DNA of 25,983 bases, from IMG/VR virus record IMGVR_UViG_3300027974_000144, positions 1 through 25,983 of that record; one strand, given 5' to 3'. The notes beneath the pieces are model-generated. The model ran no database searches, was not told the origin of the DNA, and worked only from the letters and a program-made list of their open reading frames with translations. Of this stretch, positions 1 to 25,983 are shown piece after piece. Position 1 is the first letter of the stretch. Each line of letters opens with the position of its first letter. Position numbers and translations under genes: made by a program. Origin of the DNA: a virus.

Positions 1-254
1 TCATTGTGTGGTGGTATTAAGTTTGATATTGCCCATTGGGTTAATTCCAATGCCCGTTTATAACCTTCTGCATAACCATCGTCATAACTCATTTCCTTTT
101 GTCCCTTCTCCATTTCTTTGGCTTGTCTAATTACACCTTTTGATAGTTGGTCGTATTCACGCTTACTTATAAACCCCGCCATATAGTCAAAAGTCAAACT
201 TGCCAATTTTTCTACCAACCATTCAACTGCCGTTTGTTGTTTATTGTTTGTCAT
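1..254 (-). CDS. Small phage protein of unknown function, 3' end outside the window
   Basis: The frame is open from the ATG at 254 to the window edge, at least 84 residues, with no stop seen. The product starts MTNNKQQTAVEWLVEKL and continues as a charged, probably helical protein (YDQLSKGVIRQAKEMEK, then DDGYAEGYKRALE). I recognise the MTNKQQTAVEWL-type opening from small proteins of Bacteroidota phages and mobile elements, which have no assigned function. The ATG overlaps the stop of the gene at 251-409 (ATGA), so it is translationally coupled and is the most distal visible gene of the minus-strand operon. Its first 24 bases nearly match those of the gene at 406-864. Confidence 0.75.
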   Translation of the reverse strand, partial: MTNNKQQTAVEWLVEKLASLTFDYMAGFISKREYDQLSKGVIRQAKEMEKGQKEMSYDDGYAEGYKRALELTQWAISNLIPPHN

Positions 255-409
255 TCTTTATCTCCTTGTAATTTAATGATATTATCAGTTATTTCTTTCA
301 AAAGTTTAATTACATATTCTTGATTATAATATATCATACCGCAGTTTTTTCCAGTTGTTACATCGTCAACCTCTATTTGAGTTTGTTTGTGTTTTACTCT
401 TATTATCAT
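251..409 (-). CDS. Hypothetical protein, 52 residues
   Basis: A short open frame from ATG at 409 to TGA at 251-253, starting MIIRVKHKQTQIEVDDV and ending IIKLQGDKE. Its start overlaps the stop of the 406-864 gene and its stop overlaps the next start, both as ATGA, which is the strongest evidence that it is real. The first half looks like beta strands (RVKHKQTQIEVDD) and the second half like a helix (QEYVIKLLKEITDNIIKL). No family is recognised. The base composition is AT-rich, like the genes on either side. Confidence 0.7.
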   Translation of the reverse strand: MIIRVKHKQTQIEVDDVTTGKNCGMIYYNQEYVIKLLKEITDNIIKLQGDKE

Positions 410-864
410 TTTTTAACTCCTCCGTAGGTTTTTACTATTTCGATTAACTTTTTAAGACAAGCAAGTTCTGCTTCTTCGTATGGTTGATACTTCATCTCCC
501 ATTCTTTAGGGTCTGTATTATAATGACCAATAACAGAAATATCCCACCAGGTAGTTTTGTTGATTAGTCCTCCAATATAATTGATTTGACATCTAAGATT
601 ATGCTTCTCTCTAAACCATCTAAATGCTTGTGAGTAGGTTGGTGCTGATATGTAATGAGATGGAATTTCAGAATTTTTACAAGTTCTAAAACCTGTGATG
701 CGGTATTGATCATTATCATCCACCATAATAGGTGAATTTTCATGATATTCTACTTGATAAAAAGCAAAACAAGGTTCATCAAATCCAAGTTGCTTTAACT
801 CTAAAGCAAGTTCGTATGGTATGAATTCTTTGTTCATCTCCGTCTGTTGTTTATTGTTTGTCAT
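406..864 (-). CDS. Conserved phage hypothetical protein, 152 residues
   Basis: After residue 9 the protein reads MNKEFIPYELALELKQLGF, a type seen many times in Bacteroidota phages and prophages with no known function. It contains the usual tryptophan-rich middle (SQAFRWFREKHN) and a C-terminal YEEAELACLKKLIEIV helix. The ATG at 864 overlaps the upstream stop as ATGA. The ATG at 837 is where family members I remember begin, and the 27 bases between the two resemble the A-rich leaders found elsewhere in this operon, so 837 is a real alternative. It is soluble, with no signal peptide. I see no catalytic motif and would not assign a role. Confidence 0.8.
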   Translation of the reverse strand: MTNNKQQTEMNKEFIPYELALELKQLGFDEPCFAFYQVEYHENSPIMVDDNDQYRITGFRTCKNSEIPSHYISAPTYSQAFRWFREKHNLRCQINYIGGLINKTTWWDISVIGHYNTDPKEWEMKYQPYEEAELACLKKLIEIVKTYGGVKK

Positions 865-1064
865 AGTAAGTCTGTTTTAATTAGTGTGTACTCTACTATC
901 TGGTCTTCGCCCTTCCATGTGTATACATTGGCCGACTTTGTGATAATCTCCCCGTCCTGTCCGTGGTAATGGTTGATCGTGTCCAGAACCTCATCCTCGG
1001 TTGGATCGGAGTCGAAGGCGAATACTATCTCGTCTACGTTTGATACTACCCATACATGTCTCAT
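861..1064 (-). CDS. Hypothetical protein, 67 residues
   Basis: Starts MRHVWVVSNVDEIVFAFDSD. I chose the ATG at 1064 because it overlaps the preceding stop (ATGA) and because the residues of the longer frame before it, from 1169, are low-complexity and basic, like the shadow of the membrane-protein gene there. The product looks like a small alpha/beta fold: a strand (HVWVVSN), an acidic helix (PTEDEVLDTINHY) and further strands ending EYTLIKTDLL. It is acidic and soluble. No family is recognised. It lies between a two-helix membrane protein and the conserved 152-residue protein. Confidence 0.7.
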   Translation of the reverse strand: MRHVWVVSNVDEIVFAFDSDPTEDEVLDTINHYHGQDGEIITKSANVYTWKGEDQIVEYTLIKTDLL

Positions 1065-1225
1065 CGTGCTCTGTAGTATTTTACCGTGAGGTATGTGAAA
1101 CGTACGAATCCAATGCCTCCGAGTACTCCGAGGATTAGAACGATTGACATTGGTGAGTAGATCGCCCATGCTACAAAGATGAGGCCGATGATTACAATTA
1201 GTGCTGTGATTAGTGCGTTAAGCAT
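1061..1225 (-). CDS. Small two-helix membrane protein, 54 residues
   Basis: Almost all of the product is hydrophobic: residues 3-22 (NALITALIVIIGLIFVAWAI) and about 27-45 (SIVLILGVLGGIGFVRF) are two predicted membrane segments joined by a short turn, followed by a basic tail (VKYYRAR) that should face the cytoplasm. The start at 1225 lies inside the 3' end of the upstream gene, and its stop overlaps the next ATG. Position in the early operon argues against a holin; an inner-membrane accessory protein is as much as can be said. Confidence 0.65.
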   Translation of the reverse strand: MLNALITALIVIIGLIFVAWAIYSPMSIVLILGVLGGIGFVRFTYLTVKYYRAR

Positions 1226-1380
1226 TGGTCTATTTTTATTGTGTCCCCTACATTTTTCTCTTCCAACATCATCAGGCTGTAGGTCTTTCCTGTGGTGTCC
1301 TTGCATGCGTACCTGTACCCACCGCTCGGGTGTGGCATCGACGCTAAAATGATTAGTACTATCGTTGTGATGCTTTCCAT
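1210..1380 (-). CDS. Small protein with N-terminal hydrophobic segment, 56 residues
   Basis: Reads MESITTIVLIILASMPHPSG and then a beta-rich stretch with YRYACKDTTGK, ending IDQCLTH. Residues 4-15 are hydrophobic and could be a short signal or membrane anchor. Two cysteines (about 26 and 53) would suit a disulfide if the protein is exported. It overlaps the upstream gene by 22 bases and the downstream gene by 16, in the dense packing typical of phages. The frame has no stop over 56 codons and the start position fits the operon, but no family is recognised, so confidence is moderate. Confidence 0.55.
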   Translation of the reverse strand: MESITTIVLIILASMPHPSGGYRYACKDTTGKTYSLMMLEEKNVGDTIKIDQCLTH

Positions 1381-1562
1381 ATAATTCTACTTAAGTATTT
1401 CTGTCCGACTACAAGGCCACACGCAGTGCGTATGAGCCAGTAGTGTGTGCACTGATATCGTGTAACCTCCTCGTCATTCTTCTTGTCCCATGCGATAAGC
1501 CTATCGCCTATCCATGCGTACACGTATCGTTTCTTTAGTTTCTTCAATAATCGTGTCTTCAT
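1359..1562 (-). CDS. Hypothetical basic protein, 67 residues
   Basis: Begins MKTRLLKKLKKRYVYAWIGD at the ATG (1562) that overlaps the upstream TGA as ATGA. The same frame runs open to 1718, but that part is the shadow of the zinc-ribbon-like gene and is very Gly/His/Arg-rich, so it is excluded. The protein is basic and rich in aromatic residues (RYVYAW, THYWLIR, GQKYLSRIIW), with one cysteine pair position in the middle. No family or function is recognised. Confidence 0.6.
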   Translation of the reverse strand: MKTRLLKKLKKRYVYAWIGDRLIAWDKKNDEEVTRYQCTHYWLIRTACGLVVGQKYLSRIIWKASQR

Positions 1563-1990
1563 TTCTCCGCGATGTTTAGTGTGATGTCTCTGCCGTCCAC
1601 CAGAACCACCAAGTACATGTTGTCGCAGGCCATCATCTCTGAGTACTGCATTATGTAGTTTGCCGTGTCTTGCTTTAAGTTGTCCTTGGTCGTGTGCTTG
1701 GTTGTTCCCTCTACCCACTTGTACTCGGCTGGCATCGGTAGAATCTGGCCAAAGCAGAAGTCATACGCAAATCCATCCTCAGACAAATTGTCGAGTAGTT
1801 TTACGATGTTCCCCTTCTTGGGCTTACATGTCTGACAGATGACGACCTTGTGGGTCTCGTCTATCGGGTCTGAGATGGCATGTCCGTCACCGCATGCACA
1901 TGTGTGCAGTGCTAGGATGTCTGACTGGGTGCCATGGATTTGAGCGAGAAGGCTTCGAGCCTCTGCTGAGTTGGTTGCGTAGTATATCAT
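1559..1990 (-). CDS. Hypothetical protein with four-cysteine zinc-ribbon-like pattern, 143 residues
   Basis: Residues 31-55 contain CxC (C31, C33) followed 18 residues later by CxxC (C52, C55), a spacing that could bind one zinc ion. The surrounding HTCACGDGHAI and VVICQTCKPKKG are typical knuckle sequences. The rest is alpha/beta and ends in strands LVVLVDGRDITLNIAEK. ATG at 1990 overlaps the upstream stop. Zinc-ribbon proteins in phage early regions often touch nucleic acid or RNA polymerase, but that is inference only; no family is recognised. Confidence 0.7.
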   Translation of the reverse strand: MIYYATNSAEARSLLAQIHGTQSDILALHTCACGDGHAISDPIDETHKVVICQTCKPKKGNIVKLLDNLSEDGFAYDFCFGQILPMPAEYKWVEGTTKHTTKDNLKQDTANYIMQYSEMMACDNMYLVVLVDGRDITLNIAEK

Positions 1991-2223
1991 TCTTTACAAA
2001 TTGCTAGTTCTGTTTGTGAAATGAACTCGGAGAAGTATCCGTGCTCAAATAAAAAGTTGTCAAAATCCTCTGAGTTACCCACGCTGATTGATATCAGTGG
2101 GAATCCCTTGGAGTCTTTTCCGTTAGATGTAACGCTGAAGCATTCAGCGTAGGCCATGATGCATGGCTCTTCCACTATCACGATTGATGGGAAGGTTTCG
2201 ATTAGTATATCTTTGAATTCCAT
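1987..2223 (-). CDS. Hypothetical protein, 78 residues
   Basis: I start it at the ATG at 2223 (MEFKDILIETFPSIVIVEEP). An in-frame ATG at 2268 exists, but the 15 extra codons lie exactly on the P0 hairpin of RNA unit A, so the longer form is unlikely. The product is acidic, with strand-rich sequence (SIVIVEEP, FPLISISVG) and a helix near the end (EFISQTELAICKE). It is the first gene after the structured RNA block and its leader contains a potential pairing switch. No family is recognised. Confidence 0.65.
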   Translation of the reverse strand: MEFKDILIETFPSIVIVEEPCIMAYAECFSVTSNGKDSKGFPLISISVGNSEDFDNFLFEHGYFSEFISQTELAICKE

Positions 2224-2264
2224 ATTGCTCTTTAGTTTAAAGAGCAGTCCAACACCTGCTCTTT
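2224..2264 (-). promoter_or_regulatory. Alternative-hairpin leader in front of the gene at 1987-2223
   Basis: In the minus-strand RNA the order is AAAGAGCAG (2264-2256), CTGCTCTTT (2247-2239), AAAGAGC (2233-2227), AAT, then ATG at 2223. The middle strand can pair perfectly with the upstream copy (9 bp) or with the downstream copy (7 bp) that ends four bases before the start codon. The two helices exclude each other. This is the geometry of a translational switch, and the upstream helix is P0 of RNA unit A, whose loop is predicted to kiss another loop. The pairing is read from the sequence; the regulation is inference. Confidence 0.45.
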
Positions 2265-2363
2265 GCATGAATTATAAAAAACCATGGTTTCACAGCCTAT
2301 ATCTGTGGGGCTATTGTTGGATAGCCTTTGCGGTCTGGATAAGATATGAGCCTATCCCAGACC
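2239..2363 (-). ncRNA. Structured RNA unit A (four hairpins plus kissing loop)
   Basis: Read on the minus strand, 5' to 3': P3 is GGTCTGG/CCAGACC with a bulged G and a 3-bp cap (2363-2332); then the linker GCAAA; P2 is GGCTAT/ATAGCC with loop CCAACA (2326-2309); P1 is CACAG/CTGTG (2307-2291), followed by AAACC; then a spacer and P0, AAAGAGCAG/CTGCTCTTT (2264-2239), whose loop contains TGTTGG. That loop is the exact complement of the P2 loop. Unit B repeats this layout with different stem sequences but kept pairing. No ORF crosses the block. The strand is chosen because the surrounding genes are read in that direction. The class is not one I recognise. Confidence 0.7.
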
Positions 2364-2483
2364 AAGAGCGACCCAGCAACTGCTCTTTTACAACAAAACA
2401 CAACAATATTTCACAACCTTTCGTTGAGGGCTAGTGCTGGCTAGCCTTTGCGCACGGGACGGGCTTCGAACCCTGTCCCGTGC
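2364..2483 (-). ncRNA. Structured RNA unit B (tandem copy of unit A)
   Basis: Same architecture as unit A and directly adjoining it. P3 is GCACGGGAC/GTCCCGTGC with a bulged A and a 3-bp GGG/CCC cap around TTCGAAG (2483-2452); then GCAAA; P2 is GGCTAG/CTAGCC with loop CCAGCA (2446-2429); P1 is CAAC/GTTG (2426-2414), followed by TGAAA; P0 is AAGAGC/GCTCTT (2387-2364) with a 12-nt loop containing TGCTGG, the exact complement of CCAGCA. The P2 base pair (G-C here, T-A in unit A) and the kissing pair (G-C here, A-T in unit A) both change in a compensated way. The cap resembles a tRNA T-loop, but no cloverleaf can be drawn. Confidence 0.7.
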
Positions 2484-2695
2484 TGTTCACCGCATCACCT
2501 TGGCTTGTGCCAATTTAAGTACTGGGAGTCAGTCCAGTGTGCGTACATAGTGGTCAGTCATTCGACTGCCAAATTACTTTTCCAATATGTCAAAGAACAT
2601 GGCAAGACATTTATGTCTTGTCCTTAACCCCAAGTCGATCCGACTTGGCTTAGTACACGGGACTCGTGTAGGTGTTGTACTAGGTTGGGGATTAA
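2484..2695 (-). ncRNA. Hairpin-rich non-coding segment upstream of units A and B
   Basis: No credible ORF. It holds a row of hairpins: TTGGC/GCCAA (2500-2513), ACTGG/CCAGT (2521-2538), CAGTC/GACTG with a bulge (2551-2571), CAAGACA/TGTCTTG (2603-2620), and a branched domain closed by TTAACCCC with GGGGaTTAA (2624-2695) that contains CCAAGTCG/CGACTTGG (2630-2648) and TACACG/CGTGTA (2654-2670). The 5' strand of the closing stem includes the TAA of the gene at 2692-2853, the same stop-codon-in-stem arrangement used by two of the hammerheads. It may form one large RNA with units A and B (about 460 nt in all) or be separate elements. Confidence 0.5.
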
Positions 2696-2853
2696 CCCAA
2701 CTCTAGTATTTCGTATTGCGATACATCGCTTGATGACTCAGCAATAACGTTGTAGGCGTGCTCAGAGGCCTCTTCCTTGCTAGGGAAGAACATCTTCCTA
2801 GTCCATAGGTCGTTACCATCCTCGTCTTGGTATATAATCTTAAATTCAACCAT
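2692..2853 (-). CDS. Hypothetical protein, 53 residues
   Basis: Open frame from ATG at 2853 to TAA at 2692-2694, reading MVEFKIIYQDEDGNDLWTRK at the start, then FFPSKEEASEHAYNVIAES, then ending EILELG. The strand-strand-helix-strand pattern suggests a small alpha/beta fold. It overlaps the 3' end of the upstream gene by 8 bases. An overlapping frame at 2703-2906 is a shadow with low-complexity composition. The stop codon lies in the 5' strand of the stem closing the branched RNA domain at 2624-2695. Function unknown. Confidence 0.65.
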   Translation of the reverse strand: MVEFKIIYQDEDGNDLWTRKMFFPSKEEASEHAYNVIAESSSDVSQYEILELG

Positions 2854-3250
2854 GTCTTAGAATTCTTAAGAAGTCTGCTGGGCTGATGAATGTTACTGCG
2901 TCGCATCCACGAAGGTTGTCGATGACTGCCTTTGGCTTAGCAAGAGGAGAGAAGAATACAAGGTCACCCCTTCTTTTCTCAAAGATAATCTCGTAGCATA
3001 CCTCGAAGTCTCTGACTATCTCGTATACGTGCACCAGTTCCGCTCCGCATAGTGCGTGAACGATTTGGCTGTCTAGTGGGGTCTCGATGCCGTATCTTGT
3101 ACCGCTGAAGTCGTGACCATCCTCGCAAAGAGACTCGCTCTCGTCGTCGTGTAGTTCATAGACCTCGTAGTTGGCCTCGTGTAGGTACTTGGCAACCTTG
3201 GGTTGTAGAACGTACCATGTAAATCCGTCTTGTGTTGTGAATGTGTTCAT
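2846..3250 (-). CDS. Hypothetical protein with EVYELH-SESL motif, 134 residues
   Basis: The start is the ATG at 3250 (MNTFTTQDGFTWYVLQPKV). A TTG farther upstream in frame is part of the promoter. Residues about 30-60 read YEVYELHDDESESLCEDG and then YGIETPLD, a pattern shared with the gene at 4899-5387 and which I recognise from many unassigned proteins of Bacteroidota phages and plasmids. It is soluble and acidic, with no catalytic motif. It is the first gene after the promoter at 3260-3291. The two proteins are probably distant paralogs. Confidence 0.75.
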   Translation of the reverse strand: MNTFTTQDGFTWYVLQPKVAKYLHEANYEVYELHDDESESLCEDGHDFSGTRYGIETPLDSQIVHALCGAELVHVYEIVRDFEVCYEIIFEKRRGDLVFFSPLAKPKAVIDNLRGCDAVTFISPADFLRILRHG

Positions 3251-3259
3251 ATCTGTATG

Positions 3260-3291
3260 CAATGTTAGTTACTATCTTGTGTATAACCTAA
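3260..3291 (-). promoter_or_regulatory. Minus-strand promoter, TAACATTG type
   Basis: On the minus strand TAACATTG occupies 3267-3260. Twenty bases upstream is TTAG (3291-3288), a weak match to the TTTG -33 element. The sequence upstream, including AAATAAATT, closely matches the promoter at 5871-5902, and the same -7 octamer occurs at 7530-7523. The start site should be near 3255, giving the gene at 2846-3250 only a very short leader. Confidence 0.6.
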
Positions 3292-3292
3292 T

Positions 3293-3511
3293 TTATTTGT
3301 CAAAGAAATGTAAAATTTTATTTCTCTCTAGGCTGGTGATTACGCAGTAGTCCTCCCAGCCCTTCAGTTGTTCGAGCAGTTCATAGATGCCGTCCAATGA
3401 GTCTATCTCAAAGATGTCAGCATCGTTCTGCTTGATTAAGTTTACTACCTCTTTGTAGTCGCCCTCAGCATAGTAGTGAATGGCACGTAGCCCAGTTAGA
3501 ATGTATTTCAT
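3293..3511 (-). CDS. Hypothetical protein, 72 residues
   Basis: Starts MKYILTGLRAIHYYAEGDYK at the ATG (3511) overlapping the upstream TGA. It is a small alpha/beta protein: strand (KYILTG), helix (EVVNLIKQNDADIFE), helix (GIYELLEQLKGWEDY), strand (CVITSLERNKILHF). It is acidic and soluble. No family is recognised. It is the last gene before the internal promoter at 3260-3291, so it ends the transcription unit that starts at about 5870 unless transcription reads through. Confidence 0.7.
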   Translation of the reverse strand: MKYILTGLRAIHYYAEGDYKEVVNLIKQNDADIFEIDSLDGIYELLEQLKGWEDYCVITSLERNKILHFFDK

Positions 3512-3822
3512 GACAATAATTTTTTTAAGTAATCTCCGCTATATATACTAGGCCCATTGCCCTCGTTGAATAGTTCAATTGTGCCCCTCTTGATTAGGTT
3601 TGTGATGCCACCACACTCTATCTTGCCTCGATATTTTTGGCCATCGATGGTAACGTAAAACCACACATTCCCGTTCGGTGCGTCATCATCCCAAGTTAGT
3701 ATTGTGCCTTGTGGAATTTGCAATGACGTGGTGTTTGGGTTCATTGAGTGCGAGCCAATGCCAATTGACATGTTCTTGCTGGCCACCCATTGGCTTCTAA
3801 GTTTGATTGTTTGCATGTTCAT
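3508..3822 (-). CDS. Hypothetical beta-rich protein, 104 residues
   Basis: I start it at the ATG at 3822 (MNMQTIKLRSQWVASKNMSI), three bases after the upstream stop. ATGs at 3837 (overlapping that gene) and 3816 are possible. The product is rich in strands, with IPQGTILTWDDD, NVWFYVTIDGQKYRGKIE and a last helix GDYLKKLLS; the middle looks like a small barrel, as in SH3-like folds, but that is only an impression. No signal peptide. Function unknown. Confidence 0.7.
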   Translation of the reverse strand: MNMQTIKLRSQWVASKNMSIGIGSHSMNPNTTSLQIPQGTILTWDDDAPNGNVWFYVTIDGQKYRGKIECGGITNLIKRGTIELFNEGNGPSIYSGDYLKKLLS

Positions 3823-3824
3823 GA

Positions 3825-4094
3825 TTAGTCCTCCCATCCATTAGACCAGTACCTTACAGCGTTGGCGTACGTTCCCTTTGTGCATCCTTTCAAATCGTCC
3901 CGTGATGGGATGACGTTTCCGTAGTAGTCGGTGAATGATTTCTTTGGTAGCATGCAGATGCCCATCTCGAGCAGTCGCATTGCCTCGCGTCCCATTGAGC
4001 CTTCCATCTTCCAAACGGATCCGTTGTTGATGAGTCGTTGCATGTAGTCAACACCTGCTGACTTTTGTCTTGAGTAAATTGTTTGTATGTTCAT
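3825..4094 (-). CDS. Conserved hypothetical protein, 89 residues
   Basis: Reads YMQRLINNGSVWKMEGSMGR and then ICMLPKKSFTDYYGN, PSRDDLKGCTKGTYANAVRYW. This pattern (YMQRLI.. GS.W..EG, ML.S...C, PK..., DYYGN.VPSRDDL) is one I know well from Bacteroidota phages and conjugative elements, always without assigned function. The full length of that type is present. ATG at 4094 overlaps the upstream TGA as ATGA. It is basic and soluble. Confidence 0.85.
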   Translation of the reverse strand: MNIQTIYSRQKSAGVDYMQRLINNGSVWKMEGSMGREAMRLLEMGICMLPKKSFTDYYGNVIPSRDDLKGCTKGTYANAVRYWSNGWED

Positions 4095-4303
4095 ATTTTG
4101 TTTTCTTTAACCCATATAACCATAAGTTCGTTTATTTCACCAATGATTGTTTGTCTATATTCTGAAAAGAATTTTGTTAACATCTGATTGCAGTCCTCAT
4201 CATTTAATGATGGAGGAATTCCGTTGGCCATTTCAATTGCGTTTCGCATGTCATTGGCGTGCCATGATAGGCAAGAGTCGGTGATAAAGTTTTTGTTGTT
4301 CAT
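4091..4303 (-). CDS. Hypothetical protein, 70 residues
   Basis: Begins MNNKNFITDSCLSWHANDMR; the rest is helical (NQMLTKFFSEYRQTIIGEIN, ELMVIWVKENKI). It follows the compact RNA element at 4325-4366 with the leader TTCAAATAAAAAAC then AAATAGAC before ATG, close to the leaders that follow the hammerheads. Soluble. No family is recognised. Confidence 0.7.
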   Translation of the reverse strand: MNNKNFITDSCLSWHANDMRNAIEMANGIPPSLNDEDCNQMLTKFFSEYRQTIIGEINELMVIWVKENKI

Positions 4304-4324
4304 GTCTATTTGTTTTTTATTTGA

Positions 4325-4366
4325 ACCACGGAGGGGAGTTGAACCCCTCTCGTTTCCTTTCGTGGT
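4325..4366 (-). ncRNA. Compact two-helix RNA element at a gene junction
   Basis: On the minus strand, ACCACG (4366-4361) pairs with CGTGGT (4330-4325) around an 11-nt strand AAAGGAAACGA and a GAGGGG/CCCCTC hairpin with loop TTCAACT; no base separates the two 3' strands, so the helices could stack. It sits exactly where the hammerheads sit at other junctions: its first base belongs to the TAA stop of the 4366-4902 gene and an A-rich leader follows. There is no CUGANGA core, so it is not a hammerhead, and no T tract follows, so it is not an ordinary terminator. The hairpin looks like a tRNA T arm, but no D or anticodon arm exists. Confidence 0.5.
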
Positions 4367-4902
4367 TAGTCGATGATGAAATCTTCTCTCAAGTTGAGTT
4401 GGTCAATTTCTTTTTCGCTGATGTTTACACCGCTTACAATAAAGGTATCGCAAGGATTTGGGAATAGCCATCCTACGCCAGGTCTGTAGTCAAATGCGTT
4501 ACGACCTATCAGTTCGTTTAACTCGTTTACATAGGCTCTAGCATCCTCAAAGTCGCCATTCATATTTGTTTCGACGTTATGGGTGGTCTCTTCCCAATTG
4601 TGCGTTAGCATCTGAGCAAGTGCCTTGTGCATGTCGATTGGGATGAAGTCCTCGACGTGGCTGTACTCTTTCAACTTGCCCTTGATGTGCCATACTAGGT
4701 CTTGCAGTTCACTAGACTCGTTAGGGCTGGGACTGATAGCCTCGATGTTGACGTCCTCTTCGATGATGTTGCACTGCTCCAACTCCTCGTGGTACACCTT
4801 GTTTTGGTGGGTGTCTAACCACTCGTGTACCTCTTGGATGTTCTCTGCATCTACTACCAACTCTGTGGCGTAGGTTCTGCTAATTACTACGTTGTATTTC
4901 AT
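4366..4902 (-). CDS. Hypothetical protein, 178 residues
   Basis: Starts MKYNVVISRTYATELVVDAE, a strand pair followed by the helix NIQEVHEWLDTHQNKVY. The middle is acidic (EEDVNIEAISPSPNESSE) and the C-terminal part has GRNAFDYRPGVGWLFPNPCD and ends REDFIID. ATG overlaps the upstream TGA. The opening looks like small early phage proteins in which a beta hairpin is followed by AENIQEAHEWL, but no function is known to me. It is strongly acidic and soluble, a composition often seen in host-protein inhibitors, though nothing here proves that. Confidence 0.75.
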   Translation of the reverse strand: MKYNVVISRTYATELVVDAENIQEVHEWLDTHQNKVYHEELEQCNIIEEDVNIEAISPSPNESSELQDLVWHIKGKLKEYSHVEDFIPIDMHKALAQMLTHNWEETTHNVETNMNGDFEDARAYVNELNELIGRNAFDYRPGVGWLFPNPCDTFIVSGVNISEKEIDQLNLREDFIID

Positions 4903-5387
4903 TTTAGTTTGTTGATTAAAGTGATGATGTTGTCCAATTGGGTCATGTGATTCTCGTAGTACTCTCGGAAGTCGTTCGAGGCTGAGTGGTTGTAGATTTG
5001 AGAGAACTCGTCCATCGCCACGTCCAATGTGTGTAGCATGGCATCGAAGTCCTCGGTCTTGTAGGCACCTAGGCCAGCCTCTTCTGGCTCGTCACTTTGA
5101 CTCGGCAGTCCAAGACCTTTGTTGATGCCTAGGAACATTGCCTTTGACTCTAGGTCATCCAAGAACCCGACCTCGATTCCATAGGTTGATGACTCATTCA
5201 AGATGCCGTTCTCTACTAGGCTCTCGCTGTTGTCCTCGTGCAGTTCGTACACCTCCTTGCTCATGTTCATCAAGTCGGGCACCTCTGATGAAAGTACTTG
5301 TTGGTAAATGAATCCATCCATGTCATAATACGTTTCGCAAGATGCCAAGTTTAGATTTTTCTTCTGGGTGTTTGTTAGTTTGTTCAT
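4899..5387 (-). CDS. Hypothetical protein with EVYELH-SESL motif, 162 residues
   Basis: I start it at the ATG at 5387 (MNKLTNTQKKNLNLASCETY), 18 bases after the hammerhead cleavage site; the ATG at 5435 lies inside the ribozyme. Residues about 45-75 read KEVYELHEDNSESLVENG and YGIEVGFLDD, matching the gene at 2846-3250. The C-terminal half is helical (DFDAMLHTLDVAMDEFSQ, MTQLDNIITLINKLK). It is acidic and soluble. The two paralogs each open a group of ATGA-coupled genes. Confidence 0.75.
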   Translation of the reverse strand: MNKLTNTQKKNLNLASCETYYDMDGFIYQQVLSSEVPDLMNMSKEVYELHEDNSESLVENGILNESSTYGIEVGFLDDLESKAMFLGINKGLGLPSQSDEPEEAGLGAYKTEDFDAMLHTLDVAMDEFSQIYNHSASNDFREYYENHMTQLDNIITLINKLK

Positions 5388-5399
5388 GTCGTTTGTTTT

Positions 5400-5466
5400 G
5401 GTTAAGACATGGATGAGTTTGCTATGCTCACCCATGTTTCGGATATCGAATCCTCGTCAGTTAACC
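5400..5466 (-). ncRNA. Type I hammerhead ribozyme (junction copy 4)
   Basis: Minus strand: stem I GGTTAA (5466-5461) with TTAACC (5405-5400); core CTGACGA (5460-5454); stem II GGAT/ATCC with loop TCGAT; GAAA; stem III ACATGGGTGAG with CTCATCCATGT (11 bp with one G-U) around a 9-nt loop; C17 at 5406. Cleavage is predicted between 5406 and 5405. The GGTTAA contains the TAA stop of the 5461-5847 gene. The released RNA starts TTAACCAAAACAAACGAC directly before ATG at 5387. All hammerhead core residues are present. Confidence 0.93.
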
Positions 5467-5847
5467 TTGGTCTCCCTCTCTCATTAATCTGTACTCTGAG
5501 CCCGATGCACAATCCCATATGGCCTCTTGGTCATGTTGCTCGCCCAATGCGATGGCAATCTCCTTGGTCTGCACGTTCTCAGAAATGTCGAAGATGAATC
5601 GGCCAGCATTGACCCAACATCCCATGTAGTAGTTCGGGTCGGCCAACTGCTCAGCATGGCGGAGGAAGTAAGAACGTCCGAATGCGATAAGGTCGCAACC
5701 ACTTGGAGCCGTCTCCTCGTATCCCTTGATGGATACCATGAATCCATGGTCGGGGTTGTGGTCGCCCGTGTTGATGTTGTAAGAGAAACCGATGTGGTTT
5801 GTTTCAGCGTTTCGCAAGTGTGCGATGAGGGTGTTTGGTGTTTTCAT
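5461..5847 (-). CDS. Hypothetical protein, 128 residues
   Basis: Starts MKTPNTLIAHLRNAETNHIG at 5847, with the leader AACAACAGAC before it and the promoter at 5871-5902 behind. A longer frame upstream of 5847 lies in the promoter and is rejected. The sequence has strands (HIGFSYNINTGD, HGFMVSIKGYE), a helix (RSYFLRHAEQLAD) and a CWVNAGRFIFDISENV strand pair. Members of this type occur in Bacteroidota phages without known role. The stop codon TAA is built into stem I of the following hammerhead. Confidence 0.75.
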   Translation of the reverse strand: MKTPNTLIAHLRNAETNHIGFSYNINTGDHNPDHGFMVSIKGYEETAPSGCDLIAFGRSYFLRHAEQLADPNYYMGCWVNAGRFIFDISENVQTKEIAIALGEQHDQEAIWDCASGSEYRLMREGDQG

Positions 5848-5870
5848 GTCTGTTGTTATTAAAGTGTTCA

Positions 5871-5902
5871 CAATGTTAGTTATTAGTTTTGTATTATGCA
5901 AA
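5871..5902 (-). promoter_or_regulatory. Minus-strand promoter, TTTG-N20-TAACATTG
   Basis: On the minus strand TTTG (5902-5899) is followed after exactly 20 bases by TAACATTG (5878-5871). The element fits the Bacteroidota -33/-7 layout, and the same spacing and octamer occur at 7554-7523. The predicted start near 5866 gives the gene at 5461-5847 a leader of roughly 20 bases rich in A. The stop codon of the gene at 5904-6077 lies just upstream. Confidence 0.75.
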
Positions 5903-5903
5903 T

Positions 5904-6077
5904 TTATTTTGAGCAAGCGATAATTATTTCTTCTTCGCTCTTGTATAGAAAGTGCCCGTTGTGGTATATATTCCCATGTCTATCGAGCATGATATCGTCA
6001 TGGCTCAACTCGATTGATTGGTACGTCCCCGTGCGTTGGCCGTAATTGTCTTCGTCGCAAAAAAAGTAGGTCTTCAT
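5904..6077 (-). CDS. Hypothetical protein, 57 residues
   Basis: ATG at 6077, TAA at 5904-5906, reading MKTYFFCDEDNYGQRTGTYQ, then an acidic run around SHDDIMLDRHGN, then HFLYKSEEEIIIACSK. The repeated strand pattern suggests a small beta sheet. It begins 7 bases after the stop of the 6085-6294 gene and ends next to the -33 element of the promoter at 5871-5902, so it closes the first transcription unit. No family is recognised; the clean open frame and fit to the spacing support it. Confidence 0.65.
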   Translation of the reverse strand: MKTYFFCDEDNYGQRTGTYQSIELSHDDIMLDRHGNIYHNGHFLYKSEEEIIIACSK

Positions 6078-6084
6078 GTTCTTG

Positions 6085-6294
6085 TTATTTTAGTTGGGCG
6101 ATTACCTTGTTGGATAGGCTCACATACATACTGCTATGGACACAAAAGTTGTTGTACTTCTCGGGGTCTTCGGCTATGTCTTGTAGCGTTAATTCCATGA
6201 TTTTCTCGATGCGCTCAGTTAAAAGTGCAACCTCGATGGTGTCAAGGCTCTTGATTAGGCCTCTTAATTTTTGTTCGTTGGTCTTGTTTTTCAT
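6085..6294 (-). CDS. Hypothetical helical protein, 69 residues
   Basis: Begins MKNKTNEQKLRGLIKSLDTI and is almost wholly alpha-helical (EVALLTERIEKIMELTLQDI, then a second helix VSLSNKVIAQLK). Charge pattern and lack of signal indicate a small cytoplasmic protein. The start at 6294 comes 20 bases after the cleavage site of the hammerhead at 6309-6364. Two plus-strand frames over this locus are shadows. No family is recognised. Confidence 0.75.
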   Translation of the reverse strand: MKNKTNEQKLRGLIKSLDTIEVALLTERIEKIMELTLQDIAEDPEKYNNFCVHSSMYVSLSNKVIAQLK

Positions 6295-6308
6295 GTCTTT
6301 GTTGTTTT

Positions 6309-6364
6309 GGTTAAGAGGGCTGGATGTCCAGCCCTTTCGTCTATTAAAGACTCTTCAGTTAACC
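6309..6364 (-). ncRNA. Type I hammerhead ribozyme (junction copy 3)
   Basis: Minus strand: stem I GGTTAA (6364-6359) with TTAACC (6314-6309); core CTGAAGA (6358-6352), where position 7, the variable one, is A; stem II GTCT/AGAC with loop TTAAT; GAAA; stem III AGGGCTGG with CCAGCCCT around ACAT; C17 at 6315. Cleavage falls between 6315 and 6314. The TAA stop of the 6359-6760 gene is the last three bases of the 5' strand of stem I. The product leader is TTAACCAAAACAACAAAGAC before ATG. Confidence 0.93.
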
Positions 6365-6760
6365 TTTTCTTGATTCTATCCAAAGTTTAGAGCGATAGTT
6401 CATCTCTGACTCAGACATTACCACGTCGATGAAGTCGGTTCCCTCTAGGTTCACCACGTTCAACTCTATGATTTGGTTTCCCTCGTCGACTAGCACATGG
6501 TATCCGTTCTCCTCGAACCATAGCCATGCCATCTGAAATTCAGTCTTGCTTGGGGCTTGGCTCATGACTTGGTGTAGGTCGGTATCTTGGAAGTGCATCT
6601 CGCTTCCGTCCAAGAAGTACAAGGTCTGGCGTGTCCCGTCGATGGTCTCCACAATGTGGGCTCTGACCTCGCCGTGCTCGATTACTTCGTACATGCTGTC
6701 GTCCTCGCTGGAGATGATGTAAGGCCATTTTACTTCTGGTAATTTGTTTAAGTGCTTCAT
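6359..6760 (-). CDS. Hypothetical protein, 133 residues
   Basis: Starts MKHLNKLPEVKWPYIISSED. Strand-rich first half (MYEVIEHGEVRAHIVETIDG, RQTLYFLDGSEMHF) followed by a helix with FQMAWLWFEENGYHVLVDEG. The WFEE..Y..... pattern is one I have seen in other small phage proteins where a surface-handled region reads AFRWFREK, as in the 406-864 gene, but similarity is too slight to call homology. Acidic, soluble. Expressed from an mRNA flanked by hammerheads on both sides (6774-6833 and 6309-6364). Confidence 0.75.
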   Translation of the reverse strand: MKHLNKLPEVKWPYIISSEDDSMYEVIEHGEVRAHIVETIDGTRQTLYFLDGSEMHFQDTDLHQVMSQAPSKTEFQMAWLWFEENGYHVLVDEGNQIIELNVVNLEGTDFIDVVMSESEMNYRSKLWIESRKG

Positions 6761-6773
6761 GTCTTTGTGTTTT

Positions 6774-6833
6774 GGTTAAGACATGGGCGATTGCTCACCC
6801 ATGTTTCGTCCATTTAGGACTCGTCAGTTAACC
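6774..6833 (-). ncRNA. Type I hammerhead ribozyme (junction copy 2)
   Basis: Minus strand: stem I GGTTAA (6833-6828) with TTAACC (6779-6774); core CTGACGA (6827-6821); stem II GTCC/GGAC with loop TAAAT; GAAA; stem III ACATGGG with CCCATGT around a 10-nt loop; C17 at 6780. Cleavage is predicted between 6780 and 6779. The stop TAA of the upstream gene lies immediately before GGTTAA. The released leader is TTAACCAAAACACAAAGAC and then ATG at 6760. This copy has the most canonical core of the four. Confidence 0.95.
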
Positions 6834-7166
6834 TTATTTGAATAGTTCGTGCCCTACTCGGAAGTTGCGCCTCTCCTCTCTCTCGCCAGCCTCTGAGATT
6901 TGAAATTTGGCGTTGTTCAAGAAAGTGATGAATTCCCTCTGGCTATCGTCGTCCGTGAATCCCCATGTCATGAGGTAGGTCTCGTTGTAGCGAACTTGAG
7001 CGATGATTTGAACGCTTGGCAAGGAGCCCCTCTCGTGGAACTTGGTTCCATAGGATAGGCTGAAGCCGTCGTCAGATTTGAGGGTGCCGTTGCTCTCAGC
7101 GTTGCGGGTGTACTGGCTCCATGTGATGTTGGAGATTGCCTTGATGAATTGTTGTGAAGTTTCCAT
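6834..7166 (-). CDS. Hypothetical protein, 110 residues
   Basis: I start it at the ATG at 7166 (METSQQFIKAISNITWSQYT), 21 bases after a hammerhead cleavage site; the ATG at 7211 is inside that ribozyme's stem II. The protein has strands SLSYGTKFHERGSLPSVQII and RYNETYLMTWGFTDDDS, then the helix REFITFLNNAKFQIS and ends RVGHELFK. The overall layout, with an N-terminal helix and a sheet then a helix, resembles the other early proteins here. No family is recognised. Confidence 0.75.
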   Translation of the reverse strand: METSQQFIKAISNITWSQYTRNAESNGTLKSDDGFSLSYGTKFHERGSLPSVQIIAQVRYNETYLMTWGFTDDDSQREFITFLNNAKFQISEAGEREERRNFRVGHELFK

Positions 7167-7181
7167 GTCTGTGTTTGTTTT

Positions 7182-7231
7182 GGTTAAGACGCCCGAGGGC
7201 GTTTCGGTCATTCAGACCTCGTCAGTTAACC
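7182..7231 (-). ncRNA. Type I hammerhead ribozyme (junction copy 1)
   Basis: Minus strand: stem I GGTTAA (7231-7226) with TTAACC (7187-7182); core CTGACGA (7225-7219); stem II GGTC/GACC with loop TGAAT; GAAA; stem III ACGCC/GGCGT with loop CTCG; C17 at 7188. Cleavage is predicted between 7188 and 7187. At 50 bases it is the shortest copy, close to a minimal hammerhead. It directly follows the TAA stop of the 7232-7498 gene, and its product leader is TTAACCAAAACAAACACAG plus AC before ATG. Confidence 0.94.
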
Positions 7232-7498
7232 TTATTCGTTCGGGCTCCCAAGTTCTCCCATCTGCAACTGGCCGTCCTCGTTGAACCATGGCTGGTACTC
7301 TCCATGCTCAGCAATCATGTCGTCAGTCTCATAGAAGCCAGAGTAGTCGGCTAGTTGTAGTTCGTGGCAAGCGCAGATGATGTCGCTCTCGTCTCCCAAT
7401 GTTGGGTGCTCGAAGAACTCAATCTGCTGTCCTTTGTCGTTCATCATTACCCCATAAGAGGTAGGGTTGTGGCTCATCAATTTGCTGTAGTTTATCAT
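7232..7498 (-). CDS. Hypothetical protein, 88 residues; first gene of the minus-strand operon
   Basis: Start ATG at 7498 (MINYSKLMSHNPTSYGVMMN). A TTG at 7525 in frame belongs to the promoter octamer and is rejected. The protein is acidic, with strand GQQIEFFEH, PTLGDESDIICACHELQLAD and the sequence YETDDMIAEHGEYQPWFNED. HPTLGDES followed by acidic runs is a pattern I have seen in small Bacteroidota phage proteins of unknown role. Its mRNA starts about 20 bases upstream and ends, after ribozyme cleavage, just past the stop. Confidence 0.75.
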   Translation of the reverse strand: MINYSKLMSHNPTSYGVMMNDKGQQIEFFEHPTLGDESDIICACHELQLADYSGFYETDDMIAEHGEYQPWFNEDGQLQMGELGSPNE

Positions 7499-7522
7499 AT
7501 CCGTTTGTGTTTTATTACAATA

Positions 7523-7563
7523 CAATGTTACGACCGATTGTTGACAACACCAAACATGTCAAC
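7523..7563 (-). promoter_or_regulatory. Main minus-strand promoter, TTTG-N20-TAACATTG, with inverted repeat
   Basis: On the minus strand TTTG (7554-7551), 20 bases, TAACATTG (7530-7523), the best copy of this class. An inverted repeat GTTGAC (7540-7545) and GTCAAC (7558-7563), 7 bp if the flanking T and A are counted, brackets the -33 element and would be a natural repressor site. The predicted start near 7518 gives the first gene a 20-base leader containing AAAACACAAACGGAT. Confidence 0.75.
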
Positions 7564-7582
7564 ATTTATTTTCAACTTTGTT

Positions 7583-7633
7583 TACGGATTTTCGCAACTG
7601 ATTTGAAAACCCTCTACGGATTATCGCAACTGA
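7583..7633. repeat. Two 19-bp direct repeats 32 bp apart
   Basis: TACGGATTTTCGCAACTGA (7583-7601) recurs as TACGGATTATCGCAACTGA (7615-7633), 18 of 19 bases the same. They lie between the minus-strand promoter and the GC-rich island, in DNA without genes. Pairs like this are usual for replication-initiator or repressor binding sites. The AT-rich spacer ATTTGAAAACCCTC is not repeated. Function is not shown by the sequence. Confidence 0.6.
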
Positions 7634-7666
7634 CTATCAAGGCCTTGCAGATGGCAGATTCATGAT

Positions 7667-7905
7667 GCGACCATGGGCGGGGTGCAATGGAAACTCTGAG
7701 CGTTTCCGCAGTTTCCACGGGCTAAGGGGCAGTCGCAGTATGGGACGGGGCACCCACCTAGGGCACGGGCGGGCGGTTCCACCCATGCGGGGCACCCACC
7801 CAAAAGGCCAAAAATTCGGGGCAAGGCCGACCCTCCGATACCCCATGGGGCAAAAAAGATCGGTTTTCCCCACGGCCGGGCCAACGCAATATGGGGGTAT
7901 TACCC
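7667..7905. other. GC-rich non-coding island in the divergent intergenic region
   Basis: About 240 bases far richer in G and C than the AT-rich DNA on both sides. It holds two copies of GGGGCACCCACC (7747-7758 and 7789-7800), GGAAAC with two GTTTCC copies (7689-7694, 7702-7707, 7711-7716), the palindrome CCCCATGGGG and several G or C runs. Open frames exist on both strands in several frames at once, with proline- and glycine-rich low-complexity products, as expected for GC-rich DNA rather than genes. A role as origin or packaging site is possible but unproved. Confidence 0.45.
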
Positions 7906-7923
7906 AAAACCTCAGCACATATG

Positions 7924-7990
7924 GTACTCATCGGTATTGTACTCATAGGTATAAACCACAGGGTCGATTATTAACCTATAGGTTGATAAT
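7924..7990. promoter_or_regulatory. Tandem 15-mer and 24-bp palindrome upstream of the small gene at 8032
   Basis: GTACTCATCGGTATT (7924-7938) is followed directly by GTACTCATAGGTATA (7939-7953). Then comes a palindrome with 12-bp arms ATTATTAACCTA and TAGGTTGATAAT (7967-7990, one mismatched pair). The palindrome ends 29 bases before the TACTTTTG promoter element at 8020, a usual place for an operator. Neither sequence recurs elsewhere in the window. Confidence 0.5.
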
Positions 7991-8019
7991 TGGCACTTAT
8001 AAGTCTGGTCCCTTATGCT

Positions 8020-8027
8020 TACTTTTG
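8020..8027 (+). promoter_or_regulatory. Leaderless-type promoter, TACTTTTG
   Basis: TACTTTTG matches the Bacteroidota -7 consensus TAnnTTTG and is followed by CCAC and then ATG (8032). The 4-base gap is the same as at most other plus-strand promoters in this window, so transcription should start at or next to the ATG. No TTTG is found 20 bases upstream. Confidence 0.6.
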
Positions 8028-8031
8028 CCAC

Positions 8032-8166
8032 ATGGCTATAGAAATATCATTACTTGTACCGGATGCGATCTTACTTGGGATCGAGTACTTTGAGTCTAAC
8101 TACCCCGGAGAGACAAACGAGATCGACGTCAACTTGTTTTTCTTCCGCATCACTTTCATGTGGTAA
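8032..8166 (+). CDS. Hypothetical protein, 44 residues
   Basis: Reads MAIEISLLVPDAILLGIEYF, then an acidic turn, then DVNLFFFRITFMW. Support comes from its setting: a promoter four bases before the ATG and a strong terminator 40 bases after the stop, so it is a complete single-gene unit. The pattern, strand then helix then strand with a hydrophobic end, suggests a tiny alpha/beta or membrane-associated protein. No family is recognised. It is isolated between the early and late regions and is preceded by an operator-like palindrome, so a regulatory role is possible. Confidence 0.6.
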   Translation: MAIEISLLVPDAILLGIEYFESNYPGETNEIDVNLFFFRITFMW

Positions 8167-8176
8167 GTTAACCTTG

Positions 8177-8235
8177 TTGTACGATGTACAATAAGTAAGA
8201 TCGCCTAAAGGCACCCTGATTTGGGTGCTTTTTTG
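8177..8235 (+). terminator. Palindrome and rho-independent terminator
   Basis: GCACCC (8211-8216) and GGGTGC (8223-8228) form a stem with loop TGATTT followed by TTTTTTG, and A residues before the stem can extend it. It ends the unit with the gene at 8032-8166. Thirty bases earlier lies the palindrome TTGTAC-GAT-GTACAA (8177-8191), whose role is unknown. Confidence 0.8.
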
Positions 8236-8493
8236 TGTCGCTTTTCGTGGATAAGTGTCGGTTTTGTGTTGACAAGTGTCGATTCTACTTAAAGTGACAC
8301 TGTAGGTGACATGGGTTAACTCATTGATCTTTAATTTCTTATCTCTTTTGTGTCGTTTTTTCTCTGTTCAATACTAATAAAAAAAAATATATATAGAATA
8401 CAGTTTTTATATATATAGAGTAGGGACACCAAAAATCGACATATCGGTATGGAGACGTTTTTCATGTCTCCGTGCTGATTGATCAACATTTCT
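8236..8493. other. AT-rich intergenic stretch with GTGTCG repeats
   Basis: No gene is seen. GTGTCG occurs four times (8235, 8255, 8276, 8350), twice within AAGTGTCG (8253-8260, 8274-8281), and AGTGACACT at 8293-8301 is a small palindrome. A run of A and AT-dinucleotides at about 8380-8420 should melt easily. GGAGAC (8451-8456) and GTCTCC (8466-8471) form a hairpin shortly before the next promoter. Short repeats beside an AT-rich tract resemble a replication origin, but the match is weak. Confidence 0.35.
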
Positions 8494-8501
8494 TATCTTT
8501 G
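8494..8501 (+). promoter_or_regulatory. Leaderless-type promoter, TATCTTTG
   Basis: TATCTTTG followed by AACC and ATG at 8506. It is the canonical octamer of the plus-strand promoters in this window and opens the long late region. Confidence 0.7.
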
Positions 8502-8505
8502 AACC

Positions 8506-8787
8506 ATGGCTAAGAATAATCCACCAAAGAAATTGACAGCCTCTGGCAACATGTATGCTGAGGGAGTAGGACGAAACATTAACGCTGGGGCGTCTGGCTC
8601 CTTAAGAAAGGGAAATACCAGATTAAGCGGGAACGTGAATATGGGACCCGGGTACCGCTCTGCTGACATTGGCGTGACACAGCGGATCAAGAACAACCTA
8701 ACGGTTAGTGCTGGTGTAGGATCTGGAAGGTCTTACAACTTGGGCGTGTCTTTGAGAGTTCCTATCGGAAGTAAAAAGAAAAAGTAA
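8506..8787 (+). CDS. Hypothetical glycine-rich basic protein, 93 residues
   Basis: Starts MAKNNPPKKLTASGNMYAEG and ends VPIGSKKKK. The middle alternates small and polar residues in a strand pattern (NTRLSGNVNMGPGYRSADIG, LTVSAGVGSGRSYNLGVSLR), as in beta-barrel or repetitive beta-sheet proteins. There is no signal peptide, so an outer-membrane barrel is unlikely. The NPPKK start and lysine tail recur in other small proteins of the late region. It precedes the lysis enzyme gene by one base. No family is recognised; a minor virion protein is a guess. Confidence 0.75.
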   Translation: MAKNNPPKKLTASGNMYAEGVGRNINAGASGSLRKGNTRLSGNVNMGPGYRSADIGVTQRIKNNLTVSAGVGSGRSYNLGVSLRVPIGSKKKK

Positions 8788-8788
8788 T

Positions 8789-9376
8789 ATGGAAATCACA
8801 AGAGAGACCGTCATGGCTGCATGCTATAAATTGGGTCATAAGTATTTTGAATCGGGTTCTTACAACATGAATGTTATTGGTATCAGAAACTCTGATCCGG
8901 GGAAGAAGGTAACGAATGTCTTCGACGACTGGATGACATTGTCTTACAAGGACGACAAGGGCACTTGGCATTTCCACAAGTGGGCATGCACAACTGACCC
9001 GGGTACTAAGGCGATGAAGGAGTTCCACAATGCTGGCGGTGTCGCTAGGGTTGTTCCTGGGCAGTACCCTGCCTCACATGCTGTTGGTCTTCACCAAGGG
9101 AAGTACAAGGCTCTGAAGCAGTGCGGACCGGTAAAGGTTTACAGGGACTCGAACAAGGACATGGTATTCGACGAGACCAAGACAGAGACGGGAATATTTG
9201 GCATCAATATCCACCACGCGGGTGCCGACTCGGCGGTTGTGGAGAACTGGTCGGAAGGATGTACGGTGTTTAAAAGAATAAAAGATTTTGACGCTTTCAT
9301 GGTTATTGTAGAAAAAAGTGCTAAATTGCATGGCAATAGTTTCACCTATACCCTAATTGAAAGCAAAGATCTGTGA
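8789..9376 (+). CDS. YkuD-like (L,D-transpeptidase fold) protein, candidate lysis enzyme, 195 residues
   Basis: The region FGINIHHAG (residues 138-145), followed after 9 residues by NWSEGCTVF (154-161), matches the YkuD active-site layout of a histidine strand followed by S-x-G-C, with C158 as the likely nucleophile. In that family the cysteine acts on peptide stems of peptidoglycan. Phages of Bacteroidota often carry such proteins where other phages carry an endolysin, so it probably helps to open the cell wall, but whether it hydrolyses or exchanges crosslinks cannot be read from sequence. There is no signal peptide, so export would need a holin. It follows the 8506 gene by one base and its TGA overlaps the GTG of the GIY-YIG gene. 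Confidence 0.7.
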   Translation: MEITRETVMAACYKLGHKYFESGSYNMNVIGIRNSDPGKKVTNVFDDWMTLSYKDDKGTWHFHKWACTTDPGTKAMKEFHNAGGVARVVPGQYPASHAVGLHQGKYKALKQCGPVKVYRDSNKDMVFDETKTETGIFGINIHHAGADSAVVENWSEGCTVFKRIKDFDAFMVIVEKSAKLHGNSFTYTLIESKDL

Positions 9377-10035
9377 TTGGAATTGAATTGATGCCGGACT
9401 CTCCTGGAGTATACATGATCACATCCCCTACCGGGAACGTGTATGTGGGTGAGTCTGTATCAATCAAAAAGAGGACTAAGTATTACTTGACTCCTTCAAG
9501 GGTAAAGGAACAAAGGGCAATTTACAACTCGCTATTAAAGCACGGAGTTGAAAACCACTCAATAGAAATTTTAGAAACATGCGATGTTTCAGTTCTCAAG
9601 GAAAGAGAAAGGTTTTACCAAGACAAGTACAATTCTGTTTGCAATGGATTAAACTGCAAGCTTACACACACCAAAGAAAAAAAGGGAGTGTTATCTGACG
9701 AAACAAAAGCGAAAATATCAGAGTCTCACTTAGGAGACAAAAACCCATTCTTTGGTAAAAAGCATTCTGCCGAATCATTGGAAAAAATATCAAAGGCTTC
9801 AGCAGGAAAGAATAATCCAAATTATGGTTTCAAGTATAAGAGTGATGAGTACATGAAAAAACAGTCAGACTCAAACAGCAAAGTACCTGTAAAGTTGGTC
9901 AACTCTTACACTCAAGAAGTACACGAGTTCAAGAACTCTAAAGAAGCGGCATTGTTCTGCGGAACCATACCTTCAAACATAAGAGAGTGCAAGGTGCAAG
10001 GGCACAGGGTAAAGAGAATTTATTTTGTTTTGTAG
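9373..10035 (+). CDS. GIY-YIG homing endonuclease with NUMOD domains, 220 residues
   Basis: The nuclease domain is clear: PGVYMI and NVYVGES (GIY and YIG strands, residues about 10-30), and KERERFYQDKYN near residue 80 with the catalytic glutamate. Two NUMOD3-type DNA-binding repeats follow, around GDKNPFFGKKHS and GKNNPNYG, and a C-terminal NUMOD1-like helix-turn-helix (NSKEAALFCG) ends the protein. Start GTG at 9373 overlaps the previous stop as GTGA; ATG at 9391 is possible but would leave little before the GIY strand. It is a free-standing selfish gene: it cuts DNA lacking itself and spreads by repair. No intron ends are visible around it. Confidence 0.9.
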   Translation: MIGIELMPDSPGVYMITSPTGNVYVGESVSIKKRTKYYLTPSRVKEQRAIYNSLLKHGVENHSIEILETCDVSVLKERERFYQDKYNSVCNGLNCKLTHTKEKKGVLSDETKAKISESHLGDKNPFFGKKHSAESLEKISKASAGKNNPNYGFKYKSDEYMKKQSDSNSKVPVKLVNSYTQEVHEFKNSKEAALFCGTIPSNIRECKVQGHRVKRIYFVL

Positions 10036-10043
10036 TATCTTTG
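10036..10043 (+). promoter_or_regulatory. Leaderless-type promoter, TATCTTTG
   Basis: TATCTTTG, then TAAT, then ATG at 10048. The octamer begins one base after the stop codon of the GIY-YIG gene, so the following cluster of small basic proteins has its own promoter. Confidence 0.7.
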
Positions 10044-10047
10044 TAAT

Positions 10048-10221
10048 ATGACTCCTCCAAAGAAGACAAACGTGTACAAATTGAGTGCACCGTCAAAGAG
10101 CTATCAAGACAGCGTTGCCGCTTACAATATCACAAGGGACCCGAACTTAAAGCCAAAGGCCAAGAACAGGACATTTGTAAAGGTGGTTGCAACTGACACA
10201 ATCAAGGTAAAGAACAAATGA
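10048..10221 (+). CDS. Small basic protein, 57 residues
   Basis: Starts MTPPKKTNVYKLSAPSKSYQ and ends VVATDTIKVKNK. It is rich in lysine and serine and short on hydrophobic residues, so it is either disordered or bound to nucleic acid or the virion. The start is fixed by the promoter four bases before it, and the stop overlaps the next ATG. Similar small basic proteins follow directly. No family is recognised. Confidence 0.65.
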   Translation: MTPPKKTNVYKLSAPSKSYQDSVAAYNITRDPNLKPKAKNRTFVKVVATDTIKVKNK

Positions 10222-10430
10222 AAAAGATACAACCAAAACCAGCAAAGAGTGCGGTGTCAAGTATGTTTGACTACCATAATATTTATAGCGGAGACCCGAA
10301 GAAAAATCCGGGCATTTTAAAAGCAAAGGCGGACAAGGTAAAGGCAGCCTCTGCAATTGCGGTATACAAAAAGAAATCAGATGCGGCAAAAGTAAAAGCA
10401 ATTGTTGTAGCTAAGTCAAAGAAGAAATGA
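10218..10430 (+). CDS. Lysine-rich small protein, 70 residues
   Basis: Starts MKKIQPKPAKSAVSSMFDYH and ends in an Ala/Lys-rich helix (ADKVKAASAIAVYKKKSDAA, then VVAKSKKK). Composition resembles histone H1-like tails and other DNA-compacting peptides, which is a suggestion only. ATGA overlaps at both ends couple it to its neighbours. No family is recognised. Confidence 0.65.
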   Translation: MKKIQPKPAKSAVSSMFDYHNIYSGDPKKNPGILKAKADKVKAASAIAVYKKKSDAAKVKAIVVAKSKKK

Positions 10431-10642
10431 AAAAGTGCATGGAATGTAAGGACGAGGTATTTCCGATGGCCAAGAGGACCGGAAAGCCACCAGTACGCTA
10501 CGTAAACGGATACAGGCGCACCGATGTGCAGATGACTGTTCCGCCTAAGGACATCTACTCAGCTATCTTCTCTGGCCAGAAGCCGGTAAACGTCAAGAAG
10601 GACGTTGCCAAGCAGATGATGGCACAGATGAAACAGAAATAA
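10427..10642 (+). CDS. Small basic protein with CxxC, 71 residues
   Basis: Starts MKKCMECKDEVFPMAKRTGK: C4 and C7 form one CxxC, but there is no second pair, so zinc binding by the monomer is unlikely. The middle, VRYVNGYRRTDVQMTVPPKD, looks like strands and the end (KKDVAKQMMAQMKQK) like a helix. Basic throughout. It overlaps the previous gene as ATGA and ends before the next promoter. No family is recognised. Confidence 0.65.
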   Translation: MKKCMECKDEVFPMAKRTGKPPVRYVNGYRRTDVQMTVPPKDIYSAIFSGQKPVNVKKDVAKQMMAQMKQK

Positions 10643-10646
10643 ATAT

Positions 10647-10654
10647 TATATTTG
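10647..10654 (+). promoter_or_regulatory. Promoter element TATATTTG with short leader
   Basis: TATATTTG matches TAnnTTTG and lies 7 bases before the ATG at 10662. This predicts a leader of only a few bases. Confidence 0.5.
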
Positions 10655-10661
10655 TACCATT

Positions 10662-10994
10662 ATGGCAATGATGAAAAACAAAGTAAACCCATATGCACCG
10701 ATTGGTCCTGAGACTAAGAGAGAGGCCAAGAAGTCAGAAAGAAAAGGAAAGATAACTCCTCCACTCTCTGCGACTGGATCGGCAGAGATGAAATCTGCTA
10801 AGAAGAAAAGAGTAATGAATACAGCTGCTACTATTGCTGGCACTGTGGGTGGGGTTTTAACAAAAATGGCTTATGACTCTAGAATTAGCCGTGGAGCAAT
10901 TAGATTAGGTGTAGATAATTCATCTAGCACAAACAAACAGAGATGGAATGCGGGCAAAGGAAGAGACACAGACAAAAAATCAACAAAGAAATAA
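10662..10994 (+). CDS. Basic hypothetical protein, 110 residues
   Basis: Starts MAMMKNKVNPYAPIGPETKR and ends DTDKKSTKK. A strongly basic first half (KREAKKSERKGKITPPLSAT) is followed by TAATIAGTVGGVLTKMAYDS, a glycine/alanine-rich weakly hydrophobic stretch that could be a short membrane or packing helix, and a basic Ser/Asn-rich tail. The stop overlaps the next start by one base (TAATG). It may be a minor structural or DNA-associated protein, but nothing proves it. Confidence 0.65.
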   Translation: MAMMKNKVNPYAPIGPETKREAKKSERKGKITPPLSATGSAEMKSAKKKRVMNTAATIAGTVGGVLTKMAYDSRISRGAIRLGVDNSSSTNKQRWNAGKGRDTDKKSTKK

Positions 10995-11290
10995 TGGCTA
11001 TCAAGAAAAACCCACCGACAATCAAAGCTGCTACAAAGCCCTTTATGGCCCCTGGTTTTAACGTTCCAAAAAGAAGCGAGAGTAAGAGCATTTCAATGCC
11101 TGCTGTAAATAGCGGTAGCACAAGAAAGAAGTCGAATGTGTCTAGCGGAAAAGGATTTGATCTAGTTAAAGACAAGATGAGAGCTCAGGTAAGCAAGGTA
11201 AAAAAGCAGGTTCGCTCTTCTACCGTATCTAGAGGATCTGCCAACATTGGAGGAGGAACGAATATCTGTAAGTCAAAAAGCAAATTCTAA
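10994..11290 (+). CDS. Basic hypothetical protein, 98 residues
   Basis: I start it at the ATG at 10994 (MAIKKNPPTIKAATKPFMAP), which shares a base with the previous stop; an upstream ATG at 10943 overlaps that gene and is unlikely. KKNPP echoes the NPPKK and TPPKK openings of the genes at 8506 and 10048. The sequence is basic and poor in hydrophobic residues (SKSISMPAVNSGSTRKKS, then VKDKMRAQVSKVKKQVRSST). It ends SKSKF at a TAA, after which the same frame continues open for 14 codons (see next entry). Confidence 0.65.
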   Translation: MAIKKNPPTIKAATKPFMAPGFNVPKRSESKSISMPAVNSGSTRKKSNVSSGKGFDLVKDKMRAQVSKVKKQVRSSTVSRGSANIGGGTNICKSKSKF

Positions 11291-11335
11291 AAAAACATCC
11301 TGATCGCTAAGGGTGTAATCACCAAGAAGAAATAA
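11291..11335 (+). other. In-frame open extension after the stop of the 10994-11290 gene
   Basis: The same reading frame continues past TAA at 11288-11290 as KNILIAKGVITKKK and then TAA. The extension ends in the KKK tail typical of the other small late proteins, so it may be the original C-terminus cut off by a nonsense mutation or be reached by readthrough. Chance cannot be excluded for 14 codons. Confidence 0.35.
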
Positions 11336-11354
11336 ATTTCACGACAATTTGACA

Positions 11355-11380
11355 GAAAGGGCACCATTGGTGCCTTTTTT
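11355..11380 (+). terminator. Rho-independent terminator before groEL
   Basis: GGCACC (11360-11365) and GGTGCC (11369-11374) with loop ATT, extended by A-T pairs, then a T run. It closes the cluster of small basic proteins directly before the groEL promoter. Confidence 0.8.
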
Positions 11381-11383
11381 GTT

Positions 11384-11391
11384 TATATTTG
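11384..11391 (+). promoter_or_regulatory. groEL-groES promoter, TATATTTG
   Basis: TATATTTG starts 3 bases after the T run of the terminator and 17 bases separate it from the groEL ATG at 11409. This gives a short A-rich leader (CACAAATTAAATCAAAT), unlike most neighbours, which appear leaderless. Confidence 0.6.
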
Positions 11392-11408
11392 CACAAATTA
11401 AATCAAAT

Positions 11409-12980
11409 ATGATCGTAAAAGAAGTTGAATTTGGGGCCGAGGCCCGTGAAAAGCTAGTGTCTGGTATAGACATTATAGCAAATGCCGTCAAGAGCACCCT
11501 AGGTGCACGTGGACAGACCGTTCTGATCGAGTCAGACCAGTACACACACGGTATCCACATCACAAAAGACGGAGTTTCGGTGGCCAGGTCCATTATCTTG
11601 GACGACCCGACGCAGAACCTTGCGGTACAAATGGTAAAAGAGGCATCCGAGAAGACGGCGACAGCTGCCGGAGACGGTACCACTACCTCTATCGTGCTAA
11701 CCCAAGGCCTGATCCATGGATCACAGCAGTTCATGAAGGCCGAGGACAACCCGACAAAGGTTCTGAGAGAGGTAAAAGAGCTAGCACTGTCAGTTGCGCA
11801 GGCATTGGACAGTATGGCTATCCCAGTTACATACGATTCTATGGCCTCTGTAGCCACGATCTCAGCCAATAATGACCCAGAGTTAGGGCAGATCATCTCA
11901 GACGCTTACAGCATGGTCGGAAAAGACGGTGTGGTGACCGTTGAGACGTCTCAAAGCTCAAAGACTTACTCTGAGGTGGTATCTGGCATGAAGCTGGGCC
12001 GCGGATGGATGTCAAAGTACTTCGTCACTGACCAGAAGAAGAACGAGGCTATCCTAGAGGACTGCTACATCCTGATCTCTGACCAGGAGATTACATCATT
12101 GAACAATATCGAGCACCTGCTGGCACCGGTTGTGCAGAGCGGGAAGAGCATACTCATTATCGCCGAGATGTCGGAGAACGCTCTGAACTCTCTTAACCTT
12201 AACAGGCTGAAGGGTGTGATCAGGGCATGCGCGATCGTTCCACCGAGCTTCGGTCACATGAGATCCGAGATCATGGAGGACATCGCTGCTGCTACCGGAG
12301 CACGATTCATCTCTGACGGCACCGGAGACAACCTGTCTCTCGTATCTTTTACTGATTTAGGCCATGCCCAGAAGGTGGTGGTAGGAAAGGAGTCTACGAT
12401 TATCATCACTGGAGATGACAACTCTGAAGAGTTATCGTTACGCATCGAGGGAATCAGGAACAACCTGGCAGAGGCTACCAACGAGGGATTGAAGAAGTTC
12501 TTGGAGGAGAGGCTCGCTAACCTTGCGGGCGGTGTTGGCGTTATCTACGTCGGGGCTCAGAGCGATGTCGAGATGAAGGAGAAGAGGGACCGTGTCGAGG
12601 ACGCAGTGTACGCGACAAAGGCAGCGATGGAGGGGGGTATTCTTCCTGGTGGTGGTATTGCACTTTTGAACATAGCCGGAGAGATCTGCGGATGCTCTAC
12701 AGCTAAGAGCATTATCAAGTACGCACTGCAGCAGCCATTCAACGTGATCCTAGAGAACGGTGGTTATGACCCGAACGAGGTAAAGGGGGACATTGCCCTA
12801 AACTATCAAAATAGTTTCGGGTATGGATTCGACGTGAAGGAGGGGCTTGTAGGAAATATGATCGAGATGGGAATCATCGACCCCTTGAAGGTTACCAAGA
12901 GTGCACTGGAGAACGCTGTCAGCGTTGCTACCACGATCTTGAGCACCAACTGTATCATCACTAACGTAAGAGCAAAATGA
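11409..12980 (+). CDS. groEL: Phage-encoded chaperonin GroEL, 523 residues
   Basis: All three domains are recognisable. Equatorial: STLGARGQTVLIE near residue 30, ITKDGV at 51-56, the ATP-phosphate motif GDGTTT at 88-93, and GGGIALL with GNMIEMGIIDPLKVTKSALE in the C-terminal half. The apical domain contains SFGHMRSEIMEDIAAATGA. The ATPase aspartate of the RVEDA motif is present. Start at 11409: an in-frame ATG at 11349 would place the terminator in the coding region. It lacks the Gly-Gly-Met C-terminal tail of bacterial GroEL and is about 25 residues shorter than the E. coli protein. It should assemble folding chambers for phage proteins, perhaps the capsid or fibres. Gene order groEL-groES is the reverse of the bacterial operon. 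Confidence 0.95.
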   Translation: MIVKEVEFGAEAREKLVSGIDIIANAVKSTLGARGQTVLIESDQYTHGIHITKDGVSVARSIILDDPTQNLAVQMVKEASEKTATAAGDGTTTSIVLTQGLIHGSQQFMKAEDNPTKVLREVKELALSVAQALDSMAIPVTYDSMASVATISANNDPELGQIISDAYSMVGKDGVVTVETSQSSKTYSEVVSGMKLGRGWMSKYFVTDQKKNEAILEDCYILISDQEITSLNNIEHLLAPVVQSGKSILIIAEMSENALNSLNLNRLKGVIRACAIVPPSFGHMRSEIMEDIAAATGARFISDGTGDNLSLVSFTDLGHAQKVVVGKESTIIITGDDNSEELSLRIEGIRNNLAEATNEGLKKFLEERLANLAGGVGVIYVGAQSDVEMKEKRDRVEDAVYATKAAMEGGILPGGGIALLNIAGEICGCSTAKSIIKYALQQPFNVILENGGYDPNEVKGDIALNYQNSFGYGFDVKEGLVGNMIEMGIIDPLKVTKSALENAVSVATTILSTNCIITNVRAK

Positions 12981-13240
12981 GAGCTATAGGAAAGTACATC
13001 GTGATTGATCCGATATTTGAGGAGACAAAGTCTCAGTCAGGTCTGATCATGACAAATGACGATGAGAACGAGCTCAGGTACGGCAAGGCTCACGTAGTAC
13101 ACGTGGGCGGGGATGTTGTATCTGACATAGCTAGTACTTCTATCGTATATTACGATAGAAGGGCTGGCCACGGCGTTAGAATTCAGAGTCGTCAGTATCA
13201 TATAATACTTGAGCGGGACGTTGTTCTCGTTCTAGATTGA
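12977..13240 (+). CDS. groES: Phage co-chaperonin GroES, 87 residues
   Basis: MRAIGKYIVIDPIFEETKSQ opens with the first strand of the GroES barrel. ETKSQSGLIMTNDDEN is the mobile loop region, with SGLIM in place of the usual SGIVL that docks on GroEL; AHVVHVGGDV and the final strands YHIILERDVVLVLD complete the barrel. It is about 10 residues shorter than E. coli GroES. ATGA overlap with groEL shows coupled expression, so this phage carries its own chaperonin pair. The last 65 bases overlap the 3' end of the convergent MarR-like gene. Confidence 0.9.
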   Translation: MRAIGKYIVIDPIFEETKSQSGLIMTNDDENELRYGKAHVVHVGGDVVSDIASTSIVYYDRRAGHGVRIQSRQYHIILERDVVLVLD

Positions 13241-13643
13241 TCCTCTTCATGAATATGGAGTGGTACTTTTGCGTGTAATTTTCTCTCTTGTGGACCGGGT
13301 TCTCAGCAGGATCGTCTGAGAAGCTGGTCTGCTCTAGTACCAGATCAAACAATTCCTTCATTATCTTGTCTGTCTTGACAGAGCACTGGTAGATAACTCC
13401 GAGCTTTCGGGACGAGTCCTTGTGGAACTTAATAAATCCGCGAGACTTCATGTCCGCGAATAGCCTTGCCTGCCATTTCATGGTGCAAGCGAAGTCGTAC
13501 AGCACCCTGAGGCGGAATGTCCGTGTACCGTGGATGAAGATCAGGATGTCGACCTGAGTAGACGACAGGTCATACTTCTCCATGTAAAGTCTTTTAATAA
13601 TCGGCAGGTACCTGACGTACCGGGCCATCTCTATTGAGTCCAT
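13176..13643 (-). CDS. MarR-like winged-helix regulator, 155 residues
   Basis: The segment LSSTQVDILIFIHGTRTFRL, then LYDFACTMKWQARLFADMKS and RGFIKFHKDSSRK, has the helix-turn-helix and wing order of MarR-type regulators, followed by helices (TDKIMKELFDLVLEQ) that could form the dimer interface. I recognise related sequences from Bacteroidota phages. It is the only minus-strand gene in the late region, and just upstream lies a 33-bp inverted repeat between it and the divergent gene at 13715, which suits autoregulation. Its 3' end runs 65 bases into groES on the other strand, an unusual convergent overlap. Confidence 0.7.
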   Translation of the reverse strand: MDSIEMARYVRYLPIIKRLYMEKYDLSSTQVDILIFIHGTRTFRLRVLYDFACTMKWQARLFADMKSRGFIKFHKDSSRKLGVIYQCSVKTDKIMKELFDLVLEQTSFSDDPAENPVHKRENYTQKYHSIFMKRINLEREQRPAQVLYDTDDSEF

Positions 13644-13658
13644 TTGAGTCTTATTTTA

Positions 13659-13699
13659 TTACAGTAATTACCCTTTGGGTAAATACTGTAACAAATTTA
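13659..13699 (-). promoter_or_regulatory. Operator-like inverted repeat and minus-strand promoter
   Basis: TTACAGTAATTACCC (13659-13673) and GGGTAAATACTGTAA (13677-13691) are 15-bp arms with one mismatch around TTT. On the minus strand TAAATTTG (13699-13692) abuts the repeat, so the repeat would cover the predicted start site of the MarR-like gene; the divergent promoter TATTTTTG is 11 bases beyond the other arm. A dimeric regulator bound here could control both directions. No T run follows, so it is not a terminator for either strand. Confidence 0.6.
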
Positions 13700-13702
13700 G
13701 AC

Positions 13703-13710
13703 TATTTTTG
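13703..13710 (+). promoter_or_regulatory. Leaderless-type promoter, TATTTTTG
   Basis: TATTTTTG, then CTAC, then ATG at 13715; the usual 4-base gap. It stands back to back with the minus-strand promoter of the regulator. Confidence 0.65.
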
Positions 13711-13714
13711 CTAC

Positions 13715-13888
13715 ATGGACAAGCAAAAGGGATTAGGAGACACGGTCGCGGCAATTACCAAGGCCACCGGGATCGAGATGCTGGTAAAGGGCATCTTTGG
13801 AGAAAATTGCGGATGCGATGCGAGGCAGGAGAAGCTGAACAAGATGGTTCCTTATTCGTCCTCTTCTAAAGAAGAGCAGAAGAAGTAG
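13715..13888 (+). CDS. Conserved small phage protein, 57 residues
   Basis: Reads MDKQKGLGDTVAAITKATGI, then EMLVKGIFGENCGCDARQEK and LNKMVPYS. The pattern GLGDT-I-ATGI, C-G-C-D-R, LNK--PY is one I know from many Bacteroidota phages, without a function. The C-G-C may bind metal or form a disulfide. The start is fixed by the promoter; an in-frame ATG at 13634 would cover the operator. The C-terminal SSSSKEEQKK is disordered. Confidence 0.75.
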   Translation: MDKQKGLGDTVAAITKATGIEMLVKGIFGENCGCDARQEKLNKMVPYSSSSKEEQKK

Positions 13889-13889
13889 A

Positions 13890-13924
13890 TTACACGACTT
13901 TGTCGTATAATATCATTATCTTTG
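13890..13924 (+). promoter_or_regulatory. Promoter TATCTTTG with upstream inverted repeat
   Basis: TATCTTTG (13917-13924), then CAAT, then ATG at 13929. Upstream TTACACGAC (13890-13898) and GTCGTATAA (13902-13910) are 9-bp arms with one mismatch around TTT, as in the repeat at 13659. From 13902 on, the sequence matches the promoter region before 14340 at 26 of 30 positions including the ATG. Confidence 0.65.
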
Positions 13925-13928
13925 CAAT

Positions 13929-14288
13929 ATGGCCGTACTACAACAGCAGCACGCACACGGGTGCTTGATATATCCGTCTGATACCGAGACATTACAGGAG
14001 GATCTGAACACTAGCAATAGGGATACCTGCCTTTACGTTGGTATTGGAGGGGATGTTCGAGTCCTTACCTCTGGCGGAGACGATGTGACGTTTGCCTCGT
14101 TGCCATCTGGGACATTTGTCCCTGTTCACGTGACAAAGGTATTCTTGACCGGAACGACCGCGTCTAGTATATTAGCTGTAGACATGGGCCCAGGATCTGG
14201 AGCGAACTGCTACTCTACAGACGTTTGGCAGGACCTTGATGTGCTATGGCAGGACTTTGACACTTTCTGGAACAGCTGTAATAAATAA
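13929..14288 (+). CDS. Small beta-rich structural protein, 119 residues
   Basis: The middle reads CLYVGIGGDVRVLTSGGDDV, then FASLPSGTFVPVHVTKVFLT and GTTASSILAVD. The gene at 16671-16928 repeats this pattern: IGGFGDLKVETVGGDLITFV, then GGTFFPVQVTRVYSTGTTAT. Both would form a compact beta sandwich. I associate this pattern with small virion proteins of large phages, possibly at the spike or as decoration, but the exact place is unknown. A C-terminal extension rich in W and D (DVWQDLDVLWQDFDTFWN) is present only here. Confidence 0.7.
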   Translation: MAVLQQQHAHGCLIYPSDTETLQEDLNTSNRDTCLYVGIGGDVRVLTSGGDDVTFASLPSGTFVPVHVTKVFLTGTTASSILAVDMGPGSGANCYSTDVWQDLDVLWQDFDTFWNSCNK

Positions 14289-14299
14289 AACACAACTAG

Positions 14300-14335
14300 A
14301 TCGTACGATAATATCGTACGATATCCTTATCTTTG
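14300..14335 (+). promoter_or_regulatory. Promoter TATCTTTG with doubled 10-bp palindrome
   Basis: ATCGTACGAT (14300-14309), itself a palindrome, is repeated after AAT (14313-14322). TATCTTTG follows at 14328-14335, then CAAT and ATG at 14340. The pair can also fold into one hairpin. It controls the long fibre gene and is a close relative of the promoter before 13929. Confidence 0.65.
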
Positions 14336-14339
14336 CAAT

Positions 14340-16082
14340 ATGGGATCAACCTTATTTAATACCACCCCTCAGAACACGTACCCCTCGCTGATAAAAATTG
14401 GCGATAACTTACCACTGAGCGGTACACTAAAGCGCCTATCAGATGGCAATGGCAATGACCTGCCCCTGCTGGTATCTACAAGTGCAATCACCAACTATGG
14501 AGCAGGATCTATATCCAGCAACTCTGCATTTGGTGATGGCGCATTAGATAGTAATACTACCGGATCAGATAGCGCGGCTTTTGGTGCATCGGCTTTAACA
14601 GGTAATACTACCGGGGCCAGTAATACTGGTATAGGGCATGATGCTTTGTTTACCAATAGTACAGGCAGTTTTAATACAGCCTTGGGAAAGCACGCAAATA
14701 GATTCAATAGTACAGGTACAGGTAATACGGGCTTGGGGGCTTTGGCTTTACGCTTAAACTCAACAGGCACAAATAACACGGGCGTAGGGTATTTATCACT
14801 TGAAAACAACACCAATAGCAATAACACCGCATTGGGTTATAGGAGTTTAAGAGCCAACACAAGCGGAAGTTATAACGTGGGTGTGGGTGTGGATGCGTTG
14901 ATAGGTAATACAGGTGGTGCTCAAAATACCGCTATTGGGGGATTGGCTTTGTCAACTAATACCACAGGAAGTATTAATATCGCTATCGGTTATGGTGCTT
15001 CTATTCTAAATTCAACGGGAAATTTTAATGTTGCAATCGGTAATCAATGTTTATATCTTAATAGTAGTGGCTCTAATAACGTATCAATCGGTTATCAATC
15101 ATTATTTTCAACAAATGGAAGCAATGCAGTAGCCATAGGTTATACTGCTTTATACAACAACACCGCCTCCAATAACACCGCAGTAGGTTACGAGGCAGGG
15201 TATAGTAATACGAGTGCTACAAACATTACCGCAATTGGGTATCAAGCGTTACGCTATTCAACGGGTCAACAAAATACCGCAATTGGGTATCAAGCGTTAT
15301 TTAACAATACAACGGGAACTAATAATAGTGCCTTAGGAGATAGGTCATTAACTAATAATTCTACGGGTGGAAATAATACCGCTATTGGAATTATATCATT
15401 ATATGGAAATACTATTGGTTCAAACAATACTGCTTTAGGTTATGGTGCATTATTTACAAACACCGCCTCCAACAACACCGCAGTAGGTTACGAGGCGGGG
15501 TATAGTAATACGAGTGGAACGGGTATAACTGCGATAGGGTATCAAGCGTTGAGGTTGAGTACGGGTATATATAATACAGCGGTAGGTGATACATCTTTGG
15601 CTCAAACTACAACGGGAACAGCAAACACGGGATTAGGTCGCACTGCTTTAACGTCAAATACAACGGGTAGCAATAATACAGGAATAGGTGGTAACGCTTT
15701 ACAAAGTAGTATAACGGGTAGTAATAATACCGCAGTAGGTCAAGGTTCTTTAGCCCTCAACACCGCATCCAATAACACCGCAGTAGGTTTTGAGGCTGCG
15801 TATAGTAATACGAGTGGAACGGGTAATACTGCAATAGGCGTACAATCTTTATATGCCAATACTACGGGAAACAATATCGTTGCTATTGGAAAAAATCAAC
15901 AAAGCGGAAACTTTAATGAAATATCAATGATAGGTGTATCAGATACCGCAACGGGTGATAATCAAATGCGTTTTGGTTCAGCAGGTATTCCTAATGGTGC
16001 AGTCACAGTTGGCGTTTTAGCACCTACTTCTTATTGGAACGTATTTATTAACGGAGTTGCTTGTAGATTATTAATAGGATAA
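14340..16082 (+). CDS. Tail fibre or adhesin with YadA-head-like repeats, 580 residues
   Basis: After a non-repetitive N-terminal part of about 60 residues (SLIKIGDNLPLSGTLKRLSD), which may attach the fibre to the virion, nearly 470 residues consist of units of about 24 residues of the form NTTGSNNTAIGYQAL. This is the pattern of left-handed beta-roll heads in trimeric adhesins such as YadA; three chains should wind into a stiff rod. The C-terminal 70 residues (NQMRFGSAGIPNGAVTVGVL, then YWNVFINGVACRLLIG) differ and are probably the receptor-binding or trimerising tip. From about 14550 codons become AT-rich and unlike the flanking genes, which suggests that the shaft was acquired or recombined. 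Confidence 0.85.
   Translation: MGSTLFNTTPQNTYPSLIKIGDNLPLSGTLKRLSDGNGNDLPLLVSTSAITNYGAGSISSNSAFGDGALDSNTTGSDSAAFGASALTGNTTGASNTGIGHDALFTNSTGSFNTALGKHANRFNSTGTGNTGLGALALRLNSTGTNNTGVGYLSLENNTNSNNTALGYRSLRANTSGSYNVGVGVDALIGNTGGAQNTAIGGLALSTNTTGSINIAIGYGASILNSTGNFNVAIGNQCLYLNSSGSNNVSIGYQSLFSTNGSNAVAIGYTALYNNTASNNTAVGYEAGYSNTSATNITAIGYQALRYSTGQQNTAIGYQALFNNTTGTNNSALGDRSLTNNSTGGNNTAIGIISLYGNTIGSNNTALGYGALFTNTASNNTAVGYEAGYSNTSGTGITAIGYQALRLSTGIYNTAVGDTSLAQTTTGTANTGLGRTALTSNTTGSNNTGIGGNALQSSITGSNNTAVGQGSLALNTASNNTAVGFEAAYSNTSGTGNTAIGVQSLYANTTGNNIVAIGKNQQSGNFNEISMIGVSDTATGDNQMRFGSAGIPNGAVTVGVLAPTSYWNVFINGVACRLLIG
15159..15816 (+). repeat. Three near-identical 58-bp segments exactly 300 bp apart
   Basis: AACACCGCCTCCAATAACAC and the 38 bases after it occur at 15159-15216, 15459-15516 and 15759-15816, with few differences. 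The spacing of exactly 300 bp (100 codons) shows that a block of four 24-26-residue repeats was duplicated as a whole inside the fibre gene. The shorter 72-bp units within each block are more diverged. Confidence 0.75.
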
Positions 16083-16088
16083 ATTAAC

Positions 16089-16096
16089 TAAATTCG
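16089..16096 (+). promoter_or_regulatory. Degenerate promoter TAAATTCG
   Basis: TAAATTCG differs from TAnnTTTG at one position and is followed by CAAT and ATG at 16101, the same gap and bases as at 13929 and 14340. It may be weak. Confidence 0.35.
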
Positions 16097-16100
16097 CAAT

Positions 16101-16439
16101 ATGACAACATACACTTGGAACGTAACCGCCCTGTACACAGAAACAATAGACGGGGAACAAAACTACGTAGTTATCGCTAACTATGAAGTAGTAGGAGTAG
16201 ATGGTACTTACACCGCCTCACTTTCAAACATCGCAAGGTTTTCGACAGAGAGCGTTAGCCCTTTCGTACCTTACGAGGATTTAACAGAAGCTATCGTTAT
16301 TGGTTGGATTCAAGAGGAATTAGGCGTTGATGGAGTATCTAATCTTGAAGCGTGTATTCAAGGACAAATCGACAGCCAGATTTCTCCACCAGTCACGCCT
16401 CAGAACAGCCCATTGCCTTGGGCTCCAGTAACAGAATAA
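16101..16439 (+). CDS. Fibre-associated conserved protein, 112 residues
   Basis: Starts MTTYTWNVTALYTETIDGEQ, continues YVVIANYEVVGVDGTYTASL, then FVPYEDLTEAIVIGWIQEEL and ends SPLPWAPVTE. I recognise the order YTW-V, G-DGTY, F--Y--LTE--V--W---LG, LPW from small proteins (DUF7936-like) beside fibre genes in several groups of phages. The role is unknown; the position between fibre genes suggests a baseplate or fibre accessory part. Base composition matches the fibre shaft rather than the groEL region, so it may have moved with it. Confidence 0.75.
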   Translation: MTTYTWNVTALYTETIDGEQNYVVIANYEVVGVDGTYTASLSNIARFSTESVSPFVPYEDLTEAIVIGWIQEELGVDGVSNLEACIQGQIDSQISPPVTPQNSPLPWAPVTE

Positions 16440-16443
16440 AACT

Positions 16444-16602
16444 ATGGAATCAAATACAGCTAAACAAGTAATCGCCGAGGCGTTACACATGGCAATCTCT
16501 AAGGGTTGCTTCGGACTAGTAGAGGTGCAGAACATCGTAAAGGCACTTGAGATTGTAAACAACCTCAACGACATTGAGTTCGGAGAGATCACTGAAGAGT
16601 AA
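16444..16602 (+). CDS. Hypothetical helical protein, 52 residues
   Basis: Reads MESNTAKQVIAEALHMAISK, then FGLVEVQNIVKALEIVNNLN and ends IEFGEITEE. Two helices, the second amphipathic. It starts four bases after the previous stop and ends before a terminator, so it is the last gene of that unit. Similar short helical proteins next to the previous gene type occur in other phages as far as I recall. No function is known. Confidence 0.65.
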   Translation: MESNTAKQVIAEALHMAISKGCFGLVEVQNIVKALEIVNNLNDIEFGEITEE

Positions 16603-16626
16603 TCGCATCACTAAAAATTTAAAAGG

Positions 16627-16655
16627 ATACCACTCCCACAAGGAGTGGTATTTTT
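16627..16655 (+). terminator. Rho-independent terminator
   Basis: ATACCACTCC (16627-16636) pairs perfectly with GGAGTGGTAT (16642-16651) around CACAA, followed by TTTTG. It ends the fibre unit and is followed after three bases by the next promoter. Confidence 0.88.
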
Positions 16656-16658
16656 GTT

Positions 16659-16666
16659 TATCTTTG
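16659..16666 (+). promoter_or_regulatory. Leaderless-type promoter, TATCTTTG
   Basis: TATCTTTG, then TAAT, then ATG at 16671. It stands right behind the terminator. Confidence 0.7.
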
Positions 16667-16670
16667 TAAT

Positions 16671-16928
16671 ATGTATTTAAAACTCAATGCGGGCAGAGCG
16701 GCAGCGGTCAGCCCATCAGATACCGTAGACATCCCATCGGTTACCGGTGGAACTAGCAACAACGGATGCGTGTTGTACATTGGCGGATTTGGAGACCTAA
16801 AGGTCGAGACCGTCGGCGGTGACCTGATCACATTCGTAGGTGTCAACGGTGGAACATTCTTCCCGGTACAGGTGACAAGGGTTTACTCTACCGGAACAAC
16901 AGCAACTGGCATTATAGCTCTCTGGTAA
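16671..16928 (+). CDS. Small beta-rich structural protein, 85 residues (paralog of 13929-14288)
   Basis: CVLYIGGFGDLKVETVGGDL, then FFPVQVTRVYSTGTTATGII and ALW match the core of the 119-residue protein at 13929 in order and spacing (GG-GD--V-T-GGD--TF----GTF-PV-VT-V--TGTTA--I-A). It lacks that protein's acidic C-terminal extension. Both genes have TATCTTTG promoters, so they are a duplicated gene-plus-promoter module on either side of the fibre gene. Probable virion protein. Confidence 0.72.
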   Translation: MYLKLNAGRAAAVSPSDTVDIPSVTGGTSNNGCVLYIGGFGDLKVETVGGDLITFVGVNGGTFFPVQVTRVYSTGTTATGIIALW

Positions 16929-16929
16929 G

Positions 16930-17178
16930 ATGCAGATCAGCATATCCAACGTCATCGGATCAATGTACCCTCGTTACAACGGGGCCGAATACATTATGAA
17001 CCTTTACGTGGACAGGGTAACAGCTGCTGGCGGTTACTTAGAGGGAGTAGGGTGCGCCAAGAACAAATTATCAGGCTACAACTTATCATCACAATACTCA
17101 ACACGTGTTACACTAAGCGGAGGATACCAAGAGGCATCAGCATGCAGCACACGAGCAATTCAACAACTTTCGTTGTAA
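16930..17178 (+). CDS. Fibre-region hypothetical protein, 82 residues
   Basis: Starts MQISISNVIGSMYPRYNGAE; the part LYVDRVTAAGGYLEGVGCAK resembles short segments (Y--RV-A-GG--E---C) that recur in structural proteins of Bacteroidota phages. The C-terminal residues TRAIQQLSL lie in the region that overlaps the HNH gene (37 bases). It could be complete or have lost its natural C-terminus when the endonuclease gene arrived; the sequence alone does not decide. Confidence 0.6.
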   Translation: MQISISNVIGSMYPRYNGAEYIMNLYVDRVTAAGGYLEGVGCAKNKLSGYNLSSQYSTRVTLSGGYQEASACSTRAIQQLSL

Positions 17179-17858
17179 ATCTTTACGATGACTTCGGTCA
17201 CGTAGCGACAGACATATTAAAAATATGCACCAAGTGCGGTAAGGCTAAGGACCTACTGAACTTTGGAATAAACTCTTCTAGGAGGAGCGGGATCCAGGAG
17301 ACATGCAAGGATTGCAAGGCTTTTTCAGAGAAGATGCACAGGGCGAATAACCCCGGAAAGTCTTCCGAAAAGTCAAAAAAATACTACATTTTGAACAGGG
17401 ACTCTATAATAGAGAGGGTCAAGCAGTACGCAGACGATAACTCGGAACTGTTAAAGCAAAAAAGAAAAGATTACTTCCAGCTGAATAAGGAGAGGTGGAA
17501 CCAGTATGGGAAGGACAGGGCTAAGATTGACCCGGTATACAGGATAAAGGTTCAGATGAGAAAGGTCCTGATCAAGGCGCTCAACGGGACCAGCAAGAGC
17601 AAGAAGACAGAGGATATCCTCGGATGCAGCTTCTCAGAATTCAAGGAATACATTGAGGATCAGTTCGATCCATGGATGAACTGGGACAATAAGGGCCTGT
17701 ACAACGGTGATTTTAATTATGGATGGGACATCGACCATATCGTGCCACTGTGCACAGCAAAAAGTCCAGAAGAAGTGTTATCTTTGAATCACTATACAAA
17801 TCTGCGCCCACTGTGCAGCCATGTCAATAGAAACATCAAAAGAGACAAGCATGAGTAA
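17142..17858 (+). CDS. HNH endonuclease with zinc ribbon, 238 residues
   Basis: Zinc ribbon at residues 29-58 (CTKCGKAK, then CKDCKA: C29, C32, C55, C58), a basic helical middle (ERVKQYADDNSELLKQKRKD), and a C-terminal HNH core with DIDHIVPL at about 196-203, NLRPL near 220 and a final N--IK. The D-H and N residues that bind metal are present. Such genes are free-standing selfish endonucleases in phages. The start at 17142 gives 28 residues before the ribbon, and upstream in-frame ATGs overlap the previous gene even more. It is wedged between fibre genes with overlaps at both ends. Confidence 0.85.
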   Translation: MQHTSNSTTFVVNLYDDFGHVATDILKICTKCGKAKDLLNFGINSSRRSGIQETCKDCKAFSEKMHRANNPGKSSEKSKKYYILNRDSIIERVKQYADDNSELLKQKRKDYFQLNKERWNQYGKDRAKIDPVYRIKVQMRKVLIKALNGTSKSKKTEDILGCSFSEFKEYIEDQFDPWMNWDNKGLYNGDFNYGWDIDHIVPLCTAKSPEEVLSLNHYTNLRPLCSHVNRNIKRDKHE

Positions 17859-19650
17859 CCTATTAGAGCAAGCAAGTTTAGTCCTTATCCCTTCCGGGTA
17901 TAAAGAGGACGTAGTATACAGCGAGATCCCACTAGACGGAAGCGGCGACATGGTCTTTACGCGCAGTTCCAACGGCACCCGAATAAATAGTGCGGGGTTG
18001 GTGGAGGTTGTGCCGTGGAATTTGGTGCAGTATAGTGAGGATTTTACAAATGCTGTATACAGTAAATACAATAATATAACGGCAACCGCAGACCAAACAA
18101 GCGCACCAAACGGAACTACTACCGCGGACAAAATAGGTCTATCAACTGCATCAACAACTTTTCCAAACCTTGCACAAGATGCGCAATACATTGTAGGTCA
18201 AGTTTATACATTTAGTGTTTATTTCAAAAAGAACACAGTAAATTTTGGTAAAATTCGAGTAGGTGGAACGGCTTTCGCTTCATCTACAAATAGCCCCTTA
18301 TTCAATCTGAATACTGGAGTAATTGTAAGCGGCACGGGAACGATTGAAAATGTTGGTGGTGGTTGGTATAGATGCACAATAACGGCAACGGCTGACACAA
18401 GTGCAGCAGGTGGGTTTGCAATTGATTTACCCGATTCAACTGGAGTTTGGAGTGGTTCAAGTGTTTATAATGTAAACGATTCTATTTTTGCGTGGGGCTT
18501 TATGTCAAACATCGGCTCAACCGCCAAGCCCTATTTTCCCACTACCGACCGCTTAAATGTTCCACGCCTAACTTATCAAAATGGCGGGGGCGGGTGTCCG
18601 AGTTTGCTGTTGGAGAAGCAGAGTACGAATGTCAATACTTATTCAGAGCAGTTTGATAATGTAGGTTGGAGTCTTTCGGGAGTTACAGTAAGCGCAAACC
18701 AAACAACAAGCCCAGACGGAACGCAAAATGCGGATAAATTAATTGAAAGTTCTGCAAATGTGTTGCACGAAATTTATCAAGCGCAATCGTTAACAAATGG
18801 AGTTACTTACACGAATACAATTTACGCCAAAAGTGCGGAACGAACACAAATAGCAATCAATTTTGTATCGGGTGGTTTTGGGCAAGGGGCAAATGTAATT
18901 GCAGATTTAAGTGCGGGAACATTGGGAACTGTCAGCAACTATGGAAGCGTTACGGGGTCAACTGCAACAATTACAAATGTTGGGAACGGATGGTATAGAA
19001 TTTCATTAACAATGACACCCGCAACGACTACAACTTTTTATGCAGATTATTCACCAGCATTAAACGGGAATATCACTTATCAAGGCAATGGCACAAGCGG
19101 AGTGTTTATATGGGGCGCACAGATTGAGCAAAGCACTTACCCCACATCCTACATAAACACCACATCAGCAAGTGCCACAAGGGTTAAAGATTTGGCTTAC
19201 AACACCAGCGCAACAAGTTTGATTGGTCAAAGCGAAGGAGTTTTATTTTGTGACTTTAATTTACCAAGTATTGAGAGCGATGTTGATTATCCATTTATTG
19301 TTGATTTATTTGGAAGTACGGGATATAGATTTGGTTTTGCTCGTTATCCTAATGGTGGAGTGCATATATATATGCAAAACAATTTTAGTGCACAATTTAC
19401 TTATAACACTACACAATTAACGGGTCGTTTCAAATTGGCATTGGGTTACAAGGCAAATGATTGTGTAATTTATTTGAATGGTACATTATTGCAAACAATA
19501 ACAAGTGCAACAATACCCGCAACGAGTGGTATTGCATTTAATGCCATTGATAACAATGGTGCTTATAATAGTCAATCACAAATTAACCAATGCGTCCTAT
19601 TCAAAACCCGCCTAACAAACGCAGAACTTGCCTCACTCACAACCTTATGA
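17851..19650 (+). CDS. Large tail fibre or receptor-binding protein with carbohydrate-binding-like domains, 599 residues
   Basis: I start it at the ATG at 17851 (MSNLLEQASLVLIPSGYKED); 17821 would lie deep in the HNH gene. The opening LVLIPSGYKEDVVYSEIPLD followed by GDMVFTRSSNGTR is a hallmark of fibres in Bacteroidota phages. Two domains of about 200 residues follow, each starting in the form YSE-F--- and running through T---Q--SP-GT--ADK; they look like carbohydrate-binding jelly rolls. The last 150 residues (EGVLFCDFNLPS, then LALGYKANDCVIYLNGTLLQ) resemble a LamG/concanavalin-type lectin fold. After the first 60 codons the DNA becomes AT-rich, as in the other fibre gene, so the sugar-binding part may be exchanged between phages. 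Confidence 0.82.
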   Translation: MSNLLEQASLVLIPSGYKEDVVYSEIPLDGSGDMVFTRSSNGTRINSAGLVEVVPWNLVQYSEDFTNAVYSKYNNITATADQTSAPNGTTTADKIGLSTASTTFPNLAQDAQYIVGQVYTFSVYFKKNTVNFGKIRVGGTAFASSTNSPLFNLNTGVIVSGTGTIENVGGGWYRCTITATADTSAAGGFAIDLPDSTGVWSGSSVYNVNDSIFAWGFMSNIGSTAKPYFPTTDRLNVPRLTYQNGGGGCPSLLLEKQSTNVNTYSEQFDNVGWSLSGVTVSANQTTSPDGTQNADKLIESSANVLHEIYQAQSLTNGVTYTNTIYAKSAERTQIAINFVSGGFGQGANVIADLSAGTLGTVSNYGSVTGSTATITNVGNGWYRISLTMTPATTTTFYADYSPALNGNITYQGNGTSGVFIWGAQIEQSTYPTSYINTTSASATRVKDLAYNTSATSLIGQSEGVLFCDFNLPSIESDVDYPFIVDLFGSTGYRFGFARYPNGGVHIYMQNNFSAQFTYNTTQLTGRFKLALGYKANDCVIYLNGTLLQTITSATIPATSGIAFNAIDNNGAYNSQSQINQCVLFKTRLTNAELASLTTL

Positions 19651-20012
19651 AAACCTTTTTGAAATTCGAGTTCACCCCTACACAATGGGCAAACCTTCGC
19701 AAGTTAATAGAAACAACTACAACCACACCCGACGGAGAGCAAACGACTTGGGTTAATTGTGCAGTTGTTGAGATAGGATTTATTGTAATTACCCCCGCCG
19801 TAATGGACGGAATGGAGGTAGTAACACCAGCAGTCCTATCAAAGAAATGGGCGGTTGATATTCTATTCTACACCGAAGTGCCAACCGAGTTTGCAAAGTA
19901 TGCTGTATGGCCCGAGTCGGGTGTGCATACATTCCAAGGATGCGAGTCCATGTACATGGAAAATTTCTATACTAAGTTCCCAGATAAAAAGCCAAATGAT
20001 CCAGCAAACTGA
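19647..20012 (+). CDS. Hypothetical protein downstream of the fibre, 121 residues
   Basis: ATG at 19647 overlaps the fibre stop as ATGA. Starts MKTFLKFEFTPTQWANLRKL; the strand-rich middle (VNCAVVEIGFIVITPAVMDG, then KKWAVDILFYTEVP) and the last part HTFQGCESMYMENFYTKFPD suggest a compact soluble protein. Its place directly behind a receptor-binding protein suits a fibre chaperone or assembly factor, but no family is recognised. Base composition returns to that of the backbone genes within it. Confidence 0.7.
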   Translation: MKTFLKFEFTPTQWANLRKLIETTTTTPDGEQTTWVNCAVVEIGFIVITPAVMDGMEVVTPAVLSKKWAVDILFYTEVPTEFAKYAVWPESGVHTFQGCESMYMENFYTKFPDKKPNDPAN

Positions 20013-20175
20013 CTCAGTAGCTAATACCCTCACAACAATTACGGGGGTCGCAGCCGTAGCATCTTTCGCCACGGCATGGCAGCCAATTATATCAATGATC
20101 GTTGGAGTGATCGGTTGCATCTCCGGTATACTAGCATGCGTTTACTACGTTAAAGGAATTATAAAAAAGAACTGA
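19996..20175 (+). CDS. Holin candidate or small membrane protein, 59 residues
   Basis: Reads MIQQTDSVANTLTTITGVAA, then two hydrophobic segments: VAAVASFATAW (about 18-28) and PIISMIVGVIGCISGILACVYYV (about 30-53), ending GIIKKN. Size, two membrane segments and a basic C-terminus are those of class II holins, and it lies in a run of small lysis-like genes. It overlaps the previous gene by 17 bases and its TGA overlaps the next ATG. Confidence 0.6.
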   Translation: MIQQTDSVANTLTTITGVAAVASFATAWQPIISMIVGVIGCISGILACVYYVKGIIKKN

Positions 20176-20297
20176 TGGCGGCCAAGGTAAAATCAAACGT
20201 CTCGACCTTTCGTTCTAAGCCACGAGTTAAACTTCGTAGGCATACCAAGCACGTGAACAAGCACAAGAGTAAAAAGGCTAACGTAGGACAAGGATGA
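20175..20297 (+). CDS. Very basic 40-residue protein
   Basis: Reads MAAKVKSNVSTFRSKPRVKL followed by RRHTKHVNKHKSKK and ends NVGQG. More than a third of the residues are K, R or H. TGATG overlap upstream and ATGA overlap downstream show that it belongs to the operon. I have seen comparable small K/S-rich proteins (SKPRVKR-, HSKTK) in Bacteroidota phages. It may bind nucleic acid; no function is known. Confidence 0.65.
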   Translation: MAAKVKSNVSTFRSKPRVKLRRHTKHVNKHKSKKANVGQG

Positions 20298-20380
20298 AAG
20301 ACGCTTGCTACACCAAAGTAAAGGCCGAGAAGTCAAGAGTGGGAATGGGTTCACGGGTTAGCAATGTAAAGAGGAAATGA
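20294..20380 (+). CDS. 28-residue conserved peptide
   Basis: Reads MKDACYTKVKAEKSRVGMGS followed by RVSNVKRK. The C-Y-x-K-V-K-A opening and the R-x-S-x-x-V-K-x-R-K ending match a short protein type widespread in phages (CY-KVK--Y---PSA-AS---KCRK), here without the second cysteine. It is fixed by ATGA overlaps at both ends. Confidence 0.6.
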   Translation: MKDACYTKVKAEKSRVGMGSRVSNVKRK

Positions 20381-20634
20381 GCACCGTTGCATCAACATTT
20401 GTAGACAAGTTAAAGGACCAGTCCTTTACCATCATACTTATGATCGGTGGTCTTTATTACCAGAACCAGATATTCGAGTCAGAGATTACCAGATACAACA
20501 AGGTAGTAAACGAGAAGCAAGAGTACATCAACATGATCGTCGACGCTGAGAGAGAGCGCATGATCACAAGAGAGAAGTACTTGATGGAACAGCGTGACCA
20601 GTTTATTGAAATGCTAAAGGAAAATCAAAAGTGA
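20377..20634 (+). CDS. Membrane-anchored coiled-coil protein, 85 residues
   Basis: A short hydrophobic stretch FTIILMIGGLYYQNQIF (about 17-33) is followed by a long charged helix (YNKVVNEKQEYINMIVDAER, then ERMITREKYLMEQRDQFIEM) with heptad character. An N-terminal anchor plus periplasmic or cytoplasmic coiled coil recalls Rz-type inner-membrane spanins, but also other phage membrane proteins. It sits among holin-like genes, which supports a lysis role. Confidence 0.65.
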   Translation: MSTVASTFVDKLKDQSFTIILMIGGLYYQNQIFESEITRYNKVVNEKQEYINMIVDAERERMITREKYLMEQRDQFIEMLKENQK

Positions 20635-20741
20635 TGCTACAGGGTTTCTTGTTCGGGCTATTATTCATTACCTTTACAATCGGAATTTCATACATTATAG
20701 GAGAGTACTTAGATGGCAAAGATTACAGGGAAAAACACTAG
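20634..20741 (+). CDS. Single-span membrane peptide, 35 residues
   Basis: Reads MLQGFLFGLLFITFTIGISY followed by IIGEYLDGKDYREKH. Residues 3-22 form one membrane helix and the rest is polar. TGATG joins it to the previous gene, and its end overlaps the next gene by 29 bases. Size and topology resemble single-span lysis peptides or holin regulators. Confidence 0.55.
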   Translation: MLQGFLFGLLFITFTIGISYIIGEYLDGKDYREKH

Positions 20742-20982
20742 ACCGGGCAGCAACAAGGCCACAGGCAGAGACTACTCTAAGGAGAAGGCATACCAGTCTA
20801 GCCCTGCACGCAACAAGTACAGGGCTGAGCTTAACGCTGAGGCACGAGAGCGAGGCATCTACGGTAAGCGAGCAGCCATGTCGAAAGACCTTTCTCACAA
20901 GAAGGACGGGAAGATGGTACTAGAGAGCAAGTCTCTCAACAGGGCTAGAAACGGAAGCGGGTCCAAGTCGACAAAGAAATAA
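20713..20982 (+). CDS. Conserved small phage protein of HNH-like pattern, 89 residues
   Basis: Reads MAKITGKNTRPGSNKATGRD, then YSKEKAYQSSPARNKYRAEL, ending in KSLNRARNGSGSKSTKK. The scheme DY-K---Y-SSP--K--RA--N, then D-SH--G and N-R---G is common in phages; the SH and NR pairs recall parts of HNH nucleases, but the metal site is incomplete. It is very basic and likely binds DNA or the virion. No activity can be claimed. Confidence 0.7.
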   Translation: MAKITGKNTRPGSNKATGRDYSKEKAYQSSPARNKYRAELNAEARERGIYGKRAAMSKDLSHKKDGKMVLESKSLNRARNGSGSKSTKK

Positions 20983-20987
20983 CCAAC

Positions 20988-21167
20988 ATGTTCAGGCCGC
21001 CGACCAAATACTCCGAGTATCTTGCAGACATAAGAAAGTCTATAGACTATATATTAAAAAAAGTAAACACCAAGGGGTACACTGGTTCTTTTACTGTTCA
21101 AGGAGAGACCTGGAACACTACAAGGACTATATATGTTAAAGATGGAATTATCACCGATGTTGTGTAA
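20988..21167 (+). CDS. Hypothetical protein, 59 residues
   Basis: Reads MFRPPTKYSEYLADIRKSID, then KKVNTKGYTGSFTVQGETWN and ends IYVKDGIITDVV: a helix followed by two beta hairpins. It starts 5 bases after the previous stop. Its stop codon TAA is also the first part of the next promoter TAACTTTG. No family is recognised. Confidence 0.65.
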   Translation: MFRPPTKYSEYLADIRKSIDYILKKVNTKGYTGSFTVQGETWNTTRTIYVKDGIITDVV

Positions 21168-21172
21168 CTTTG
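21165..21172 (+). promoter_or_regulatory. Promoter TAACTTTG overlapping a stop codon
   Basis: TAACTTTG fits TAnnTTTG; five bases (CATCA) separate it from ATG at 21178. The first three bases are the stop of the preceding gene. It supports the shorter start of the holin candidate. Confidence 0.55.
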
Positions 21173-21177
21173 CATCA

Positions 21178-21408
21178 ATGAAAAATATTATGGAGATGTT
21201 CAAGGGTGACAAGGGCGAGATTTCGTCTAAGCGTGTAGTGGGTATTGTGGGTGCACTTGTATTGTTTGCGACCATGGCACACAACAGCTTGAGCCCACAG
21301 GAGATCGCTCCTAGCAAGGACCTAGTAGCCGCGGTTGAGTTTGTGGTGATCGCATGCCTTGGATTTACAAGCATCGACAAGTTTGCAAATAAAAATGAGC
21401 AAGGATAA
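21178..21408 (+). CDS. Holin candidate, 76 residues
   Basis: Starts MKNIMEMFKGDKGEISSKRV. Two membrane segments, VGIVGALVLFATMAHNSL (about 21-38) and LVAAVEFVVIACLGFTSI (about 47-64), and a C-terminal DKFANKNEQG give the topology of many Bacteroidota phage holins, where the second helix ends in a -LG---V-KF pattern. I chose 21178 over 21133 because of the promoter and because the longer form would have the promoter inside its coding region. It would form the membrane hole that lets the YkuD-like enzyme reach the cell wall. Confidence 0.65.
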   Translation: MKNIMEMFKGDKGEISSKRVVGIVGALVLFATMAHNSLSPQEIAPSKDLVAAVEFVVIACLGFTSIDKFANKNEQG

Positions 21409-21685
21409 GCCAATACCAAAGACTACCACCGGAAAGGGTGCCAACTACTTGCCAACGAGCAAGGGTGCCGGCATGACTGCCAAGGGAGTAGCAGCGTATC
21501 GCAAGGCCAATCCAGGATCAAAGCTAAAGACTGCTGTAACGGGCAAGGTAAAGCCAGGCAGTGCAGACGCAAATAGACGCAAGTCATTCTGTGCTCGCAG
21601 CGCTGGACAGATGAAGATGTTCCCAGCCGCGGCAAACGACCCGAACTCACGCCTCAGGCAGGCACGTAAAAGATGGAAATGTTAA
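21395..21685 (+). CDS. Conserved small phage protein (DUF6321-like), 96 residues
   Basis: Contains GAGMTAKGVAAYRKANPGSK, then ADANRRKSFCARSAGQMKMF and ends RLRQARKRWKC. The order GG-TAKGR--YN----, R-SFCARM-G, ALRKWKC is that of a family found in many tailed phages, known to me as DUF6321, with no function assigned. The C-terminal cysteine and the SFCAR cysteine are kept. It overlaps the holin candidate by 14 bases. Confidence 0.85.
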   Translation: MSKDKPIPKTTTGKGANYLPTSKGAGMTAKGVAAYRKANPGSKLKTAVTGKVKPGSADANRRKSFCARSAGQMKMFPAAANDPNSRLRQARKRWKC

Positions 21686-21689
21686 GACT

Positions 21690-21848
21690 ATGAAAAAGAA
21701 AACTATATCAGAGTACGGTGGAATGGAAAAGTACACCTCAAAGAAGGCCATGGTAAAACATGAGAAGACCGAAAGCAAAAAAGTTGAGAAGAAAGAGGGT
21801 GCATCTTACGCCAAGAAAATGGCAGCACCTAAAATGAAGAAAAAGTAA
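21690..21848 (+). CDS. Lysine-rich small protein, 52 residues
   Basis: Reads MKKKTISEYGGMEKYTSKKA, then a K/E-rich helix and ends YAKKMAAPKMKKK. Nearly 40 percent of the residues are lysine. It is joined to the next gene by a one-base overlap (TAATG). Likely disordered or helical when bound to DNA. No function is known. Confidence 0.65.
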   Translation: MKKKTISEYGGMEKYTSKKAMVKHEKTESKKVEKKEGASYAKKMAAPKMKKK

Positions 21849-22024
21849 TGTACGGAACCAAGAAAGAACGCAGCTCTATGGCCAAGAAGGCTGTTGCTGG
21901 TAAGGATATTGGTAAGAAAGGACCTGGATTTGCCAAGATTGTCGAAAAGGCAAAAGGTAAATATGGTAAAGAAGCCGCCACTAAAATTGCAGCCGCTGCA
22001 ATGTGGAAGAAGTTAAAGAAATGA
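21848..22024 (+). CDS. Conserved basic small phage protein, 58 residues
   Basis: Contains VAGKDIGKKGPGFAKIVEKA, KGKYGKEAATKIAAAAMWKK and ends LKK. GKDIGK-G-GF-KI--KA--KYG---A-K-A-A-----L is a pattern common in phages of many hosts, with unknown role. The C-terminal helix is strongly amphipathic and basic. Start shared with the previous stop and ATGA overlap with the next gene. Confidence 0.75.
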   Translation: MYGTKKERSSMAKKAVAGKDIGKKGPGFAKIVEKAKGKYGKEAATKIAAAAMWKKLKK

Positions 22025-22431
22025 TTAAATACGCTGTCGCCATCCTTCTTTTAACATCATGCAGTGCGAGCTGGCACCTTAAGCGTGCAATAAAGAAAGA
22101 CCCATCACTACTCTTGAGTAGGGATACGGTCCTTGTTCATGACACCCAGTTTGTAACAAAGGAAAGGATGCTAACAGATAGCTTCTTTACCACATGCTAC
22201 GATACAGTAGTAATGGAGGACAGCTTTGTGTATACCAAGGTGATCCGACATGACAATGTGATCAAGGTGTACACCAAGTGCAAGTCAGACACCGTACGTA
22301 TTACTACTAAGATCCCGTTTAAGATGCCTCCAACAGTATCGTACAAGAACGATCCTTTCTGGAAATCTTTGGCAATTGCGTTTGGAACCTTGTTATTGTT
22401 AATTATTATCATTAGATTTGTACTTAAATGA
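22021..22431 (+). CDS. Lipoprotein with C-terminal membrane helix, candidate u-spanin, 136 residues
   Basis: The start at 22021 overlaps the previous stop; the upstream ATG at 22003 lies in that gene. The N-terminus MIKYAVAILLLTSCSASWHL is a lipoprotein signal with lipobox LTSC (C14 would be lipidated). The middle is beta-rich with repeated D-T-V motifs (SRDTVLVHDTQFV, CKSDTVRITTKI). The C-terminus WKSLAIAFGTLLLLIIIIRF is a membrane helix followed by VLK. Outer-membrane lipid at one end and inner-membrane helix at the other is the topology of unimolecular spanins, which fuse the two membranes in the last step of lysis. No homology to a proven spanin is claimed. Confidence 0.7.
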   Translation: MIKYAVAILLLTSCSASWHLKRAIKKDPSLLLSRDTVLVHDTQFVTKERMLTDSFFTTCYDTVVMEDSFVYTKVIRHDNVIKVYTKCKSDTVRITTKIPFKMPPTVSYKNDPFWKSLAIAFGTLLLLIIIIRFVLK

Positions 22432-22676
22432 AATCGTTAGAAACACAAGAATTAGAAGACCTAAGATCTTTAAGCTCAATGGTAAAGTCCTTAAAGGAGG
22501 AGATCGCTGACATTGAGATTAACTTGTCTCGCTTGAACAACAAGAAGCCAATGTTGATCTATGACATTGAGAATGCTGCAGAGGAATTGACAAAGCTACA
22601 AGGTGAATTGCAAGAGAAGTACGGTAACGTTGTTATCGATTTAAACACAGGAGAAATAAAAGATGGCCAATATTAA
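22428..22676 (+). CDS. Coiled-coil protein, 82 residues
   Basis: Residues 5-65 form one long heptad-bearing helix (ELEDLRSLSSMVKSLKEEIA, then NAAEELTKLQGELQEKYG) and the end is VVIDLNTGEIKDGQY. I know this type (DL----------D---L-R-------Y- followed by -KYG-V-ID--TGEI) from other Bacteroidota phages next to the spanin-like gene. ATGA overlap with that gene. The role is unknown. Confidence 0.75.
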   Translation: MKSLETQELEDLRSLSSMVKSLKEEIADIEINLSRLNNKKPMLIYDIENAAEELTKLQGELQEKYGNVVIDLNTGEIKDGQY

Positions 22677-22926
22677 TACTTATCCAGTAGACACCGCACT
22701 GGTGGGTACTGAGAAACTTTTGATGTCTAACACGCCAGCTGGCGATGCGACATACAACACTACTGTTGCGGCAGTTGCTGTATACACATTCGGAGCAGGA
22801 GCTCCTAAGGTTACACAAGCTCAGAGACTCGCTATTGTATCTCCAGTTGTCGGTCAGTTGGTTTACCAGACAGACTTGACAGAGGGAACGTATCAGTACA
22901 AGTCTACGGGCTGGGTTGCGTTATGA
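22663..22926 (+). CDS. Small structural protein with fibre-tip-like end, 87 residues
   Basis: Starts MANINTYPVDTALVGTEKLL, then an alanine-rich stretch, then PKVTQAQRLAIVSPVVGQLV, ending YQYKSTGWVAL. A pattern like RLAI-SP--GQLVYQTD---G-Y-Y---GW is widespread in phage and bacterial fibre or collar proteins and forms a small beta domain at their ends. It overlaps the coiled-coil gene by 14 bases and the next gene by 4. Confidence 0.72.
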   Translation: MANINTYPVDTALVGTEKLLMSNTPAGDATYNTTVAAVAVYTFGAGAPKVTQAQRLAIVSPVVGQLVYQTDLTEGTYQYKSTGWVAL

Positions 22927-23144
22927 TCGTAAGGAAGGTATCTATAGGCCAGGACTACAAGTCTGATGCCATGCACTATGTGCTTGGTCAGGACGTGCTG
23001 CGTGGCGAGTACAAGATATCTCTTATGCTATTAAAGGACGACGGGACCGTTGACGTTTGGATCAAGAATGCCTCTGGTATGTTGCTTTGGAAGACCTTCA
23101 ACAGCAACATGCCAATCTCAATTGAATACGATATAGACTTTTAA
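22923..23144 (+). CDS. Hypothetical protein, 73 residues
   Basis: Reads MIVRKVSIGQDYKSDAMHYV, then a strand pair (EYKISLMLLKDDGTVDVWIK) and ends SIEYDIDF. The opening V--V--G-D-K--AM-Y--GQ is familiar from Bacteroidota phages between the fibre and terminase genes. Small soluble protein of unknown role. Confidence 0.72.
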   Translation: MIVRKVSIGQDYKSDAMHYVLGQDVLRGEYKISLMLLKDDGTVDVWIKNASGMLLWKTFNSNMPISIEYDIDF

Positions 23145-23149
23145 ATAAA

Positions 23150-23707
23150 ATGAAATCACCGCTCTACTTTGTGGTAGAGCCTGTTGGCGACAAGCTTTAC
23201 GACAGCACAACAGATTACGGGCTCATACTGAGCTCATCAAAGGAGGACCACACAGCAACCAATCGATTTGCTACGGTCATCGCCACTCCGATCGGTTACA
23301 CTGGGGAGATAGTCCCCGGCGACACACTCATGGTTCACCATAATGTATTCAGAAAGTACTTCGACGTGCGTGGTAAAGAGAAGTACGGGCCGTCTCACTT
23401 TAGGGACAGTACCTTCTTTATCGACTTCGACCAGTTTTTTTTATACAAGCACGATGATGTTTGGAAGGCACCGCACCCGTACTGCATGGTCAAGCCATTG
23501 GATAATGATAACTCCACTATTATCAAGAGCACCGACATGGAGAAGCCGCTGGTCGGTATCCTTAAGTACGGAAACGAGTACCTTTACTCTAAGGGACTGA
23601 AGGACGGTGACACGATCAGTTTCCAGCCGGAGAGCGAGTACCCGTTCACAGTGGACGGGGAGAAGCTGTACCGGATGCTTAGTAAGAACATATGCGTAGC
23701 CTTATGA
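23150..23707 (+). CDS. Two-domain protein with GroES-like features, 185 residues
   Basis: Residues about 5-100 and 110-185 each follow the order of GroES strands. In the first: YFVVEPVGD, YGLILSSS, FATVIATPIG, EIVPGDTLMVHHN, STFFIDFDQFFLYK. In the second: YCMVKPLDND, PLVGILKYGN, LKDGDTISFQPES, KLYRMLSKNICVAL. PGDTLMVHHNVF and DGDTISF match the GD-V-F turn of the barrel. I recall such proteins in other large phages just before the packaging genes. The fold is inferred; a mobile loop able to bind GroEL is not clear, so it may only share the barrel. It would be a second candidate partner for the phage GroEL. Confidence 0.55.
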   Translation: MKSPLYFVVEPVGDKLYDSTTDYGLILSSSKEDHTATNRFATVIATPIGYTGEIVPGDTLMVHHNVFRKYFDVRGKEKYGPSHFRDSTFFIDFDQFFLYKHDDVWKAPHPYCMVKPLDNDNSTIIKSTDMEKPLVGILKYGNEYLYSKGLKDGDTISFQPESEYPFTVDGEKLYRMLSKNICVAL

Positions 23708-23988
23708 CGGAGAAAGAATTCAAAGAGAAGATTATTGATGCCGCAGAGAAGGCTATACACGAGCTTATTGCAGTGGCCAAGGAGCCGATCCTTAACAACA
23801 ACTCTGAGACGGACCTGTCTGCTGACAAGCTAAAGAACGCTGCAGCTACCAAGAAGCTAGCCATTATGGACGCATTCGACATCCTAAAGAGGATACAGGA
23901 GGAGCGTGCCATGATCGATACGCCGGAGACCAAGGTATCTGCATCGGTTGACAATAAAAAGGGTTTTGCAGAAAGATTCTCTAAATGA
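23704..23988 (+). CDS. Candidate terminase small subunit, 94 residues
   Basis: Start at 23704 (MTEKEFKEKIIDAAEKAIHE) overlaps the previous stop as ATGA; an upstream in-frame ATG at 23692 is possible. The protein is helical, with a middle DLSADKLKNAAATKKLAIMD and then FDILKRIQEERAMID, and ends GFAERFSK. It lies directly before the terminase large subunit with an ATGA overlap. A short helical protein in this place is usually TerS, which recognises phage DNA for packaging, but no helix-turn-helix is obvious, so the call rests on position. Confidence 0.5.
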   Translation: MTEKEFKEKIIDAAEKAIHELIAVAKEPILNNNSETDLSADKLKNAAATKKLAIMDAFDILKRIQEERAMIDTPETKVSASVDNKKGFAERFSK

Positions 23989-25983
23989 GCAGGCTGTACG
24001 AGGTCATAAAGGATCCGATACCAAAGGACGTTATAGCTAAGGGCAACAAGGCTGGCTCGTGGGATTACGGATACAACCCCAAGTACGATGTAATTGTTAT
24101 CTCTAGGGACGGGACAATCGGACCGGTCTACGAGATTAATGGACTGAAGATAGCTCTGCCGTTCCCAAAAGAGGTAGATGACCGTGGTGGCAAGTGGGTT
24201 CCACAGGAGTACCCAAGGGAGCTGTCTAAGTTGAAGACAATATTCGACTGGAACAAGTATGACAACCAGTTCAAGGGAAAGTGGGTCGATTACATCGAGA
24301 CAGAGTTTGACAGGAGAGAGAACGGTTACTGGTTCTTCAACAAAAAACAAAAGACATACATTACCGGTACTCACTATATGTACCTACAGTGGACAAAGAT
24401 CGATATCGGTCTTCCAGAGTTTCGTGAGTCTAACCGCATATTCTTCATTTACTGGGAGGCATGCAAGGCCGACACAAGGTGCTTCGGCATGTGCTACCTA
24501 AAGAACAGGAGATCTGGATTCTCATTTATGAGCTCATCCGAGCTTGTGAATATGGGTACAATCACTAAGAATGCAAGGCTTGGCATATTGTCTAAGACAG
24601 GTAACGATGCCAAGGTAATGTTCACGGAGAAGGTAGTCCCTATCTCAAACAACTACCCATTCTTCTTCAAGCCGGTGCAGGATGGTATGGACAAGCCAAA
24701 GACTGAGCTAGGTTTCCGTGTTCCTGCGTCTAAGATTACCCGTAAGAACATGGACAAGAACGAGGAGGACATCGAGGGTCTTGACACGTCTATTGACTGG
24801 AAGAACACGGCAGACAACTCGTACGATGGAGAGAAGCTTAAACTACTAGTTCATGACGAGAGCGGTAAATGGCTACCACCGAATAACATTGAAAATAACT
24901 GGCGTGTCACAAAGACATGTCTACGCCTTGGTTCTAGGATCATTGGCAAGTGCATGATGGGATCTACCTCTAACGCACTAGACAAGGGTGGATCAAACTT
25001 TAAAGAAATATTTTACGACTCAGACCCAAGGAAGCGAAGCCAGAACGGGCAGACAAAGAGCGGGCTGTACGGCCTTTTTATCCCAATGGAGTGGAACTTC
25101 GAGGGATTCATCGACGAGCATGGATGGCCGGTACTTGAGAAGCCGGAAGAGCCGATCAAGGGTATAGACGGGGGATGGATATCCAACAGCGTTATCGACT
25201 ACTGGGAGAACGAGGTACAGTCATTGAAGTCTGACTCGGACGCACTGAACGAATTCTATCGTCAGTTTCCACGCACAGAGTCTCATGCATTCCGTGACGA
25301 GAGCAAGCAGTCTCTGTTTAACCTGACCAAGATATACCAGCAGATCGACTACAACGACTCCATGATCAAGGGCCAGATGATCACCCGTGGCAACTTTCAC
25401 TGGAAGAATGGAGAGAAGGACAGCGAGGTTATATGGACACCTGAGAACAGCGGCAGGTTTTACATATCTTGGTTCCCAGACAAGCACAACAATGTCATAG
25501 ACATCAACGGTAGAAAGAAGCCGGGAAACGAGCACATGGGAACATTTGGTTGTGACCCTTACGACATCTCTGGCACCGTAGGCGGAGGCGGGTCTAACGG
25601 ATCACTGCACGGTATGACCAAGTTCCACATGGACATCGGTCCCTGCAATCAGTTCTTCCTAGAGTACATCGCAAGGCCACAGACTGCCGAGATATTTTTT
25701 GAGGACGTTCTGATGGCATGCATATTCTACGGGATGCCTGTTCTGGCGGAGAACAACAAGCCAAGACTTCTTTATCATTTCAAGAACAGAGGTTACAGGG
25801 CATTTGCAGTAAACAGGCCAGACAAGCATATTTCTAAGCTCTCTAAGACAGAGATAGAGATAGGGGGGATACCCAACACCTCTGAGGACATTAAGCAGGC
25901 TCACGCATCGGCTATCGAGAGTTACATCGAGCAGCACGTGGGAATAGACATGGAAGGTACTTACAGGCCATCTGACGAGATGG
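23985..25983 (+). CDS. terL: Terminase large subunit, 3' end outside the window (666 codons seen)
   Basis: Starts MSRLYEVIKDPIPKDVIAKG. The packaging ATPase is recognised by KNRRSGFSFMSSSE at 173-186 in the position of the Walker A loop and LLVHDESG at 287-294 as Walker B (D291, E292). The nuclease half begins GTFGCDPYD, with D524 as the first metal-binding aspartate, followed by FFEDVLMACIFYGMPVLAEN. The protein powers DNA entry into the capsid and cuts concatemers. The Walker A loop is unusual: the usual GK[ST] is replaced by GFS. The frame stays open to the last base. Confidence 0.92.
   Translation, partial: MSRLYEVIKDPIPKDVIAKGNKAGSWDYGYNPKYDVIVISRDGTIGPVYEINGLKIALPFPKEVDDRGGKWVPQEYPRELSKLKTIFDWNKYDNQFKGKWVDYIETEFDRRENGYWFFNKKQKTYITGTHYMYLQWTKIDIGLPEFRESNRIFFIYWEACKADTRCFGMCYLKNRRSGFSFMSSSELVNMGTITKNARLGILSKTGNDAKVMFTEKVVPISNNYPFFFKPVQDGMDKPKTELGFRVPASKITRKNMDKNEEDIEGLDTSIDWKNTADNSYDGEKLKLLVHDESGKWLPPNNIENNWRVTKTCLRLGSRIIGKCMMGSTSNALDKGGSNFKEIFYDSDPRKRSQNGQTKSGLYGLFIPMEWNFEGFIDEHGWPVLEKPEEPIKGIDGGWISNSVIDYWENEVQSLKSDSDALNEFYRQFPRTESHAFRDESKQSLFNLTKIYQQIDYNDSMIKGQMITRGNFHWKNGEKDSEVIWTPENSGRFYISWFPDKHNNVIDINGRKKPGNEHMGTFGCDPYDISGTVGGGGSNGSLHGMTKFHMDIGPCNQFFLEYIARPQTAEIFFEDVLMACIFYGMPVLAENNKPRLLYHFKNRGYRAFAVNRPDKHISKLSKTEIEIGGIPNTSEDIKQAHASAIESYIEQHVGIDMEGTYRPSDEM

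Follow-up and report, generated by a model that had tools for sequence, protein, structure and literature searches.

Clusters of hammerhead ribozymes in prophages were reported by Perreault et al. in 2011 (PMC3088659), who proposed that they cut long transcripts into gene-length mRNAs; they showed that three arrays cleave in vitro and one of them also cleaves in E. coli. Within the literature searched (mostly open access, with few subscription papers and no bioRxiv preprints) this report was the only direct precedent found for phage hammerhead operons. The initial annotation of the DNA analysed here had taken such runs to be undescribed, which the 2011 report shows to be mistaken; the hammerhead part of our locus is a further instance of that proposal, with a sharper layout. 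As in the clusters described there, several hammerheads occur in a row in phage DNA and flank single genes or short blocks. The present case differs by a quantified layout (a stop codon that abuts or falls within the ribozyme, an ATG shortly past the cut, a 6-bp stem I with conserved A flanks) and by a tRNA mimic that occurs among the hammerheads of the run; no counterpart of this mimic was found in the passages of that paper that were searched.

The Rfam families RAGATH-1-hammerhead (RF03152) and Hammerhead_1 (RF00163) share the core CUGANGA/GAAA/C17 and an open stem I with the elements described below, while RAGATH-1-hammerhead has an extra hairpin 5' of stem I, in the place of which our elements have coding sequence. 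In animal mitochondria (tRNA punctuation) and plant mitochondria (t-elements) an intergenic tRNA, or a fold resembling one, guides RNase P and RNase Z to release the messages. The tRNA-like minihelix of our locus (hereafter TLE) is distinct from these in being a 42-46 nt mimic of the acceptor and T arm, without an anticodon arm, which is located in phage operons, is exchanged with a ribozyme and is cleaved by prediction only. RNase P cuts phage M3 RNA, C4 antisense RNA, T4 gene 32 mRNA and other mRNAs (PMC11143913); these are individual substrates, whereas the TLE is a recurrent gene-junction element with a tRNA-like T arm and a D-loop-like GG.

The window (the whole stretch of DNA that was analysed, 25,983 bases) is IMG/VR record IMGVR_UViG_3300027974_000144. 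It encodes phage terminase, tail, GroEL, GroES and endolysin-like genes, and is assigned to a phage because terminase and tail proteins are present; a blastn search against annotated phage genomes returned no relatives of the window. The GroEL (11349-12980) and GroES (23150-23707) genes, both on the plus strand, are separated by 10 kb, and GroEL homologues were frequent among hammerhead-bearing loci. The genes of interest lie on the minus strand and are of unknown function: gene A (7232-7483; phrog_11770, with homologues in eight other phage loci), gene B (6834-7166), gene C (6359-6760; 60% identical in the relative L094), gene D (6085-6294), gene E (5904-6077), gene F (5461-5847; phrog_17808), gene G (4899-5387), gene H (4366-4902; with the TLE directly 3') and gene I (4091-4303). 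A promoter-like box, TAACATTG, which resembles the Bacteroidota TAnnTTTG -7 element, was identified by pattern count on the same strand at 7523-7530 (first unit), at 5871-5878 in the gap between genes E and F (5848-5903; second unit) and at 3260-3267, before another minus-strand unit; the window holds four copies compared to 0.95 expected. A noncoding stretch of approximately 430 nt on the minus strand (2260-2690) contains a structured motif twice (hairpin, GCAAAGGCTAnCCAnCAnTAGCC, hairpin, GAAA); one of the hairpins has a TTCGAAG cap, and Rfam gave no match there.

Four hammerheads of type I were identified on the minus strand. Hammerhead 1 (7182-7231) adjoins the stop codon TAA at 7234-7232 and is predicted to be cut after C17 at 7188, giving a new 5'-OH end at 7187 and a leader of 21 nt to the ATG at 7166. 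Hammerhead 2 (6774-6833) likewise adjoins a stop codon (TAA, 6836-6834) and has a predicted new 5' end at 6779, ahead of the ATG at 6760. In hammerhead 3 (6309-6364; predicted new 5' end 6314, ATG 6294) and hammerhead 4 (5400-5466; predicted new 5' end 5405, ATG 5387) the stop codon TAA of the upstream gene is located within stem I, at 6361-6359 and 5463-5461 respectively, so that the stop is inside the ribozyme in two of the four and adjoining in the other two. The predicted cut sites fall 18-21 nt 5' of the next ATG. All four share a GGTTAA/TTAACC stem I, CTGA[C/A]GA, a 4-bp stem II, GAA followed by A15.1, stem III, U16.1 and C17. The core residues C3, U4, G5, A6, N7, G8 and A9 with G12, A13 and A14 are present throughout, as are the A15.1-U16.1 and G10.1-C11.1 pairs and, at the cleavage site, H17 (C17 in every case). 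Three helices are formed with stem I open-ended, an arrangement backed by covariation (below) and expected of type I. A degenerate hammerhead pattern matched four times in the window compared to 0.01 expected from shuffles, and the minimum-energy fold of each element was the hammerhead (z -3.1 to -5.7). A looser pattern applied to the whole record was too unspecific for counting elements and was discarded. The initial annotation had placed four complete hammerheads with this stem I and every core residue at these positions, with 5' ends at 5405, 6314, 6779 and 7187; the pattern, the core inventory and the folding agree with it, and the predicted ends are the same. Its account of the junctions was also accurate: the 7-nt gap between genes D and E (6078-6084) is empty of any element, genes overlap at 4899/4902 and 4091/4094, the 5848-5903 gap holds the promoter-like box, and the different RNA it mentioned near 4325, without developing it, is indeed another structured RNA, in 4304-4365, and the more unusual of the two kinds of element.

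Taken at face value, the covariance-model check that had been proposed as a refuting condition for these elements went against them: Rfam returned no match at gathering score anywhere in the window, while hammerhead scores were obtained below it. At relaxed thresholds 6310-6392 scored 38.1 bits to RAGATH-1-hammerhead (E 0.004), this and a second score of 26.1 bits to the same family both being below its gathering cut-off of 56.3, and the best score to Hammerhead_1 was 21 bits (6793-6833) against a cut-off of 34, which is a detection threshold and not a structural criterion. At 20 further phage loci, relatives with the complete structure were missed at gathering score in the same way, and the miss in the window is therefore attributed to a threshold effect and not to failure of the fold.

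Relatives were fetched from viral contigs in two scans of at least 120 matches each, one with stem I fixed as GGTTAA and the other with only the core and loop II positions fixed; together the matches listed comprise more than 270 elements. All three inner stem II pairs were formed in 127 of 130 listed matches of the second scan, which made no demand on pairing (33 stem II types), compared to 15% with random partners, and stem I was paired at six of six positions in all 123 listed matches having stem III (59 distinct stems), compared to approximately 7% when dealt at random. With one core change allowed and one seed per locus set aside, 95 of the remaining listed elements had an intact core and 3 a single substitution, U4C in each case. 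Since stem I covaries and intact cores so outnumber substituted ones, catalysis is under selection. The U4C hammerheads (CCGANGA), with otherwise perfect stems, were found in L012, L028 and L132. Outside the search pattern, a flanking A was conserved at -1 (134/142) and at +1 (130/142) among the matches listed, which suggests a tertiary contact; on sequence grounds the elements are probably a type I subclass with a 6-bp stem I and a loop II contact. As a point against efficient cleavage, minimal hammerheads may be slow at physiological magnesium, and stem I is here 6 bp and open-ended. Same-strand runs of up to eight hammerheads were observed (eight in L128, at least six in L164, four in the window), and bacterial records carrying such hammerheads included ones from Pedobacter, Mucilaginibacter and Aquimarina, plus some metagenome-assembled genomes labelled as other phyla.

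The position of the elements relative to genes was scored by requiring an upstream frame of at least 50 codons ending between -12 and +20 of stem I and an ATG frame opening 8-50 nt past the cut. This layout was found at 92 of 126 and 105 of 148 hammerheads among the matches listed; the antisense strand gave 0 and 1, and random positions on the same strand 3-4%. Approximately half of the stop codons among the matches listed were inside the ribozyme, commonly as the UAA of stem I or the UGA of core CUGA. As a terminating ribosome would cover the 5' part of the ribozyme, cutting would probably follow the last ribosome. The identification as hammerheads and the proposal in the initial annotation that they cut the operon into cistrons are thus supported, at the level of sequence, by covariation, the intact catalytic core and a fixed stop, element and start geometry.

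An alternative in which the elements serve mainly as stabilisers of 3' ends, with cleavage incidental and a protective structured end or a short unstructured downstream leader being what counts, draws on the adjoining upstream stop codons, on a stem III that is often long and on the fact that hammerhead and TLE have in common mainly a compact structure at a gene end. A gene-end hairpin could act purely as a barrier to 3' exonucleases, but it would not conserve a catalytic core, and the 95 intact cores against 3 substitutions among the matches listed point to selection on catalysis and not on hairpins alone; we consider this explanation improbable, though it is the best placed of the alternatives.

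The junction between genes H and I is occupied by the TLE (4322-4367, minus strand), which reads AACCACG, an AAAGGAAACGA bulge, GAGGGG, TTCAACT, CCCCTC and CGTGGTT, overlaps the stop codon TAA at 4368-4366 and ends approximately 20 nt before the ATG at 4303. Its predicted fold is a 13-bp helix with an 11-nt one-sided bulge containing GG and a TTCAACT cap. The class as a whole mimics the top half of a tRNA, with an acceptor plus T-arm helix of 12-13 bp, a tRNA-like T-loop, a D-loop-like GG bulge and no anticodon arm. ARAGORN identified no tRNA in the window, and the TLE was unmatched by the Rfam tRNA model, its fold lacking the D stem and anticodon arm of the cloverleaf. No Rfam family for the TLE was found in the window or the further loci searched; matches of this region to RAGATH-17, PreQ1 and rli48 were far below cut-off and were taken as chance.

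In 2.08 Mb of hammerhead-selected DNA, a scan for minihelices with a T-loop yielded 21, compared to one in three Markov copies and none in the reversed sequence. In an alignment of 27 TLEs both partners vary at 12 of 13 pairs and 93% of cells are paired, in a set that was itself chosen by pairing; for this reason the scan enrichment is the cleaner test. The helix totalled 12-13 bp although it was free to extend, a length equal to that of the acceptor and T stems of a tRNA combined. The features of RNase P and RNase Z substrates are present (a coaxial acceptor/T helix of about 12 bp, a T-loop TTCRANY, a closing G-C pair and a GG that would dock in the T-loop), in elements for which the finder itself demanded the T-loop and pairing and, in some scans, GG. 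The D-loop-like bulge sequence TGGT was present in 45 of 56 TLEs, ATGGT having been in the search pattern for many of them, and positions 74-76 were mostly C, U and A where a tRNA would have CCA, U75 being partly selected since one scan demanded CT nearby. A covariance model (R1), from which T-arm matches resembling fragments of real tRNAs were left out (L242, L265, L327, L346 and L348), scored the window TLE at 47.8 bits (E 8e-10), the window TLE being within its training set, and found copies outside that set, for example in L172, L091 and L072. TLEs recur in phage operons, often next to hammerheads, two to four copies being present in several phages (four in L068, three in L109), and are interleaved with hammerheads on the same strand within one operon in L109, L173 and L066. 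Their stop codons lie at or just inside the 5' edge; the layout resembles that of the hammerheads but the statistic is weaker, both gene ends being found for 21 of 56. Longer tRNA-like elements with a small extra hairpin (e.g. TGCACAATGTGCA) between acceptor and T arm were observed in L012, L013, L036, L064, L065 and L118.

As tRNAs occur in phage genomes and their 3' ends serve integrases, the TLE might be read as the remnant of a tRNA gene or as an attP integration site instead of a processing signal. That reading was rejected as very unlikely: several different TLEs occur per phage (L068 and L109), both helices carry compensatory changes (in a set chosen by pairing), the anticodon-less length is constant, the L094 copy is almost unchanged, and a 5' acceptor strand is present, which would be missing from an attP.

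Homologous junctions were compared among phages. After gene A homologues a hammerhead was found in seven phages (the window, L097, L088, L039, L121, L048 and L079); L173 has a TLE there and L045 has neither. Other gene families are flanked on the same side by a hammerhead or by a TLE, depending on the phage, at lower identity. In the co-linear relative L094 the TLE differs by one base, while the gene H protein is 47% identical and no match to gene I was found. The counterparts of genes F and G share a single frame of 312 amino acids in L094 (9081-10019), with no hammerhead separating them. Candidate scars of deleted hammerheads, which fit deletion between TTAA repeats, were observed after the gene E homologue in L006, L015, L086 and L009 (GATTAATTAACC and GATTAACTAACC); GATTAATTAACC, from L006 and L015, equals a hammerhead minus its core. 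The exchange at homologous junctions, the near identity of the TLE in L094 and the scar candidates together argue that hammerhead and TLE do one job. Since some junctions have no element (the D|E gap of the window; L045), separation would not be essential everywhere.

The same comparisons bear on whether the elements could be recombination linkers between exchangeable small genes, that is, portable cassettes providing multi-frame stops and repeated DNA for module swapping. Stem I is often identical within a phage (GTCTAA four times in L134, GGTTAA four times in the window), stops occur in several frames and the GATTAATTAACC scars at gene E junctions may be core-deleted copies; against this, stems II and III vary between copies and covary, a linker has no need to keep catalytic residues, and TLEs sit at the same junctions yet share no hammerhead sequence, and we give this explanation little credence. 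Circularisation of the released messages, in which the 5' UUAACC of a cistron would pair with the GGUUAA of the next hammerhead before ligation, would be permitted by the identical stem I copies often found in one phage, but is scarcely plausible given the several different stem I sequences of the L164 array, its impossibility for the tRNA mimic and the failure of Perreault et al. (PMC3088659) to detect circular or spliced products.

We consider it likely, from the sequences, structures, covariation, core selection, layout and exchange established above, that all four type I hammerheads are active and act as cistron separators, and that a host-cut TLE does the same job at the H|I junction. In the proposed mechanism the small genes would be co-transcribed as one RNA, the upstream ribosome would terminate on the stop codon at or inside the 5' edge of the ribozyme, and the hammerhead would then fold and cut in vivo at its 3' edge, at a position set by chemistry at C17. 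The upstream message would retain its stop codon and a compact structured 3' end with a 2',3'-cyclic phosphate, and the downstream message would gain a 5'-OH end 18-21 nt before its ATG, with an unstructured A-rich leader. Host enzymes of tRNA processing (RNase Z, RNase P or both) would cut the mimic of the tRNA top half at the H|I junction, a step proposed from its resemblance to tRNA. Of the two, 3' cutting by RNase Z is the likelier, with RNase P the alternative, because the upstream message would keep its stop codon after a 3' cut but would often lose it, or have it split, after a 5' cut by RNase P, and because CCA, which blocks RNase Z, is usually absent from TLEs. The benefit may be independent stability and translation of each message.

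Neither the TLE nor an exchangeable tRNA-mimic separator was found in Rfam or in the mostly open-access literature searched, an absence that is weak evidence of novelty; the TLE as an exchangeable separator is probably new. We lean, by a small degree, towards the broader view that phages of Bacteroidota, and perhaps of other hosts, carry an unnamed class of tRNA top-half mimics which host RNase Z, RNase P or both would recognise and which would be interchangeable with hammerheads at homologous junctions, such that two unrelated RNA-cutting chemistries would serve one punctuation job. At its standard thresholds Rfam overlooks many phage hammerheads, and with them a class of structured RNA found repeatedly in phage contigs. 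For the self-cleaving ribozymes of phages, reported in 2011, the layout, the core selection and the replacement by TLEs point to a single job, the making of separate messages, a role which is directly testable in a model phage.
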